Shown here in pieces: positions 1 to 61,125 of a stretch of DNA of 61,125 nucleotides. Source of the stretch: Cytophagales bacterium (GTDB lineage Bacteria; Bacteroidota; Bacteroidia; Cytophagales; Cyclobacteriaceae). How positions within the stretch are numbered: the stretch's first letter is position 1; every line of letters starts with the position of its first letter. A program made the translations under genes and the position numbers. Location of the stretch: positions 1-61,125 of the forward strand of contig JADBYQ010000034.1 in NCBI GenBank assembly GCA_020402945.1, given 5' to 3'. The notes under the pieces were generated by a model that saw only the letters and a list, made by a program, of their open reading frames with translations, was not told the origin of the DNA and searched no databases.

Positions 1-53
1 ATCCCGCAGCCCACCCTCACGGCTTGCTCAAAACTTATTTCTGTGTTTTCCAT
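1..53 (-). CDS. N-terminus of a probable IS110-family transposase (cut by window edge)
   Basis: An ATG at 53 on the minus strand opens a frame that runs off the window after 17 codons. The peptide begins MENTEISFEQ and reaches VRVGCG. Many IS110 transposases begin with a short leader followed by a Gly-Cys-Gly-Ile/Leu-Asp-Val segment carrying the first catalytic Asp, and this peptide stops just before where that Asp would be. The assignment is pattern memory on a very short fragment, so it is tentative; the sequence to the left of the window would settle it. Confidence 0.35.
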   Translation of the reverse strand, partial: MENTEISFEQAVRVGCG

Positions 54-251
54 ATAATTTTAGGTGGCCTAAATGGCCAACTAAAATTAGCAAAATTCAT
101 CCTCGTTCGGGTGTGCTAGCCGCTCATGGAGATTTCATGTTTTTAAAAATTTAAGTTAAACAATTTTTTTGGTGTTTCTAATTGCCTCTCCGGAAAGGCT
201 TATAAAAACATTTGGAACTACGGCAATCAAAACCGCAAAATCAACCCACCC

Positions 252-289
252 CCCATAAATAGGGGGTTGCATATCCCCCCATTTATGGG
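252..289. promoter_or_regulatory. 15-bp inverted repeat upstream of the response regulator
   Basis: The arms are 252-266 (CCCATAAATAGGGGG) and 275-289 (CCCCCCATTTATGGG), pairing at 14 of 15 positions around an 8-base centre. It ends 23 bases before the response regulator ATG at 313. It could be an operator, for example for autoregulation, or an RNA hairpin; no upstream gene in the window needs a terminator here. The remaining bases 54-251 hold no gene that I can see, only a short GGCC-containing palindrome near 63-77 next to the transposase start. Confidence 0.55.
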
Positions 290-308
290 ATATTTTTGAG
301 AAAAATAT
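290..308. promoter_or_regulatory. 8-bp perfect palindrome abutting the response regulator start
   Basis: ATATTTTT (290-297) and AAAAATAT (301-308) flank GAG. It directly follows the larger inverted repeat and ends 4 bases before the ATG at 313, so it would overlap the translation initiation region of the mRNA. An effect on translation or a bound dimeric regulator are both possible; neither is shown. Confidence 0.45.
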
Positions 309-312
309 TTTT

Positions 313-942
313 ATGGGTAGCAAAAAGTCGGTGCTGGTGGTAGATGATCATGAATTTGTATTGAATTCGTTAGTGGCTTTGTTGCAATCGCCCACGCTTG
401 ATGTTTACCCGGCCGAATCGGCAGAGCAAGCTCTTAAATTTTGTAAAGCCTACAACATTGATGTGGCCTTCATTGACGCTCGCATGCGGCCCACAAGCGG
501 CATCGATTTAATTGGTACTATCCACAACAAATATCCCACAGTAAAAATAGTGGGTATTACGAGCTACAATGAAAAGGCAACCATTTCTGATTTCCTCCAT
601 GCTGGGGTGGTGGGCTATTTGGCTAAAATCAAGTTAAGCAAAACCTCGCTTGTCCACTGCTTGGAAACAGTATTGGCCGGTCAAACTTTTTTTTCTGACG
701 ATGTAAAAAAAATGATGGAGCAAACAGGACCGAGAAAACAGGTGACCAATGCTCACCTCAGTGCACGAGAATACCAAATTGCAAGCTTATTGTGCAATGG
801 CAAATCCGCTAAGGAAATTGCCGATTGCCTAGAAATATCCAAAAATACGGTAGACGACTACAAAAAAACAATGCTGGAGAAAACGGGCACACAAAATAGT
901 ACTGAACTCATCAGCTTTCTATATAGGAATGGGCTAGTTTAG
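313..942 (+). CDS. LuxR/NarL-family response regulator
   Basis: 209 aa. The N-terminal receiver domain (about residues 5-125) has the acidic pair D11/D12, the probable phosphoacceptor D55 in FIDAR, the conserved Thr in GITSYN and the Lys of GYLAK. The C-terminal HTH_LuxR domain (about 145-205) contains LSAREYQIASLLCNGKSAKE and ISKNTVDDYKK. It is therefore a cytoplasmic DNA-binding output protein of a two-component system; its targets are unknown. It is preceded by two nested palindromes (252-308). The cognate kinase is probably the convergent gene whose 3' end overlaps this one by 32 bases, although partners are more often co-directional. Confidence 0.93.
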   Translation: MGSKKSVLVVDDHEFVLNSLVALLQSPTLDVYPAESAEQALKFCKAYNIDVAFIDARMRPTSGIDLIGTIHNKYPTVKIVGITSYNEKATISDFLHAGVVGYLAKIKLSKTSLVHCLETVLAGQTFFSDDVKKMMEQTGPRKQVTNAHLSAREYQIASLLCNGKSAKEIADCLEISKNTVDDYKKTMLEKTGTQNSTELISFLYRNGLV

Positions 943-1744
943 TTTTTGGCAAAACAGCCGTTACCACAACACCTTTTCCTCCAGGAATTCCAACAGACAG
1001 TGTCGCCCCAATAGCGTTGGCTCGAGCCTCCATGGAAGTAAGTCCGTAGCCCTTCTTGGCCGAAGGGGTCATGCCAAAACCCCGATCTTCAATTTCCATC
1101 AACAAATGGTCTGATTGCCAGGTGAGATGAATATGACACTGACCACTCGCTGAATATTTTATCGCATTTTGAACGGCCTCTTTGAGTATGAATAGGAGTT
1201 CGGTCTTCTCTTTCGTTGTTAGTGGAAAGGTATTCTCTACATTATTCTCATACACAAATACCCTCATAAAATAAAAATGAAGAAACTTCGCCTCAAACTC
1301 GCGTAACAAGGTGATTAAAGTTCTTTCGGCAATATCTTCATCATCCATATCTTCAATAAAGTATCGGAGCGAGTTGATCGTTCGTTCCAGATCATCTCGT
1401 ATCATGTCACCATACAAACGAACTGCGGCTTCATGCGGGGCGACCAGAAAAAATTCAAATTTTAGTTTGATGGCGGTTAGCCGTTGGATGGTGTCATCAT
1501 GACGTGCATGTTTTATTCGAAGGCGTTCTGCCTCCAAGGCAATCTTTATAGAATCAAGTGCCGGTTCTCGTTTAGGTGTAGGTGGTTGAACTGCGAGAAC
1601 CTGGAAAGTATTCGATTCTTCTGGTTCTGTTTTAGTCTGTGCCTCTTGTATTTTGCTGGACTCACGCATCGAAAAACCGAAATAAAAACCAACTCCAAGC
1701 AAAAGAAGACTAGATACAAAAAATAGTAGCCACCACATTGCCAA
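911..1744 (-). CDS. Membrane-anchored HisKA_3-type sensor histidine kinase
   Basis: 277 aa. One N-terminal transmembrane segment (about 3-23) is followed by a Lys/Glu-rich linker, a dimerisation helix with RHDDTIQRL, which resembles the HD-x-x-x-Q-x-L phosphoacceptor motif of HisKA_3 kinases, and a C-terminal HATPase_c domain with an N-box (ILKEAVQNAIKYS), EDRGFGM (G1 box) and GYGLTSM (G2 box). No periplasmic sensor domain is visible, so the signal may come from the membrane or from a partner. It faces the response regulator gene convergently, and the last ten or so codons of both genes share 911-942. Confidence 0.88.
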   Translation of the reverse strand: MAMWWLLFFVSSLLLLGVGFYFGFSMRESSKIQEAQTKTEPEESNTFQVLAVQPPTPKREPALDSIKIALEAERLRIKHARHDDTIQRLTAIKLKFEFFLVAPHEAAVRLYGDMIRDDLERTINSLRYFIEDMDDEDIAERTLITLLREFEAKFLHFYFMRVFVYENNVENTFPLTTKEKTELLFILKEAVQNAIKYSASGQCHIHLTWQSDHLLMEIEDRGFGMTPSAKKGYGLTSMEARANAIGATLSVGIPGGKGVVVTAVLPKTKLAHSYIES

Positions 1745-1757
1745 TAAAGTTTCTAGA

Positions 1758-1910
1758 TCATTTTGCTTTAAACGTATGCAAAATCGCTTCTAACTCGCGC
1801 ATCAGCTCGCGCTGCTGCCGATCAGGGCTGTACACAAATCCCTCGATGTAGTACAACATGCCCTGCTTCTCGTCTACCCGCTCGTAGCGGAAGCTTCTTT
1901 CATCCCGAGT
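1758..1910 (-). pseudogene. 3' fragment of a DUF4837-type gene (duplicated tail)
   Basis: The last about 40 codons read VDEKQGMLYYIEGFVYSPD and continue to ILHTFKAK, almost identical to the C-terminus of the full DUF4837 gene at 2768-3850. Only about 113 bp (1765-1877) align clearly with 2796-2908. Upstream of that the frame carries only a weak SFRYER segment comparable to FLSYSL and then no recognisable DUF4837 sequence. An open frame continues to 2060 but overlaps the toxin gene in another frame, so I regard only the tail as genuine. It is best explained as a remnant of a duplicated gene or as one side of a direct repeat. Confidence 0.7.
1765..1877 (-). repeat. Direct repeat copy A (DUF4837 gene tail)
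   Basis: This 113-bp stretch matches 2796-2908 without gaps at roughly 88-90% identity by eye and in the same orientation. The toxin-antitoxin pair lies between the two copies. Confidence 0.8.
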
Positions 1911-1980
1911 TTTTCGGCCACCTCTACTGCCTTTACATTGCGCAAAGAGTGCTTGTAAGGGTTTCGGTTTCCACATGTTT

Positions 1981-2280
1981 CTATTTATTGGAATAATCGT
2001 GCGGGTTTTTATAGGCGTGAATAACTGCAAGGATAATGATCTTCTTCTGCGTATCATCAATCAGCTAATGAATATGATACGGAAATTGCTTTAGCAATAG
2101 TGTTCTTACTTGGTCGTATTTAACTTGAAAACCATACGGAGTGAGGGCAATGTGTGTCTTTGCTTCGCGGACGCGCGACAAAAATTGCTTGGCCAGTGTT
2201 GGAGAGATACTTTTGTAATAATCTGTAGCCTCAACTATATCTAACTTTACGGTTGGCCTATTTACAAAAGCATAACTCAT
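1981..2280 (-). pseudogene. RelE/ParE-family toxin interrupted by an in-frame TAG
   Basis: The frame starts at 2280 with MSYAFVNRPTVKLDIVEATD and reads 71 codons to PYHIH, then meets TAG at 2065-2067. The same frame then resumes with LIDDTQKKIIILAVIHAYKN and ends in PHDYSNK at a TAG at 1981-1983. The joined product would be 99 aa, the normal size for ParE/RelE toxins, and the part after the stop holds the typical C-terminal strand (hydrophobic run plus H-x-x-R/K-N-P). As written, the protein lacks this strand and is probably inactive. The start overlaps the antitoxin stop by 4 bases (2277-2280). Confidence 0.8.
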
Positions 2281-2519
2281 AGTCTTTCTTCTACATCATC
2301 AAGTGTTCTGTCAAAATCAGTCACATCCACGGGATTATTATAATAATCGCTTAACCGCTGATCAATAACTTGTTTTTGCCAAATGGCAAGCTCGGTTCTG
2401 TTTTCCGCTTCTTCTTTTTGCAAATCGGTATACTTTGTTTTTAGAGACTGCCATTCCTCAATGGAAATGAATACACCTGTTGTATTACCTCTGTTGTCAT
2501 ATATAAATTGTAGAGTCAT
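2277..2519 (-). CDS. Antitoxin of a RelE/ParE-type module
   Basis: 80 aa, beginning MTLQFIYDNRGNTTGVFISI. It resembles small Bacteroidota antitoxins that precede ParE/RelE toxins: a short beta-rich N-terminus (FISIEEW) followed by a charged helical tail ending in TLDDVEERL, the part expected to wrap the toxin. It is intact while its toxin is interrupted, a state that carries no toxicity cost. A 29-base imperfect palindrome at 2599-2627 lies upstream and could be its operator. Confidence 0.7.
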   Translation of the reverse strand: MTLQFIYDNRGNTTGVFISIEEWQSLKTKYTDLQKEEAENRTELAIWQKQVIDQRLSDYYNNPVDVTDFDRTLDDVEERL

Positions 2520-2598
2520 ATTATTTTTGGTTAAGAATTTTCTTCGGTAGCCCCATAAATCAGTATTAAGCTTGAAATACTAAGTAAATGTACAAATT

Positions 2599-2627
2599 CA
2601 CGTTTTATTTTTTTACATAAAAACGTG
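2599..2627. promoter_or_regulatory. 8-bp inverted repeat upstream of the antitoxin
   Basis: CACGTTTT (2599-2606) and AAAACGTG (2620-2627) form perfect 8-bp arms about 80 bases before the antitoxin start. Antitoxins of this type often repress their own promoter through such repeats. A terminator for the DUF4837 gene at 2768 is the alternative, since the T-rich centre lies downstream of that gene's stop. Confidence 0.35.
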
Positions 2628-2767
2628 GGCATATAAGCTTCATGGCACAACTAATCAAACTCACTTCCGGCTGCCAATCTCAAAGAATTCTAAACTTGTG
2701 AAGGTTTTGTTCGACACAAAAATCTCCACGACCCACGATGGTGCTCTGACATGATCCTTCCCGGGTT

Positions 2768-3850
2768 TTAGTTAACAGGTTTTTCGTTGCCTCCAGCTTT
2801 AAACGTATGCAAGATCGTCTCTAATTCACGCAATAGCTCGCGCTGCTCCCGATCGGGGCTGTACACAAATCCTTCGATGTAGTACAGCATGCCCTGCTTT
2901 TCGTCTACTAACGAATAAGAAAGAAATGGACCGCCCATGGTAAGGTTGTTGGTGCGCCAAAGGCCGCGAATTTCTACAGCATACATGCCATTAAAACTCA
3001 CCTGCCTCGCCTGCACCAGCTTGTAAGGAATCCCCAATTCGGTGACTAAATAAGATTGTGATTTTTCCGGATTGCCGAATAAATATTTTTTGCAAATGGC
3101 GTTGCGAAAAGCAATAAGACTATCCAGTTGTAGTTGATCCTGTGATGTATATTTTTTTTGGGCTATAAACACATCCTTGTCATCGCGCGGGTTGATCTGC
3201 CGTGCCCACAAAAAAGTACTGTCTTCTTGCACCAACTGATAGCCGAAAGGAATTTTAAATTCTACACCAAAATTCTTTTTTATTAATTCACTTACTCCCT
3301 TTAGCTGACCAGATTTAAAAAGAGACTTTGTGAGGCGCTCTTGTTCTGTTCTGTTAAAATGCTCCACAATCTTGGACGCATTTTTTTTGAACTTCGCCAA
3401 TAATTCGTCTTGTGTTCTGCCTACCAAAAACATGACTTCCTGATTTTTGGCAAACCTGTTTTTTGATGCCGTCAAGAAGAAAGAGGTGTCGTTTCTGATC
3501 TTGTCAAGTGATTCCTTCGTGAACATTGCCTTGATCCGATTAGACCCAGCAGAGTTTCTGTCAAGTGTAAAGACAAAAATCAGATTCCTGCGCTGCTTCA
3601 AAACAAAGTTCAGTTTTCGGGGATCAATCCAGCGCAATTTGAAAATCGGCTCAGTTCGGTTGATCACTTCCATTTCAGCGCTGAACACTGAATCAATTGC
3701 CACACCTAACGGCCCTTTGTGTTGAAGAGAATCCATTACCAGGTACATGTCTCCGGAAAGCCCCGAGGCAGGTGGAAGGTTGGCACTACGCTCTTCTGAA
3801 CAAGACCAAAAAACAAAACTGACAAGTGAAATAAGAATGGCGTACTTCAT
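2768..3850 (-). CDS. DUF4837 family lipoprotein
   Basis: I start at the ATG at 3850 because it gives MKYAILISLVSFVFWSCSEE, a lipoprotein signal with the lipobox Cys at about residue 17; the in-frame ATG 16 codons upstream would bury this signal. The mature part is about 340 aa of the Bacteroidota family DUF4837, with the GGPFLSYSLVDEK and GFVYSPD segments near the C-terminus. The function of the family is unknown. It is expected to be anchored to the inner leaflet of the outer membrane or exported. Its last 113 bp are duplicated at 1765-1877. Confidence 0.8.
   Translation of the reverse strand: MKYAILISLVSFVFWSCSEERSANLPPASGLSGDMYLVMDSLQHKGPLGVAIDSVFSAEMEVINRTEPIFKLRWIDPRKLNFVLKQRRNLIFVFTLDRNSAGSNRIKAMFTKESLDKIRNDTSFFLTASKNRFAKNQEVMFLVGRTQDELLAKFKKNASKIVEHFNRTEQERLTKSLFKSGQLKGVSELIKKNFGVEFKIPFGYQLVQEDSTFLWARQINPRDDKDVFIAQKKYTSQDQLQLDSLIAFRNAICKKYLFGNPEKSQSYLVTELGIPYKLVQARQVSFNGMYAVEIRGLWRTNNLTMGGPFLSYSLVDEKQGMLYYIEGFVYSPDREQRELLRELETILHTFKAGGNEKPVN
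2796..2908 (-). repeat. Direct repeat copy B (inside the DUF4837 gene)
   Basis: Partner of 1765-1877: same length, same orientation, about 12 mismatches by eye. This copy is the native gene end. Confidence 0.8.
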
Positions 3851-3920
3851 TGAGATCAATTCTTTCAGTGTAGAATGTATAAATAACAAAATCGTCACAA
3901 AAATGATATAGACAATCGGC

Positions 3921-5342
3921 TTACCCCAAAATCAACTTTTGACCGGGCTTTAGCTTGTTATTTTTAAGACTATTTAAACTTTTTATTTTTTCTATCGAAA
4001 CACCAGGCAGTCTCTTAGATATCTCCCAAAGTGTATCGCCAGGTTGCACCGTGTACGTTTTTGTGTCCGAAGAAAGAATCGTGTTCAGCACTTTAGACGA
4101 GGAAAGCGAGCGAACAGGAAAAGTCCAGATGCTCAGGCGCTGACCCACCCGAATGGTATTACCGGAAAGGCTGTTCCATTTTTTAATATCATTTACACGT
4201 ACACCAAAGCGCTCAGAAATAGAACCCAGCACGTCTCCCGACCGGACGCGATAGATTTGCACCTCCCGCCCATATGTATTTCCAGAGCTATTTTTAGCTA
4301 GTGACTCCAGTTCCTTCCTTCCGATTTTGGACGCAGAGTCCAAGATGAATTGCCTATTTCGACTCAAAGCAGCTTTCGACCAAATAGGAATTTTGATCAC
4401 ATGTTTTTTTCCATTGTCAGGCAAGGCACTGCGCATTACAGACGGATTGAGTCGCTGCATATCTTCCAGGCAAGTGCCGGTGAGGTTGGCAAACGTTTCA
4501 AAATGTAAAAACTGCTGCACCTGAATGGTGTCATGAGGTTGCACTTGCTCCCTCGCCATTTCCACCAAGTTATGCTCCTCTGTATAATTCATGGCATAAA
4601 TAATAGCGATGAACTGAGGCACATACGATTTTGTTTCACGGGGCAGGCGCGCGTAAACTTCCCAGAAATTCTTCTTGTAACCTGATCTGCGAATAGCATT
4701 GCGAACCGTGCCAGGGCCGGAGTTGTAAGCTGCTAAGGCCAGTTGCCAATCGCCAAAAATAGAATACAATTGTGCTAAATAACGACACGCGGCATCGGTT
4801 GATTTCTCCGGATCCATGCGCTCATCAATGTACCAGTCGTTACTCAACCCCATGTAGCGCCCTGTACCCGACATAAATTGCCAAAGCCCTACTGCCCTTG
4901 CGCGCGACATCACTCTTGGATTCAGACCGGATTCTATAATGGATAAATATTTCAATTCATCCGGCAAGCCATATTCCCGCAGTTTTTTCTCAAACAACGG
5001 AAAATAAAGATCCTTCCTACGCTGCACCATTCGGGTATACTCTCTATCGCGAATAGTAAAATAGTCTATGAATGATTGAACTTTGCCATTATAGGTGAGT
5101 TCTATTTTGCCTTGCAACGCACTCAATCGCTCAGCAATTACTTGCGGGGTCGCCTCGGCCGGAATATATTCTAAATTGCTTGGCAACAACAGCGTAGCAG
5201 TCGTATCGATCGGCAATAGTAGGTCTGCTACCAACGTATCAGAAACAAGTACTTCTTGTGATCGCACTGTTACCGTGCCAAACATTAACGCCAGCACAAG
5301 CACCCTAAAAAAAGGTCGGTTTTTTACCTTCACTCTACTCAT
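3921..5342 (-). CDS. mltD: Membrane-bound lytic murein transglycosylase, MltD type, with two LysM domains
   Basis: 473 aa from the ATG at 5342, which has AGGAGG just upstream, one of the very few clear Shine-Dalgarno sites in the window; a longer start at 5396 would precede the signal peptide. After the signal segment (about 9-28) comes an SLT domain with the catalytic Glu137 in SIIESGLNP, then GLWQFMSGTGR and AAYNSGPGTV, followed by two LysM domains at about 362-405 and 427-473 (RSGDVLGSI, QPGDTLWEI). It cleaves peptidoglycan between MurNAc and GlcNAc in the periplasm. It follows gatA and tatA in the same direction and may be co-transcribed with them. Confidence 0.93.
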   Translation of the reverse strand: MSRVKVKNRPFFRVLVLALMFGTVTVRSQEVLVSDTLVADLLLPIDTTATLLLPSNLEYIPAEATPQVIAERLSALQGKIELTYNGKVQSFIDYFTIRDREYTRMVQRRKDLYFPLFEKKLREYGLPDELKYLSIIESGLNPRVMSRARAVGLWQFMSGTGRYMGLSNDWYIDERMDPEKSTDAACRYLAQLYSIFGDWQLALAAYNSGPGTVRNAIRRSGYKKNFWEVYARLPRETKSYVPQFIAIIYAMNYTEEHNLVEMAREQVQPHDTIQVQQFLHFETFANLTGTCLEDMQRLNPSVMRSALPDNGKKHVIKIPIWSKAALSRNRQFILDSASKIGRKELESLAKNSSGNTYGREVQIYRVRSGDVLGSISERFGVRVNDIKKWNSLSGNTIRVGQRLSIWTFPVRSLSSSKVLNTILSSDTKTYTVQPGDTLWEISKRLPGVSIEKIKSLNSLKNNKLKPGQKLILG

Positions 5343-5400
5343 AATCCTCCTGTTTGATAAGTTAAAAAAATCGCCTCTACCATCCCTTATTCCCAAAAAA

Positions 5401-6828
5401 TCACTCTAAGGTCAACAAAATCTTTGAAAATTGAAACAATTTCGACTCTTGAAAGTCGTCTGCCATAATTTGAAGCCCAATCGGCAGCCCCTCCGCATCC
5501 TTCCCACAAGGGACTGAAATGGCCGGAATACCAGCCACATTAGCTTGAACGGAAAATAAGTCCGCTAAGTACATCTCCACCGGATTCTTGGAATGCGCGC
5601 CCAACTTGAATGCGGTGGTTGGAGTGGTTGGCGTCACAATAAAGTCATACTTCTTCAATACTTCTTTCAACTGATCCTTAATCAGTCTTCGTACTTTTTG
5701 CGCTTTTGTGTAATACGCATCATAGTAACTGGCGCTCAGCACAAAAGTGCCCAGCAAAATTCTGCGTTGCACTTCTTTACCAAATCCTTCAGCCCTTGTT
5801 TTTTTGTACAGCGATGTCAAATCGGTGGTGTTCGGACTTCTATACCCATAACGCACGCCATCGAACCGCGACAGATTTGAGCTCGCTTCGGCAGTAGCTA
5901 AAATGTAATAGGTTGGTAGCACATATTCGTTCAATGGAAAATCAATACCTTCTACTACATGACCGTGTGATTTCAATTCGTTCAACTTATTTTCTACGTT
6001 GGCTTTGATCGCTGGCTGTAGTGCGGGAGACTGCAGCACATCATTCATAAAAGCTATTTTATATTTTCGATCCGGCTGAATTAGTTCTTGCGAATAATCA
6101 GGCACAGGCAACTGAGATACTGTACTGTCATAGTCATCAGCACCGGCAATTACCTGTAGTACCAATGCACTATCTTCCAAACTTTTTGAAAAGACTCCAA
6201 TGCAATCGAAAGATGAACCATACGCGACCAAACCATAGCGAGAAATACGTGAATAGGTAGGTTTCAAACCAATGACCCCACAAAAGGCAGCGGGTTGACG
6301 AACACTCCCACCCGTATCTGATCCAATCGAAACCTGACAAAGATCAGCCATTACCCCTACCGCAGAACCTCCTGAAGAACCTCCGGGTACACGCGAATTG
6401 TCAATATCGTTGAGTACTGGCCCAAAGGCCGAATTTTCATTGGAGGAACCCATGGCAAATTCATCACAATTCTGACGCCCAATGATAATGGCATCTTCAT
6501 CTAACAAACGCTGAACAGCCGTTGCATTAAACTGTGATTTAAACCCATCGAGGATTTTGCTTCCCGCTTGTAGAGGGTGATGCTCATGGCATAAGACGTC
6601 TTTCAAACCAACCACTAGGCCAGCTAAGCGTCCCGCACTACCATCTTTAATTTTTTGATCAATCTCGTGGGCTCGAAGAAGAGATTCTTCTGAATAGACA
6701 CTCAAAAAAACATTCAGGTGCTTTTTTGCCTCAATTTTTGACAGGTGATGTCTGACAAGAGAATGACATGATATAACCCCACTTTGAAGATCGTGCTGGA
6801 TTTGCGCGAAATTCGAATACGACTTCAA
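5401..6828 (-). CDS. gatA: Asp-tRNA(Asn)/Glu-tRNA(Gln) amidotransferase subunit A
   Basis: 475 aa, full length for GatA. The amidase-signature triad is present: Lys76 (VGLKDV), cis-Ser151 (PGGSSGGS) and nucleophile Ser175 (DTGGS). The protein hydrolyses glutamine to supply ammonia for converting misacylated Glu-tRNA(Gln) or Asp-tRNA(Asn). gatB and gatC are not in the window, which is usual for Bacteroidota. The start lies 3 bases after the tatA stop, so the two are probably one transcript. Confidence 0.95.
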   Translation of the reverse strand: MKSYSNFAQIQHDLQSGVISCHSLVRHHLSKIEAKKHLNVFLSVYSEESLLRAHEIDQKIKDGSAGRLAGLVVGLKDVLCHEHHPLQAGSKILDGFKSQFNATAVQRLLDEDAIIIGRQNCDEFAMGSSNENSAFGPVLNDIDNSRVPGGSSGGSAVGVMADLCQVSIGSDTGGSVRQPAAFCGVIGLKPTYSRISRYGLVAYGSSFDCIGVFSKSLEDSALVLQVIAGADDYDSTVSQLPVPDYSQELIQPDRKYKIAFMNDVLQSPALQPAIKANVENKLNELKSHGHVVEGIDFPLNEYVLPTYYILATAEASSNLSRFDGVRYGYRSPNTTDLTSLYKKTRAEGFGKEVQRRILLGTFVLSASYYDAYYTKAQKVRRLIKDQLKEVLKKYDFIVTPTTPTTAFKLGAHSKNPVEMYLADLFSVQANVAGIPAISVPCGKDAEGLPIGLQIMADDFQESKLFQFSKILLTLE

Positions 6829-6831
6829 AGG

Positions 6832-7041
6832 TTATTTATCATCAATCTTTGGAACCTCTTTGCCCGCATCGTCCACTTCTTTCTTTACATCTTTCACGGC
6901 ATCTTTAAACTCGCGGATACCTTTCCCTAGTCCTCGCGCGAATTCAGGTATCTTCCTGGCTCCAAAAAACACAAGTACAAATATTCCGATGATAAACCAC
7001 TCCATCCCGCTCGGCATTCCAAACAAAAATATAGTATTCAT
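6832..7041 (-). CDS. tatA: Sec-independent translocase protein TatA/E
   Basis: 69 aa. A single N-terminal transmembrane helix (about 10-26, WFIIGIFVLVFF) is followed by the FGARKIPEFARGLGKG hinge and amphipathic helix and a charged tail. This is the pore-forming small subunit of the twin-arginine pathway. tatC is not in the window. It stands immediately upstream of gatA. Confidence 0.93.
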   Translation of the reverse strand: MNTIFLFGMPSGMEWFIIGIFVLVFFGARKIPEFARGLGKGIREFKDAVKDVKKEVDDAGKEVPKIDDK

Positions 7042-7135
7042 AAAATTGAATTAAGGTGGTAAAGATACGGTTTATTGTTTGATTCAAAAACAAGTCTGAA
7101 TTAGCATTACCTTAATGAAACATAAAATCAACGGT

Positions 7136-9289
7136 CTATTTAATATCTAAAACGCGCCATTCACTTGTATGAAAAGCCAGGTATTGATTTTTGACAGGAT
7201 CAAATTGGAGTTTGTCGTACTGCATGGGAATAATGTCCAGCCCCGAAGAACTAATCAACCCCCATTTTTGTGCTTGCTTAACCAAGAGCTGACCGTTCTC
7301 CAGCACGTTGAGTTCATCAAATCGAGGTTCGATTTCGATTGTCCCGTTTTCATGAGCAACACCTAGCAAGCGATTTGCCTTCAACAAAAATTTCCCTGTT
7401 GAAAGTCGGTCAATATGTTCATAACGAACCGGTAATACCACTCGTCCGAGTTGATCAATCAGACCCATTTTTGAATTACGTTTTACTAACGCAAGCCCGT
7501 TGCTGAACGTGGACACAGATTCGTAGTTTGGTTGGATAACAATCTTGTCATCTGCATTTATAAAGCCCCACATGCCAATTAGTTTAATGGGAGCCAATCC
7601 ATTTTGAAAAGCGCCAATGCTATCATACCTGTTGGCGATTCTCAACTTTCCCTTACCATCTACGAACCCATACTTTCCGTTTCTGCGAATGCCTTGCAAC
7701 CCTTCATTCATTTGAAATAAGCCCGGTATATTAACTTTGGTTGCGGAAATTTTTATTGGTTGTTTTTCCTCAATCATTATTTTAACTCCGTCATAACTCA
7801 ATTTATTTTGAGTTCCGTTAGGCAAATGCTCAATCCAATATTTTTCCTTGAATTCGACCGGATAGGAAGTAAAATAAATGACTTTGCCTTCTATACTTTT
7901 CAAAAAAGAATTACCCTTTTGTATGAGAAGATAACGAGTATCATTTGCTAATCGAATGGGATATGGTTGCGGAGCAAGTATCCAGTTTTCATGAAGGTCG
8001 ATGATTCCATAAAGCCCTTTGAATTTCACAGCAACCAAATTACGGGTTCGGTCGCCAATAGAATCAAATACGCAATGCACCACTTCGTTTCCTTCTTGAT
8101 TCAGCAAACCCCAATAGATCCCATTTCTTACTTTCCACGTGGAGGAATCAAATTCCTGGATCGAGCCATAGGCTTTAGCTGTTTTTACAGTTCCATTTTT
8201 ATCTAACAAAAGCCAACCATCTGCCTTGAGAAACGCTCGGAATCCTTGTTCGTAAAACTGAAGCGTGTCATATACTGCTGGAACCTGAAATTTACCCGTA
8301 CCGGTAACAACCCCCCAACGATCGTCTTTTCTTGCCAAAAATAGGTCGTCTTTTAGCTCGCTAAGCGAATCCCATTCTGTGGGGATGAGCGACTGATGGA
8401 GTTCATCAATTAACCCAAACCTGTTGCCAGATTTAATAATTGTTCTCTTTTTACTGACCGGAATTAAATCATCTGCTGCTAATGTCGTCAATACCCTATT
8501 TTGATTGTCCAAATAAGTCCATTCTCCCGGCAACTTTCCGACTACGCGTCCGTCTTCTTCGATCTTAATCGACTGATAACGCGCTGGTGCTTTAATCACT
8601 CCTTCCCGATCAATCAATCCCTGGAGTCCATGTTCATGAATGATTGAATATCCTTTATAGAATGCTGACAAACTATCGATTGTAAAATCACTGATCGCAC
8701 TTCCGTTTTCACTAAACAATGCAATTTTCCCCTCTCTATTTTCAACGGCATAGCGCAACGTGCCGAGTGAATAGATGTCCTTATACATCAACGGAATCAA
8801 CACTTCATTTTTCAAGTTCGTGAGTCCAACACTAAATCTTGATCCCATCAAATTAAAAACAATAGCGCGAAGCCCATTGACTTTGATACCATCGTACACA
8901 AACGGAAGTTGTATTTCGCCACGCAAATTGATGCACCCCGATTTGGTTGCAACAGGGCTTACTTTTTTTCGAGCTACTACAAACTCCCCGCCCTGATAGA
9001 CAAGTTCTTCAAACTCAGCAGGAGTAATAAATTGTTTCTTTAAATTAATAAGCCCCCAATGGTTTTGTGCTCGATAGCCGGTAGTCTCGCCAATGACGGA
9101 AAAACTTCCGTCTGACCAACCAAGTGCCTCGAAGGCGGGAGGAATAACAACTTGACCGCGATCATCTTTGATTCCCATCTTTCCGTTTTGCTCAAAGAGC
9201 TCATAGGGGGCAGCTTCCGATGAAAAAACGCAGGCTACAAATAGTAAAGAAAAAATGGGTCGCACATGACAAAGGTAGTGAGTATCCAT
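7136..9289 (-). CDS. Exported WG-repeat protein
   Basis: 717 aa. The N-terminal hydrophobic segment (about 10-26, FSLLFVACVFSSEA) looks like a signal peptide. The rest is built of about 14 WG-type repeats with the W/Y-G-[LVF]-[IV]-[DN] core (HWGLIN, RWGVVT, YWGLLN, MWGFIN, KYGFVD, KWGLIS) spaced about 45-60 residues apart. Such repeats form beta-rich modules of unknown function, common in Bacteroidota. No enzymatic domain is seen. The gene is separated by about 95 bp from tatA, and no partner is evident. Confidence 0.85.
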   Translation of the reverse strand: MDTHYLCHVRPIFSLLFVACVFSSEAAPYELFEQNGKMGIKDDRGQVVIPPAFEALGWSDGSFSVIGETTGYRAQNHWGLINLKKQFITPAEFEELVYQGGEFVVARKKVSPVATKSGCINLRGEIQLPFVYDGIKVNGLRAIVFNLMGSRFSVGLTNLKNEVLIPLMYKDIYSLGTLRYAVENREGKIALFSENGSAISDFTIDSLSAFYKGYSIIHEHGLQGLIDREGVIKAPARYQSIKIEEDGRVVGKLPGEWTYLDNQNRVLTTLAADDLIPVSKKRTIIKSGNRFGLIDELHQSLIPTEWDSLSELKDDLFLARKDDRWGVVTGTGKFQVPAVYDTLQFYEQGFRAFLKADGWLLLDKNGTVKTAKAYGSIQEFDSSTWKVRNGIYWGLLNQEGNEVVHCVFDSIGDRTRNLVAVKFKGLYGIIDLHENWILAPQPYPIRLANDTRYLLIQKGNSFLKSIEGKVIYFTSYPVEFKEKYWIEHLPNGTQNKLSYDGVKIMIEEKQPIKISATKVNIPGLFQMNEGLQGIRRNGKYGFVDGKGKLRIANRYDSIGAFQNGLAPIKLIGMWGFINADDKIVIQPNYESVSTFSNGLALVKRNSKMGLIDQLGRVVLPVRYEHIDRLSTGKFLLKANRLLGVAHENGTIEIEPRFDELNVLENGQLLVKQAQKWGLISSSGLDIIPMQYDKLQFDPVKNQYLAFHTSEWRVLDIK

Positions 9290-9367
9290 GTATTGAGAAC
9301 TCTGGCCTAATCAACTTGGCGAAACATTCTTCCATTTAGCCCACTGTACATCCGGTTTAAATGAACA

Positions 9368-9433
9368 GCCACGAATGCACGAATTTACACGAACTTTTCT
9401 CGACCCATTCGTACCCATTGGTGGATTCGTGGC
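9368..9433. repeat. Imperfect inverted repeat of ACGAAT motifs
   Basis: Between the WG-repeat gene and the nucleotidyltransferase, 9368-9384 (GCCACGAATGCACGAAT) and 9417-9433 (ATTGGTGGATTCGTGGC) are inverted copies with about two mismatches. It is probably an intergenic repeat element; its T-poor flanks argue against a simple terminator. Confidence 0.5.
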
Positions 9434-9466
9434 AACGAAGACGAAAGGGTGCCTAAGGTAAACTGG

Positions 9467-10075
9467 CTAACCTAGCAAAAAATTTTTCAAATCATCTTCT
9501 GTGTCGATGTCTATTTCGCCACCGGGAAAGGGTACTGTCTTTACTAAATGAGGATGCTGTTGAATTATTTTTTTTGCTCCCGCTTCATCCGGCATCGAAA
9601 GCAATTCGGAAAAAAGTGTTCGATCAAACAACACGGGAACACCGGCCACGCCCTGGTAGAAAGAAGCTACGATCACACTTTCCGAACTTTTGTATTCAGA
9701 AACTAATTTTGTTAGGTGATCAGAATTGATCAAAGGTTGATCACAAACCATCGTAATAACGGCCTCCGCTTTTGGCGTTTGTTGTAACAAGTAGGAAAGT
9801 CCCACTTTAAGCGAATTGCCCATCCCCTTTTTCCAGGCTGTATTTACAACCACTTGAACCCCTGCGTCCGTAATTACTTCTCGGTGTGCTTGCTCATTTG
9901 CACCAAGCACTACGGTAATATTCTTTATACCCGATTCGATAGCAGCATTTATCGATTTTAGCAACAGCGGTTGGCCTTTGATAGATACCAATTGTTTGGA
10001 TCGTCCAAGGCGTGAAGAAGACCCCGCAGCCAGAAGCAGAATAGCTATTTCTCGATTTGAAAAAGGTTTACTCAC
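9467..10075 (-). CDS. MobA-like NTP transferase (molybdenum cofactor nucleotidyltransferase family)
   Basis: 202 aa. The N-terminal LLLAAGSSSRLGRSKQ is the nucleotide-binding signature of the MobA/MocA family; VTMVCDQPLI is the metal-binding Asp region and the C-terminus ends in GGEIDIDTEDDL. The protein most likely attaches CMP or GMP to molybdopterin. The adjacent xdhC-like gene supports a role in maturing a molybdenum hydroxylase, which itself is not in the window. Confidence 0.85.
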   Translation of the reverse strand: MSKPFSNREIAILLLAAGSSSRLGRSKQLVSIKGQPLLLKSINAAIESGIKNITVVLGANEQAHREVITDAGVQVVVNTAWKKGMGNSLKVGLSYLLQQTPKAEAVITMVCDQPLINSDHLTKLVSEYKSSESVIVASFYQGVAGVPVLFDRTLFSELLSMPDEAGAKKIIQQHPHLVKTVPFPGGEIDIDTEDDLKNFLLG

Positions 10076-10123
10076 TCAGGAAAATTGATTGATTTCATTG
10101 ATGCCTTCAAGAAAATTGAATGA

Positions 10124-11281
10124 CTATTGATTCTCGCTTCGGTAAACAAATTTATATACCTGATCCGTTTCTTGTTGACGTTGATGAATTGGGCCACTGC
10201 GCGTTTTCAAAAAGCCGCCCGAGCGATTGGCAAACTTGCTTTGAATTTCCGCAACAATAGCAAGAGCAATTTCATCGGGCGCCTCAGCACCAATATCCAA
10301 ACCAATGGGCGAATGAATACGCTGCATCTGCTCATCTGTTAGTTCAAACCCATCGCGTTTAAACTCCTCGAGCATTTTGTCAAATCTTTTCCGTGGCCCT
10401 AATATGCCGATGTAAGGGGACTCCGATTGAATAGCCTTTTTCAGGACATCCCGGTCGTATTCATAGTTATGCGACATGAGCACGCAGGCGGTAAATGGGG
10501 TGATCTTGAAATCGCGGTCGATAAAATCCCGTTGGCAAAGAGAAAGCTTGTCAGCCTCCGGGAAAAACAACGGAGCAATATGCGCTACACATTCATCTGT
10601 CACCTCTACACTCCAACCCAACGATTTGGCCAGCTGACTCACCGGGCGCGCATCAAACCCGCCTCCAAAAATAAGAAGTGAAACAGAAGGCTGAATCAAC
10701 TCCAGAAATACCTCATATTCAATGCCACTCACCAGAAAAGTTTTTGCGTGTGAAACCCGAGTGTTGAATACTGTCTTCAAATCTTCCACTATCAAATCTG
10801 ATAAAGCCGAGTTTGATACCTGACTCACGACACCTTTATCTTCGGTAATGAGCAACGTTTCGCCAATCCCGGAGAGCCCCTGAAACACAGTCGCCAAAGC
10901 GGCTGGTTGGTTCTTTTCGACAAGTTGCTTAAAAAATAGAATAGAATTTTTGTGGGCTGTGATCGGTTCAATCAAAACATCAATTACGCCATTGCACCCA
11001 AGCCCGATCCCGAGGTTTTGATTGCTCTCTTCACGCGTGTCATAAGTCACAGTTTTCGGCTCTCCCGAAGTCATCACTTGCCTTGCCTTGCGAAGTGCAT
11101 CCCCCTCCAAACAACCCCCACTGATGGAGCCGACCCACTTCCCATCATCGGTAATGAGCATGCGCGCGCCCGGACTGCGATAAGACGACCCGCGCACTTT
11201 AACCACCGTGGCCAAAGCCGCTTGCCGTTCGGCTAAATTGACTTTGTTAAAAGCAGTTAAAATAGATTTAAACTCTTTCAT
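10124..11281 (-). CDS. XdhC/CoxI family molybdoenzyme maturation protein
   Basis: 385 aa. The N-terminal XdhC_CoxI domain shows KVRGSSYRSPGARMLI, SGGCLEGDA and GLGCNGVIDVL; the C-terminal Rossmann-like XdhC domain shows LLIFGGGFDARPV and MSHNYEYDRDVL. XdhC proteins bind molybdenum cofactor and insert its sulfurated form into xanthine-dehydrogenase-type enzymes. It lies 48 bp upstream of the MobA-like gene, and its start overlaps the stop of the preceding small gene by 4 bases, so the three probably form one operon. Confidence 0.9.
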   Translation of the reverse strand: MKEFKSILTAFNKVNLAERQAALATVVKVRGSSYRSPGARMLITDDGKWVGSISGGCLEGDALRKARQVMTSGEPKTVTYDTREESNQNLGIGLGCNGVIDVLIEPITAHKNSILFFKQLVEKNQPAALATVFQGLSGIGETLLITEDKGVVSQVSNSALSDLIVEDLKTVFNTRVSHAKTFLVSGIEYEVFLELIQPSVSLLIFGGGFDARPVSQLAKSLGWSVEVTDECVAHIAPLFFPEADKLSLCQRDFIDRDFKITPFTACVLMSHNYEYDRDVLKKAIQSESPYIGILGPRKRFDKMLEEFKRDGFELTDEQMQRIHSPIGLDIGAEAPDEIALAIVAEIQSKFANRSGGFLKTRSGPIHQRQQETDQVYKFVYRSENQ

Positions 11282-11661
11282 TCCTCTTCGTTATGGGCAA
11301 AGTAGTCGATGTGAAACAAATGCCCCTCATATTTATTAAAAGTGATCATATCACCCACATTCTTGTCCTGATAGTGACTTGAATGGCAATGAACTTTTAG
11401 AGTATCGCCCGAATTGGTTGTAACGATCGCAATCCACTGTTCTTCGGCAGCAGTAGTGATCATGTAATTCCCTCTGCGATTGCCCCCATATGGTCCCCCC
11501 GTTACTGTATGTGCCGGGACAAAAATCTTTTCAACGATTTGCCCTTGCAAATGAATAGGCGGAGAAAAAAGTGAATCGATACTAACAACCACTAGCAATC
11601 CTACAATTGCGAAAATGAGCCCCGCAATAAGATAATCCGACTTTTTCTTGAACATTTCCAT
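11278..11661 (-). CDS. Small membrane protein of unknown function
   Basis: 127 aa. A single transmembrane helix at about residues 11-29 (LIAGLIFAIVGLLVVVSI) is followed by a soluble domain of about 95 aa containing TVTGGPYGGNRRG and two His-rich patches (KVHCHSSHY, HLFHIDYFAH). I do not recognise the family. Its stop overlaps the XdhC start (ATGA, 11278-11281), which suggests translational coupling with the molybdoenzyme maturation genes, although the link may be only positional. Confidence 0.7.
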   Translation of the reverse strand: MEMFKKKSDYLIAGLIFAIVGLLVVVSIDSLFSPPIHLQGQIVEKIFVPAHTVTGGPYGGNRRGNYMITTAAEEQWIAIVTTNSGDTLKVHCHSSHYQDKNVGDMITFNKYEGHLFHIDYFAHNEEE

Positions 11662-11765
11662 TACTCTTAAATTTTTAAAGAATAAAGCTACACGTTTGCT
11701 TTAAATGAATTGGTGATTTTCAAAATCAAATTGTCCGAAAGGTGTAATTTGGCCAACTGAAAAAT

Positions 11766-12383
11766 ATGAATCGACCCTTCACCATCGGAATAACAGGCGG
11801 CAGCGGATCTGGCAAAACCTTCTTTTTGCAGGAACTATCCGCTCTTTTCAAGCCAGAAGAAATCTGCCTCATCTCGCAAGACAATTACTACAAGCCCAGA
11901 GAGCAACAGCCAATAGACGAAAATGGCGTTAAGAATTTCGATCTGCCCATATCCATTGACCATGAAGCGTTCTTAAACGATTTATTGAAATTAAAATCTG
12001 GACAGAATGTAATAAAGAAGGAGTACACTTTTAACAATCCATCTGCAGAGCCACACATGCTGGAATTCAAAACAGCTCCCATTTTAATTGTCGAGGGGTT
12101 GTTTGTGCAGTACTTTGATGAGATTGCGAAAGAGATCGATCTTAAAATTTTTATTGAAGCAAAAGACCACGTAAAGTTGGGCAGGCGCATCAAGCGCGAT
12201 CAGGTAGAGCGAGGATACGACCTGGACGATGTTCTCTATCGGTATCAATACCATGTGATGCCCATTTTTGAAAATCAGATTGAACCGCTAAAACACAGTG
12301 CCGATCTGATTATTCCTAATAATAAGCATTTCAAAAAAGCGTTGGATCTTCTCTCAACCTACTTGAAGACCAAAATTGGGTAG
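11766..12383 (+). CDS. udk: Uridine kinase
   Basis: 205 aa, full length. Walker A is GITGGSGSGKT at residues 9-19; SQDNYYKP, the substrate-binding FDLPISIDHEAF and the lid region RRIKRDQVERGYDLDDV are typical of Udk. It phosphorylates uridine and cytidine in pyrimidine salvage in the cytoplasm. It is transcribed divergently from the molybdoenzyme maturation genes across a 104-bp intergenic region. Confidence 0.93.
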   Translation: MNRPFTIGITGGSGSGKTFFLQELSALFKPEEICLISQDNYYKPREQQPIDENGVKNFDLPISIDHEAFLNDLLKLKSGQNVIKKEYTFNNPSAEPHMLEFKTAPILIVEGLFVQYFDEIAKEIDLKIFIEAKDHVKLGRRIKRDQVERGYDLDDVLYRYQYHVMPIFENQIEPLKHSADLIIPNNKHFKKALDLLSTYLKTKIG

Positions 12384-12385
12384 AC

Positions 12386-12415
12386 TTGCAAATTGATTTC
12401 TATTTGATACTTTTG
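12386..12415 (+). promoter_or_regulatory. Putative Bacteroidota promoter for the gene at 12444
   Basis: The TACTTTTG at 12408-12415 fits the TAnnTTTG -7 element, and CTTG at 12386-12389 lies 18 bases upstream in the position of the -33 TTG element. It is in the 60-bp gap after udk. Confidence 0.45.
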
Positions 12416-12443
12416 CCACGCTCGAAATGAAAATTCGATCAAA

Positions 12444-12791
12444 ATGAACCAAAAAGCAGTAAAAAGAGGGTTTTTAATGATTGCAGGCATTATGTCTGTC
12501 GTTGTTATTGTGCTTTCTCAGGTGTTTTACGAGCCGATCGAGCCACTCCAAAAGAAAGTAGCAACCGAACAATCTGCCGATGAACACTCGACAGATGACA
12601 CGGCTATCTCGGCTCCCTCAGATATTGTATCACATAGCAATGCTGTTGCCTTTAATCATCCGCCAACCGAGGTCAACGAAAAATTAGCAGGCACAGAAAT
12701 AAGAAAACAGTCATTGACTGTTGTAAAGAAAGCGTTTGTTTCTTTTTTCAATACGCTCTTCAGGGTGATTATTTCGCCTAACGCGCCCTAG
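12444..12791 (+). CDS. Hypothetical protein with one membrane helix
   Basis: 115 aa. A hydrophobic segment at about residues 9-27 (GFLMIAGIMSVVVIVLS) is followed by a Ser/Thr/Ala/Glu-rich low-complexity stretch and a C-terminal helix (KKAFVSFFNTLFRVII) that may be amphipathic. I do not recognise the family. It sits between udk and secDF with its own likely promoter; a role with SecDF is possible but unsupported. Confidence 0.55.
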   Translation: MNQKAVKRGFLMIAGIMSVVVIVLSQVFYEPIEPLQKKVATEQSADEHSTDDTAISAPSDIVSHSNAVAFNHPPTEVNEKLAGTEIRKQSLTVVKKAFVSFFNTLFRVIISPNAP

Positions 12792-12882
12792 TCGATTCAA
12801 AATTCAAGGCTCACAACGTCAAGCGTTTTCTTGACTAATCACTTATCTATTCAATTTTCTAAATTCTAAATTCAATTTATTC

Positions 12883-15800
12883 ATGCGCAACAAAGGTTTT
12901 GTGGTAGTTCTTACCATTATCATCACGGCATTATGCCTCTATTACTTGTCTTTTACTTTCATATCAACCAAAATTCAGCAAGATGCGATCGACCAGGCCA
13001 CTGATAAAAGTGGATCTATCAACTTGGTCAAAAAGCAAAACTATTTGGATTCTCTATGGAACAAGCCTGTCTATAATTTATTCGGTGCCGAATACACTTA
13101 TAAAGAGGTGAAGGAAAGTGAACTAAGCCGCGGCCTTGACTTACAAGGTGGAATGCATGTGGTATTGGAGATCTCTCCCATCGACATCATTCGCGGATTG
13201 AGCGGAAACAACCAAGATCCTGCCTTTGTAGCGGCTCTTCAAAAAGCACGCGAGCTTCAAAAAACAAGCAGCGAAAATTTTTCAGCCTTGTTCTTCAAAG
13301 CATTCAAAGACGCCAATCCCGATAAAACGATGGCTTCTTTGTTCACATCGGCAGCTAACAAAGATCGCGTAAAGCTTTCTGATGACGATGCCACGGTCAT
13401 GAAATTTTTGAATGACGAAATTGAAAGCGCCATCGACCGTTCATTCACCATTCTAAAAACACGTATCGATCAATTTGGAACTTCGCAACCCAACATTCAA
13501 CGATTACAGGGCACAGGTCGAATTCAGATTGAGATTCCTGGAGCAGACAACCCCCAGCGTGTGCGCAAATTGTTACAAGGTGTTGCCCGACTTGAGTTCT
13601 GGGAAATTGTAGAGCCTTTCGATCCTCAATTGAGCCAGTCATTAGGAGCAATCAATCAATTATTACTGAAGGAACAGAACGAAAAGAAATCTGAAGCCAT
13701 CGCTGCCACTACCTCTGATGCCCCCGCAAAAACACAAGATGCGAAATCAGATACGGTAAAGTCGGCTCTTGAAGAAGCGCTGAGTACTGCTTCGAAAGAT
13801 AGCACTAGCACAAACGCGTTGGATTCACTTCGCGCGGCTACTTCCTCTCCGCTGTTTGCACTCAGCAGCCAATCGTTGCCATTTTATTACCAAGTGAAAG
13901 ACACGGCTGTGATTAACGCCATTTTTAGAAGAGCCGATGTGCGTGCACTGCTACCCCGTACGGTTGGCTTATTTTGGGATGTAAAGTCAACCCCCGAAGT
14001 AACTCCTGGTGTGGATGACATTCAACTCAATTTTGTAAATGTTGGGCGCAGTGGAAAACCATTGTTAACAGGCGAAGTAATCAATGACGCACGTTTGGAT
14101 TTCGATCAGTTTGCTCGCCCAGCGGTGAGCATGACAATGAATGCAGCCGGCTCAAAGACGTGGGCAAAAGTAACAGCAGCGGCAGCAGCGAAACAACCAC
14201 AAGGCCGAATCGCTATTGTGTTAGATAACTATGTGTATACCGCTCCTTCGGTAAACGGAGAAATTCCAAATGGTAACTCACAGATCACTGGTTCGTTTAC
14301 CAATGAAGAAGCAAAGGATTTAGCAAACGTATTGAAAGCGGGTTCGTTGCCTGCTCCTACACGCATTGTTGAAGAAGCAATCGTTGGGCCTTCATTGGGA
14401 AAAGTGGCGCAAAACCAGGGTTTGATTTCAATGGCTTGTGGACTCGGCATTGTTGTTTTGTTTATGATTGCCTACTACTCGAAAGGAGGCTGGGTGGCCA
14501 ACATTGCACTTTTGTTCAACATCTTCTTTATCCTTGGAATATTAGCACAGTTTAACGCAGCCCTTACGCTGCCTGGTATGGCAGGTATTGTGCTTACGAT
14601 GGGTATGGCAGTTGACGCGAACGTATTGATTTATGAACGTATTAAAGAAGAACTTGCGCAGGGCAGAAAATTGGTGGACGCGATTCGTAAAGGATACGAA
14701 CGCGCCTTCTCTTCCATATTTGACTCTAACATTACCACATTCCTCACTGCCATGTTTCTTTTCGTTCTTGGTCAAGGACCACTGAAAGGTTTTGCCATTG
14801 TGTTGATGATTGGTATTGCCACTTCGTTCTTTTCTTCGGTTTACATTTCTAGAGTAATCATTGAATGGATGACACGCAAGGGAGACGATTCTAAGATTAC
14901 TTTTGCCACTAGCTTGGGTAGTGCTGTAAAAGAACGGAAGGATTTTAACTTCATCGGTAACAGAAAGATTGCATATATCTTCTCAAGTACCGTGATCATC
15001 ATCGGGCTTGCTCTTATAGCTGTCAGAGGTTTAAATATGGGAGTGGACTTTAAAGGAGGTCGATCTTATATCGTGTCATTTAGCAAACCCGTAGTAGCAA
15101 CTGACGTAAAAGTTGCACTCGCAAGTGGTTTTGAAAATGCTGGTACGGAAGTGAAAAACTTCGGCAATGACAAAGTCATGAAAGTGACTACATCTTATTT
15201 GATTGGTGATGAGTCCGACAAGGCCGATGATAAAGTGAAAGCGGCATTGATTGACGGTGTATCGAAATTTAGTGGCTTACAATACTCTGAAAACGATGCA
15301 CAAATTGATGATACTCATTTTACTATTTCTTCGTCATCAAAGGTGGGCGCCACTATTGCCGATGATATCAAGGGCTCGGCATTAGAAGCTGGATTATTCT
15401 CCATTATTGCGATCTTCCTGTACATACTTGTTCGCTTCCGCAAGTGGCAATACAGCGCAGGTGCTATCATTGCATTGATACACGATACGCTCTTCGTATT
15501 TTCTTCGTTCGCCATTTTGGGGCTTCTCGGAATCAATTTTGAGGTTGACCAGGTGTTCGTGGCTGCTATACTAACCGTCATTGGTTACTCGATCAATGAC
15601 ACGGTAATTATCTTCGATCGTATTCGTGAGTTTATTGCGTTTGGATCAAGCCACGATCGAAACAGAATCTTCAATGATGCCATTAATAGCACACTAAGCA
15701 GAACATTGATTACTTCCGGAACAACGTTGATAGTTGTAGTTGTACTTTTAATTTTTGGTGGTGAGGTGTTACGCGGTTTCTCTTTTGCGCTGCTGGTGGG

Positions 15801-15912
15801 GATTGGAATAGGTACTTACTCTTCCATATTCATTGCTGCTCCAATCGTGGTTGATTTTGATAAAAGCAAAGATCACCAAGCGAAGCCCGAAGTAAAAACG
15901 GTGAAGGCCTAG
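12883..15912 (+). CDS. secDF: Protein translocase SecDF fusion
   Basis: 1009 aa. SecD and SecF are joined in one chain, as is usual in Bacteroidota. Residues 1-30 hold the first transmembrane helix. The SecD part shows SRGLDLQGGMHVVLE, ERIKEELAQGR and the P1 periplasmic domain. The region of about residues 255-330 is a Ser/Ala/Asp/Lys-rich linker between conserved blocks. The SecF part starts near residue 685 with MGVDFKGGRSYIV and contains VGYSINDTVIIFDRIRE-like sequence near the end. It uses the proton motive force to assist late steps of Sec-dependent export. Confidence 0.96.
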   Translation: MRNKGFVVVLTIIITALCLYYLSFTFISTKIQQDAIDQATDKSGSINLVKKQNYLDSLWNKPVYNLFGAEYTYKEVKESELSRGLDLQGGMHVVLEISPIDIIRGLSGNNQDPAFVAALQKARELQKTSSENFSALFFKAFKDANPDKTMASLFTSAANKDRVKLSDDDATVMKFLNDEIESAIDRSFTILKTRIDQFGTSQPNIQRLQGTGRIQIEIPGADNPQRVRKLLQGVARLEFWEIVEPFDPQLSQSLGAINQLLLKEQNEKKSEAIAATTSDAPAKTQDAKSDTVKSALEEALSTASKDSTSTNALDSLRAATSSPLFALSSQSLPFYYQVKDTAVINAIFRRADVRALLPRTVGLFWDVKSTPEVTPGVDDIQLNFVNVGRSGKPLLTGEVINDARLDFDQFARPAVSMTMNAAGSKTWAKVTAAAAAKQPQGRIAIVLDNYVYTAPSVNGEIPNGNSQITGSFTNEEAKDLANVLKAGSLPAPTRIVEEAIVGPSLGKVAQNQGLISMACGLGIVVLFMIAYYSKGGWVANIALLFNIFFILGILAQFNAALTLPGMAGIVLTMGMAVDANVLIYERIKEELAQGRKLVDAIRKGYERAFSSIFDSNITTFLTAMFLFVLGQGPLKGFAIVLMIGIATSFFSSVYISRVIIEWMTRKGDDSKITFATSLGSAVKERKDFNFIGNRKIAYIFSSTVIIIGLALIAVRGLNMGVDFKGGRSYIVSFSKPVVATDVKVALASGFENAGTEVKNFGNDKVMKVTTSYLIGDESDKADDKVKAALIDGVSKFSGLQYSENDAQIDDTHFTISSSSKVGATIADDIKGSALEAGLFSIIAIFLYILVRFRKWQYSAGAIIALIHDTLFVFSSFAILGLLGINFEVDQVFVAAILTVIGYSINDTVIIFDRIREFIAFGSSHDRNRIFNDAINSTLSRTLITSGTTLIVVVVLLIFGGEVLRGFSFALLVGIGIGTYSSIFIAAPIVVDFDKSKDHQAKPEVKTVKA

Positions 15913-15943
15913 CTTTTGCATCAATAGTGGCTTCAAGCAGCAT

Positions 15944-15993
15944 GCTTCAAGCTACACGCCACGGGCTTGCGCCTGAGGCATGTGGCTTGAAGC
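15944..15993 (+). terminator. Hairpin terminator after secDF
   Basis: CTTCAAGCTACACGCC (15945-15960) pairs with GGCATGTGGCTTGAAG (15977-15992) at 14 of 16 positions, extended by one G-C pair on the outside. The plus strand then continues CTTTTTATTT, giving a U-run for secDF. rdgB ends just beyond at 15997. A further copy of GCTTCAAG at 15930-15937 suggests that this is also a repeat element. Confidence 0.65.
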
Positions 15994-15996
15994 TTT

Positions 15997-16575
15997 TTAT
16001 TTAAAAGACACAAGAACCTTCATCAGCTTCTCCATAGCCTTTGCTCGATGACTAATTTGGTTTTTCTCCTCAGCACTCATCTCGGCAAGTGTTTTGTTGT
16101 ATCCATCTGGTAAAAAAATGGGATCGTAACCAAACCCTCCGGCTCCTCTCTTTTCAGTGAGAATCGTCCCGTTCAGTGTTCCTTCGAATTGCTGAGTCAT
16201 AGAAGGCGTAACGAGTGTAATCACCGTTCGGAATTGCGCCTTTCTATTATCGGTATTGTTCAGTTTAGACAAAACCAAATTCATGTTGTCTTGATGACTT
16301 CGTTGAGGGCCAGCAAAGTAAGCCGAGTGAACACCGGGCGCTCCATCCAAGGCTTCAATTTCCAGGCCAGAATCGTCTGCAAAACAAGGGACACTATACG
16401 TTCTGAAAACATAGTCTGCTTTCTGAAAAGAATTTCCGTGAATCGTGTCTTGCTCTTCGAGCAGTTCCTCGGTACATCCAATATCAGCAAGGCCACGAAT
16501 GGTATGTCGACCGGCTAAAATCGCTTGCACCTCCTGAATTTTGTGAAGGTTATTTGTAGCGAAGCAAAGTTCCAT
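15997..16575 (-). CDS. rdgB: XTP/dITP diphosphatase (non-canonical purine NTP pyrophosphatase)
   Basis: 192 aa, full length. FATNNLHKIQE is the N-terminal substrate-binding motif; FADDSGLEIEALDGAPGVHS and the C-terminal GGFGYDPIFLPDGY and ISHRAKA are diagnostic for the HAM1/RdgB family. It removes ITP, dITP and XTP from the nucleotide pool. Its start follows the preceding FKBP gene's stop without a gap (16576/16575), so it is the last gene of a five-gene leftward operon beginning at the nrnA-like gene. Confidence 0.95.
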   Translation of the reverse strand: MELCFATNNLHKIQEVQAILAGRHTIRGLADIGCTEELLEEQDTIHGNSFQKADYVFRTYSVPCFADDSGLEIEALDGAPGVHSAYFAGPQRSHQDNMNLVLSKLNNTDNRKAQFRTVITLVTPSMTQQFEGTLNGTILTEKRGAGGFGYDPIFLPDGYNKTLAEMSAEEKNQISHRAKAMEKLMKVLVSFK

Positions 16576-17442
16576 TTACTTTCGGATTACTTTTTTTACT
16601 TCCACCTCGTAAATCAGATTAGTATAAGGCGCGACAGTTGAATTGCCGTAGGCGCCATAGCCTAATCCAGAGGGAACATATACAATTGCCTTAGTACCCT
16701 CACGAAACAAGGGCAGTACAATTTTCCATGCTGGTAAAGTAGATCGCGCGTTTAGCTTCAGGCCCTTTGAAACTTCTGGTTCAACAACTGCTTCCGTTGG
16801 CAATGATTTTGCCGTGTAGGTTAAAACAACCGAGTCAGTTAAAAGTGGTGCCAACGCAGTGGAACCACCAGCACTGGTAATTACATACCGAAGATTGGCG
16901 GCATCTTTGCGCGCTGCAATGTTTTTCGAGAGCAGGAATGCATCGATTGTAACTAGGTCACGAGTTAATTGAGTTGCGTAATCGCGAATAACTTTCTTCA
17001 ATTCAATATCAAAGATCAAATTGGAGTTGGCCGGTATGGGACCTGTTCTATAATTGCCGTAGGCCAAGCCAGAGGGTACAAACAATCTTAACTTTGCACC
17101 TTCGCCAACCAGCGGCAGCGCAATGCGCCACGCAGGAATCAACTTGTTCAGCAAGAAGGTGTTCTGGCCATTTGTAAAAATGGAGTCGCCCTTGAGCAAG
17201 AAAAGCGAATAGTTGACTTGGATAGAATCTACAAGTTGCGGTTTGAAATCCGACCCTTTTGTAGCGATTGAATACCTCAGACCAGAGGTATCTGCTTCGG
17301 CTGTAATGTTATTAGCAGCAAGGTATTCATCGATCAATGAAATGTCTTTCTTCAATTGGTCTTTATAGGCCAAATTTACTTTCTCCTCGCTGCATCGGGC
17401 AAATAAAATAAAAATTACTGCGACCGAAAGAAAGCCTTTCAT
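16576..17442 (-). CDS. Tandem FKBP-type prolyl isomerase lipoprotein (copy 1)
   Basis: 288 aa. The signal peptide ends in the lipobox FARC at about residues 14-17. Two FKBP-like domains follow: about 30-160 and 160-288, each with a leading helix (DISLIDEYLAANNI and DLVTIDAFLLSKNI), a PAW(R/K)I(A/V)LPL segment matching the FKBP active-site Trp strand, VPSGLAYG or VPSGLGYG, and NLI(F/Y)-E/D-(I/V)-E. The FD(T/S)S motif with the catalytic Asp is replaced by SIFTN in the first domain and is not recognisable in the second, so isomerase activity is doubtful. Homology to the next two genes indicates a local duplication series. Confidence 0.85.
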   Translation of the reverse strand: MKGFLSVAVIFILFARCSEEKVNLAYKDQLKKDISLIDEYLAANNITAEADTSGLRYSIATKGSDFKPQLVDSIQVNYSLFLLKGDSIFTNGQNTFLLNKLIPAWRIALPLVGEGAKLRLFVPSGLAYGNYRTGPIPANSNLIFDIELKKVIRDYATQLTRDLVTIDAFLLSKNIAARKDAANLRYVITSAGGSTALAPLLTDSVVLTYTAKSLPTEAVVEPEVSKGLKLNARSTLPAWKIVLPLFREGTKAIVYVPSGLGYGAYGNSTVAPYTNLIYEVEVKKVIRK

Positions 17443-17460
17443 TGATTTATCGAAGAAAAA

Positions 17461-18330
17461 CTATTTACTACCCGTCAACTCTATTTCAAAAATTAAATTT
17501 GCATTGCTCGGAATCGACCCACTGCCACGTAATCCGTAACCAAGGGTTGAAGGAACATAAAAAGTGGCTTTGGTCCCGACTGGAATCAATGGTATCCCAA
17601 GTCTAAGCCCTTTAATGAGGCCGCTCAATGCGAAATCCGATGGCAAACTTTGTTGACCGAAGGGGGTGGCACTGTTTATGTTCATAACTCGCCCAGTATA
17701 CGAAAACGTAACAGTGCTTGTTGAAACTGGTTTCACACCAGTTCCCAAAGAAGTAATAATGTATTTCAACCCCTCAGGTCCCTTGAGCACATTTTTGATT
17801 TCTTTAACAACCAGGTAATCATTAATCGCGAGTGTATCTTTTCTGAGTTGCGGAAATACTTTTAACAACTCGATCTCAAAAATCAAATTCGAATTTGGAG
17901 GAATGGTTCCCTGCTGAGCTGATCCATACGCCCAACCAGAAGGAACATAAAAATTGGCTTTTGATCCTTCTTTTATTAGCGGAAGTCCAATTTGCCAACC
18001 CGGAATCAAATTCCCCAATAAAAAGCGAACTGGAGCGGTCGATTTTTCAACCTCCGTTTCAGCAGGCAATAATCTTACCGTGTAATTTACAGTAACTGAG
18101 TCGGACGCACCGAGCGGCTTAATCCCTGTGCCGTCTACATTGACTACGTATTTTACGCCATAATCATCAGGATCAGTCAATCCTGCAATTCCCTTGCTAA
18201 CGAGATAGGAATCGATGGCTGCTCTGTCTTTAGCTAGCTGCTCTTCGAAAGTGACGGACTTGGGTGTGTCGGTACTACATCCAGACAAGCCGACCACTGT
18301 TGCCAACAATAAAAAAACCAGATATTTCAT
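17461..18330 (-). CDS. Tandem FKBP-type prolyl isomerase lipoprotein (copy 2)
   Basis: 289 aa, same architecture as its downstream neighbour: lipobox LSGC at about residue 18, then two FKBP-like domains with IPGWQIGLPL, VPSGWAYG and PNSNLIFEIEL in the first and RLGIPLI, VPSTLGYG and NANLIFEIEL in the second. Neither domain shows the FD(T/S)S segment that carries the catalytic Asp. These paralogues are probably surface or periplasmic binding or chaperone proteins. The gaps to the neighbouring genes are 18 and 7 bp. Confidence 0.85.
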   Translation of the reverse strand: MKYLVFLLLATVVGLSGCSTDTPKSVTFEEQLAKDRAAIDSYLVSKGIAGLTDPDDYGVKYVVNVDGTGIKPLGASDSVTVNYTVRLLPAETEVEKSTAPVRFLLGNLIPGWQIGLPLIKEGSKANFYVPSGWAYGSAQQGTIPPNSNLIFEIELLKVFPQLRKDTLAINDYLVVKEIKNVLKGPEGLKYIITSLGTGVKPVSTSTVTFSYTGRVMNINSATPFGQQSLPSDFALSGLIKGLRLGIPLIPVGTKATFYVPSTLGYGLRGSGSIPSNANLIFEIELTGSK

Positions 18331-18337
18331 TTTACTA

Positions 18338-19258
18338 TTACTTAACTTCTATCAACTCCATATCAAACACCAAAACAGAGTTTTCAGCAATCACTTCACC
18401 TCTTCGTTGATTACCATAGGCTAACGTAGAGGGAATATAGACAGTCATCTTGGATCCCTTATTCATCAATTGAATAGCTTCTTCCCAACCTGGTATTACT
18501 TGTTGCGCACCTACTGTCAATTCTAGCGGAGAGTACGAGCGCCCTTGGGTCAAGATGTTATTTCTTTTCGCCTCCGATTCAATACTTGTATCGAAATACT
18601 TGCCGTTTAATAAGTACCCCAAATAGTCAATTTTCACTTGCTGTCCCGCCTTTGCATTTTCACCTATTCCGGGTTTTGTTATAATATACCTAAGCCCTGA
18701 TGTAGTAGTTTGAGCTGTTACATTTTTTGCTTTCAAGAAATCGTCAATGGCTGTAATATCCTTCTCCAACTGCACTTTTTGATCCTGAAGCATCTTTTCA
18801 TTTTGCTTCGCTATCAGTTCGGTCTGTAGTTTATTCATTTCCTCCTGATTGAGAACGGCAGACAAACCAATCTGGAAAGTGAATGTTGAAGCAGAGTCAA
18901 CTGAAAACGGCAAAGGCTGGCGGAAAGTGTTTTCAAACAGTTTCTTGGCGGAAACCTTAAACACAACGCTATCTCCCTTCGACATCATTTTAATGACTTC
19001 TAAGACAGCATCGCCTTTAGGTACCGTTCCCTGCATCTGAATGACAGCCGGAAAGCCATTCTTCTTTGAATCGTTCCAAACGGAGTCTTTACCATCCATG
19101 AACCGCAAATTCATCACGACAAATTTGCCGGAATCTATTTTGACGCCATCTCCTTTGCGAACGACATTGAATTTGTAACCGGAAGGTGTCTCTTTGGAAC
19201 CACTACAAGCGGCAACAAAAAGAGATACGAAAAGAAGGGCAATAAGTGAATTTTTCAT
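18338..19258 (-). CDS. FKBP-type prolyl isomerase lipoprotein (GldI-like)
   Basis: 306 aa. Lipobox VAAC at about residues 15-18. Residues about 25-130 form a degenerate FKBP-like domain (VVMNLRFMDGKD, GDSVVFKV); a charged helix follows (about 135-180), and a canonical C-terminal FKBP domain begins with GLRYIITKPG and carries DYLGYLLNGKYFDTS, VIPGWEEAIQLMNKG and VYIPSTLAYG. Unlike its two neighbours, this domain keeps the FDTS Asp, so it is the likely active isomerase. GldI, a gliding-motility lipoprotein, has this type of domain; whether this is the orthologue cannot be decided here. Confidence 0.85.
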   Translation of the reverse strand: MKNSLIALLFVSLFVAACSGSKETPSGYKFNVVRKGDGVKIDSGKFVVMNLRFMDGKDSVWNDSKKNGFPAVIQMQGTVPKGDAVLEVIKMMSKGDSVVFKVSAKKLFENTFRQPLPFSVDSASTFTFQIGLSAVLNQEEMNKLQTELIAKQNEKMLQDQKVQLEKDITAIDDFLKAKNVTAQTTTSGLRYIITKPGIGENAKAGQQVKIDYLGYLLNGKYFDTSIESEAKRNNILTQGRSYSPLELTVGAQQVIPGWEEAIQLMNKGSKMTVYIPSTLAYGNQRRGEVIAENSVLVFDMELIEVK

Positions 19259-19290
19259 TGTGTGGTTTTATTTGAAATAGAATTGGTTTA

Positions 19291-20310
19291 TTACTTGTTT
19301 AAAGCTTCTTTATATTCCGGCAAGATCGCCAAAAATTTCTTCAAAGTCTCCTCTAGATTTTGTTTTGACTGCCCCCCTGAGGCATTTTTGTGTCCTCCGC
19401 CTTCAAAATGTTTGCGCGCCAGGGCATTCACATCAAAATCTGCTAACGAACGAAAAGACAATTTTATTTCTTCCTTACGGTCATACATCAATACGGCCAT
19501 TTTAATACCCTTAATGGAAAGGCCGTAATTAACAAGACCCTCAGTATCCCCAGTTTGTGAACCAAACTGCTTGAGTTCCTCCCATGTAAGTGTCATATAA
19601 GCCGTGCTATACTCTGGCAACACAACCAGCTTTTGGCTGAGTGCAAATCCCGTCAAACGCAAACGCTCTAGTGAGTTAGTATCGTATATTTTCTTAGCTA
19701 CTTCGCTTGGATTCGCCCCTCTGCTTACCAACTCGGAGGCAATCAAAAATTCCTTGTGTGTGGTGTTATTATGCCTGAATCCACCGGTATCGGTCATCAG
19801 TCCTGCATACAAACAGTTCGCAATGTCTTGATCGATTAACTCACGATCTCCCCATTCATCGATGAGTTCAAAAATCAACTCGGCTGTTGATGCAGAGCTG
19901 ACATCCCATTTCTCAAAATCCGCAAATTTTTCGGGTTCCAGATGGTGGTCTATCATCACCTTTTTTGCGGTAGATGTTTTCACCATCTCTCCAACTTCAT
20001 TTATCCTTTTCAAACTCGAGAAATCAAGGCAAAAGAGGACGTCACAGGCCTCGATCAACGCTTTTGCTTTTTGCAGCAGAGCTGTTGAGTCCTTTGTCAA
20101 GGCAATAACCATTTCTTTGCCGGGCATCCAAGTCAAAAAGTCAGGGTAATCGCTTGGGCTGATTACCGCAACGGAATGGCCTTTTTGTGCTAAATAGCCT
20201 GCCAAACCCAGCGAGGAACCCAAGGCGTCTGCATCCGGCTTAAAGTGGGTCACAATTACCACTTTCTTCGGTGATGCGAGTAGTGTTTTCAGTCCTTCCA
20301 GGTCTTTCAT
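19291..20310 (-). CDS. nrnA: DHH-family phosphoesterase, NrnA-like oligoribonuclease/pAp phosphatase
   Basis: 339 aa. N-terminal VTHFKPDADALGSSLGL, CLDFSSLKR, the DHH motif in MIDHHLEPE and TDTGGFRH supply the Mn-binding residues; the C-terminal DHHA1 domain ends in the GGGHKNASGG signature. It degrades short RNA oligonucleotides and/or 3'-phosphoadenosine 5'-phosphate. It is the first gene of the operon with the three FKBP lipoproteins and rdgB, and it is divergent from ndk. Confidence 0.9.
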   Translation of the reverse strand: MKDLEGLKTLLASPKKVVIVTHFKPDADALGSSLGLAGYLAQKGHSVAVISPSDYPDFLTWMPGKEMVIALTKDSTALLQKAKALIEACDVLFCLDFSSLKRINEVGEMVKTSTAKKVMIDHHLEPEKFADFEKWDVSSASTAELIFELIDEWGDRELIDQDIANCLYAGLMTDTGGFRHNNTTHKEFLIASELVSRGANPSEVAKKIYDTNSLERLRLTGFALSQKLVVLPEYSTAYMTLTWEELKQFGSQTGDTEGLVNYGLSIKGIKMAVLMYDRKEEIKLSFRSLADFDVNALARKHFEGGGHKNASGGQSKQNLEETLKKFLAILPEYKEALNK

Positions 20311-20372
20311 TTAAGGGGGCAAAAATAATCAATGATTCTGGATTCGGGCTTCTATGTTCCCTGTTCTTTTAA

Positions 20373-20380
20373 TACTTTTG
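20373..20380 (+). promoter_or_regulatory. Putative -7 element of the ndk promoter
   Basis: TACTTTTG matches the Bacteroidota TAnnTTTG consensus exactly and lies 42 bases before the ndk ATG at 20423. A -33 element is not clear. Confidence 0.4.
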
Positions 20381-20422
20381 CGCCCGAATAATTCAACTAA
20401 AAAACCTCAAAAAACAACTAAA

Positions 20423-20842
20423 ATGGCAGGAAACAGAACTTTTACAATGCTTAAGCCTGATGCAACTATTGCAAATAATTCAGGTGCAATTATCAAAATG
20501 ATTGAAGAGGCAGGCTTCCGCATCATTGCAATGAAGAAGACAAGATTGAGCAGCGAATTGGCTGGCAAATTTTATGAAATTCATAAGGAGCGATCTTTTT
20601 ATGGCGAACTGGTTAACTACATGTCATCAGGTGCCATTGTTCCGATGATCCTTGAAAAAGCCAACGCAGTAGAAGATTTTCGCAAACTGATTGGCGCAAC
20701 GGATCCAAAAAAAGCAGAACCAGGTACGATACGTGCATTGTTTGCAAAGTCGATCGATGCAAATGCAATCCATGGTTCCGACTCGGATGCCAATGCGGAA
20801 ATTGAGGGAAGTTTCTTCTTCTCACAGTTTGAAAGGTTCTAA
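20423..20842 (+). CDS. ndk: Nucleoside diphosphate kinase
   Basis: 139 aa from the ATG at 20423 ([14 protein letters not shown]), the usual NDK length; an in-frame ATG 69 bases upstream would lie before the promoter element. The phosphohistidine is His117 in NAIHGSDS. The enzyme transfers the gamma phosphate between nucleoside triphosphates. After its stop (20850-20870) three degenerate heptamers occur (AGTTTCT, AGTTTCA, AGTTCAG). Confidence 0.95.
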
Positions 20843-20965
20843 GGTTGCCAGTTTCTAGTTTCAAGTTCAGGTAGAAGGATTTCAAACTTGTAACCGGGAA
20901 CTGGGAACATTTCCCCATCCGTTTTGTTCTTCGATAAGTTTTAAGATTAAGAGATAAGTTTTTTT

Positions 20966-23821
20966 ATGAACATCGATCCCCTTTACTCCGAAAAATTTGA
21001 GTCGCGACACAATGCACCCAATGCCAACCAAATAGCTGAAATGCTAAAGGTGGTAAAAGCCAAATCAGTGGATCAGGTGATCGACCAAACAGTGCCAGCC
21101 AACATCCGCTTGAAAAAAGCATTGAACTTGCCGGCAGCACAATCGGAGTTTGAATTCTTAAACGAATTCAAAAAGATGGTTTCCAAAAACAAGATCTATA
21201 AGTCTTATATAGGCACCGGATATTATAACTGCATTACTCCGGGAGTCATTCTTAGAAATATTTTAGAGAACCCAGGGTGGTATACAGCTTATACACCCTA
21301 TCAGGCAGAAATTGCCCAGGGCAGGATGGAAGCATTGATCAATTATCAAACGATGGTCATCGACTTGACGGGTATGGAAATCGCCAACGCGTCATTGTTG
21401 GACGAGGCAACCGCTGCCGCTGAAGCACTGCATCTTTTATACGCATCAAAGAAAGCATCTAAAAAAGATGCACATAAATTTTTTGTTGATGAACATACTT
21501 TTCCCCAAGTAATTGACTTGCTGAAAACGCGCGCAAATCCTATTGGTGTTGAACTCATTGTAGGTGACCTCACAAAATTAGACATTACAGAAGCTAACCT
21601 GTTTGGAATCTATATTCAAAATCCGAATAACAATGGCGAAGTAAAAGACTATACATCAATGATTGAGTCTGCCCATGAGAAAGAAGTCTTTGTGGTGATG
21701 GGTGCCGACCTAATGAGTTTGCTGTTGGTAAAATCGCCAGGTGAAATGGGCGCAGATGTAGTGGTGGGTTGTTCGCAACGCTTCGGAGTGCCGATGGGTT
21801 TCGGTGGACCTCATGCTGCTTTTTTCGCCACCAAAGATGAATTTAAAAGACAAATGCCGGGGAGAATTATCGGCATTTCGCAAGACGCTCAAGGGAATCC
21901 CGGCTATCGGATGGCCCTGCAAACGCGTGAGCAACATATTCGCAGAGAAAAAGCAACCTCCAATATTTGCACTGCACAAGTTTTATTATCCGTAATGGCC
22001 AGCATGTACGCGGTGTATCACGGCCCTGAAGGATTGAAAAAAATCGCTGGTCGAATACATGGCCTTGCTAATGTTCTGGAATCAAATTTGAAAGCGGCTG
22101 GGTTTAAACAAGTAAACGCTGCCTACTTTGATACGCTTAAAATTGCCGTTGCCGATAAGAAAGCGATTGAGCGGGAAGCCATTAAGCATGAACTGAACTT
22201 CCGTTATTTTAGTGATAGCCATGTAGGAATTTCGTTGGATGAGACGACTTCCTTGAAAGACCTTCAAACGATCTTGAAAGTATTTGGCGTTTCTTCCTCA
22301 ACGAATGGCGAGAAGTCTACAACCAATCTTCCGGCTTCGTTAGTTAGAAAATCCGATTTCTTAACTCATCCTATTTTTAACTCACATCACAGCGAGCATG
22401 AAATGCTGCGCTATATCAAAAAATTAGAAAGCAAAGATTTATCCATGGTGCATTCGATGATTTCATTGGGCTCTTGCACAATGAAATTAAATGCCACTAC
22501 TGAAATGATTCCCGTCACATGGCCTGAGATGGGACAAATTCATCCTTTCGCACCAAGTGATCAAACACTAGGCTATTCAGAAATGATTTCTAATCTGGAG
22601 GTTTGGTTAAAAGAGATTACTGGGTTTACAGGAATTTCACTGCAACCCAACAGCGGGGCACAAGGTGAATATGCAGGATTGATGGTGATTAGAGCCTACC
22701 ACCAAAACAGAGGTGATCATCATCGGAACATTGCTTTGATTCCTTCATCGGCTCATGGAACAAATCCAGCCAGTGCAGTAATGGCTGGCATGGAAGTGGT
22801 CGTCACTAAATCAGATGCAGAAGGGAAGATCGATGTAGCCGACTTAAAAGCAAAGGCTGAACAATACAAAAATAATCTAGCGTGCTTGATGGTCACCTAT
22901 CCATCAACGCATGGTGTTTTTGAAGAAGCCATTGTAGATATCTGCGAAACAATTCACCAAAACGGTGGATTGGTTTACATGGACGGAGCCAACATGAATG
23001 CACAAGTTGGTTTAACCTCACCGGCTAACATCGGTGCAGATGTTTGCCACCTTAACCTTCATAAAACATTTTGCATTCCCCACGGAGGTGGAGGTCCTGG
23101 CATGGGTCCGATTTGTTGTAACGATAAATTGAGACCTTTTCTTCCAGGTCATGTAGTTGTAAAAACGGGAGGAGAAAAAGCGATTAGTGCCGTATCTGGC
23201 GCGCCATGGGGAAGCGCTAGCATCCTGGCCATCTCTTATGCTTATATCGCCATGATGGGAAGTGAAGGATTGACCAACGCTACTAAACTGGCTATCTTCA
23301 ATGCCAACTACATCAAAGAAAGATTAAGTGGGCACTACAAAATTCTGTACACAGGCACACAAGGCCGTTGTGCGCATGAGATGATTGTGGATTGCCGCGA
23401 CTTTAAAAAGTTTGGAGTAGAGGTAGAGGATATTGCAAAGCGACTCATGGATTATGGCTTCCATGCGCCAACCGTTTCATTCCCGGTAGCAGGTACCATC
23501 ATGATCGAGCCGACCGAGAGCGAACCCAAAGCAGAGATGGATCGCTTTGTAGACGCATTGATCGAAATACGGAATGAAATCCGTGAAGTAGAAGAAGGCA
23601 AAGCAGACAAAGAAAACAATGTATTGAAAAACGCACCTCATACTGCAGCCGTCATTACAGCCGATAGTTGGAATCGTCCCTACAGCAGGCAAAAAGCTGC
23701 TTACCCACTTTCCTTTGTGAAGGAAGCAAAGTTCTGGCCAACGGTAAGCCGTGTTGACAATGCCTATGGCGATAGAAATTTAGTTTGCAGCTGTTTGCCG
23801 ATTGAAGAATACGTTAGTTAA
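20966..23821 (+). CDS. gcvP: Glycine dehydrogenase (decarboxylating), P-protein
   Basis: 951 aa, the full-length single-chain form. The PLP lysine is in [17 protein letters not shown]; the N-terminal half has [15 protein letters not shown] and the C-terminal half [15 protein letters not shown] and [10 protein letters not shown]. It decarboxylates glycine and passes the aminomethyl group to GcvH. gcvT and gcvH are not in the window. L-serine dehydratase lies 2 kb downstream, giving a loose glycine/serine catabolic neighbourhood. Confidence 0.96.
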
Positions 23822-23882
23822 TATAAGACTTCGGTATTTGGGGTTTTTACACCTTGTGAAATTTGAATGCCCTTGCCCCCAA

Positions 23883-24329
23883 ATGAAAAAGACATTCTTT
23901 GCTTTTTTCTTGATCATGGCTATTTCAAGCCAAGCACAGAAGAGCATTTACAAGGGGTTACCTTCTTTGGTTTGGCCGAAGCTCTATGCTATAGAGTACA
24001 GAAAAGAAGGTGATTATGACAAACCGCTTTTTTCAAAATACGTACAGTCTCTTGCCAATAAAGTGATCATCTTGCCCGGATACATGGTGCCTTTTGAAAG
24101 CGGAATGAAAGGAACTCATTTTATGCTCTCTTCTTTGCCTTTAAACGCGTGCTTTTTTTGCGGTGTCGGTGGACCCGAAACTATCGTAGAGGTATTTTTG
24201 CTCGAACCAATTGAGTACACCAACAAGCCCGTTGAGATAAGAGGCAAGCTTATTCTTAACGATAAAAATCCTGATAAGATGATTTACCTGTTAGAAAAAG
24301 CAGAATTTTTGGGGGCCGTGGATTTCTAG
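23883..24329 (+). CDS. Small exported DUF3299-like protein
   Basis: 148 aa from the ATG at 23883, chosen because it gives the signal peptide MKKTFFAFFLIMAISSQAQ; an in-frame start inside gcvP is less likely. The mature part contains LPGYMVPFESG and FMLSSLPLNACFFCGVGGP, which resembles the DUF3299 pattern (a pro-rich strand, then a Cys-containing loop). Function unknown; the Cys-x-x-Cys in ACFFCG may bind a metal. The stop lies 6 bp from the convergent peptidase stop. Confidence 0.6.
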   Translation: MKKTFFAFFLIMAISSQAQKSIYKGLPSLVWPKLYAIEYRKEGDYDKPLFSKYVQSLANKVIILPGYMVPFESGMKGTHFMLSSLPLNACFFCGVGGPETIVEVFLLEPIEYTNKPVEIRGKLILNDKNPDKMIYLLEKAEFLGAVDF

Positions 24330-24335
24330 AAATAA

Positions 24336-25709
24336 CTATTTCAATCCATACTTGTCGATCATAAAAATAAGAGCAGCCATCGAGGCAGCACCCAATTCCA
24401 GTTCGCGTTTGTCAACTTTATCAATCGTATCTTCAGATGTATGATGAACGCTGAAGTAACGTTGCGAGTCTGGAAGAAAACCTATCAAAGGCACGCCTTG
24501 TGAAGCTAGAGGGCTAATATCTGCGCCTCCACCCTCTTGGTTAAAATCCCAGAGATCATACGGCTCAAAAAGGGGCTTCCAGCCTTTAATGATCGTCTTA
24601 ACGCCTTCGGTAGTCGACATCGTAAATCCACGAGGAGTAAAACCACCCCTGTCTGATTCCATAGCAGCAATATGCTTCTCCTTGTTTTTCAATGCGAGTT
24701 CGGCATACTTTGCGCCACCTCTCAATCCATTTTCTTCATTCATGAACATAACAGCGCGAATGGTACGTTTAGGCTTATAGCCCATCGCTTTGAACAACCT
24801 CAATACCTCTATGGATTGAATACAGCCCGCTCCATCATCATGTGCACCTTGCGCTAAGTCCCACGAATCCAAATGCCCACCTACTACAATAATTTCGTCT
24901 TTGTATTCGCCACCTCTTATTTCGCCTACTACATTAAAAGACGGAGCATCGTCCAAAATCTGACTGTGCGTCTCAAGATAGAACTGCAAATCTCTTTCTT
25001 CTTTTAACAAATTGCTTAACAACTCGGCATGTTGCGTGCTAATCGCGACAGCCGGAATAAGTTTTACGTTCGTTACGTAACGCATACCTCCAGTATGTGC
25101 ATACGCTTCTATGCCTGAGCCCATTGAACGAACAATCACTGCGACTGCTCCTAATTTTGCTGCTTCTACTGCGCCATTTCCTCTTTGATCAACAGCCCCC
25201 CCATAAGCAGCAAACGTGTTAATCTTTGTAGGATCCATCGCACGATTAAAAAAAACAATCTTCCCTTGTATACTCTTTGCTCCTAATTGCTTAAGCTCTT
25301 CAAAATTTTTGACCTCAACAATACCCGCTGAAATTCCTGAAGGCCCTGTGCCGATCGATCCACCCAAAGAAGTTATCACAACTTCTCGTGTCCCGATTTT
25401 TTTTGAATTGATGATACGACCTATTTCTTGTTGCCCTCGAACCCAATGTGGCACCATCAGAGGCTGTAGCCACACGGAATCAAATCCCAAATCTTCCATC
25501 TTATGGCGGCTCCATTCAACGGCTGCCGCAGCCCCTGGCGATCCTGACAGTCGTGGCCCAATGTTTACACATAAGTCATAGAGCATGTCATAGGATTTAC
25601 CTTTGCTGAGTGCCTGATTGTATATTTCTTTGATCGATTCTTTATCGGAGCTCTGCGCTCGCACAAGAAAAAAGGATAGAAAGAGAAAACTGAAAAGAAT
25701 TGATTTCAT
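24336..25709 (-). CDS. Exported M28-family aminopeptidase
   Basis: 457 aa. Signal peptide of about 18 residues (LFSFLFLSFFLVRAQ). A PA-domain-like insert (about 120-240) precedes the zinc peptidase core: GGHLDSWDLAQGAHDDGAG supplies the first His and bridging Asp, MNEENGLRGG the Glu pair, and the C-terminal HHTSEDTIDKVD the final His. Its probable role is release of amino acids or dipeptides outside the cytoplasmic membrane. The 238-bp region to the next gene at 25948 is divergent and presumably holds both promoters; nothing else is visible there. Confidence 0.9.
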   Translation of the reverse strand: MKSILFSFLFLSFFLVRAQSSDKESIKEIYNQALSKGKSYDMLYDLCVNIGPRLSGSPGAAAAVEWSRHKMEDLGFDSVWLQPLMVPHWVRGQQEIGRIINSKKIGTREVVITSLGGSIGTGPSGISAGIVEVKNFEELKQLGAKSIQGKIVFFNRAMDPTKINTFAAYGGAVDQRGNGAVEAAKLGAVAVIVRSMGSGIEAYAHTGGMRYVTNVKLIPAVAISTQHAELLSNLLKEERDLQFYLETHSQILDDAPSFNVVGEIRGGEYKDEIIVVGGHLDSWDLAQGAHDDGAGCIQSIEVLRLFKAMGYKPKRTIRAVMFMNEENGLRGGAKYAELALKNKEKHIAAMESDRGGFTPRGFTMSTTEGVKTIIKGWKPLFEPYDLWDFNQEGGGADISPLASQGVPLIGFLPDSQRYFSVHHTSEDTIDKVDKRELELGAASMAALIFMIDKYGLK

Positions 25710-25947
25710 GCATTAATAATTGTTTTTAGTTGTAAGATAGAATGACCTAGATTATCATACCACTGAGTGTAGAGCTTCTTAATTGCCATTTCATATCATT
25801 TGAATTTTTGATTTGAAAAATAGTTGATTATGAGTGAATCTACTGACAAGATTATTGAAACGGTCTATTAAATTCTATTATTTTTATTCAAAGGTTTGAA
25901 AAACAAGTATTTACAATCGTACTTCGTAGCAACAAATTACACATACT

Positions 25948-26853
25948 ATGGCTTTTTTGTTTGAATCGTTCGAGGATTGGAGAAACTATTGTAAGGAGAA
26001 GAATGTCTCGCTGGTAACTGCTGTATTGGAATATGAACTAGAACAAAAAGGGCGAAGTGAACAGCAAATTTGGGAAGGTTTGGGCATTGCATGGGACGTG
26101 ATGAAAGATGCTGTGCATACTGGTCTTACAGAAGAAATGACTTCTCGTTCAGGCATGATTAACAACGGAGCAAAAAAAGTCTACAATTACCCGAAATCTG
26201 TTCTCTCTAAAGAATTTCAAAATCTAATTTCGCGCGCCCTTGCTGCCAAGGAAGTCAACTCCTGCATGGGTAGAATTGTAGCCGCGCCCACCGCAGGTGC
26301 CTCTGGTATAATGCCTGGCGTTCTTTTTACGTTGCAAGAGATACATCAAATAGAAGACAAAAAGATTTTAGAGGCCATGTTATTAGCCGCAGGTATCGCG
26401 CTCATCATGGAACAAAAAGCTTCTATTGCCGGAGCTGTTGGCGGTTGTCAGGCAGAGACAGGTACCGCTGCAGCCATGGGCGCTGGTGCAATCGTCTATT
26501 GCCTGGGTGGAGATAAAAATCAGATTTTTAATGCGGTGGCTATCACCGTGCAGTGCATGTTAGGTTTAGTCTGTGATCCGGTTGCCGGGTTAGTGGAAGT
26601 TCCCTGTGTGGTGCGCAATGCAAGTGCCGCGGCCATCGCGAACAGCTCTGCTCAAATTGCATTGGCAAATGTAAGCAGCGTGATTCCCGTTGACGAAGTA
26701 ATTGAAGCCATGGGAGAAATTGGTGCCAGTATGGAAACGCGCTATAAAGAAACAGCTCTTGGTGGATTGGCCGCAACGAAAACCGGTCAGGCTATTTCTA
26801 AACGAGTGCTGATACGTGATATCGAAATGTTGCCAGACGAAGGAACAATTTAG
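25948..26853 (+). CDS. sdaAA: L-serine ammonia-lyase, iron-sulfur-dependent, subunit alpha
   Basis: 301 aa. The Cys residues expected to bind the [4Fe-4S] cluster are visible in NSCMGRI, GGCQAETG and GLVCDPVAGLVEVPC. MGAGAIVYCLGG and ASMETRYKETALGGLA are typical of the alpha domain. The enzyme converts L-serine to pyruvate and ammonia. The beta-type domain is not fused and not adjacent, so a separate beta subunit gene should exist elsewhere. Confidence 0.92.
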   Translation: MAFLFESFEDWRNYCKEKNVSLVTAVLEYELEQKGRSEQQIWEGLGIAWDVMKDAVHTGLTEEMTSRSGMINNGAKKVYNYPKSVLSKEFQNLISRALAAKEVNSCMGRIVAAPTAGASGIMPGVLFTLQEIHQIEDKKILEAMLLAAGIALIMEQKASIAGAVGGCQAETGTAAAMGAGAIVYCLGGDKNQIFNAVAITVQCMLGLVCDPVAGLVEVPCVVRNASAAAIANSSAQIALANVSSVIPVDEVIEAMGEIGASMETRYKETALGGLAATKTGQAISKRVLIRDIEMLPDEGTI

Positions 26854-26876
26854 CCAACCACTTTAAAAAAGTAATA

Positions 26877-27344
26877 ATGAAATTTGGTGTTACAACCCTA
26901 CTCCTTGTTCTTTCATTCGGACAACTATTTTGCCAGAAAAGACTTTCCATTTACAAATCGTTCGGTGGGGTTGTTTTTGAAATGGATTCTACTTCGATCA
27001 GCTCTAAACAGGTTTCCATTATTTTGCAACAAAACCAAAAGGCCTACCAAGAATTTAAAGTTGCCAAAAGAAAGGCGTTGGTTGGAAATATAATTGGCTT
27101 CACCGGTGGTTTGTTGGTTGCCGTGCCTCTTATTTCAATCGTTGCGGGTGGGCAACCCGAATGGGCCTATGTGGGTGCCGGGGGAGTTCTTTTTCTGGGT
27201 TCTCTTCCTTTCAGCTCCTCATTCAGAGGGCATGCACTTAATGCAATTGAGATTTATAATTCCGGTGTCTCCGTTTCCAGTCATCGAATAAGGCCATCCT
27301 TCCATTTCTATGGAACAGGCGCTTCTCTCGTGTTACGATTTTAG
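26877..27344 (+). CDS. Small exported or membrane protein of a Bacteroidota family
   Basis: 155 aa. Signal-like N-terminus (TLLLVLSFGQLFCQ), a short strand region, then two hydrophobic segments (IIGFTGGLLVAVPLISIVAGG and YVGAGGVLFLGSLPFSS) and a C-terminal SFHFYGTGASLVLRF that could end a beta-rich domain. I know similar small Bacteroidota proteins without assigned function. It follows sdaAA after 23 bp and its stop lies 2 bp from the stop of the convergent caspase gene. Confidence 0.6.
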   Translation: MKFGVTTLLLVLSFGQLFCQKRLSIYKSFGGVVFEMDSTSISSKQVSIILQQNQKAYQEFKVAKRKALVGNIIGFTGGLLVAVPLISIVAGGQPEWAYVGAGGVLFLGSLPFSSSFRGHALNAIEIYNSGVSVSSHRIRPSFHFYGTGASLVLRF

Positions 27345-27346
27345 CA

Positions 27347-30300
27347 TTAGTTTTCGCCCTCCTTCGCGGTAACAGTAATTGGGAAATCATTGCCATGAAT
27401 GTAGCTGGTGGGATATTGAGCGTCTCCACCGTATTGCTTCGTAAGCTCTGGTACTCGTTCCTCCATATAAAATTTCAACTCATTTACCGTAATCTTGTTG
27501 TCATTATTGTTATTGCCCTTACCGTCAAGAGCCTCTAACAAGGCGTAGGTAAATACACCATGTTTCAACACTTCAAATTCAGTAGCAAACTGTTTAGAAC
27601 CGGAAGACGCAATCCATACCACACCCGAACTCCGGGCTAATTGCACAATGGCTTTTTCATCACCACCCAATGCACGTGTACTCATGTTTTTCAATGCTCC
27701 GCCCGAATGACAAGCATCCATCAAAACAATTTGTTTCGTTGATTTTATTTTTGTCAGGTACTCTTTTAATTCAACATCCGAAATACCTTTTGCTGTTAAC
27801 TGCTTCGTATCCCCATAAATCTTGGTTACATCTGTTGGCACAAAATAAAACGGACTATCGCCATCTTTGTCTTTGTTCTCTTCATCCAAACTGCCATGAC
27901 CCGCGTAGAAGAATACAAAGACATCCTGTGGCTGAGCCTTTGCGGCAATTGACTTGAAGCCTTCAACAATTTTCGCTTTCGTACCATTCTCATCATAACG
28001 CTCCACAATGTTGATGGCTTTAAATATCCGTTGACCTTGTGAAGAAATTTTTTCAGCAAATGCCTTTGCGTCCGGCTGAGCGTAATTCAGGTTGTATTGA
28101 GAGTTTTGGTACTTATTAATGCCTACCACCATCACATGCAAGGTCGAGTTGAGAATGACCTTACCCACGTAATCAATTTTCAAAATCTCAGGTCTTGACT
28201 CGATACGTTGATAGTTCACTACTACCACTTTGAATTCGTTTGTTTCGTTCAACATTTCTACGTTGTAGGATTTTAGCACCTTATCATTCTCACCTTTGGT
28301 CTCTACCGTGGTGTCACTCAATATCAGTTTATCATTTTGATAGATGTTTACTTCTTCAATCCCGCTACCTCCATCAAAAATCTCAACATCCAATTTCAAT
28401 GCTTGCTGAGTCGTAACGAGCTTGCCACTTTGGTAGTCGATTTGGCCATTATCGTGGAGAACTTCAGTGGTAAAGAAGCCGGCTGAAGGTCTGTGCAGCT
28501 TAGTCAAATCAAAAATCCGCTCGCCCTCCTCACGAAGAATATCTTCTACGCGTTTTCCCTGTGCAATGCTTTTCTGCATTTGTGTAGGCCGATACAAGAT
28601 TTTAAAATACTGTTCAGCCGCATAAAAATCTGCGAGCTTGTCAATTCCGCGATTCAAGTGCCAACCAAAATATTGCCCCCCAGCTGACGTACAAGCAAAA
28701 TATCCTTTGTAGGCCCAGCATACCCATTGATTATCCTCAGTCAAAAACAACGTGGCGAAGGGAAGCACGGTCTCACCTAAATTTTTATAAACCTCTTCGA
28801 TGGCTTTATAGTTTTTCTCACCATGTGCTTTCATATAGTCGATCACCGCTCGCCAAGCTTTTTTGGAAGGTTCCCGGGTGAGCGAATCAATCGGAAGCGA
28901 TTCAAAATAGGCACCCCAAGCCGCATCGCTAAACTCGGGATGCTGACGCATGGTTGGTGCGGCACCGGTCTCACTTAGCTTCCAAAGCACAATGGTCTGA
29001 TCCTCGCCCCCTGAAGCCAAGTATCTACCATCCTGGCTAATTGCAACTGCTCTTACGCCACCCACATGCCCAACAAATTCCTTCTGAAAAGCACCGTTGC
29101 GATCAAACATTCTAAGTGAATAATCACTTGCAACGATAACTTCCCCCTCGCGTGAGGCCTGGAAATCTAGAATACGCCCATCTTCGCTATCAATGTTTTG
29201 AATCTTTTTGCCTTTGGGAAGACTCAATTCAGTTTCAGAAACTTGTGAAATGCCTTTTCCGAAATTCTCTACGGGTGGTGAAAAATTGAGCGAGTTGACG
29301 TTGAGTTTCATGGAATTGAAATCGAAACTACGTTGAAACTCATTTGGCTTGGCATTAATGTCTTGCGACACAAACAACTCGAGACCCGCCCCAAAAGCCA
29401 AATCATGAATAGCGCTACCTTTTCCTTTTACTTTGCGAAGGGCTTTACCGTTGATGGGATTCCATAAATAAATTTCATTATTATTTCCCCCCGCAGAAGC
29501 AACCTGGTAACTTCCATTGTCGAGGGGTGAAAAAACAGCCGCAAAAACCGCATTGTCATGCCCCCTAAAATCGGTGAATTTGTTCCCTTCAGGAATGCCA
29601 TAGCTTACGCCATGACCGGTGTCGTCCAAGCCGACCAATATTTTCGAGTCATGGGAGAAAGCAATTGCGTTCACGGAAGCATCTCTACTCCACTGTTTAA
29701 TCACTGAACCCGTACTACTCCACAAGAAAAACTCCTTCTCATAGCTACTGGATGCCAGGTACATACCATCGCTTGAATAGGCTAATTTGTTCACTTCTCC
29801 CATGTGCTTTTTCCAAAATCTTGGATTGAATTTGCTTCCCCCCTTTTCTAAAATGGCTAAGCTGTAAATGCTCACTTCGGTTTTACCCTCCTGGGCGATG
29901 GCCACATCCATGTTTACTAAATTCATGGCTAGGTACTTGACGGGCGCACCCGTTTCAATAGATAACTCCTGACTGTACATTGGAGTAGTAGCATCTACTT
30001 TCCATACTTTTAAAGTCCCATCGTTACTGCCACTAACCAAATATTTTCCATTGCCCGTAAATGCGAGACTGTTGATTACATCCTTGTGACCAAGTGCTGT
30101 TGCAACTTGTATACCTTTATTAAGATCGATGATTGCAATATAAATTTGGTTGTCGGGCGTCACGGTGTATCCGGCTACAGCCAGAAGACTTCCATCTGGC
30201 GAAACGTCAGAAGCGTAGAACATGCCCTTTGAACCATCGCCTATCTCCGACTCAAATTTTTTAAGCATCTCTCCGGTGTGAGCGTTCCAAAGACGAACTG

Positions 30301-30472
30301 TCTTATCTTCCGAAACAGAAATGATTTTCTGGCCGTCCGGGGTGAAATTAAGGTTTTGAACTTTGGCGGAATGCCCCATCGAATTGATCACAACGCGGGG
30401 CGCGCTCAACTGGGCTGATCCAGTAAACGCAACAAGACTAAAAGCAACGACAATGGTGGAAATCTTTTTCAT
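27347..30472 (-). CDS. Exported WD40-repeat protein with C-terminal caspase-like (C14) protease domain
   Basis: 1041 aa. Signal peptide about residues 1-20. Roughly ten WD40 repeats span about 25-505 (DKTVRLWN, DGTLKVWK, DQTIVLWK). Residues about 505-770 form an undefined linker containing a W/Y-rich part (DNQWVCWAYKGYF) and a beta-rich part. The caspase-fold domain runs from about 772 to 1041, with the catalytic His859 in YAGHGS and Cys921 in MDACHSGG; both catalytic residues are kept. Bacterial C14 peptidases usually act as regulated proteases, cutting after Arg/Lys or Asp. Secretion, the propeller and its divergent subtilase neighbour suggest an extracytoplasmic proteolytic pair. Confidence 0.9.
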   Translation of the reverse strand: MKKISTIVVAFSLVAFTGSAQLSAPRVVINSMGHSAKVQNLNFTPDGQKIISVSEDKTVRLWNAHTGEMLKKFESEIGDGSKGMFYASDVSPDGSLLAVAGYTVTPDNQIYIAIIDLNKGIQVATALGHKDVINSLAFTGNGKYLVSGSNDGTLKVWKVDATTPMYSQELSIETGAPVKYLAMNLVNMDVAIAQEGKTEVSIYSLAILEKGGSKFNPRFWKKHMGEVNKLAYSSDGMYLASSSYEKEFFLWSSTGSVIKQWSRDASVNAIAFSHDSKILVGLDDTGHGVSYGIPEGNKFTDFRGHDNAVFAAVFSPLDNGSYQVASAGGNNNEIYLWNPINGKALRKVKGKGSAIHDLAFGAGLELFVSQDINAKPNEFQRSFDFNSMKLNVNSLNFSPPVENFGKGISQVSETELSLPKGKKIQNIDSEDGRILDFQASREGEVIVASDYSLRMFDRNGAFQKEFVGHVGGVRAVAISQDGRYLASGGEDQTIVLWKLSETGAAPTMRQHPEFSDAAWGAYFESLPIDSLTREPSKKAWRAVIDYMKAHGEKNYKAIEEVYKNLGETVLPFATLFLTEDNQWVCWAYKGYFACTSAGGQYFGWHLNRGIDKLADFYAAEQYFKILYRPTQMQKSIAQGKRVEDILREEGERIFDLTKLHRPSAGFFTTEVLHDNGQIDYQSGKLVTTQQALKLDVEIFDGGSGIEEVNIYQNDKLILSDTTVETKGENDKVLKSYNVEMLNETNEFKVVVVNYQRIESRPEILKIDYVGKVILNSTLHVMVVGINKYQNSQYNLNYAQPDAKAFAEKISSQGQRIFKAINIVERYDENGTKAKIVEGFKSIAAKAQPQDVFVFFYAGHGSLDEENKDKDGDSPFYFVPTDVTKIYGDTKQLTAKGISDVELKEYLTKIKSTKQIVLMDACHSGGALKNMSTRALGGDEKAIVQLARSSGVVWIASSGSKQFATEFEVLKHGVFTYALLEALDGKGNNNNDNKITVNELKFYMEERVPELTKQYGGDAQYPTSYIHGNDFPITVTAKEGEN

Positions 30473-30948
30473 GATCGATTACCTTATTGGTAGCTGAAAG
30501 GTACCAATTTTATCGGTAAAATCCCGAAAAGTAACCTATCGCAGAATTAAGCGGGCAAGTAGATTGCAAAAAAGGCTGAAAAAGGGTCCTTTTTTCAACT
30601 AGCCACGCTGCGCAACTTTCTGGCAACGGTAGGCAAGTGTGAAGAAAAGTGAAAAAAACAAGCCCACAGATAGTAAATAAATTTGCATCACCATTTCATT
30701 TAGTTTGTGATACAAAATTGCAGTTTTCCGAGAACCACGTTCTTCCGGAATATTGAAACGACCTACTGAAGTAATATTGACGGTGATATTTAACAAATTT
30801 CAGAAGGTCAATTTGCCCTTCAGATAATAAAACAGCCTCAAAAACCCTTTTGAAGCTATATTGTCGAGACGTTTGATACCAAAATAGGCGAAACAAACGG
30901 GCAAGAAAAACGATTAACAATGCTAATACTCATAAAAATCAATACCTG
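30473..30948. other. 476-bp intergenic region between the caspase and subtilase genes
   Basis: No convincing gene is visible: two short minus-strand frames (30599-30796 and 30696-30920) overlap each other and lack recognisable sequence. As the genes are divergent, both promoters must lie here; the region is AT-rich, but I did not find an unambiguous -33/-7 pair. Confidence 0.5.
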
Positions 30949-32568
30949 ATGAAGAAGATCACTTTCGCCTTTCTACTTTACCTATGGTCTGTTCACGTTA
31001 TTTCTGCTCAATCTGTTCAAAAGGAGATTCCTAAAGATTGGTTCTTGCTTGATCCAGAACAAGATAGTTTACAAGGAGTGAGTGCAGAACGGACCTATGA
31101 AACCTTGTTAAAAGGGCAACCGTCTAAAACCGTGTTAGTTGCTGTGATTGACTCAGGGATCGATATAGAACACGAGGATTTGAAAAGTGTAATCTGGGTG
31201 AATGAAAAAGAAATTGCCGGCAACGGAATTGATGACGACAAGAATGGCTACGTAGACGATGTGCATGGCTGGAATTTTATTGGTGGTAAAAATGGAAATG
31301 TAAATGCCGACACCTATGAACTGACCCGCGAATACATGCGACTTTCAAAAAAATATGATATGGCGGATTCAGTAAAGAATAGGAAAAAAGCAAAAACAGA
31401 ATACGCAGCTTATTTGAAATTAAAAGACAAATACCGAAAACTGAAAATCAAGAATGAGCAACAGTATCAATTTTACTCGGGCATTTACAAATACACCAAA
31501 GCAAGCATAGACACACTGAAGCACTACTTTAAAACAGATAAGTTGGTACCCGATGACGTAAAAAACCTAACGACCGACCGACCGAGCTTACTCTTTGCAA
31601 AGAGCGTGGTTGGACGAGTTTATAAAACAGTAGGTGATGATGCTCTCTTGGACGAATACCTTAGCCAGGTGAAAGAGGGGGTGGACTATTTCGAAGTAAT
31701 TGTAAAATATGGCTACAATACCGAGTTTGACTCTCGACAAATAGTGGGCGACAACTATTCAAATCTTTTCGAAAAAAGCTATGGAAATAATGACGTTAAA
31801 GGACCGGACCCGCTACACGGTACACATGTGGCCGGAATTATTGCCGCTGATCGCAGAAACAATCTGGGCATTAAGGGGATTGCGGACAATGTGAAAATAA
31901 TGGTCGTGCGCGCTGTGCCCAATGGAGATGAAAGAGATAAAGACGTAGCCAATGCAATTATTTACGCAGTAGACAATGGAGCCAAGATTATCAATATGAG
32001 TTTCGGTAAATCATTTTCACCAGAAAAAGCGGTAGTGGATCGCGCGGTGAAGTATGCCGAACAAAAAGGAGTACTGCTTATTCACGCAGCTGGTAATGAG
32101 GGTGACAATATTGACGTAGAAAAAAATTTTCCAACAAAAAAATACTTGAATGGAAAGGAAGCAAAAAACTGGATCGAGGTGGGAGCGTCCGCTTGGGGCA
32201 GTGGTGAAGATTTTGTGGGGAGTTTTTCAAACTATGGAAAGAAGAGTGTTTCACTGTTCGCTCCGGGCGTTCAAATCTATTCTACCACCCCTGGCAACAC
32301 TTACAAAAATGAAGATGGGACAAGTATGGCCAGCCCTTCTACCGCGGGAGTGGCCGCACTACTGATGTCTTACTTTCCAAACCTTAAGGCTATCGAAGTG
32401 AAAGATATTTTAGAAAAATCTACCCGCAAATTTGATAACCTCAAAGTGCAAAAGCCGGGCAGTAAAGAACTCGTTTCATTTGGCGACCTTAGCTCGTCTG
32501 GAGGATTGGTAAATGCCTATGAGGCCGTGAAGATGGCGAAGGAAAATAAAAAGCCAACCGTAAAGTAG
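30949..32568 (+). CDS. Exported S8-family serine protease (subtilase)
   Basis: 539 aa. Signal peptide to about residue 21 (HVISAQ). The catalytic triad is Asp68 (VAVIDSGID), His290 (HGTHVAGI) and Ser459 (GTSMASPSTAG), with oxyanion Asn383 in AAGNEG. An unusually large insertion of about 190 residues, partly a Lys-rich helical stretch (residues about 140-175), separates Asp and His; typical subtilases have about 30. No sortase or type IX CTD tail is visible. It is divergent from the WD40-caspase gene and convergent with gldH. Confidence 0.93.
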   Translation: MKKITFAFLLYLWSVHVISAQSVQKEIPKDWFLLDPEQDSLQGVSAERTYETLLKGQPSKTVLVAVIDSGIDIEHEDLKSVIWVNEKEIAGNGIDDDKNGYVDDVHGWNFIGGKNGNVNADTYELTREYMRLSKKYDMADSVKNRKKAKTEYAAYLKLKDKYRKLKIKNEQQYQFYSGIYKYTKASIDTLKHYFKTDKLVPDDVKNLTTDRPSLLFAKSVVGRVYKTVGDDALLDEYLSQVKEGVDYFEVIVKYGYNTEFDSRQIVGDNYSNLFEKSYGNNDVKGPDPLHGTHVAGIIAADRRNNLGIKGIADNVKIMVVRAVPNGDERDKDVANAIIYAVDNGAKIINMSFGKSFSPEKAVVDRAVKYAEQKGVLLIHAAGNEGDNIDVEKNFPTKKYLNGKEAKNWIEVGASAWGSGEDFVGSFSNYGKKSVSLFAPGVQIYSTTPGNTYKNEDGTSMASPSTAGVAALLMSYFPNLKAIEVKDILEKSTRKFDNLKVQKPGSKELVSFGDLSSSGGLVNAYEAVKMAKENKKPTVK

Positions 32569-32578
32569 TCGACTACTT
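32563..32578. repeat. 16-bp perfect palindrome supplying stop codons on both strands
   Basis: AAGTAGTCGACTACTT contains the subtilase stop TAG (32566-32568) and, on the other strand, the gldH stop TAG (32573-32575). It is short for a terminator and has no U-run. Confidence 0.6.
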
Positions 32579-33088
32579 CGGGATTGTTTCCACTCTTAAG
32601 CCAATGGCTAAAATCCCTCGTAGTGTATCTTGTCGCATAAACTGCTCAAACCTGACTTTATGTTTGCCGGAATTTTTAAAAGAATAGTTGGTAAGAAACC
32701 CAAACTGATGATCGTACACATCGCCAAGTCCGCTGCGACCATTTGGCTCTCCGGTTTTAATGTCAAAAAGATTCTGACTCAGCATTTCCTTTTTTACCAC
32801 AGTCCCTTTTGCGTCAATCAATTGATAGTTTACAAAAAGACGAGCGTAGGGATAGTCTAAGGAATTGCGCACATCTAAGTATAAATTGTAGCTTTGTGTG
32901 GTATCGCTTACTTCAAATTCCAACTCTGCGGGTGTTGTGATTTTCCAGGTACGATCCTTGAACTCTATATTGTCTTCATACACACGATTAGAATCGCAGG
33001 AACTTAACATAAAGATGAGTCCAACTAAACATGGAACAATACTAGATTTAACTGAAGACAGTCTCAACTGACCCCTTACAACATCCAT
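32573..33088 (-). CDS. gldH: Gliding motility lipoprotein GldH
   Basis: 171 aa from the ATG at 33088; an ATG at 33112 lies inside heptamer repeats and is less likely. The lipobox is MLSSC, and RVYEDNIEF, SYNLYLDVRNSLDYPYARLFVNY and GLGDVYDHQFGF-like blocks match the GldH family. GldH is a lipoprotein required for gliding motility and type IX secretion in Flavobacterium; the other gld genes are not in the window. It is 50 bp downstream of ricT, a pairing I know from other Bacteroidota. Confidence 0.8.
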   Translation of the reverse strand: MDVVRGQLRLSSVKSSIVPCLVGLIFMLSSCDSNRVYEDNIEFKDRTWKITTPAELEFEVSDTTQSYNLYLDVRNSLDYPYARLFVNYQLIDAKGTVVKKEMLSQNLFDIKTGEPNGRSGLGDVYDHQFGFLTNYSFKNSGKHKVRFEQFMRQDTLRGILAIGLRVETIPK

Positions 33089-33105
33089 CGATCTCACTAC
33101 CTCTA

Positions 33106-33126
33106 AAATCATAAATCGTAAATCTT
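33106..33126. repeat. Three heptanucleotide repeats upstream of gldH
   Basis: AAATCAT, AAATCGT and AAATCTT lie in tandem between ricT and gldH, in the gap and at the edge of the gldH reading frame. Confidence 0.6.
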
Positions 33127-33138
33127 TTAATCGTAATT

Positions 33139-34572
33139 CTATTCTAGCGGTTTATCCTTATCAGGATTTGGCTTGTTTGGATTGCGATTAGGGTTGTTAG
33201 GGTTGCGGTTGGGATTATTTTGATTGCGATTAGGGTTCGGGTTGTTGGGATTGCGGTTAGGATTTTGATTCCTATTTGGATTATTGCGATTTGGGTTATT
33301 TTGATTCCTATTTCGATTAGGATTTTGATCGTTATTCGGTTTATTTGGATTGCCACCTTGCGGCTTTTGCTGCGCGGGTTTTGGTGAGTTACCCTCTCGC
33401 GCTTGATTGTTACTCCTATTGTCTCGGTTTCCGCGGTCATCGCGCCCACGTCCTCTTCTGTCGTTATTCTTGTTGGCTTTGTTTTTGAATTTGCGATCCA
33501 TGCTAGCTAAATCGCTATTGAGCACACTTAAAGGAGCACGAACTTCTTCTTTGTCAATTTGCAGTGTTGCCGGTTTCTTGCCCTCTTTATTCAACGCCAA
33601 TATTTCATTGACGCGATCCACATTCAGCGGATACCAGTTGTTATCTTCTTTATAGCCAAACCACATGATCTTCCTAAAGATGTCCGTTTTTTGCAATCGG
33701 GCTTCGCCTTGCTCTGTCAGCAGTGGCGCCTCCACTTCGGGGATGTACTTCAGCGCATCCATGTAGGTCTCCAACTCATAATTCAGGCAGCATTTCAAAC
33801 GCCCACATTGACCAGACAGTTTGCTCGGATTGAGAGACAGATTTTGATAACGAGCAGCGCTTGTCGCCACATTTTTAAAATCACTAAGCCAAGTGGAACA
33901 ACACAACTCGCGACCGCAAACACCAATGCCACCTAAACGGCCTGCCTCTTGGCGGAGGCTGATTTGTCGCATCTCTACGCGCACTTTAAATTCTCCAGCT
34001 AACTGTTTTATCAATTCGCGAAAGTCGACACGATCCTCCGCAGAATAAAAGAAAGTTGCTTTGGTATTGTCGGCCTGGTATTCAACATCAGAGAGCTTCA
34101 TTGCTAGCTTGTACTGTTTCACTATCTCGCGAGAGCGATAGAGCGTAGGAGCGGCTCGCTTTTTCGTTTCTTCGTATTTTTCTAAGTCGCGTTGATGCGC
34201 TATGCGGTAAATTTTCTTGATCTCCTCATCGTTAGCGACCTTCTTCTTTTGCATTTGAAGGCGCACCAATTCGCCTTGCAGGGAGACATGCCCTAAATGA
34301 TGCCCTGACTGTGTCTCGACAATAATGGCATCACCTGTTGTCAGTAAGAGATTTCCCGTATTGCGATAAAAATCCTTTCGGCCACTTTTGAATCGTACTT
34401 CGACCACGTCAAAGCGATCCTGTACCGGCATATCCATATTCGACAGCCAGTCGAATACATTCATCTTATTACATCCCCCGGTGCCACAAGCACCGTTATT
34501 ATTGCAACCGGAAACCTTTCCTGCCTGTCCGGCAGGCAGGCCGTCCTTCTTTGTTCCACAAGCACAGCCCAT
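33139..34572 (-). CDS. ricT: RicT/PSP1-domain protein with Asn/Pro/Arg-rich tail
   Basis: 477 aa. After a Cys-rich N-terminus (MGCACGTKK, then CNNNGACGTGGC) comes the PSP1 domain, with YRNTGNLLLTTGDAIIVET, IGVCGRELCCSTWL and GQCGRLKCCLNYE supplying Cys pairs that bind an iron-sulfur cluster in the RicAFT complex of Bacillus. The last about 110 residues are low complexity, made of NPNRN/NNPNRN units. Seven codons (LPAGQAG) between D10 and K18 come from a palindromic insertion (34520-34540). It precedes gldH on the same strand. Confidence 0.85.
   Translation of the reverse strand: MGCACGTKKDGLPAGQAGKVSGCNNNGACGTGGCNKMNVFDWLSNMDMPVQDRFDVVEVRFKSGRKDFYRNTGNLLLTTGDAIIVETQSGHHLGHVSLQGELVRLQMQKKKVANDEEIKKIYRIAHQRDLEKYEETKKRAAPTLYRSREIVKQYKLAMKLSDVEYQADNTKATFFYSAEDRVDFRELIKQLAGEFKVRVEMRQISLRQEAGRLGGIGVCGRELCCSTWLSDFKNVATSAARYQNLSLNPSKLSGQCGRLKCCLNYELETYMDALKYIPEVEAPLLTEQGEARLQKTDIFRKIMWFGYKEDNNWYPLNVDRVNEILALNKEGKKPATLQIDKEEVRAPLSVLNSDLASMDRKFKNKANKNNDRRGRGRDDRGNRDNRSNNQAREGNSPKPAQQKPQGGNPNKPNNDQNPNRNRNQNNPNRNNPNRNQNPNRNPNNPNPNRNQNNPNRNPNNPNRNPNKPNPDKDKPLE
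34520..34540. repeat. In-frame 21-bp palindromic insertion in ricT
   Basis: Plus-strand arms CCTGCCTG (34520-34527) and CAGGCAGG (34533-34540) pair perfectly around TCCGG. In the gene it codes for LPAGQAG and fills exactly seven codons. A related copy lies at 40733-40753. Confidence 0.8.
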
Positions 34573-34682
34573 CGTTTAAGATATTGATTAGAAGGTTAAA
34601 GGTAGCGCGTTAGATGGGTAAAGGCAAGGGGTTATTTCCTTCTGAAAGTTATTGGATTCAAGGGTCTAGGTTAGAAATAAAT

Positions 34683-35957
34683 TCACATCAAATCCTTCCC
34701 TATATCCCACCTGTAATAAACACCGTCCCAGTTAATTTTTTCTGCGGCTGCATAAGCATTGGCTTGTGCTGCTTTCAATGTTTTTCCCTTGCCCGTAATA
34801 CCCAACACACGGCCCCCATCGGTTAACACCTCATTGTTCTGCTTTTTTGTTCCGGCATGGAATACCAACGCACCAGTAGCTTCTTCTAAGCCGCTTATCG
34901 TTTTACCTTTTTCATATTCATCAGGGTAGCCATCAGAAGCCACAACAATGGTCAACGCAAAATTGGGATCCACCGCGATGGTCTTGTCTTTCAATTCGCC
35001 CTTGGCTGCAGCAAGAAGCAATTCTAGAAAATCACTTTGAATGCGCGCCATCACCGACTGCGTTTCCGGATCGCCCATGCGCGTATTGTATTCAATCACA
35101 TACGGCTCGCTTCTTACGTTCATCAGCCCAACAAAAATAAATCCTTTGAAGGGAATTTGCTCTTTCTTTAATCCTGCAATGGTGGGTTTGATTACTTCCT
35201 CCTCCACTTTTTTCATGAACGCTGCATCGGCAAAAGGCACAGGAGAAACAGAGCCCATGCCTCCTGTATTTGGCCCCGTGTCGCCATCGCCAATGCGTTT
35301 GTAATCTTTTGCCTCTGGTAAAATCACATAATCCTCACCATCAGTCAACACAAAAACAGAAAGCTCAATACCATTTAAGAATTCTTCTACTAACACCTTC
35401 GCGCTGGCTTCGCCAAATTTTTTATCTTCCAACATTTCGCGCATCGTGGCTTTCGCTTCGGCCTCGTCAGATGTGATGATGACTCCCTTTCCTGCTGCCA
35501 ATCCATCGGCTTTTAAAACATACGGAGGCTGGCATGTCTCAAGGTAACTTGCTGCATCCGCAAATTGATTTGCATAAAACGTTCTTGCCTTCGCAGTAGG
35601 TACACCGTTACGCAACATGAATTGCTTTGAAAAATCCTTGCTGCCTTCCAGTTGTGCACCTGCCTTACCTGGCCCTACCATCAAAATCGATTTCAATTTC
35701 GGATCAGCCTCAAAATAATCGCGGATACCATTTACCAGAGGAACTTCTGGACCAACTACAACTAATTCAATTCTATTGTCAACGCAGAATGCCCCCAATT
35801 TTTCAAATTCGCTCACCCCAATCGATACATTCTCCGCAACCATTGAAGTTCCAGCATTACCAGGCGCGACAAATAGCCGCTCGCACAATGGGCTTTGTTT
35901 GATTTTCCAGGCGAGTGCATGTTCGCGACCACCGTTGCCGATCAGAAGGATGTTCAT
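34683..35957 (-). CDS. purD: Phosphoribosylamine-glycine ligase
   Basis: 424 aa, full length. N-terminal GNGGREHALAWKI, the ATP-grasp segments VLKADGLAAGKGV and LVEEFLNGIELSV, and NTRMGDPETQ are diagnostic of PurD (GAR synthetase), the second step of purine synthesis. It stands alone between ricT and recQ, with a perfect recQ terminator 54 bp upstream of its start, so it probably has its own promoter. Confidence 0.96.
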   Translation of the reverse strand: MNILLIGNGGREHALAWKIKQSPLCERLFVAPGNAGTSMVAENVSIGVSEFEKLGAFCVDNRIELVVVGPEVPLVNGIRDYFEADPKLKSILMVGPGKAGAQLEGSKDFSKQFMLRNGVPTAKARTFYANQFADAASYLETCQPPYVLKADGLAAGKGVIITSDEAEAKATMREMLEDKKFGEASAKVLVEEFLNGIELSVFVLTDGEDYVILPEAKDYKRIGDGDTGPNTGGMGSVSPVPFADAAFMKKVEEEVIKPTIAGLKKEQIPFKGFIFVGLMNVRSEPYVIEYNTRMGDPETQSVMARIQSDFLELLLAAAKGELKDKTIAVDPNFALTIVVASDGYPDEYEKGKTISGLEEATGALVFHAGTKKQNNEVLTDGGRVLGITGKGKTLKAAQANAYAAAEKINWDGVYYRWDIGKDLM

Positions 35958-36010
35958 AGTAAAAGATAAGCGTCAAATATAAGTTGGAATTGACAAAAGT
36001 TCTAAGAAAA

Positions 36011-36041
36011 AAGCCCTTTGAATGTAACATTCAAAGGGCTT
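36011..36041 (-). terminator. Rho-independent terminator of recQ
   Basis: Perfect 14-bp inverted repeat AAGCCCTTTGAATG / CATTCAAAGGGCTT with a 3-base loop; on the minus strand it is followed by TTTTTTCTT. It lies 20 bp past the recQ stop. Confidence 0.85.
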
Positions 36042-36061
36042 ATCAATTCTTTTACAAAAAG

Positions 36062-38245
36062 TTAATTTGCGTACTCGCTCAAAAATTTGATGCGCATCAA
36101 ACGAACATCATCTTCCGATTGATCCGTCAAGGTTGCCATCGCCTCTTCCATGCTATCGGTCTCCGAATTTAGGAAGTAGTCATAGATCTCTTCTTGCTTA
36201 TTGTCATCCAGCACTTCATCGATGTAATAGTCAATCGTAAGTTTTGTGCCGGAGTAGCAAATATTTTCCATCTCCGTCAACAGCTCATCAAAGGTCAAAC
36301 TCTTTGACTCGGCTATCTCTTCCAAATCCACCTTGCGATCAATTTGTTGGATGATGAATATTTTTATTTTTGATTTATTGACCGAAGACTTCACAACCAC
36401 CTCAGAGGCAGTCTCGATATCATTTTCATCTACATATTTTTCAATTAGCTCAATGAATTCCTTACCAAACTTATTCACCTTACCCATGCCTACCCCATTC
36501 ACCGAAGCCAACTCTTCTTTGTTGGTCGGATAGGTCGTTGCCATTTCTTCCAAAGAAGGATCTTGGAAAATGACATAGGGTGGCAAGTCTTTTTCTTTGG
36601 CGATCTTCTTGCGAAGCGCCTTCAGCATCTCGAACAATTTTACATCGTAGGACTTTGAGTTGATAATCACCCGCTCAGATGATTCCTCTTCGCCTACTTC
36701 TGTACTGAAATCATGATCTCTGGCGAGTTCGATGGAATGTGGCTTCTTGAGGAAGGCATGACCCTTCTCCGTGATTTTCAACACCCCGATGTTTTCAATA
36801 TCCTTTTCTAAATATTGATAGATCAGTGCCTGACGAATAACCGCCTTCCAGAAATCGGCATCTTCCGTATCGCCTTTGCCATAGATAGCCAAATCAAAAT
36901 GGCCATAGCTCTTCACGTACTCATCTTCGGTGCCGCGAATCACATTTACCAAGTGTGGAAGTCCAAATCGCTCACTCGTCTGTTTAACTGCTTCAATAGC
37001 AATCTTAACGGAATCCATACCTTCAAACCTCTCTCGTGGATTCATACAATTGTCGCACGCGCCACAATTGGTTTCTTTATATTCTTCACCAAAGTAATGG
37101 AGAAGTTGCTTCCGCCTACAAACAGGCGACTCGGCATAAAACTCCATCTCCTGTAATAAAATGCGCGCGTTCTCTCGCTCTTGTACAGACTTGTCTTTGT
37201 TAAACTTCTCTAATTTGTTCAAGTCGTTATGACTATAGAACATCAGGCAAATGCCTTCCAAACCATCGCGACCTCCGCGTCCGGTTTCTTGGTAATATCC
37301 TTCCAGTGATTTGGGAACATCGTAGTGCACAACAAACCTAACATCCGGTTTATCAATACCCATTCCAAATGCAATGGTAGCTGTAATAATGTCGACTTCC
37401 TCATTCAAAAAATCATCTTGATTTTTCATGCGCACATCCGGATCTAAACCAGCATGGTAAGGTGCTGCCTTAAATCCATTTACGTTCAACAACTGCGCAA
37501 TCTCTTCTACTTTTTTGCGGCTGAGGCAATAGATGATTCCTGATTTCCCTTTGTGTTCTTTTAAAAAGCGAATGAGTTGCTTTTTAGTCTCCTTTTTGGG
37601 GCGTACTTCGTAATATAAATTTTTGCGATTGAACGAAGACAAGAAAACGTCTGCGTCTTCCATCTGCAAATTCTTCTGAATATCTAACTGAACTTTTGGC
37701 GTAGCGGTAGCTGTCAGAGCGATGACTGACTTTTTGCCAAGCTGCCCAATCATGGTCTTAATCCTGCGATACTCCGGGCGAAAATCATGACCCCACTCTG
37801 AAATACAATGAGCCTCATCGATGGCAACAAAAGAAACATTTACTTTTTGCAAAAATTCAATGTTCTCCTCTTTATTCAGTGATTCGGGTGCTACATACAA
37901 AAGCTTTACCAACCCCGACACGCAATCCTTCTTAAGTTTTGTTATTTCTCCTTTACTGAGTGTTGAATTCAAAAATCTCGCATTCACTCCATATGCGTTC
38001 ATCTGATCTACCTGATTCTTCATCAGCGCGATCAATGGTGATATCACGATGGCCAAGCCATCGTACATCATCGCGGGAAGTTGATAACATAGGGATTTGC
38101 CCGCCCCGGTGGGCATGATTACAAACGTGTTCCTCCCTGTAAGAATATTTCTGATTACAACCTCTTGATTTCCCCTGAAATTTCCGTAGCCGAATATTTC
38201 CTTGAGTTTTGCCTTTAGTTCGTCTTTCTCTTCTGCCACTACCAT
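36062..38245 (-). CDS. recQ: ATP-dependent DNA helicase RecQ
   Basis: 727 aa. The helicase core has Walker A MPTGAGKSLCYQ, the DEAH box in VAIDEAHCISEWGHDF and ATIAFGMGIDKPDVR; the zinc-binding RQC Cys are in CRRKQLL and NCGACDNC; an HRDC domain (residues about 530-600) is followed by an extra C-terminal domain with a helix-turn-helix-like DEEIYDYF region. It unwinds DNA 3' to 5' in recombination and repair. Divergent from the manC-type gene, which lies 260 bp upstream; that gap is AT-rich and shows no gene. Confidence 0.95.
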   Translation of the reverse strand: MVVAEEKDELKAKLKEIFGYGNFRGNQEVVIRNILTGRNTFVIMPTGAGKSLCYQLPAMMYDGLAIVISPLIALMKNQVDQMNAYGVNARFLNSTLSKGEITKLKKDCVSGLVKLLYVAPESLNKEENIEFLQKVNVSFVAIDEAHCISEWGHDFRPEYRRIKTMIGQLGKKSVIALTATATPKVQLDIQKNLQMEDADVFLSSFNRKNLYYEVRPKKETKKQLIRFLKEHKGKSGIIYCLSRKKVEEIAQLLNVNGFKAAPYHAGLDPDVRMKNQDDFLNEEVDIITATIAFGMGIDKPDVRFVVHYDVPKSLEGYYQETGRGGRDGLEGICLMFYSHNDLNKLEKFNKDKSVQERENARILLQEMEFYAESPVCRRKQLLHYFGEEYKETNCGACDNCMNPRERFEGMDSVKIAIEAVKQTSERFGLPHLVNVIRGTEDEYVKSYGHFDLAIYGKGDTEDADFWKAVIRQALIYQYLEKDIENIGVLKITEKGHAFLKKPHSIELARDHDFSTEVGEEESSERVIINSKSYDVKLFEMLKALRKKIAKEKDLPPYVIFQDPSLEEMATTYPTNKEELASVNGVGMGKVNKFGKEFIELIEKYVDENDIETASEVVVKSSVNKSKIKIFIIQQIDRKVDLEEIAESKSLTFDELLTEMENICYSGTKLTIDYYIDEVLDDNKQEEIYDYFLNSETDSMEEAMATLTDQSEDDVRLMRIKFLSEYAN

Positions 38246-38505
38246 AATACCTTGTAATAAAGTTCTGTTTTAAGTTTTTTAGGAAATTGAAGATAATAAA
38301 AAAAATCCGACAAGAAGCAAAGCATGTAGGATATAAATGATTATTGCATAATTACCCTATAACGAAGAATTCACTCATTAGTGCTACAAACGGAAAAATT
38401 GTTTGATCACTGGCTATTTGCGTGTGTGGCAACGTTTGCACCCGGTTAAAGATTCACGATAGTTCACTATTTTAGCGGTTTAAAATCTATAACGGCTATT
38501 TTCGA

Positions 38506-39582
38506 ATGAATACAAATCTTTTTGTGGTATTGATGGCAGGTGGAGTTGGAACCAGATTTTGGCCCTATAGCCGAAATGCCAAGCCAAAACAGTTTTTGGA
38601 TGTAGTCGGAACAGGAAAAACGCTTCTTCAATCAACCTATGACCGCTTTTTGCCCATTTGCCCACCCGAAAATATTTTTGTGGTCACGCATGAAGAGCAT
38701 CGTATGTTGACAAAGGAACAGTTGCCTTCACTATCTGAATCACAAATATTGGCGGAGCCCATGAGAAAGAACACAGCACCCTGTATTCTCTATGCTTGCC
38801 ATAAGATCTCTAAGATCAATCCGCAAGCCGTGGTAGTAGTGAGCCCGACAGATCATCTTATTCTAAACGAATCTGACTTTCAACAGACTATCCTCAAATC
38901 TGCCGAACAGGCAAAAAACCAGGATAAGCTGATAACACTAGGTATTAAGCCCTCGAGACCTGAAACCGGCTATGGCTACATCCAGTACATCGAAAACAAA
39001 AGCACTTTAAAAAAGGTCAAAACCTTTACGGAGAAACCAGAGTTAGCCTTGGCAAACAAGTTTTTAGAAAGCGGTGATTTCGTCTGGAATGCGGGCATTT
39101 TTATTTGGGGTGTGCAGGCAATTCATCATGCTTTTGCTAAGTACTTGCCTGAAATGACTGAGATCTTTGACGAGGCAGCACCAAGCATCTCCACCGATGA
39201 TGAAAAGCAGGCAATACAAGCGGCCTACTCGCAAACCAAGAATATTTCCATTGACTATGCCATCATGGAAAAAGCGGACAACGTTTACGTTTGGCTGAGT
39301 CAATTCGCTTGGTCGGATTTAGGATCGTGGGGATCGTTGTATGAATATTCAGCCAAAGACTCGAACAACAATGTGATTGGCGTGGATGCGCTTACCTATG
39401 AAACGCGTAACTCAATTATAAAAGGTGATGCGAATAAGTTGGTTGTTACACAGGGCCTCAACGGCTACTTGGTAGGCGCTTTTGGCAACGTGGTGATCGT
39501 ATGCGAAAAAGATAAGGAAGACCTTTTTCGAAAATTTGTGAACGACCTGAAGAGCAAACCAAACAGTAGCGATTACTTGTAG
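38506..39582 (+). CDS. Mannose-1-phosphate guanylyltransferase
   Basis: 358 aa. The nucleotide-binding signature GGVGTRFWPYSRNAKPKQFL and the sugar-binding VKTFTEKPE and NAGIFIWGV segments match the short (guanylyltransferase-only) ManC/ManB type. It makes GDP-mannose from GTP and mannose 1-phosphate, used for polysaccharides and glycoproteins. No C-terminal isomerase domain is fused. Its 3' end overlaps the convergent rlmB stop by 10 bp. Confidence 0.92.
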   Translation: MNTNLFVVLMAGGVGTRFWPYSRNAKPKQFLDVVGTGKTLLQSTYDRFLPICPPENIFVVTHEEHRMLTKEQLPSLSESQILAEPMRKNTAPCILYACHKISKINPQAVVVVSPTDHLILNESDFQQTILKSAEQAKNQDKLITLGIKPSRPETGYGYIQYIENKSTLKKVKTFTEKPELALANKFLESGDFVWNAGIFIWGVQAIHHAFAKYLPEMTEIFDEAAPSISTDDEKQAIQAAYSQTKNISIDYAIMEKADNVYVWLSQFAWSDLGSWGSLYEYSAKDSNNNVIGVDALTYETRNSIIKGDANKLVVTQGLNGYLVGAFGNVVIVCEKDKEDLFRKFVNDLKSKPNSSDYL

Positions 39583-40313
39583 TCTCTCTGCCTAATTTTC
39601 TCGTAAACAACAATTCCTGCGGCAACGGATACGTTTAGCGATTCTATACTTCCCATCAATGGAATTTTAGCGAGGTGATCAGCATCCTTTAACATCTGTG
39701 GTGAAATACCGTCTTCTTCAGACCCCAGTATAATCGCTACTGGTGTGTTCAAATCAATTTGATAGATCGTGTTAGTAGCCTTCTCAGTACAGGCGATAAT
39801 TTGAATGCCATTGTCTTTCAACAATTGAAATGTTTTCTTCATATCCTTCACGCGGCAAACGGGCAGATGATTGAGCGCACCGGCTGATGTCTTCATCGCA
39901 TCGCCTGTAATGGGCGCATTTCCTTTGTCGGCAATGATCATCGCATCCACTTGTGCGCACTCCGCGGTACGCGCCAATGCTCCAAAATTGCGAACGTCAG
40001 TAACTCTATCAACGATCAAAAAAAACGGCTCGCGACCTTCGCTGTAACATTTATCAATAATGTTTTCAAGTGGAACATATTGAACCGCAGACAACACACA
40101 AACAACTCCCTGGTGATTTTTATTGGAAAGCCGGTCTAGTTTAACTTGCGGAATAAATGAATAGGGAGCTTTATGAGTAGCCGCTGTATTGATTAGCTCC
40201 TTTATCAAATCGTTATTTAGCCCAGATTGAATATAAATCTTTTCAATCTCACGCCCGGCCTTGATGGCCTCAATCACGGCACGCGTACCAAAAATTGTTT
40301 CTGCTTTTTCCAT
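39573..40313 (-). CDS. rlmB: 23S rRNA (guanosine-2'-O-)-methyltransferase RlmB (SpoU family)
   Basis: 246 aa. The N-terminal substrate-binding domain (EKAETIFGTRAVIEAI) is followed by a SPOUT domain with RNFGALARTAECAQVDA, ILGSEEDGISPQ and PLMGSIESLNVSVAAG, the three SpoU motifs. RlmB methylates G2251 of 23S rRNA. The family also holds other TrmH-like enzymes, so target specificity is inferred from the FGTRAVIEAI start. Confidence 0.9.
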   Translation of the reverse strand: MEKAETIFGTRAVIEAIKAGREIEKIYIQSGLNNDLIKELINTAATHKAPYSFIPQVKLDRLSNKNHQGVVCVLSAVQYVPLENIIDKCYSEGREPFFLIVDRVTDVRNFGALARTAECAQVDAMIIADKGNAPITGDAMKTSAGALNHLPVCRVKDMKKTFQLLKDNGIQIIACTEKATNTIYQIDLNTPVAIILGSEEDGISPQMLKDADHLAKIPLMGSIESLNVSVAAGIVVYEKIRQRDYK

Positions 40314-40400
40314 ACAAATAAAAAGAATATACGAGTTAGAATTAAGGAGTCAGAATCTTAGCCTATCGACTACAGATTACCGAAAACCAGCAACCGATCA

Positions 40401-41330
40401 CTACCACAACCTTGCCGGATATACACCACTCTCTACTAGTTGTTTTATTTTGCTTGACACTTCCTCTTTGTCTTCTTTATAGGTCACTCCAAACCAGGTT
40501 TTGCCACCCCCCAAAATATGAACCTTGCCCAGATTCTGCCTGATGACTTCATTTGTCAATAGCGCAATGTAAAATTCTGCCGAGGGGTTTTCTTTGTTTT
40601 TCTCTGCAAATTCGTGAAACATCTTTTCAGCAACCGCAAACACACCTGGTTGAAAGCCCCAGCAATTCATAGAAACGGGGAACAACGGATCTAGTTCACG
40701 ATCACCGGTATCCTCTTTAGAAATAATTTTTCCCTGCCCGTCCGGCAGGCGGGCATCTTCTTTTACAATTTTTGTAAGCTCACTCAGCTTCTTCAAAAAT
40801 CCCTGCGCATCTCGTTCTTCTGCTACTCCGCGCGACACACTACCATGTTCTGACAACACATTTTTTAATGTGTATCCTACCATGGCGTGATGATCGGGTG
40901 CTGCCGTGTCAAAAAAAGTAGACAGGGATTCAAAAGCTTCCTTGCCATAAAAGTCATCTGCATTGATCACGGCAAACGGCTCGTTGATAACGTCTTTGCC
41001 ACAAAGCATGGCATGCGTGGTTCCCCACGGTTTTTTACGATTCACTGGCCCATAATTTTGAGGAACAAATCGATCCAGCGATTGTACCTCAAAGTAAACT
41101 TCCACCTTTCCTTTTAGTTTGGGGAGAAATATCTCTTCTACTGTTGATTTAATCTCATCGCGCACGATGAAAACCACCTTTGCAAACCCAGCACGAATCG
41201 CGTCATACAGCGAATAGTCCATGATGGTTTCTCCACTAGGGCCAAATCCATCAATTTGCTTTATTCCACCATACCGACTACCCATGCCCGCGGCCATAAC
41301 CAACAAGCTTTTTGATTTTTTTACTGCCAT
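40401..41330 (-). CDS. Sugar-phosphate nucleotidyltransferase
   Basis: 309 aa. The N-terminal VMAAGMGSRYGGIKQID and AVINADDFYG (metal-binding Asp) mark the RfbA/GalU-type fold; the substrate is unknown. Around residue 198 the sequence DARLPDGQGK is coded by a copy of the palindrome also found in ricT, adding about seven residues to a surface loop. No C-terminal hexapeptide domain is present. Upstream lies the divergent sugar transporter. Confidence 0.85.
   Translation of the reverse strand: MAVKKSKSLLVMAAGMGSRYGGIKQIDGFGPSGETIMDYSLYDAIRAGFAKVVFIVRDEIKSTVEEIFLPKLKGKVEVYFEVQSLDRFVPQNYGPVNRKKPWGTTHAMLCGKDVINEPFAVINADDFYGKEAFESLSTFFDTAAPDHHAMVGYTLKNVLSEHGSVSRGVAEERDAQGFLKKLSELTKIVKEDARLPDGQGKIISKEDTGDRELDPLFPVSMNCWGFQPGVFAVAEKMFHEFAEKNKENPSAEFYIALLTNEVIRQNLGKVHILGGGKTWFGVTYKEDKEEVSSKIKQLVESGVYPARLW
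40732..40753. repeat. In-frame palindromic insertion in the nucleotidyltransferase gene
   Basis: CCTGCCCG, TCCGG and CAGGCGGG (40733-40753, preceded by one more C) match the ricT palindrome at 34520-34540 except for one base in each arm. Here the reading phase is different, giving RLPDGQG instead of LPAGQAG. Confidence 0.75.
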
Positions 41331-41440
41331 ATTAAACTGTGATATATTGAAACCAGAAATAAATTGCCAACTTTCAAGCTCGCATTGCGAAAGAAGGATA
41401 CAGTTTCAAAAATAAGGCTTTACCATCATACTTTTATCTT

Positions 41441-42697
41441 ATGAGTTCAAATAAGAATTACGTGCTTTCCATCTCCATCATTGGCGTTCTCTTTTTCATT
41501 TTTGGTTTTGTAACGTGGTTGAATGGAACGCTCATCCCATTTTTGAAGCTGGCCTGCGATTTGAAGACTGATGCGGAAGCATTACTTGTCACTTTTGCTT
41601 TTTATATGGCTTACTTTTTTCTCGCCATCCCCTCCTCTTTTATCCTCACCAAAACGGGTTTTAAAAAGGGTATGTCTCTTGGACTAGCTGTCATGGCTGT
41701 TGGAGCTTTACTGTTCTTACCTGCAGCCATGCAGCGAAGTTTCTCACTTTTTCTTACTGGTCTTTTTGTTCAGGGTATGGGGTTGGCCCTTTTGCAAACA
41801 GCCTCGAACCCATATATCTCTGTTATTGGTCCAATAGAAAGTGCGGCCAAACGAATCAGCATTATGGGCATTTGCAATAAAGTAGCAGGCGCATTAAGCC
41901 CGTTAGTTTTGGGGGCCATTGTATTACAAGATGCTACAGGCATAGAAGGTCAAATCAACGCTACTACCGACTTGGCAATTAAAACTGGTTTGCTTCAGTC
42001 ACTTTCAGAAAGAGTTATTATTCCCTATGCCATCATGGCAACGGTACTGATCGCATTGGCGGTGATGATTTGGCTTTCGCCTCTACCGGAAATTGAGACC
42101 GATGGATCAACTACTACCGACAACCAAACCCAACATAAAAGTATATTCCACATACCTTACCTGATGTTTGGGATTTTATGTCTGTTTCTATATGTAGGCG
42201 TAGAAGTTATGGCGGGGGATGTCATCGGCACCTATGGAAAAGCAATTGGCATTGGCTTAGATGAAACAAAAGTGTTCACCTCGTACACTCTTTGGTCAAT
42301 GGTAATTGGATATATCATTGGAATACTCACCATTCCAAAATACATCAAGCAACAAAACGCACTGGCGCTATCGGCCATTGCCGGGATTGTGCTTAGCCTC
42401 GGAGTGTTTTTCACCACCGGCTATACATCCATTGTCTTCATTGCCTTGTTGGGTTTTGCCAATGCCTTGATGTGGCCGGCTATTTTCCCGTTGGCGATAG
42501 AAAACCTCGGAAAGTTTACAAAACTTGGCTCCGCCCTACTTGTTATGGGAATTGCTGGCGGTGCTGTGCTTCCTCAACTTTATGCGCGCATTGTGCCAAC
42601 CCTAGGGCCACCTTCTGCTTTTTTCTGGATTGTCGCACCCTGCTATGCTTATATTTTGTTCTATGCAACTAAGGGACACATGCTGGGAAAGCGGTAG
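41441..42697 (+). CDS. FHS-family sugar MFS transporter (FucP/GluP-like)
   Basis: 418 aa with about 12 transmembrane helices. Diagnostic segments are FFIFGFVTWLNGTLIPFL in helix 1, LFVQGMGLALLQTASNPYI in helix 4 and GDVIGTYG near the middle. These H+ symporters carry L-fucose, glucose/galactose or N-acetylglucosamine in Bacteroidota; the substrate cannot be assigned. The broken lactonase gene begins 10 bp downstream in the same direction, so both were probably one operon. Confidence 0.9.
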   Translation: MSSNKNYVLSISIIGVLFFIFGFVTWLNGTLIPFLKLACDLKTDAEALLVTFAFYMAYFFLAIPSSFILTKTGFKKGMSLGLAVMAVGALLFLPAAMQRSFSLFLTGLFVQGMGLALLQTASNPYISVIGPIESAAKRISIMGICNKVAGALSPLVLGAIVLQDATGIEGQINATTDLAIKTGLLQSLSERVIIPYAIMATVLIALAVMIWLSPLPEIETDGSTTTDNQTQHKSIFHIPYLMFGILCLFLYVGVEVMAGDVIGTYGKAIGIGLDETKVFTSYTLWSMVIGYIIGILTIPKYIKQQNALALSAIAGIVLSLGVFFTTGYTSIVFIALLGFANALMWPAIFPLAIENLGKFTKLGSALLVMGIAGGAVLPQLYARIVPTLGPPSAFFWIVAPCYAYILFYATKGHMLGKR

Positions 42698-42707
42698 TTG
42701 AAAAACC

Positions 42708-43568
42708 ATGAAAGTCACGTTGTTTGTTTTGCTGATTTGCATTTCAGATGTCTTTTGTCAAAACCATATTGCCAGCGACCTAACTGCAGAAAATCTATTT
42801 TCTGAAAATATCGAAGGTCCTTACTACAAAAATGGAATCTTGTATGTCGTCAACTACAAAACGAACGGAACCATTGGCGCAGTAAAGCACGATGGCACTA
42901 CAGAGTTTTTTGTAACGCTACCCGAGGGCAGTATCGCGAATGCGATCCAGTTTGATAAAAAAGGACATATGCTGCTCGCTGATTTCAAAGGGCATAACAT
43001 TTTGAAAGTGGATATGAAATAAAAAACTGTTTCAGTTTTTGTTCATAACGAATCCTTTAATCAACCCAACGACATCTATATTAATAAAAAGGGGCAACTC
43101 TTCGCCTCAGACCCCAATTGGAAGGAAGGAACTGGAAAACTTTGGCGCATTGAGCCAGACGGCATCGCCATATTGCTAAAAGAAAATATGGGCACCACCA
43201 ATGGCATCGCTCTAAGTCCAAATGAAAAAGTTCTATTTGTAAATGAAAGTGCTCAACGAAAAATATGGATGTTTGATCTTGACGCTAATGGCGAAGTAAG
43301 TAACCAAAAACTTTTTGCCTCCTTCGATGATTTTGGTTTGGACGGAATGAAGTGCGACCGTGAGGGAAATCTATATGTTACTCGTCATGGCAAAGGCACC
43401 GTAGTCATTTTTTCCCCGAAAGGCGAAATTTTGCATGAAGTAAAAATGAAAGGGATGAAACCAAGTAATTTAAATTTTGGCGGCCCGGATGGAAAGACCT
43501 GTTATGTTACCATGCAGGACCGAAAGTGTGTTGAGATTTTTAGAACTGCGACAGTGGGTAAAAAATAG
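42708..43568 (+). pseudogene. SMP-30/gluconolactonase-like gene with an in-frame TAA
   Basis: One continuous reading frame of 287 codons is interrupted once, by TAA at 43020-43022 after LKVDMK. It continues with KTVSVFVHNESFNQPND, then DPNWKEGTGKLWRIEPDG and NGIALSPNEKVLFVNES, and ends at 43568. The first part has a signal peptide (FVLLICISDVFCQ). SMP-30-type beta-propellers hydrolyse sugar lactones. Truncation at codon 104 would remove most of the propeller, so the product is probably dead unless the TAA is a sequence error. It follows the sugar transporter. Confidence 0.85.
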
Positions 43569-43574
43569 ACGTGG

Positions 43575-44120
43575 TCAACTCGCCCTTCACCATCATGTGA
43601 TTCCTCCTGCGGCTTCGCCATTGACTGGTGACATTCAATGCGCGCATCCGATCAGGTTTTTTGCGTACCTGGTATTCCTTTTTATAGCCACCAAAACCAC
43701 TCACCTCAGCAATACCTTTGACTCAGGATAGTTCCATATATGGCTTTCCCAGTTCTTGTAGAATTTCAGCTTTTACTAACTCTAGCCGCTCAAACACTTG
43801 CTGCCTTGCCCAGTACACATCGGTATCGTCATCAAACACGAGTTTCACTACGGATAAACCGAACTTGGATACAGAACGCATTTCCAACAGGCCAGGGATA
43901 TTTGACAATGACATTTCTAGTGGTGCTGTAATAAAACGCTCAATTTCCAAAGCCGCCAGCCTTGGGCTATTGGTAATCACATCTACCTGATTGCCGGTAA
44001 CATCCGGAACGGCATCGATCGTTTGGACAGTGAAAAGCTTCCCCAGGCAATGATGGCCAACACCATTAAGCCGACAAACAACTTATTGCGAACGCTGAAT
44101 ACAATAAGTTTATTGATCAT
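43575..44120 (-). pseudogene. Decayed N-terminal remnant of a CzcA/CusA RND pump gene
   Basis: From the ATG at 44120 the frame reads MINKLIVFSVRNKLFVGLMV, the normal N-terminus of the family, up to FSLSK. Then a frameshift occurs and IDAVPDVTGNQVDVITNSPR follows in another frame, continuing through VVKLVFDDDTDVYWARQQVF to PYMELS and a TGA. Beyond the stop, GIAEVSGFGGYKKEYQV and MRALNVTS are readable, but about 35-40 residues that normally precede this are missing. The rest of the gene is gone. It is a clear ruin next to an intact czcA. Confidence 0.85.
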
Positions 44121-44341
44121 TTCTTAAAAAATTTGCGGCCATTAACATACATATAGCTATCGCTACTTACCATCACATTTTCCACCATCAAAAATGACCT
44201 ATCACAACTCAACGTGTATATGCCTTCCATACGGGCGGTAAAATTCTGTTTTAGACTTTTTGAAGCGCCAAAGCTACACTTGCAAACAAGAAAAAAGATA
44301 CCCATTGAAAAAGCAATGACGCAGGATTCTAAAAAAGCCAT
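44117..44341 (-). CDS. Small possibly exported protein next to the czcA remnant
   Basis: 74 aa. The N-terminus has a hydrophobic stretch (CVIAFSMGIFFLVCKCSFGA) that could be a signal peptide, followed by KSLKQNFTARMEGIYTLSCD and a charged end (NGRKFFKK). I do not recognise it. It overlaps the outer-membrane protein gene by 13 bp and the czcA remnant's ATG by 4 bp, so it looks like part of a degraded second efflux operon. It may itself be a remnant. Confidence 0.35.
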   Translation of the reverse strand: MAFLESCVIAFSMGIFFLVCKCSFGASKSLKQNFTARMEGIYTLSCDRSFLMVENVMVSSDSYMYVNGRKFFKK

Positions 44342-45036
44342 CCGAGTCTAATTCCGTACAATTGATTGCGCCCGTTTTGATTGGGAAAGAAAGCTGGGTT
44401 GTAAACATTAGCCGTCCCCCAGTTTCCATAGAAATCGACCTGAAAGATGCAGGAACTACCTGCATTCACGTCAAGCCCCAGGCTTGCATGAAGAGATAGA
44501 TCCGTTTTGTAGTATCTGTCAGAATGATCTTCAATCAGATGAAAGCCGTCTTCCACACTAAGGAATATGTATTTTGACTCTATTATTTTCGATGGGATAA
44601 TACCCAATTCTGCATGAATGCGGGTTCCTTTTATTGGTTCAAATCCGCGAAAAATAATGGCGATAGGAACTTCCAGACTATAAAATTTTATTCGAGCGCG
44701 ATGCGTGCTGTCTGGGTCACCAAGGCCGCTATACAGATCCGGGGTAATAATTCCTGCACCTTTCGCGATAAATCCAACTCCAATAGTTGCACCAATATAT
44801 TTCGAAAAATAATATTCTGTTTTTATTGAGCCACCGACAGTGGGTCTTGAAAAGTATTCTTGCGGCAAATTCGTACCATCAATGGTTGTGAGCGCGTTGT
44901 TCAATGTTACCCCCCAAAAAAATTTTTTATCCCAAATGGATTTGACCTTTGCCGAATCACTGTTTTGTGCACGGGCGGAAAACGCGGTCATCAACAAAAT
45001 GACTAGCGTTAATTTACTAATGTCCAAAGTCTTCAT
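44329..45036 (-). CDS. Outer-membrane beta-barrel protein
   Basis: 235 aa from the ATG at 45036 (MKTLDISKLTLVILLMTAFS), chosen because it gives a signal peptide ending ARAQ. The mature part has alternating strands, YFSKYIGATIGVGFIAKGAG and DLSLHASLGLDVNAGSS, and ends GIRLGWLF, an outer-membrane C-terminal strand with a terminal Phe. It resembles PorT-type barrels. Its start overlaps the czcA stop by 20 bp, so it belongs to the efflux operon by coupling, though its role there is unknown. Confidence 0.65.
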   Translation of the reverse strand: MKTLDISKLTLVILLMTAFSARAQNSDSAKVKSIWDKKFFWGVTLNNALTTIDGTNLPQEYFSRPTVGGSIKTEYYFSKYIGATIGVGFIAKGAGIITPDLYSGLGDPDSTHRARIKFYSLEVPIAIIFRGFEPIKGTRIHAELGIIPSKIIESKYIFLSVEDGFHLIEDHSDRYYKTDLSLHASLGLDVNAGSSCIFQVDFYGNWGTANVYNPAFFPNQNGRNQLYGIRLGWLF

Positions 45037-48000
45037 AATCATTTTTTTGAATGTCTTCCCGAATTGTACTTGATAAGCTATTGCGATATCCCCACTCGAA
45101 TACAAGTGGAAAAATAAGTAAGGTAAGGACCGTTGCGCTGATCAGTCCGCCAATTACAACAATGGCTAGTGGTTTTTGGGTTTCTGATCCGATACCAGTG
45201 GATATCGCAGCTGGAAGTAAACCAATCGCGGCCATTAAAGCCGTCATGACCACGGGCCGTGTTCTTTCTTCTACGCCCCGCACCAAAGCTCTTTGCATGG
45301 GCATTCCACTTAAAATGTTTTTCTTAAAAACCGAGATAAGAATAACTCCGTTTTGAATACAAATACCAAAAAGAGCAATAAATCCAATGCCCGCAGATAT
45401 ACTAAAATTCACACCCGTTACATGTAGAGCCAAAATGCCGCCTATCAATGCGAACGGAACATTGACCAAAACAAGCCCAGCATCTTTGGTATTGCCAAAT
45501 GCCACAAACAAAATAAAGAAGATTAGAACAATACAAATGGGCACCACTTCTTTAAGCCTTTTTTGCGCGCGAACCTGATTTTCGAATTCACCGCTCCATG
45601 CAATGCTATACCCTTTGGGTAAAGTGATGGCGGCATTTACTTTCTCCTGGGCTTCGGCAATAGTGCTTCCTAAATCGCGCTCACGAATAGAGAATTTAAT
45701 AGCTATAAATCGCTTATTATTGTCTCGATAAATAAAGGCGGGTCCGGTAACTGCGTTGATTTCAGAAATTTCTTTGAGAGGTACTTTGTTCCCCTTTAAA
45801 GAGGGAACTTTCAATGCTTTTATCTCTTGCTCGGATTGGCGATACTCGCCTGCATAGCGCACACGTACATCAAATTTTTTCTCTTGTTCAAAAAAGCGAG
45901 TCGCGGTTTTACCACCTATTGCCATTTCAATAACAGCATCCGCGTCAGCAATGGTTACGCCATATGCCGCCATTTTTGACTGATTCAATACAATGCTCAA
46001 CTCAGGTTGACCTAGGTTTCTCAAAATTCCTAGATCTTTTACCCCATGCACGGTCTTTAATATTTTGGCCACAGAGTCGGCCATAGAATTCATCTTCTCT
46101 AGGTTATCTCCGAAAATTTTTACAGCCAGGGATGCATTTATCCCAGCCACCGCTTCCGCTACGTTGTCTATAATAGGTTGTGAGTAATTATATATTACAC
46201 CGGGGTATTCCCTCAGTTTCTTATCCATTTCTTCGATCAACTCATCAGTAGAAATTTTGCGCTTCCATTTTTTCTTTGGCTTCAGGTTCACTTGGCACTG
46301 CACATAAAAAAAGCCAGATGGATCTGTTCCATCATTTGATCTTCCGATTTGAGAGAGAACCGATTCTACCTCATCAAATTCATTTATTTTCTCACGAAAA
46401 ATGGAGACAAATTTATTTGTCTCGTTGATCGAACTGCTCATCGGCAACTTGGCTTCTACCCACAGCGCTCCTTCGTTTAGCGTGGGCAAGAATTCAGAAC
46501 CTAGGAAATTAAATGAAAAGAGGCTTGCTGCAAGGATTAGCAGTGTTGCAATAAAGCTTTTAACCTTGTGGCGGTAGGTGAAATTAAATCCACCGGTCAC
46601 GATGCGATTAAAAAAATTGACAACCGGGTTGTGTTTCTCTTTCACATCCTTGTCGAACATGATGCTACAAAGCACAGGTACTAAAGTGAGTGTAAAGAAT
46701 AATGCACCAAGCAGCGCAAATCCGAGTGTGTAAGCCAGTGGAGAAAATAATTTCCCTTCTACTTTTTCAAATGAAAAGATCGGAATCAAACTAGTGATGA
46801 TGATAAGTTTGGAGAAAAACACAGCCTTCCCCAGCTCTGAGCTCGCTTTCTTCACCAGTCCAATTTTTGAAAGATTGTTGTATTGATCCATGCCTATCTC
46901 TTTCGCACGATGGGCAAGTAATACGAATAATCCTTCCACCATAACAACAGCTCCATCTATGATAATTCCAAAATCGATGGCGCCCATGGAAAGCAAATTG
47001 GCAGACATGCCCTTTGCCTTTAAACACATGAATGCAAAAAGTAAGGCCAATGGAATGATAATCGAAACAATAACAGTACTTCGCCAATCCAGCATAAAAA
47101 TAAAAACTACAAATGTCACAAAGAGAATCCCTTCAACCAGATTTCCCAAAACTGTTTCGCGGCAATAATCCATTAGCTTATCGCGATCGTAAAATGTGAC
47201 CATTTTGATATCTGAGGGAAGGGTCTTTTCGTTGATTTCACTAATCTTTGCTTTCACCCTTGCTAATACCTGTGCCGGATTTTCCCCCTTTCTCATCACA
47301 ATAATCCCTTCTACCACATCGTCATTTTCATCTAACCCTACGCGCCCTACGCGTGGTAATGCACCTACTTGAACCTGCGCAACATGTCTCACTAAAATGG
47401 GCACATCTTTAATAGTAGAAATAAGGATGTTTTCAATGTCATCAATACTGGCAAGTAACCCAATACCACGAACAACATATGCCTGTCCATTTTTTTCGAT
47501 CACATCGCCCCCAACATTAATGTTACTTTTTGCTATTGCTTCATAAACTTCCAGCGGGGTGATGTCATACTTCGACAACATCAACGGATTCACGTTTACT
47601 TCATAAACTTTACGAGACCCTCCAAACGAAACAATATCTGCCACACCCGGCACCGCACGCAACTGTCGGTCGATTACCCAATCTTGCCAGGCCAATAATT
47701 CCGTTGTACTGCGATCGCTATCTAGCGTGTACCTGAAAATTTCACCCGTGGGGCCATAAGGAGGTTGTACGTCAGGATCGATACCATCTGGCAGATTCAC
47801 ATTTCGCAACAAGTTGTTGACTTGCTGGCGAGCGAAAAAATCCTCTACATCATCCTCAAAAATGATTTTGATTACAGAAAGGCCGAACATTGAAATCGAA
47901 CGGACACTGGTTTTCCTTTGAACGGAATTCATCGCTACTTCAATCGGAATACTTACTGAACGCTCGATCTCTTCAGCGCTACGTCCATTCCATTGGGTAA

Positions 48001-48157
48001 CAATAATAATTTGGGTATTGGTAACGTCCGGAAACGCCTCGAGCGGAGTTTTTAAATAACTCCAGACACCCGCAATTACCAACGCTGCTGTGATAAAGAA
48101 CGTGAAGAACTTATTCTTTAGCGAAAACGAAATAATACCACTGACTAAATTTTCCAT
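45017..48157 (-). CDS. czcA: Heavy-metal efflux RND pump, CzcA type
   Basis: 1046 aa with the usual 12 transmembrane helices and two large periplasmic loops. The helix-4 motif IDFGIIIDGAVVMVEG matches the D-F-G-x3-D-G-A-V form that is associated with divalent cations (Zn, Co, Cd, Ni) rather than Cu/Ag. GIVVYE-like and FSISAGIGFIALFGI segments are also typical. It pumps metal from the periplasm or cytoplasm through a CzcB/CzcC conduit. It is preceded by czcB (13 bp) and followed with overlap by an outer-membrane protein gene. Confidence 0.93.
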   Translation of the reverse strand: MENLVSGIISFSLKNKFFTFFITAALVIAGVWSYLKTPLEAFPDVTNTQIIIVTQWNGRSAEEIERSVSIPIEVAMNSVQRKTSVRSISMFGLSVIKIIFEDDVEDFFARQQVNNLLRNVNLPDGIDPDVQPPYGPTGEIFRYTLDSDRSTTELLAWQDWVIDRQLRAVPGVADIVSFGGSRKVYEVNVNPLMLSKYDITPLEVYEAIAKSNINVGGDVIEKNGQAYVVRGIGLLASIDDIENILISTIKDVPILVRHVAQVQVGALPRVGRVGLDENDDVVEGIIVMRKGENPAQVLARVKAKISEINEKTLPSDIKMVTFYDRDKLMDYCRETVLGNLVEGILFVTFVVFIFMLDWRSTVIVSIIIPLALLFAFMCLKAKGMSANLLSMGAIDFGIIIDGAVVMVEGLFVLLAHRAKEIGMDQYNNLSKIGLVKKASSELGKAVFFSKLIIITSLIPIFSFEKVEGKLFSPLAYTLGFALLGALFFTLTLVPVLCSIMFDKDVKEKHNPVVNFFNRIVTGGFNFTYRHKVKSFIATLLILAASLFSFNFLGSEFLPTLNEGALWVEAKLPMSSSINETNKFVSIFREKINEFDEVESVLSQIGRSNDGTDPSGFFYVQCQVNLKPKKKWKRKISTDELIEEMDKKLREYPGVIYNYSQPIIDNVAEAVAGINASLAVKIFGDNLEKMNSMADSVAKILKTVHGVKDLGILRNLGQPELSIVLNQSKMAAYGVTIADADAVIEMAIGGKTATRFFEQEKKFDVRVRYAGEYRQSEQEIKALKVPSLKGNKVPLKEISEINAVTGPAFIYRDNNKRFIAIKFSIRERDLGSTIAEAQEKVNAAITLPKGYSIAWSGEFENQVRAQKRLKEVVPICIVLIFFILFVAFGNTKDAGLVLVNVPFALIGGILALHVTGVNFSISAGIGFIALFGICIQNGVILISVFKKNILSGMPMQRALVRGVEERTRPVVMTALMAAIGLLPAAISTGIGSETQKPLAIVVIGGLISATVLTLLIFPLVFEWGYRNSLSSTIREDIQKNDYEDFGH

Positions 48158-48170
48158 TATATTCTTTGGG

Positions 48171-49247
48171 CTAGTCGTTTAGGGCGTCATACACTAACAA
48201 TTGATACTTGGTCATCACCTGCTCGCCTTCTTGCAAACCACTCTCTATGTAGCTTACCCCACTTTGCTCCTTAAAAATCTTTACTTCCCGAGTCTCTATT
48301 TGATCATCGCTTTTATAAACCATAACATAGTACCTGCTTTTATCGAAGATAATGCACGAGGAGGGCACCGTGACTTTAAAAAAAGTTTCACGATACTTCA
48401 CCTTTACTTGTGCAAACATTTCAGGTTTAAGTTCATAATTAGGATTTGGAAGAGTGACGCGCGCGCGCAGTACTTTCGTTTCCACATCAATAATGTTGAA
48501 TATTTTGTCAATTTTCCCCTTATAGATTTTGTTTGGATAGGATGTAGTCACAATCTCTGCGTCAAAACCTTCCTTGATAGTTGGTATATCGGACTCGTAA
48601 ACATTAGCCATGATCCAAACTTCATCTAAATTGCCGACCACAAAAACTGGGCTTATGTCTTCTGTGCGCAACTCCATGTTTAGGGCAATGTTTTTTTGTA
48701 GAATAATTCCAGAGACAGGTGATTTTATTGGGTATATCGATTCCTTTCCCGCACTATACATGTCGAGCACGGCTCGTGTACGTTCAACTTCTCCTATAGC
48801 ACTCTCAACTTCTTTTCTGGCGTTGATCAACTCTATTTCAGAGATGTTTCCCGTCTTGTACAATTGTTCTGCTACCAAAATGTTTTTTTGGGCCACACGT
48901 AGTTGTGCCTCAGCCTCCACGCCATCGCGCGTAAACCCGGCTATTTCGGGGCTACGAATAATCGCTAGCACTTGACCCTTTTTCACAAAATCACCAAGTT
49001 CCACATATAGATCACGCACAAATCCTCCGGCCAAAGGAAAAACACGCGCTACCTTATCCTCATCCATAGTCACCTTTCCATTCAGGGCTATTTCTGTATT
49101 TACTATTTCACGTCTTACGATGGCCAGTTCCTTGCCCTTCGATAATGTTTCGGTTAGACGAAACGCCACAGGCGCACTTTGTTCATTTTTTTTAGTGCAA
49201 GCCAAGAATAAGAAAGCAAAAACGAAAAAGTATGTCGTTATTTTCAT
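48171..49247 (-). CDS. czcB: RND efflux periplasmic adaptor, CzcB type
   Basis: 358 aa. Lipoprotein signal with the lipobox at FLFLAC (about residue 17). The membrane-fusion fold is clear: GKVTMDEDKVARVFPLAGGF, GDFVKKGQVLAIIRSPE, coiled-coil hairpin (about 120-175) with NARKEVESAIGEVERTRA, then a beta-barrel with IVTTSYPNKIYKGKID. It bridges the inner-membrane pump and the TolC-type channel. Gaps to its operon neighbours are 9 and 13 bp. Confidence 0.92.
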   Translation of the reverse strand: MKITTYFFVFAFLFLACTKKNEQSAPVAFRLTETLSKGKELAIVRREIVNTEIALNGKVTMDEDKVARVFPLAGGFVRDLYVELGDFVKKGQVLAIIRSPEIAGFTRDGVEAEAQLRVAQKNILVAEQLYKTGNISEIELINARKEVESAIGEVERTRAVLDMYSAGKESIYPIKSPVSGIILQKNIALNMELRTEDISPVFVVGNLDEVWIMANVYESDIPTIKEGFDAEIVTTSYPNKIYKGKIDKIFNIIDVETKVLRARVTLPNPNYELKPEMFAQVKVKYRETFFKVTVPSSCIIFDKSRYYVMVYKSDDQIETREVKIFKEQSGVSYIESGLQEGEQVMTKYQLLVYDALND

Positions 49248-49256
49248 GGTCTAGAT

Positions 49257-50513
49257 TTATTGTTTATTTATTTCCTTTCCTACTGAGAACTCCAACTGAT
49301 TAATGGCTCTCAAATAGGTATTCCTTAGTTCGATGTATTGTGTTTTATTAATAATGTAAATTCTTTGCAAATCAATAAACTCAAGAAGATTAATGTTTTT
49401 CTTTTGGTAGTTCTCGTTTGCGTTAATGTTTAACTCTTCTGTTTGCTTCAGAAATTCTGCGGTATACTCTTCATATCCATTTTTGCTATTTAGAAATTGA
49501 TCATAGGAACTTGATACTTCGTTTCGAACAGTATTTTCAGACAGAGAAAAGTTAGCTTCGGCTTGCGCAATTTTGGACTTGGCCATTTTAATATTTCCTT
49601 GATTCCTATTAAAAACAGGAATATTGAACTCTAGATTTACCCCCTGATAGGGGCGCACATAATTGCTCCCTTTATCGTGGGGCTGATAGGCAATAGTAAA
49701 ATCTGGAACTGCAAATGATCGTTGTAACTTTAAGTTTCGATTTTCAAATTTGATCTGATTTCGGCTTATCAAATAGTCTGCTCTGTAGTCTAACGCTTGA
49801 TCGATAAAACCACCCAATGTATTTGGAGCTATCTCAATATTTTCACGAAGTGCCGTAACATAAACTTGCTCATTAAGATTTAATAGAATGCGGACTGCGC
49901 TTAACTCATTTAGAACTTCATTCTTATTTTGTGTCGCTTGAGCGCGTACTGCAATTTGCTCTGATTTCAAACGAAGCACTTCATTAGAAGCCATAGCGCC
50001 AACACGAAGTCTTTCTTCGGCACTTTGAATGAGTTGACTATAGCGGCCAACCGTTGACTCAAGAAGTGCTTGCTTTTGTTGAGCTGCCTTTAAGTTAAAA
50101 AAGTGATTTCCCAAATCGAAAAATAGACTGCGCAGCACATCCTGCACTTGTAGCTTACTTTGCTCAACACTAAGCTTGGCCAACTTTACCGTATTAGTGT
50201 GTTTACCGGAGACAGAGAAGAGTTGCTCAACCTGTACCAATCTTTGATTGTCAACATTAAAGTAACGGTTCTGTTCGTTGCTATAGAGATCCTGATTCCA
50301 CACAAAGTTAGGGTTGCTCCAAAGCTTAGCCTGAATTAACTCCGCATCGGCAATATCGATCGCATATCGGTTTGCTATCAGGGCAAGGTTTTGCTTTATC
50401 AGCAATTGCTTTGCCTGTGTAATAGTAATTTTTAGAGTATCAGTTTTAGATGGCTGAGCTAACATATCAAAAACTGTTAGCAACAGCACGCATATCAATA
50501 TGAGCTGCTTCAT
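49257..50513 (-). CDS. czcC: TolC-family outer-membrane efflux channel, CzcC type
   Basis: 418 aa. Signal peptide to about residue 19 (VFDMLAQ). The two OEP repeats are long helices with LKAAQQKQALLESTVGRYSQ and IAQAEANFSLSENTVRNEVSSS, separated by strands (FNIPVFNRNQGNI). It provides the outer-membrane exit of the metal pump. It is the second gene of the efflux operon and precedes czcB. Confidence 0.9.
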   Translation of the reverse strand: MKQLILICVLLLTVFDMLAQPSKTDTLKITITQAKQLLIKQNLALIANRYAIDIADAELIQAKLWSNPNFVWNQDLYSNEQNRYFNVDNQRLVQVEQLFSVSGKHTNTVKLAKLSVEQSKLQVQDVLRSLFFDLGNHFFNLKAAQQKQALLESTVGRYSQLIQSAEERLRVGAMASNEVLRLKSEQIAVRAQATQNKNEVLNELSAVRILLNLNEQVYVTALRENIEIAPNTLGGFIDQALDYRADYLISRNQIKFENRNLKLQRSFAVPDFTIAYQPHDKGSNYVRPYQGVNLEFNIPVFNRNQGNIKMAKSKIAQAEANFSLSENTVRNEVSSSYDQFLNSKNGYEEYTAEFLKQTEELNINANENYQKKNINLLEFIDLQRIYIINKTQYIELRNTYLRAINQLEFSVGKEINKQ

Positions 50514-50587
50514 TTCTAAGAAAAATTGTGTTAAAACGAAAAGGTATCCTATGTCTTAAAGTAAAAGACAAAGGCTAGAGAGATGCC

Positions 50588-50926
50588 TTATAGAAGCAAC
50601 TTCCGATACGTGATAAATAAATGATGAATTGATTCCCGTTGAAATTGTTCCTGCGAGATGGAAGGTAGCAACGAATGAATGGTGGAAGAGGTAAAAGATT
50701 GAAAGAAGCAGAAAACAAACCCATCTTGTCCGCGGCTGACTGTATTGTCATTTTCCGATGTTCTCAAAAAACAACTAGGTTCGCATTCTTCAAAACTTCT
50801 AAAAGTGACTCTATCTTCAATAGAACGTGGATATTCTTTAAGCGAGTTAGCATAAACCGAATACGTGTTTAGCCCAATGATCATGGCTAATAGTAGACTG
50901 GCTAATTTTTTCTTGCTGAAGTTCAT
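50588..50926 (-). CDS. Small exported protein leading the efflux operon
   Basis: 112 aa from the ATG at 50926 (MNFSKKKLASLLLAMIIG); an upstream ATG at 50932 is also possible. The N-terminus is a signal peptide (LASLLLAMIIGLNTYSVYA). The mature part has Cys residues in ECEPSC and FVFCFF and ends in an HHLFITYRK segment. I do not recognise the family. It is 74 bp upstream of czcC and just below a likely promoter, so it may be a metal-linked accessory protein; that role is inference from position. Confidence 0.5.
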   Translation of the reverse strand: MNFSKKKLASLLLAMIIGLNTYSVYANSLKEYPRSIEDRVTFRSFEECEPSCFLRTSENDNTVSRGQDGFVFCFFQSFTSSTIHSLLPSISQEQFQRESIHHLFITYRKLLL

Positions 50927-50936
50927 ATGCAAGGCG

Positions 50937-50966
50937 CAAAAATAGTGTTAATATGTCAAAATCAAA
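50937..50966 (-). promoter_or_regulatory. Putative promoter of the czc efflux operon
   Basis: On the minus strand TTTG (50963-50966), an 18-base spacer and TATTTTTG (50937-50944) fit the Bacteroidota -33/-7 pattern. Transcription would begin near 50930, at or within a few bases of the small ORF's ATG, so that ORF would be nearly leaderless. Confidence 0.4.
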
Positions 50967-51106
50967 ATACACTTTTAATGCGATATGGCTAATGATTCGC
51001 TAAATACCCGCAAATGCCCCCGGTTTCTTTTGCTTTCCGAGAAATGATCAGAAAGCCAAACAGATGTTAGTGGGAAGTTAAATTGGTTTAAGATCGAAAA
51101 AGTTGC

Positions 51107-51627
51107 CTATTTTAAGAGATGTAAGTCCAATACGCGAATGAGCTCCTCTTCGCGTTCGTGCCATGCTCCGGATATTGTTTGATAATGAATCTTCCGTTTG
51201 CTTAACTCCATTTCAAACGTTTGAAACATCTCCATTCGGTTTGAGCCCAAATCGCGCAACCCATCAGCCACCCAAGGTACATCGATGTCAAACAAAAAAT
51301 ACTGATCGTACTTGATTTCCTTCTCTAATTCATACAAAATGGAGGCACGGTTTTTAAATAATGGCGGCAATAAATTTGGGTGGTGATCAAATCGGTATCG
51401 CAAAACAAAAATCGGTTGGCCGTTTTCATTTTCTCTTTCACGCGTTCGTTTTGTGCCTTCGCAATTCGTACTATGTCGTCAAGAGTGAAATCGTTGGATG
51501 AAACTATTTCCCTTGCAACCTCCGGGACAAATTCGGTTTGGTAATGAGTCGCCATTTTTTTTGCCATGGTGGACTTGCCCGTGCTTTCAGGCCCGTAGAA
51601 GCAAATTAGTTTGACGTTATTGTTCAT
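51107..51627 (-). pseudogene. NadR-like AAA_28 ATPase (ribosylnicotinamide kinase type), frameshifted
   Basis: The 5' part runs from the ATG at 51627 (MNNNVKLICFYGPESTGKST, Walker A) to CDTDLITTQIYCRHYLKTVPP. There one base is missing (near 51340): the correct continuation ILYELEKEIKYDQYFLFDID is in the next frame, followed by VPWVADGLRDLG, and ends at 51107. Restoring one base gives exactly 174 codons including the stop, the normal size of this family. It overlaps pnuC by 11 bp, the usual pnuC-kinase pair for nicotinamide riboside salvage. The kinase is inactive as written. Confidence 0.85.
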
Positions 51628-52288
51628 AGGACGGAGAATATGCTTTAAACTCTTTCCGCCAATGCCAAAAGCCAAAAGCAGCAATAAAACAAAAGACGAC
51701 ATACTCAATCCCAACCAACATGATGCCTTTTGAAAAATATAAATAACACGCTACTACATCTACTAAAATCCACACGAGCCAACATTCCATTTTTTTCTGA
51801 ACCATTAAATAAGTCGCGACAATACTCATGACCGTTACAAATGAATCGGCAAAAGGAAACGCGCTGGGCTGACTAAAAAGTACTGGAAAGAATGAATGAA
51901 GGTTTTTCGCTAATGATCCAAAAGCAAAAGTCCCCATAAGTCCGATGACCAAAAAAAGAAGCCACGACTTCATCTGCAACTTGCTTACTCTCAATTGGTG
52001 CTTTGTATCTTCTTCCTCTTCGCGCGGGTTTGTCCACCTCCACCAGCCAAGCAAATTGGTTACCAAAAAGAAAACTTGCAAAAACATATCGGGATACAGC
52101 TGCACTTGATAAAACAAAAAGAAAAACAACACCACATTGACAATGCCCAATGGCCAGCTCCACACATTCGCTTTCGCGGAAAGGAAAACGGCTATCGCAC
52201 CCGCCAGCGTCCCGAAAAACTCTAGGTAGCTCATGGGATAGCCAAGAACGGTGAAGAAGATGGATTGGTGGCTGAAGAAATCTGGCAT
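51617..52288 (-). CDS. pnuC: Nicotinamide riboside transporter PnuC
   Basis: 223 aa with about seven or eight membrane segments. The start MPDFFSHQSI aligns with the start of E. coli PnuC. The family-typical segments are FFGTLAGAIAVFLSAK, WSWPLGIVNVVLFF and FLVTNLLGWWRW. It imports nicotinamide riboside (or in some homologues thiamine). The kinase that normally traps the substrate by phosphorylation overlaps its 3' end and is frameshifted here. Confidence 0.9.
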   Translation of the reverse strand: MPDFFSHQSIFFTVLGYPMSYLEFFGTLAGAIAVFLSAKANVWSWPLGIVNVVLFFFLFYQVQLYPDMFLQVFFLVTNLLGWWRWTNPREEEEDTKHQLRVSKLQMKSWLLFLVIGLMGTFAFGSLAKNLHSFFPVLFSQPSAFPFADSFVTVMSIVATYLMVQKKMECWLVWILVDVVACYLYFSKGIMLVGIEYVVFCFIAAFGFWHWRKEFKAYSPSYEQ

Positions 52289-52327
52289 TCAATATTTTTA
52301 GTGTAACTTTAAATGAAATTCAAAGCT

Positions 52328-52549
52328 ATGGAAACGGTTCAAATAAAAATCATCAACCCCAAAGCCAAAAAGCTATTGAGTGGAATGGAGGATTTGAAGC
52401 TTATTAGCATTAATGCCGATAATTTATTTCCACTCACTAATACCCAAAAAAAGAGCATAGCCATTAGTCGCAAACAAATCAAAAAAGGTGACTTTAAAGA
52501 CCATGAAATGGTTATGAGAAGTGCACGCCAATGGATAAAAGAAAAATAA
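52328..52549 (+). CDS. Antitoxin of a RelE/ParE module
   Basis: 73 aa starting METVQIKIINPKAKKLLSGM (a start at 52313 is possible). A strand-forming N-terminus is followed by a charged C-terminal helix. The toxin overlaps its 3' end by 19 bp. It resembles the small antitoxins that precede Bacteroidota ParE proteins. Confidence 0.7.
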   Translation: METVQIKIINPKAKKLLSGMEDLKLISINADNLFPLTNTQKKSIAISRKQIKKGDFKDHEMVMRSARQWIKEK

Positions 52550-52833
52550 TTTGGTCCGCTCGGGCAGAAAAAGAATTGCTACATATCCTTGATTTTTACA
52601 TCGAGAGAAATGGCAATAGCAAGTACTCCGCAAAAATATTGAACCGAGTAGAAAAATCCATAGACCTCCTAATTACCTACCCAGACTTAGGACATCTAAC
52701 AGAAAACAAAGAAACCAGAGTAATTGTAAAAGATGACTTCCTTATCTTTTATGAAGTAAGCCAGCTTTACATTGAAGTTGTTTCTTTTTGGGATGGCCGA
52801 CAAAATCCAGAATATCGAATCGATAAGTCTTGA
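52531..52833 (+). CDS. RelE/ParE-family toxin
   Basis: 100 aa. IIWSARAEKELLHILDFYIE is the typical ParE N-terminus with the two-helix hairpin; ILNRVEKSIDLLITYPDLGH and DFLIFYEVSQLYIEVVSFWDGRQNPE complete the fold, the last carrying the C-terminal R-x-N-P. Unlike the toxin at 1981-2280, it is full length. It ends immediately before the convergent aldehyde dehydrogenase stop. Confidence 0.85.
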   Translation: MDKRKIIWSARAEKELLHILDFYIERNGNSKYSAKILNRVEKSIDLLITYPDLGHLTENKETRVIVKDDFLIFYEVSQLYIEVVSFWDGRQNPEYRIDKS

Positions 52834-54279
52834 TCACAATTTCACACAAACATTCTTCGCCTCGGTAAAAAATTTCATCGCTTCCCAGCCTCCTTCCCTG
52901 CCTACACCACTTTGCTTCATACCGCCAAACGGAGTCCGTAAATCGCGCAGCAACCAACAGTTAATCCAGATGATGCCACTCTTGAGTTGATGAGCCACCC
53001 GGTGCGCTCGTTTCAAATTTTCTGTCCAGATGGTAGCGCTAAGTCCGTAGGCAGTAGCGTTTGCAAAAGCAATCGCTTCATCTTCTGTATTAAAAGGCAT
53101 AATGGTTACCACTGGCCCAAAAATTTCTTCTTGATTCGTTCTGCACTGTTGGTCTAAACCTGTAATAACGGTAGGCGATACGAAATAGCCATCTGCACAT
53201 CGGCCAGCCAATTTTACTTGAACGCCTCCACATTCTATCTGTCCTCCCTCCTGTTTTGCTAAATCGATGTAGGACATCACTTTTTTCAAATGTCCTTCAG
53301 AGACAAGCGCCCCCAATCGCGTTTGCTCTTCCAATGGATCGCCAACGACCAACGTTTTTACACGACTTACAAATTCGGTTACAAATCGTTGATACAAACT
53401 GCGCTCCACCAAAATGCGTGAGCCACACAAACAGATTTCACCCTGATTTGAAAAAGAAGAATGAATAGAAGCTGAAACAGCTTCTTCAAAATCGCAATCC
53501 GTAAAAATGATGTTGGGGTTTTTTCCGCCAAGCTCTAGTGAAAGCTTTTTGAACATCGGTGCTGCAGTGGCTGCAATGGTTTTGCCTGTGACCGTTCCTC
53601 CGGTAAACGAGATGACTGCAACGGTCGGATGTTCTACTATTGCCTGTCCCACTTTACTACCTAGTCCGTGAACAATGTTTAATACACCAGCTGGCAATCC
53701 TGCTTCTATGCACAATTCAGAAAAAAGAAAAGCAGTCATTGGCGTAAGCTCTGACGGCTTCGCCACTACCGTGCATCCTGCTGCTAGTGCTGGCGCTATT
53801 TTCCAAGTGAACAAATACAGCGGCAAATTCCAGGGAGAAATGCAACCTGCCACACCAATAGGTGTGCGAGTTGTGTAGTTGATCGCTTCGCCTTCCATCA
53901 AATGCGACTCGGATGAAACATGCATGGATGCAGTTGCATAAAAACGCATGTTGGCCGAAGCGCGTGGAATGTCTACAGCCTTTGCCAATTTTAGTGGTTT
54001 GCCCTGATCGATGCTTTCCGCCAAGGCCAATTTTTCTGCATCCCGATCAATTAAGTCTGCAATTTTCTGAAGTATGGCGGCTCGCTTCGCTAGTGGCATG
54101 GCAGACCATCCCGCAAAAGCGGCTTGACCGGCTTGCACTGCCAACGCCACATCACTCCCATCAGAATCAGTAAGGAGTGAATATACTTTTCCCTCAGCCG
54201 GGTTGTAATTCTCCAAATACATGCCCTTGTTTGGCGGCATCAATTGGCCATTGATGTAGTTTAAAATCTTTTGCATCAC
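52834..54279 (-). CDS. Aldehyde dehydrogenase, probably 2-aminomuconate/2-hydroxymuconate semialdehyde type
   Basis: 481 aa. The catalytic Cys283 is in GEICLCGSRI and the general-base Glu249 in LSLELGGKNPN; ISPWNLPLYLF, PSELTP and FGGMKQSGVGREGG are NAD-binding or structural hallmarks. This ALDH branch with tandem Cys in GEICLCGSR includes the muconate semialdehyde enzymes. Kynurenine-pathway genes nearby make 2-aminomuconate-6-semialdehyde oxidation the best guess. The aminocarboxymuconate decarboxylase that would supply it was not found in the window. Confidence 0.75.
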   Translation of the reverse strand: MMQKILNYINGQLMPPNKGMYLENYNPAEGKVYSLLTDSDGSDVALAVQAGQAAFAGWSAMPLAKRAAILQKIADLIDRDAEKLALAESIDQGKPLKLAKAVDIPRASANMRFYATASMHVSSESHLMEGEAINYTTRTPIGVAGCISPWNLPLYLFTWKIAPALAAGCTVVAKPSELTPMTAFLFSELCIEAGLPAGVLNIVHGLGSKVGQAIVEHPTVAVISFTGGTVTGKTIAATAAPMFKKLSLELGGKNPNIIFTDCDFEEAVSASIHSSFSNQGEICLCGSRILVERSLYQRFVTEFVSRVKTLVVGDPLEEQTRLGALVSEGHLKKVMSYIDLAKQEGGQIECGGVQVKLAGRCADGYFVSPTVITGLDQQCRTNQEEIFGPVVTIMPFNTEDEAIAFANATAYGLSATIWTENLKRAHRVAHQLKSGIIWINCWLLRDLRTPFGGMKQSGVGREGGWEAMKFFTEAKNVCVKL

Positions 54280-54351
54280 TTTTTTTTAATCTTAAAATAA
54301 ACCAAAGGGAAGGCTAAACATCAAAGCGGAAACAGGACTAGCTTAAACCGA

Positions 54352-55137
54352 CTACAAACTTCCTGTTCGGCCCCCATCCACAGGTAGATTTACTCCATTC
54401 ACATAGCTTGCCGCAGGGCTCGCCAAAAACGCTACAACAGCGGCCACTTCATGGGGTTCAGAAATGCGGCCAGCCGGTACTTCATCAATCATCTTTTGCT
54501 TCGCTTCATCAACTGATTTTCCGGTCTTTGCTGCATTGTTAGTAATGATCGTTTCCAGGCGACCTGTCATGGTCGTTCCAGGTAATACGTTGTTCACCGT
54601 TATTGCAAAGGGTGCCAATTCAAGCGACAAGGTTTTTGACCAATTTGCAACCGCGCCACGTATGGTATTAGAAACCCCGAGCCCACGAATAGGAATCTTT
54701 ACCGAGGTAGAAATGATATTAATAATCCGACCATACTTCTCCTTCTTCATGCCCGGCACCAATGCTTGCACTAAAATTTGCCCGCAAATTAAGTGTGACG
54801 AAAAAGCCTTCAAAAATTCTTCGGGTGCAGCATCTAAAGCAGTTCCGGCAGGAGGTCCGCCCGTGTTGTTGATTAAAATATGAGCGGTTCGGTCTTTGGC
54901 AAAATATTGTATCACTTGTTTTAGCTGGTCAGGCGATTCAAAATCAGCTACCAGGTAATCATGGGTTTGACTCTGCCCAGTAACCAATTCCTTCAAGACT
55001 GATTTCAACTTTTCCTCATTTCTGGCCACTAATGTGATGGAGGCCCCTAACAATGCTAACTCAATGGCAGAAGCCTTGCCAATCCCCTGGGTGCTGCCGC
55101 AAACAATGGCTCTTTTACCTTTTAAATCCAGTTCCAT
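54352..55137 (-). CDS. Atypical SDR-family protein in the kynurenine cluster
   Basis: 261 aa. The NAD(P)-binding start is VCGSTQGIGKASAIEL and the NNTGGPP segment is near residue 90. In place of the canonical Tyr-x-x-x-Lys it has SNTIRGAVANW, so the catalytic Tyr and Lys are Asn and Arg; the preceding STSVKIPIRG is present. Such SNxxR proteins form a recognised branch of the SDR superfamily with unclear chemistry. It is co-directional with the ALDH and divergent from the dioxygenase, suggesting a pathway role that remains unknown. Confidence 0.75.
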   Translation of the reverse strand: MELDLKGKRAIVCGSTQGIGKASAIELALLGASITLVARNEEKLKSVLKELVTGQSQTHDYLVADFESPDQLKQVIQYFAKDRTAHILINNTGGPPAGTALDAAPEEFLKAFSSHLICGQILVQALVPGMKKEKYGRIINIISTSVKIPIRGLGVSNTIRGAVANWSKTLSLELAPFAITVNNVLPGTTMTGRLETIITNNAAKTGKSVDEAKQKMIDEVPAGRISEPHEVAAVVAFLASPAASYVNGVNLPVDGGRTGSL

Positions 55138-55208
55138 AATTTGATTTTCAGTAAATATAAAAGAAGGTTACCTTTAAAGTACGTAAATCATTTCCAAATC
55201 AAAAAGCT

Positions 55209-55736
55209 ATGGCTATTCGCAGACCTTTTAACTTGACAAAATGGATCGCTGAAAACCGTGACCTCTTAAAGCCACCGGTAGGCAACAAAAACTTATATGC
55301 CGATGCGGGCGATTATATCGTCATGATTGTGGCTGGCCCCAATGCGCGGAAGGATTACCACTACAACGAAACCGAAGAATTGTACTATCAACTGGAGGGC
55401 AACATCACGGTGAGAATTCAGGAAGAAGGGAAGGCAGTGGACATCCCACTGAATGAAGGTGATATGTTTTTGCTGCCCGCACGTGTCCCTCATTCGCCTA
55501 TACGGACACCTAACTCCATTGGGCTGGTGATTGAGTGCAAGAGAGAAACGACCGAAGACGATGGCCTGATGTGGTTTTGCGAAAAATGCAATCACAAGCT
55601 TCACGAATATAAATTTCATTTAGAAAATATAGAAAAGGATTTTATACCTCGCTTTCGCGACTTTTATGGATCGGTGGAATTGAGGACATGCAAAAATTGT
55701 GGAACGGTGATGGAAATAGACAAACGATTCGTGTAA
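55209..55736 (+). CDS. nbaC: 3-hydroxyanthranilate 3,4-dioxygenase
   Basis: 175 aa, the size of the bacterial enzyme. The catalytic Fe ligands are His51 and Glu57 (DYHYNETEE) and His95 (RVPHSP). The bacterial rubredoxin-like site is present as Cys124/Cys127 (CEKC) and Cys161/Cys164 (CKNC). It opens the ring of 3-hydroxyanthranilate to aminocarboxymuconate semialdehyde, which becomes quinolinate spontaneously or is degraded. A toxin-antitoxin pair separates it from kynureninase. Confidence 0.93.
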   Translation: MAIRRPFNLTKWIAENRDLLKPPVGNKNLYADAGDYIVMIVAGPNARKDYHYNETEELYYQLEGNITVRIQEEGKAVDIPLNEGDMFLLPARVPHSPIRTPNSIGLVIECKRETTEDDGLMWFCEKCNHKLHEYKFHLENIEKDFIPRFRDFYGSVELRTCKNCGTVMEIDKRFV

Positions 55737-55761
55737 CTTTAATTCAATAAAAAATGAAGCT

Positions 55762-55980
55762 ATGAGCGACTTACTGGTAAAAATAAAGACATCGCAGAGA
55801 AAAAAGTACTTGATTAAGGACAAAGAGATGGAGTTCGAGGAGCTAGAGAAAAAAATTCTTTTGGCTCAGGCACGCGAAGCCCTCGAAAGAACAACTCTTG
55901 GGGCTAAGGAAGCCGGGCTGGACAAATTGACTAACAAGGATATTAATAGAATCATAAGAGCCGCAAGAAAGAATGCATAA
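55762..55980 (+). CDS. Antitoxin paired with a PIN-domain toxin
   Basis: 72 aa, helical and highly charged (KKYLIKDKEMEFEELEKK, then KDINRIIRAARKNA). It has no recognisable DNA-binding motif. Its last codons overlap the PIN toxin start by 8 bp, the standard arrangement for such modules. Confidence 0.65.
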   Translation: MSDLLVKIKTSQRKKYLIKDKEMEFEELEKKILLAQAREALERTTLGAKEAGLDKLTNKDINRIIRAARKNA

Positions 55981-56389
55981 GGTAATTTTAGACACGAATG
56001 TCATCATTTCTAGTATCCTAAGCCGTAGCTATCCTTATCTAATTGTGTATAGATTAATATTGCAATCAAAAATCCAGAATTATTTTTCTAACGAAACTAG
56101 GCAGGAGCTTGAGGCCGTTTTAAGTTATCCCAAATTCTCAAAAATAAAAGGCTTTGAAAATGATTCAAAAGCTATTTTGAATGCACTAAGAAGATTATCC
56201 ATTAGTCAAGAACCGAGCAGCCATATTGAATTATTAATAGATTCATCCGATAACAAATTTGTGGATATTGCTTTGTCGACATCGGCTGATTTCCTCATTA
56301 CTGGAAACCTCAAACACTTTCCTTTTAGTAGAATAGAAAACACGGAAATAATATCGCCAGAAAGATACTGGAATACGCACTGGAAATAA
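55973..56389 (+). CDS. PIN-domain toxin (putative RNase)
   Basis: 138 aa. The four acidic positions of the PIN fold are visible: VILDTNVIIS at the N-terminus, a Glu in FSNETRQELEAVL, and DNKFVDIALSTSADFLITGN with two Asp. PIN toxins cut RNA, often initiator tRNA. It is followed after 6 bp by kynureninase, so it may share that gene's transcript. The module has been inserted between two genes of one pathway. Confidence 0.85.
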   Translation: MHKVILDTNVIISSILSRSYPYLIVYRLILQSKIQNYFSNETRQELEAVLSYPKFSKIKGFENDSKAILNALRRLSISQEPSSHIELLIDSSDNKFVDIALSTSADFLITGNLKHFPFSRIENTEIISPERYWNTHWK

Positions 56390-56395
56390 TCTCCT

Positions 56396-57661
56396 ATGAA
56401 GTTCGAAAACCCTCTTGCTTTCGCTAAAAAATTAGACAAACAAGACCCATTAAAATCATTTCGGAAACGGTTTCACCTTCCTAAAGTAAACGGAAAAACC
56501 GCCATTTATTTCACCGGCAATTCGTTGGGTCTACAACCAATTTCCACTAAAAAGTTCATCAACGAAGAGGTCTCGGATTGGGCAGCACTCGGTGTAGAGG
56601 GGCATGTACATGCAAAAAGACCTTGGTTGTATTACCACAAGTTTAGCAAGAAAACGCTGGCAAAGTTGGTTGGCGCAAAGCCAATAGAGGTGGTGGCCAT
56701 GAATCAACTCACGGTCAATTTACACTTGATGATGGCTTCCTTTTACCGCCCAACAAAACAACGATTCAAAATTATCACCGAAGCAGGTGCTTTCTCTTCA
56801 GATCAATACGCGTTTGAATCACAATTGAAGTTTCATGGTTTGGATCCTGAAACAACCTTGATAGAACTAGCCCCAAGAAAAGGAGAATTCACGTTGCGCA
56901 CAGCCGACATCCTTCAAGCGATTGAAGAAAATAAAGAGCAAGTAGCGTTGGTTATTTTCGGAGCTGTACAGTATTACTCAGGCCAATTCTTTGAAATCAA
57001 AAAGATAACAAAAGCAGCGCACGATGCAGGTGCCTATGCTGGCTTCGATCTCGCGCATGCCATCGGAAATGTGCCGCTACACCTTCACAAAGATCAGGTA
57101 GATTTTGCTGTCTGGTGCAGTTACAAGTATTTGAACTCAGGGCCTGGTGGCGTGGCCGGAGCTTTCGTACATGGACGGCATGCCAATGATTCGTCTCTTC
57201 CACGGTTGGCTGGCTGGTGGGGACATCACGAGAAAGACCGGTTTCAAATGAAAAAGGGATTTATTCCCATGCCTGGTGCAGATGGATGGCAGCTCTCCAA
57301 TTTTCCTGTCTTATCAGGTGCTGCACTGCTCGCATCGCTTCAGGTATTTGAAAAAGCAGGGATAAAAAATCTACGAAAAAAAAGTGTGTTACTAACAGGT
57401 TATCTGGAGTTCCTGCTTAATCAAATCGATAACTCAATTACCCCTTTTAGTGTGATCACTCCCGATGATCCGAAACAACGTGGCTGCCAACTTTCCATTT
57501 TAATGCATCAAAATGGAAAATCTGTTTTTCAGAAATTAACAAGGGCAGGGATCATTGCCGATTGGCGAGAGCCGGGTGTCATTAGAGTTGCTCCAGTTCC
57601 TTTGTATAATCGGTTCGAAGATGTATTTGAGTTTGTAAAAATTTTTAAGGCCGCTCTTTAG
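56396..57661 (+). CDS. kynU: Kynureninase
   Basis: 421 aa, full length. The PLP lysine is Lys244 in SYKYLNSGPGG; DLAHAIGN provides the PLP-binding Asp218 and His221. YFTGNSLGLQP and VEGHVHAKRPWLYY are N-terminal hallmarks. It cleaves kynurenine or 3-hydroxykynurenine to (3-hydroxy)anthranilate and alanine. It lies between the PIN toxin and the RAYT; its stop codon sits inside the hairpin at 57660-57692. Confidence 0.95.
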   Translation: MKFENPLAFAKKLDKQDPLKSFRKRFHLPKVNGKTAIYFTGNSLGLQPISTKKFINEEVSDWAALGVEGHVHAKRPWLYYHKFSKKTLAKLVGAKPIEVVAMNQLTVNLHLMMASFYRPTKQRFKIITEAGAFSSDQYAFESQLKFHGLDPETTLIELAPRKGEFTLRTADILQAIEENKEQVALVIFGAVQYYSGQFFEIKKITKAAHDAGAYAGFDLAHAIGNVPLHLHKDQVDFAVWCSYKYLNSGPGGVAGAFVHGRHANDSSLPRLAGWWGHHEKDRFQMKKGFIPMPGADGWQLSNFPVLSGAALLASLQVFEKAGIKNLRKKSVLLTGYLEFLLNQIDNSITPFSVITPDDPKQRGCQLSILMHQNGKSVFQKLTRAGIIADWREPGVIRVAPVPLYNRFEDVFEFVKIFKAAL

Positions 57662-57692
57662 GCGTCAGACCGCTTAGAGCGGTCAGACGCCT
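57660..57692. repeat. REP-like hairpin overlapping the kynU stop
   Basis: AGGCGTCAGACCGCT (57660-57674) and AGCGGTCAGACGCCT (57678-57692) pair at 14 of 15 positions with a central A/A mismatch around TAG. It lies 11 bp before the RAYT gene start, as REP elements do around these transposases. Confidence 0.7.
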
Positions 57693-57702
57693 TGAAAAAC
57701 AT

Positions 57703-58287
57703 ATGAATTTCCATCCCAACTCCATTTATCATGTTTACAACCGCGGCAACAACAAACAAAATATTTTTTTTGAAAAGAGAAACTATGACTACTTTATTAA
57801 AAAAATTGAACTGGAATTGACTCCAATTTGCGATGTCCTTGCCTATTGTCTAATGCCAAATCATTTTCACCTGTTGATTTATGTTCCGGAAAAAACAATG
57901 GGACTTAACTTACTGACGAACCAAAGTCAACAATTCTTAGTACGGAAGTTCGGTACTATCCAGAGTTCCTATTGTCAGGCAATCAACAAACAAGAAAACA
58001 GAACTGGCTCCTTATTTCAGCAGAAAACGAAAGCGAAACTTCTAAACACTGATTGTTACATCCTTACCTGCTTTTATTACATTCATCAAAATCCTTTGAA
58101 AGCCAAACTTGTTAAAAAAATGGAAGAATGGACACATTCATCATTCAAAGATTATCTTGCAGAAACTTCCGCACTTTGCAAGATTTCAACAGCAAGAGAA
58201 TTGATTCAAATTCCTTTAGGGAAAGAGGATTTCTATAAAGAGTCACACAAAATGATCGAGCCAGATTTAATAAAAAGTATTTTTTAG
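57703..58287 (+). mobile_element. RAYT (REP-associated tyrosine transposase), first copy
   Basis: 194 aa. N-terminal IYHVYNRGNN; the HUH motif is in CLMPNHFHLLIY; the nucleophile Tyr is expected in CYILTCFYYIHQNP. This is a Y1 transposase of the IS200-like TnpA_REP class, which is usually domesticated and associated with REP hairpins. It is flanked by hairpins that overlap the kynU stop (57660-57692) and its own stop (58285-58307), and it sits between kynU and kmo. It is not related closely enough by eye to the second RAYT to be a recent copy. Confidence 0.9.
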
Positions 58288-58307
58288 ACGAATCATCTGT
58301 GCGTCTA
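58285..58307. repeat. Hairpin overlapping the RAYT stop
   Basis: TAGACG (58285-58290) and CGTCTA (58302-58307) form a 6-bp stem with an 11-base loop; the first TAG is the transposase stop. GACG/CGTC is also part of the other flanking hairpin. Confidence 0.5.
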
Positions 58308-58332
58308 GATTGATCTAACACTTAAAACAACT

Positions 58333-59667
58333 ATGAAAAAAGAATTACACATTGCCATCACAGGTGCAGGATTAGTCGGATCCCTTCTTGCCATCTACCT
58401 TAAAAATAGAGGCTATCAAGTTTCTGTTTTTGAGAGACGAAACGACATGAGAAAGAGTGCCAGCTATGAAGGGCGTTCTATTAATTTAGCGCTGAGTAAT
58501 CGCGGGATACGTGCCTTGGAAGAAGTAGGGCTAGCCGAAGAATTGAAAAAGGAAGCCATTCCGATGCACGGTCGTATGATCCACGATTTGCAGGGACACT
58601 TAAATTTTCAACCTTACGGAAAAGCGGGTCAATACATCAATTCCATTTCACGAAGTGGATTAAACAAAGTGCTCATGACCAAAGCGGAATCCCTTGGCGT
58701 TGAGTTTCATTTTGAACAACGAGTTACCGCAGTCGATTTTGAGAAAACAGAGCTTACGATTCAACATTCAACATTCAACATTCAACATTCACCGTTTGAT
58801 TTAATTATCGGTTCCGATGGGGCATTCTCGGCCGTTCGGCTCGCGATGCAGTTTACTGACCAATTCAATTTCTCTCAAAGCTATATTGAACATGGCTATA
58901 AAGAATTACATATTCCTACAGGAGTAGCGGGTTCTTTCCAAATGGAGAAAAATGCCTTGCACATCTGGCCACGCGAAAGCTATATGTTGATTGCGCTACC
59001 CAATCCGGATGGAAGTTTTACACTGACATTGTTCTTTCCCTTCACGGGAGAGACTTCATTTGAAACCCTTTCCACAAAAGAAAAGGTCACTGATTTTTTT
59101 AAGTCTGTTTTCCCAGACGCCTATGCTTTGATGCCACAACTACTGGAAGAGTTTTTTCAAAATCCCAGTTCCTCATTGGTAACGATGCGTTGCTATCCGT
59201 GGGTTCGAAATAAAACGCTCTTGATAGGCGATGCCGCTCACGCTATCGTCCCCTTCTACGGGCAGGGAATGAATGCCGGCTTTGAGGACTGTCGCGTTCT
59301 CAATCAACTCCTCGATCAATTTGCAGACGACTGGGATCAAGTTCTTCCCTCCTTCCAAGAAATACGAAAACCGAATGCAGATGCCATCGCAAAGTTAGCA
59401 CTGGATAATTTTGTTGAGATGCGTGACTTAGTCAATGATGCGGATTTTATTCTTCGCAAAAAGATCGAATCGAAGTTACACGAATTGTTTCCGGAAAAAT
59501 GGATTCCGCTTTATTCGATGGTCACCTTTCACGAAAATATACCCTACTCTGTTGCCTATGAGACAGGCCAAAAGCAAAAGAGAATTATGGAAGGCGTATT
59601 GAAACAACTAGACATTGAAAAGAACTGGGAGAATCTAGATTTTAAAGAAATTGTGGAGAGGCTTTGA
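58333..59667 (+). CDS. kmo: Kynurenine 3-monooxygenase
   Basis: 444 aa. FAD-binding GAGLVGSLLAIYLKNRG; the DG motif in IIGSDGAFSAVR; GDAAHAIVPFYGQGMNAGFED as the second FAD-binding block, all typical of KMO and its para-hydroxybenzoate hydroxylase relatives. It converts kynurenine to 3-hydroxykynurenine. Residues about 143-152 are coded by an (ATTCAAC)4 tract and read TIQHSTFNIQ, an apparent expansion of a surface loop. It is downstream of the RAYT and probably read from a transcript with kynU. Confidence 0.95.
   Translation: MKKELHIAITGAGLVGSLLAIYLKNRGYQVSVFERRNDMRKSASYEGRSINLALSNRGIRALEEVGLAEELKKEAIPMHGRMIHDLQGHLNFQPYGKAGQYINSISRSGLNKVLMTKAESLGVEFHFEQRVTAVDFEKTELTIQHSTFNIQHSPFDLIIGSDGAFSAVRLAMQFTDQFNFSQSYIEHGYKELHIPTGVAGSFQMEKNALHIWPRESYMLIALPNPDGSFTLTLFFPFTGETSFETLSTKEKVTDFFKSVFPDAYALMPQLLEEFFQNPSSSLVTMRCYPWVRNKTLLIGDAAHAIVPFYGQGMNAGFEDCRVLNQLLDQFADDWDQVLPSFQEIRKPNADAIAKLALDNFVEMRDLVNDADFILRKKIESKLHELFPEKWIPLYSMVTFHENIPYSVAYETGQKQKRIMEGVLKQLDIEKNWENLDFKEIVERL
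58759..58792 (+). repeat. Heptanucleotide repeat (ATTCAAC)4 inside kmo
   Basis: Four perfect ATTCAAC units (58759-58786) are followed by ATTCAC (58787-58792). A gain or loss of a single unit would shift the reading frame of kmo. Confidence 0.85.
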
Positions 59668-59683
59668 GGCCGCTCGCTCGTCA

Positions 59684-60223
59684 AGCATCGTCTCCGCCTC
59701 GGGACGATGCTAACCACGCTTGCCCAACTTTCTTGTAGCTGCCAAAGATAACTCCGCCTTGGGACGATGCCAACCGCTCAGCTAGAATGTGAAGGTGCAG
59801 AAGTAAATTTGTTCTTCGCTCGTCAAGCATCGTCTCCGCCTCGGGACGATGCTAAACACGCTTGCCCAACTTTCTTGTAGCTGCCTAAGATAACTCCGCC
59901 TCGGGACGATGCCAACCGCTCAGCTAAACTTCGACTGCAAAGTCAAGCATCGTCTCCGCCTCGGGACGGTGCTAACCACGCTTGCCCAACTTTCTTGTAG
60001 CTGCCAAAAATAATTTCTTATCTCCGGAACGTTACCCTATTTTTTAGATAGTCAAGCATCGTCTCCGCCTCGGGACGATGCTAAGCTCAACCACGCTTGC
60101 CCAACTTTCATGTAGCCGTCAAAAACTATAACATTCAAGCATCGTCTCCACTTTGGGACGATGCTGAAGCTATAGCGTTGGCGGGTAGATAGTCAAGCAT
60201 CGTCTCCGCCCCGGGACGATGCT
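59684..60223 (+). repeat. REP array of six hairpin copies and two half copies
   Basis: Full copies of AGCATCGTC, a TCCGCCTCGG-like loop and GACGATGCT are at 59684-59711, 59826-59853, 59946-59973, 60055-60082, 60138-60165 and 60196-60223, all in the same orientation. Half copies lacking the left arm lie at about 59752-59770 and 59894-59912. Five full copies are followed by a conserved tail with ACGCTTGCCCAACTTTC and TGTAGC. The 624 bp between kmo and the second RAYT hold no other gene. The array belongs with the RAYT at 60292-60867 (a seventh copy lies on its other side). Confidence 0.9.
59787..59814. repeat. 28-bp relic of the RAYT 5' coding end inside the array
   Basis: These 28 bases match 60810-60837 exactly; the latter codes near the start of the second RAYT (EQIYFCTF). 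It is a remnant of the transposase or of an imprecise copying event. Confidence 0.8.
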
Positions 60224-60291
60224 AAGCTCAACCACGCTTGCCCAACTTTCATGTAGCCGTCAAAAACTATTTCATATTTCCGGAACCTTAT

Positions 60292-60867
60292 CTATCTTTT
60301 AGTACCCACATCTTTGTAATGAGTTATCTCTATTTTAGGATGCACCAAATTTAGCTCGTAAAAAGCCGCGCTAGAATGAAGATACTTTTCCGCTGAATCC
60401 GCCAGTCGCCATTTTCCGGTAACTGGATTTGCATGAATGTATTCCAATTTTTGTAAAAGAAACTTATCAGAATAGCATGGCTTGATATCAGACGACACTT
60501 CAAATACACGGTGTCTTTTGCTTCTTTTTCTTTCACTTGACGTAACATGGCTCGCAAGTATTTGCAAAATATCTTCTCGATTTTTGGTCTCTAATCTTCT
60601 TACAATCTCGTAAGCAAGGAACCTTTTGCCATTGCCAAGTATTGTGTTAATAGTACTTTTATCTTCTGCAAGATAGATGATCATGTGTAGGTGGTTGGGC
60701 ATAATCACAAAACCGATTATCTGGTGATTCCTTTTTTTAAGAATATCAAACCACTTATATATTTCATCATACAAATCGGTGATCTTGAACAAATGCATCC
60801 ATTCTAAGCATGTGAAGGTGCAGAAGTAAATTTGTTCCCTTTCTGGTTGAGTGAGCTTGATTGCCAT
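60292..60867 (-). mobile_element. RAYT (REP-associated tyrosine transposase), second copy
   Basis: 191 aa from the ATG at 60867 (MAIKLTQPEREQIYFCTFT); an upstream start at 60900 is possible. The HUH motif is in VIMPNHLHMIIY; the nucleophile Tyr is in LEYIHANPVTG. It belongs to the TnpA_REP group and is surrounded by the REP copies of the array (59684-60223) and one at 60954-60981. RAYTs bind such hairpins to move or amplify them. No terminal inverted repeats of a conventional insertion sequence are evident. Confidence 0.88.
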
Positions 60868-60953
60868 GAACCAAAAATAGTAAATCTGTTTCCTATTCAT
60901 CGCCCCGAAGCATTTCTTACGCTTCTATGCGAATTTAATACTCCTACCTCTCA

Positions 60954-60981
60954 AGCATCGTCTCTGCCTCAGGACGATGCT
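60954..60981 (+). repeat. Seventh REP copy, upstream of the second RAYT
   Basis: AGCATCGTC (60954-60962) and GACGATGCT (60973-60981) match the array copies exactly in the arms. It lies 87 bp before the RAYT start. Confidence 0.85.
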
Positions 60982-61125
60982 AATCTTAAACCCAGATTAC
61001 GCATTAGAGAATTGAAAGGGGAAGGAGACTGAATTCGATTGGTTCCAAAGTCCCTTGCACCATTCCCTTCTTTTCATGTTCAATGCTAGTTTGAGAGTGA
61101 ATTGGCCCCCTATTTTTTCAAAGTA

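Follow-up and report, generated by a model that had tools for sequence, protein, structure and literature searches.

A 21 bp palindrome located in two unrelated protein genes of a Cytophagales bacterium proved to be one of many dispersed copies, which are gained as precise 21 bp blocks, are preferentially preceded by a purine and show a bias in reading phase and length within coding DNA. In our judgement it is very probably a non-autonomous miniature mobile element that forms a hairpin, is spread by a protein acting in trans and is filtered in coding DNA.

The window, i.e. the whole stretch of DNA that was analysed, comprises 61,125 nucleotides (contig JADBYQ010000034.1) and carries the following features:

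33139-34572, minus strand: host gene 1, RicT family protein, 477 aa (NCBIfam NF041131 RicT_YaaT_fam, E 2.8e-80)
34520-34540, minus strand: palindromic element copy 1, inside ricT; gene strand CCTGCCTGCCGGACAGGCAGG, peptide G-LPAGQAG
40401-41330, minus strand: host gene 2, nucleotidyltransferase-like protein, 309 aa (name given by eye; no NCBIfam model matching at E 1e-20)
40733-40753, minus strand: palindromic element copy 2, a CCCG-type variant, inside the nucleotidyltransferase-like gene; gene strand CCCGCCTGCCGGACGGGCAGG, peptide ARLPDGQ

Both copies were present where the preliminary description had placed them. Copy 1 (CCTGCCTGTCCGGCAGGCAGG) has perfect 8 bp arms around a 5 nt centre, and copy 2 (CCTGCCCGTCCGGCAGGCGGG) differs from it by two changes, one per arm as had been described, at element positions 7 and 19. 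These positions are not pairing partners and six of the eight arm pairs are left, making copy 2 a less perfect palindrome than copy 1; a compensatory change was ruled out by indexing the arms. The two copies are indeed read in different phases, phase 2 in ricT and phase 1 in the nucleotidyltransferase gene. The absence of stop codons from every frame on both strands, likewise claimed beforehand, was confirmed by reading the sequence and extends to the junction codons (NNC, NCC, GGN and GNN), which are never stops either. No match at up to three mismatches occurred in 100 dinucleotide shuffles of the window. In most of the same-genus relatives examined the residues are missing from both genes: an exact seven-residue gap was seen at 23 of 30 loci for ricT, with an empty site of the GACGG^AAAGG type, and at 26 of 30 loci for the nucleotidyltransferase gene, which is filled in genomes G000, G025 and G010. 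Comparison of the window frames with G012 and G025, which also took in spurious frames and non-orthologous matches near 44-49 kb, revealed no further palindromic indel of at least four codons in the window.

Rather than the two places first described, at least 35 places in this genome carry the element: 19 protein genes account for 20 of them, degenerate copies of tRNAs for 11 and intergenic DNA for four. Most places hold a single element. A search at up to three mismatches returned 28 places, and the reversed-pattern control none. The host proteins include the alanine-, valine-, glycine- and aspartate-tRNA ligases, Hsp90, glutamate synthase, MutS, an RNB-domain ribonuclease and ribosomal protein L17. 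The tRNA-like copies were identified by alignment to intact tRNAs, from which five of eight differed by a gap alone, of 20 or 21 bp. ARAGORN, applied to 12 element places, called a tRNA at two as they stand and at one with the flanks joined, and these few calls indicate that the tRNA-like copies are degenerate. Element copies are concentrated in such tRNA remnants, a concentration for which the explanation favoured here does not account.

Exact copies were also detected in GTDB genomes of Bacteroidota, Patescibacteria and Omnitrophota; the recurrence of LPAGQAG in other Bacteroidota, mentioned in the preliminary description, is real, and the spread extends beyond that phylum. Of the 120 GTDB copies, 77 lie within open frames of 150 codons or more, 21 of these encoding LPAGQAG and 17 LPAGKAG, and the reversed-pattern control gave no match across 198 genomes. 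Within the genus the copy number is patchy, 18 of 58 genomes having none, whereas G000, G011, G018, G025, G041, G042 and G044 are rich in copies. The motif is also carried by 31 viral stretches, DNA in which the longest frame covering it cannot be relied on. The RsmI of a Yanofskybacterium was tried as a comparison case and set aside, its site being uninformative. A second palindrome, TCCGCCT..GGCGGA, gave 25 strand rows in G000 and 134 in G025 (control 0); it was rejected as an instance of the same phenomenon on account of its short longest covering open frames (27-139 codons in the loci read) and of the longer flanks that many of its copies share.

According to the explanation that we favour, the element would be GC-rich non-autonomous mobile DNA of about 20-22 bp, able to fold as a hairpin that may serve as the intermediate of its movement, and a protein acting in trans would copy it to new places. 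It would insert 3' of a purine, leave no target-site duplication, and land in protein genes, duplicated tRNA sequences and intergenic DNA. The copies surviving in protein genes would be those of 21 bp, mostly in the phase and orientation that reads LPAGQAG, LPAGKAG or a close variant, selection being the presumed cause of the bias in phase as well as in length, and horizontal spread would account for identical sequences turning up in separate phyla. A search for the mobilising enzyme among RAYT-type genes, by correlation, linkage and absence, found none, and no transposition event was seen. No obvious autonomous version was apparent in the frames covering the copies in six regions with close copies, which lie there twice within a single gene (L357, L358), in frames that are short (L356), or alone within a frame.

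It is unlikely, though worth serious consideration, that the palindrome is a REP element of the classical kind, mobilised by a RAYT (TnpA-REP, a Y1 transposase) and merely located in genes. Size class and hairpin form match such elements, five PF01797 matches are present in the genome itself and RAYT-type genes in 49 of 58 same-genus genomes, copy rows and PF01797 matches are weakly correlated (Spearman 0.28, p 0.035, uncorrected for kinship), and one of 34 RAYT loci (L217) has an element copy nearby. However, neither GTAG nor any other conserved tag adjoins the palindrome, no base exceeding about 50% beyond the adjacent position in the flanks of 120 copies. Furthermore, genome G018, which is 97% complete, lacks PF01797 matches yet contains 31 element rows, whereas G050 contains eight PF01797 matches and no element, and a RAYT-type gene (profile from 16 seeds) was found in only one of 116 GTDB element loci, in none of 31 viral loci and in none of 29 loci of the genome itself.

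At 18 of the 20 coding places some relative lacks exactly 21 bp and the flanking bases run on; the two sites without a clean seven-codon gain are L008 and L009. These empty sites bear on the proposal that the palindrome is a short signal (for DNA uptake, Chi-like or a methylation site) kept by point mutation and selection with no insertion, since such signals can likewise be short, exact, dispersed and patchy. With the whole 21 bp block missing from relatives, a signal arising by point mutation is refuted as the origin and this account as a whole is very improbable; once inserted, copies may still act as signals. When empty and filled sites were set side by side, for coding sites and for tRNA copies, no target-site duplication was visible, a one-base duplication being possible at some sites. 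A purine stands directly 5' of 114 of the 120 GTDB copies and of 40 of the 43 outside long frames, and this preference is therefore not a protein effect. The sister genome G025 lacks the element at five of the 20 coding sites; insertion went on after closely related species had split. At sites shared by G000 and G025, with L008 and L024 left out, the element has diverged at 8 of 249 positions and the flanks at 229 of 2631 (p 0.0015), a difference that could reflect constraint or homogenisation, and one biased towards low element divergence by the choice of copies for likeness to the consensus.

The coding copies are strongly biased in phase, 17 of 20 being in phase 2 (binomial p 3e-6), and 14 of these 17 encode LPxG(Q/K)AG or a close variant. 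This might suggest that LPAGQAG is a useful protein linker, selected for its work in proteins, yet we regard that as hardly credible: the same DNA reads RLPDGQ and PARPAGG in other phases, it also lies in tRNA remnants and intergenic DNA, the host proteins are very different, and the ricT of G025 has kept six element residues and dropped one codon. An AlphaFold2 model of one host protein, modelled alone, had a mean pLDDT of 37. In length, all 20 coding copies measure 21 bp compared with 8 of 15 non-coding ones (Fisher p 0.001, counts entered by hand), and the 20 bp copies of this genome sit in tRNA remnants. An artefact of assembly or binning, conceivable as most titled GTDB records with the element are metagenome-assembled genomes and several copies of this genome lie at contig ends, can practically be dismissed, as a sister genome listed independently has the insert at 13 of the 20 coding sites, six titled isolates hold exact copies and the single-contig genomes G042 and G024 contain matches. 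Marinoscillum furvescens DSM 4134 is one cultured environmental strain that carries the element.

The suggestion that the element is adapted to insert without breaking genes holds in so far as insertion is in frame, but adaptation itself is left unproven, because pure filtering could yield stop-free, in-frame survival and frame-shifting 20 bp copies exist outside protein genes. More tentatively, with some doubt on our part, the element may represent a hitherto unrecognised class of mobile DNA that consists of a hairpin alone, is 20-22 bp long and is devoid of tag, long terminal repeats and linked transposase, crosses phyla and inserts 3' of a purine in protein genes and duplicated tRNA sequences. 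Its 21 bp form would persist in coding DNA by being stop-free in six frames including the junctions, and its mover would belong to an enzyme family not yet tied to REP-type elements. In the literature consulted, protein-coding palindromes are described mainly from Rickettsia; the present unit spans just seven codons and is young enough for sister species to differ. Two questions become testable, namely by what means so short a hairpin (about 21 bp) is copied with neither a linked transposase nor target duplication, and with what frequency new loops in conserved proteins come from short selfish DNA. As a point of practical caution, where an environmental protein contains LPAGQAG or LPAGKAG, the block probably stems from inserted DNA.

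Among known systems, MITEs and insertion sequences differ from the element, which shows no visible target-site duplication, and DNA uptake sequences, which originate by point mutation, differ from its gain as a block. The GC clusters and double-hairpin elements known from fungal mitochondria are likewise mobile palindromes, short and rich in GC, within DNA richer in AT, and some of them lie in coding genes; they are organellar, larger and of other sequence. The enterobacterial RU/ERIC-like repeats found in genes, as far as described in PMC2759123, are similarly small mobile DNA translated within proteins, but are MITE-like and 103-168 bp long. GTAG-tagged REPs and REPINs are, in the relevant part of PMC3733652, short many-copy palindromes sometimes inside genes, whereas the element has neither the GTAG tag nor linkage to a RAYT and, unlike these mostly extragenic repeats, has 20 of its 35 places in protein genes. 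CGTC-tagged REPs, which according to the same part of PMC3733652 include R. conorii RPE-4 and RPE-6 and Neisseria dRS3 and are reported from Bacteroidetes too, resemble it in stem (8-9 bp) and loop (4-5 nt), in copies within genes and in having no link to transposase genes. The element differs in lacking the CGTC tag, the AT first stem pairs and the CCA-like tail, its stem starting with CC, and in being mostly single where those REPs are reported mostly as head-to-head dimers. The likeness in principle to Rickettsia palindromic elements, proposed at the outset, is largely supported by the further copies and by the residues absent in relatives; neither of the two observations named beforehand as counter-evidence was made. 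As characterized in parts of PMC10969869 and PMC3733652, those elements are also palindromic, presumed mobile, associated with no known enzyme and inserted in frame in unrelated protein genes, a trait seen here at 20 places in 19 genes with 18 exact seven-codon empty sites. They are, however, about 100-150 bp long with longer encoded peptides (PMC10969869, in that part), whereas the present element comprises 21 bp or seven codons, occurs in Bacteroidota and other phyla, and is found in tRNA remnants as well.

The 21 bp palindrome that the preliminary description had reported within two genes of the window was recovered at both places, with perfect arms in ricT and one change per arm in the second copy, and the two copies are read in different phases:

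34520–34540, (−) strand: copy 1, perfect 8 bp arms and a 5 nt centre, read LPAGQAG in RicT.
40733–40753, (−) strand: copy 2, two differences from copy 1, one per arm, read ARLPDGQ in the nucleotidyltransferase-like protein.

As the two changed positions of copy 2 are not pairing partners, six of its eight arm pairs are kept. The element is also free of stop codons in every frame of both strands, as had been claimed, and the junction codons are likewise unable to be stops. The shuffled window contained no match to the 21-mer at three mismatches. Elsewhere in ricT, the C-terminus (33161–33343) is a degenerate Asn/Pro/Arg repeat run mirrored by overlapping DNA repeats.

The palindrome is real and dispersed. 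Allowing three mismatches, a search of the whole genome of origin (4.38 Mb, 136 contigs) gave 34 strand rows, which were reduced to 28 places by merging strands and one overlapping register, and none with the reversed-pattern control; further copies are thus present. The arms CCTGCC/GGCAGG with a free centre added at least seven places, each of 20 bp, a 16 bp match on contig C49 being left out of the count. The resulting total of at least 35 places comprises 20 in long open frames, 11 in degenerate tRNA copies and four intergenic copies, two of which (L014 around 1501 and L122 around 1506, at unlinked places) interrupt a different dispersed repeat, GTCAGACTGAG^CTTGTCGAAGTC, at the identical position. 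Because loci L004 and L016 both lie in valine-tRNA ligase, the 20 coding places correspond to 19 genes. By profile match the hosts are alanine-, valine-, glycine- and aspartate-tRNA ligase, a class I tRNA ligase (L016), phosphoglucosamine mutase, RicT, glutamate synthase, Hsp90, argininosuccinate synthase, an RNB-domain ribonuclease, ribosomal protein L17, Sua5/YrdC, MutS, an amidohydrolase and a tricorn-type protease; the nucleotidyltransferase of the window (L006) and L009, L010 and L013 gave no profile match at the cut-offs applied. A second palindrome family, TCCGCCT..GGCGGA, yielded 25 strand rows in this genome and 134 in its sister G025 (control 0), and in the loci examined (e.g. L435–L451) lies outside long genes, frequently within a longer repeat.

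Phase 2 was used by 17 of the 20 coding copies, phase 1 by two and phase 0 by one (binomial P = 3e-6 for phase 2 against one third). Fourteen of the 17 phase-2 peptides were LPxG(Q/K)AG or a one-residue variant, the rest being LPDRQAG, LSARQAG and PPDGRAG. All three out-of-phase copies were of the CCCG-type variant, whose readings RLPDGQ and PARPAGG are without the Cys which the main form would encode in those phases; a fourth CCCG-type coding copy (L025) is in phase 2. Every coding copy measured 21 bp, compared with eight of the 15 outside protein genes, the other seven being 20 bp (Fisher P = 0.001, hand counts). Reading-frame filtering would explain both the phase and the length bias simply. 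Two other genomes each carry a Met/Asp-rich open frame with two copies of a CCCG-type variant, read PARPSGG (L357, G039 contig C20; L358, G009 contig C12).

Orthologues of the 20 coding places were taken from up to four same-genus genomes, and at 18 of them at least one relative lacked exactly the seven codons; at these 18 sites the flanking bases of empty and filled DNA run on with no duplication visible. The exceptions were L008, a replacement with a net gain of two codons, and L009, with further indels. The proposed comparison of the two window proteins with relatives showed the residues to be absent in most: an exact seven-residue gap was found in 23 of 30 ricT loci and 26 of 30 nucleotidyltransferase loci, sets which include the own locus and are biased to close relatives because only the best 30 of 54 and of 41 matches, respectively, were taken. 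The seven ricT loci without this exact gap are the own one, that of G025, where six residues remain, and five whose gaps measure 5 or 6. The nucleotidyltransferase site was filled in the genome of origin, G025 and G010, with one gap of 8.

Compared at the 20 coding sites, G025 shared 13 filled sites (one shorter by a codon), was empty at five, had the uninserted form at L008, and at L026 was empty but had a different copy close by in that protein. The position of the palindrome in this amidohydrolase-family protein differs between the two genomes (L026; L164 on G025 contig C91), so the protein has been hit at least twice. Of the 11 coding sites covered in G010, two were filled and nine empty. 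From these differences, insertion seems to have gone on while the species split. With L008 and L024 set aside, the sisters differ at 8 of 249 element positions across the shared sites, against 229 of 2631 in the flanks; this may reflect a bias in the selection of copies, as these were picked by likeness to the consensus, constraint or homogenisation being conceivable as well.

Loci with tRNA remnants, carrying palindromes of 20 or 21 bp, are located as follows:

Contigs C8 (L367), C57 (L363), C60 (L365), C100 (L364) and C114 (L125, L366): diverged partial tRNA copies with the palindrome, adjoining intact tRNA genes.
Contigs C29 (L362) and C102 (L124): palindrome-bearing tRNA copies near a contig end, with no intact tRNA gene in the stretch examined.

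In five of eight comparisons of remnant with intact tRNA (L362, L364, L367, L125 and L369 of G041), a 20 or 21 bp gap was the sole difference across the element; of the others, L363 and L365 could be aligned on a single side, and divergence was greater in L366. With the element left in place, ARAGORN predicted a tRNA at two of 12 element-bearing places. Tandem arrays occur at two remnant sites, one of 85 bp and tRNA-Leu-like, the other of 112 bp and tRNA-Met-like with a second palindrome, TCCGCCTNNGGCGGA.

The element extends well beyond this genus. Matches at up to three mismatches occurred in 47 of 96 relatives (own genome included), 18 of 58 same-genus genomes being without any, and exact matches in 15 of 198 genomes phylum-wide (own included); controls were 0 throughout. 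Scanning of GTDB contigs gave at least 116 stretches with the element, and 80 titled stretches (not genomes) divided into 34 Bacteroidota, 22 Patescibacteria, 10 Omnitrophota, four unnamed and 10 others, six being from isolates. The motif was also present in 31 stretches of viral contigs. Aligned with solved homologues, patescibacterial MurB (L221) and mannose-1-phosphate guanylyltransferase (L289) showed a seven-residue gap where the element lies. Among 120 exact GTDB copies, 77 lay in open frames 150 codons long or longer (phase 2, 46; phase 0, 18; phase 1, 13), and some of these frames will be spurious. ARAGORN found a tRNA in the locus of 16 of the 120, two of which match that tRNA in the flank, and given so few matches the concentration in tRNA copies has to date been observed in this genus alone.

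With the same 120 copies oriented as CCTGCCTGCCGG, the base 5′ of the element was G in 78, A in 36, C in five and T in one; the 43 copies outside such frames gave G 29, A 11, C 2 and T 1. At no other flank position did one base exceed about 50%, and some bases were depleted on the far side. A purine precedes 18 of the 20 own coding copies on the gene strand. As most empty sites compared already have the purine, we take it to be a property of the preferred target rather than of the element.

Precise gain without duplication, the hairpin form and the one-base preference would be consistent with a trans-acting enzyme that inserts the hairpin as a single strand. The known candidate is RAYT, the Y1 transposase of GTAG-tagged REPs (PF01797), and element and RAYT were weakly correlated over 58 genomes (rho 0.28, P = 0.035). 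However, only one of 116 GTDB element loci contained a RAYT-type gene, against none of the 31 viral and none of the 29 own loci; conversely, one of 34 RAYT loci had a copy of the element nearby. PF01797 matches are absent from G018 (97% completeness) despite its 31 element rows, whereas G050 lacks the element but has eight such matches. The window itself holds a weak Y1-transposase-like frame (57703–58287; PF01797, E 6.8e-4, below cut-off), downstream of which a 39 nt repeat with arms GCATCGTC/GACGATGC occurs nine times (59681–60989).

The peptides LPAGQAG, PAGQAG, LPAGKAG and LPAGRQAG returned no report in the open-licence literature, and the titles and abstract openings of such papers on palindromic elements, RAYT and coding palindromes do not describe the element; they do present related systems, namely Rickettsia elements (PMC10969869), tagged REPs (PMC3733652) and enterobacterial repeats (PMC2759123). 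The element lacks defining features of GTAG REPs, CGTC REPs and MITEs. The suggested likeness to Rickettsia palindromic elements stands as regards behaviour, but the present element is far shorter, carries no tag and is found in several phyla. We file it as a variant of protein-coding palindromic elements.
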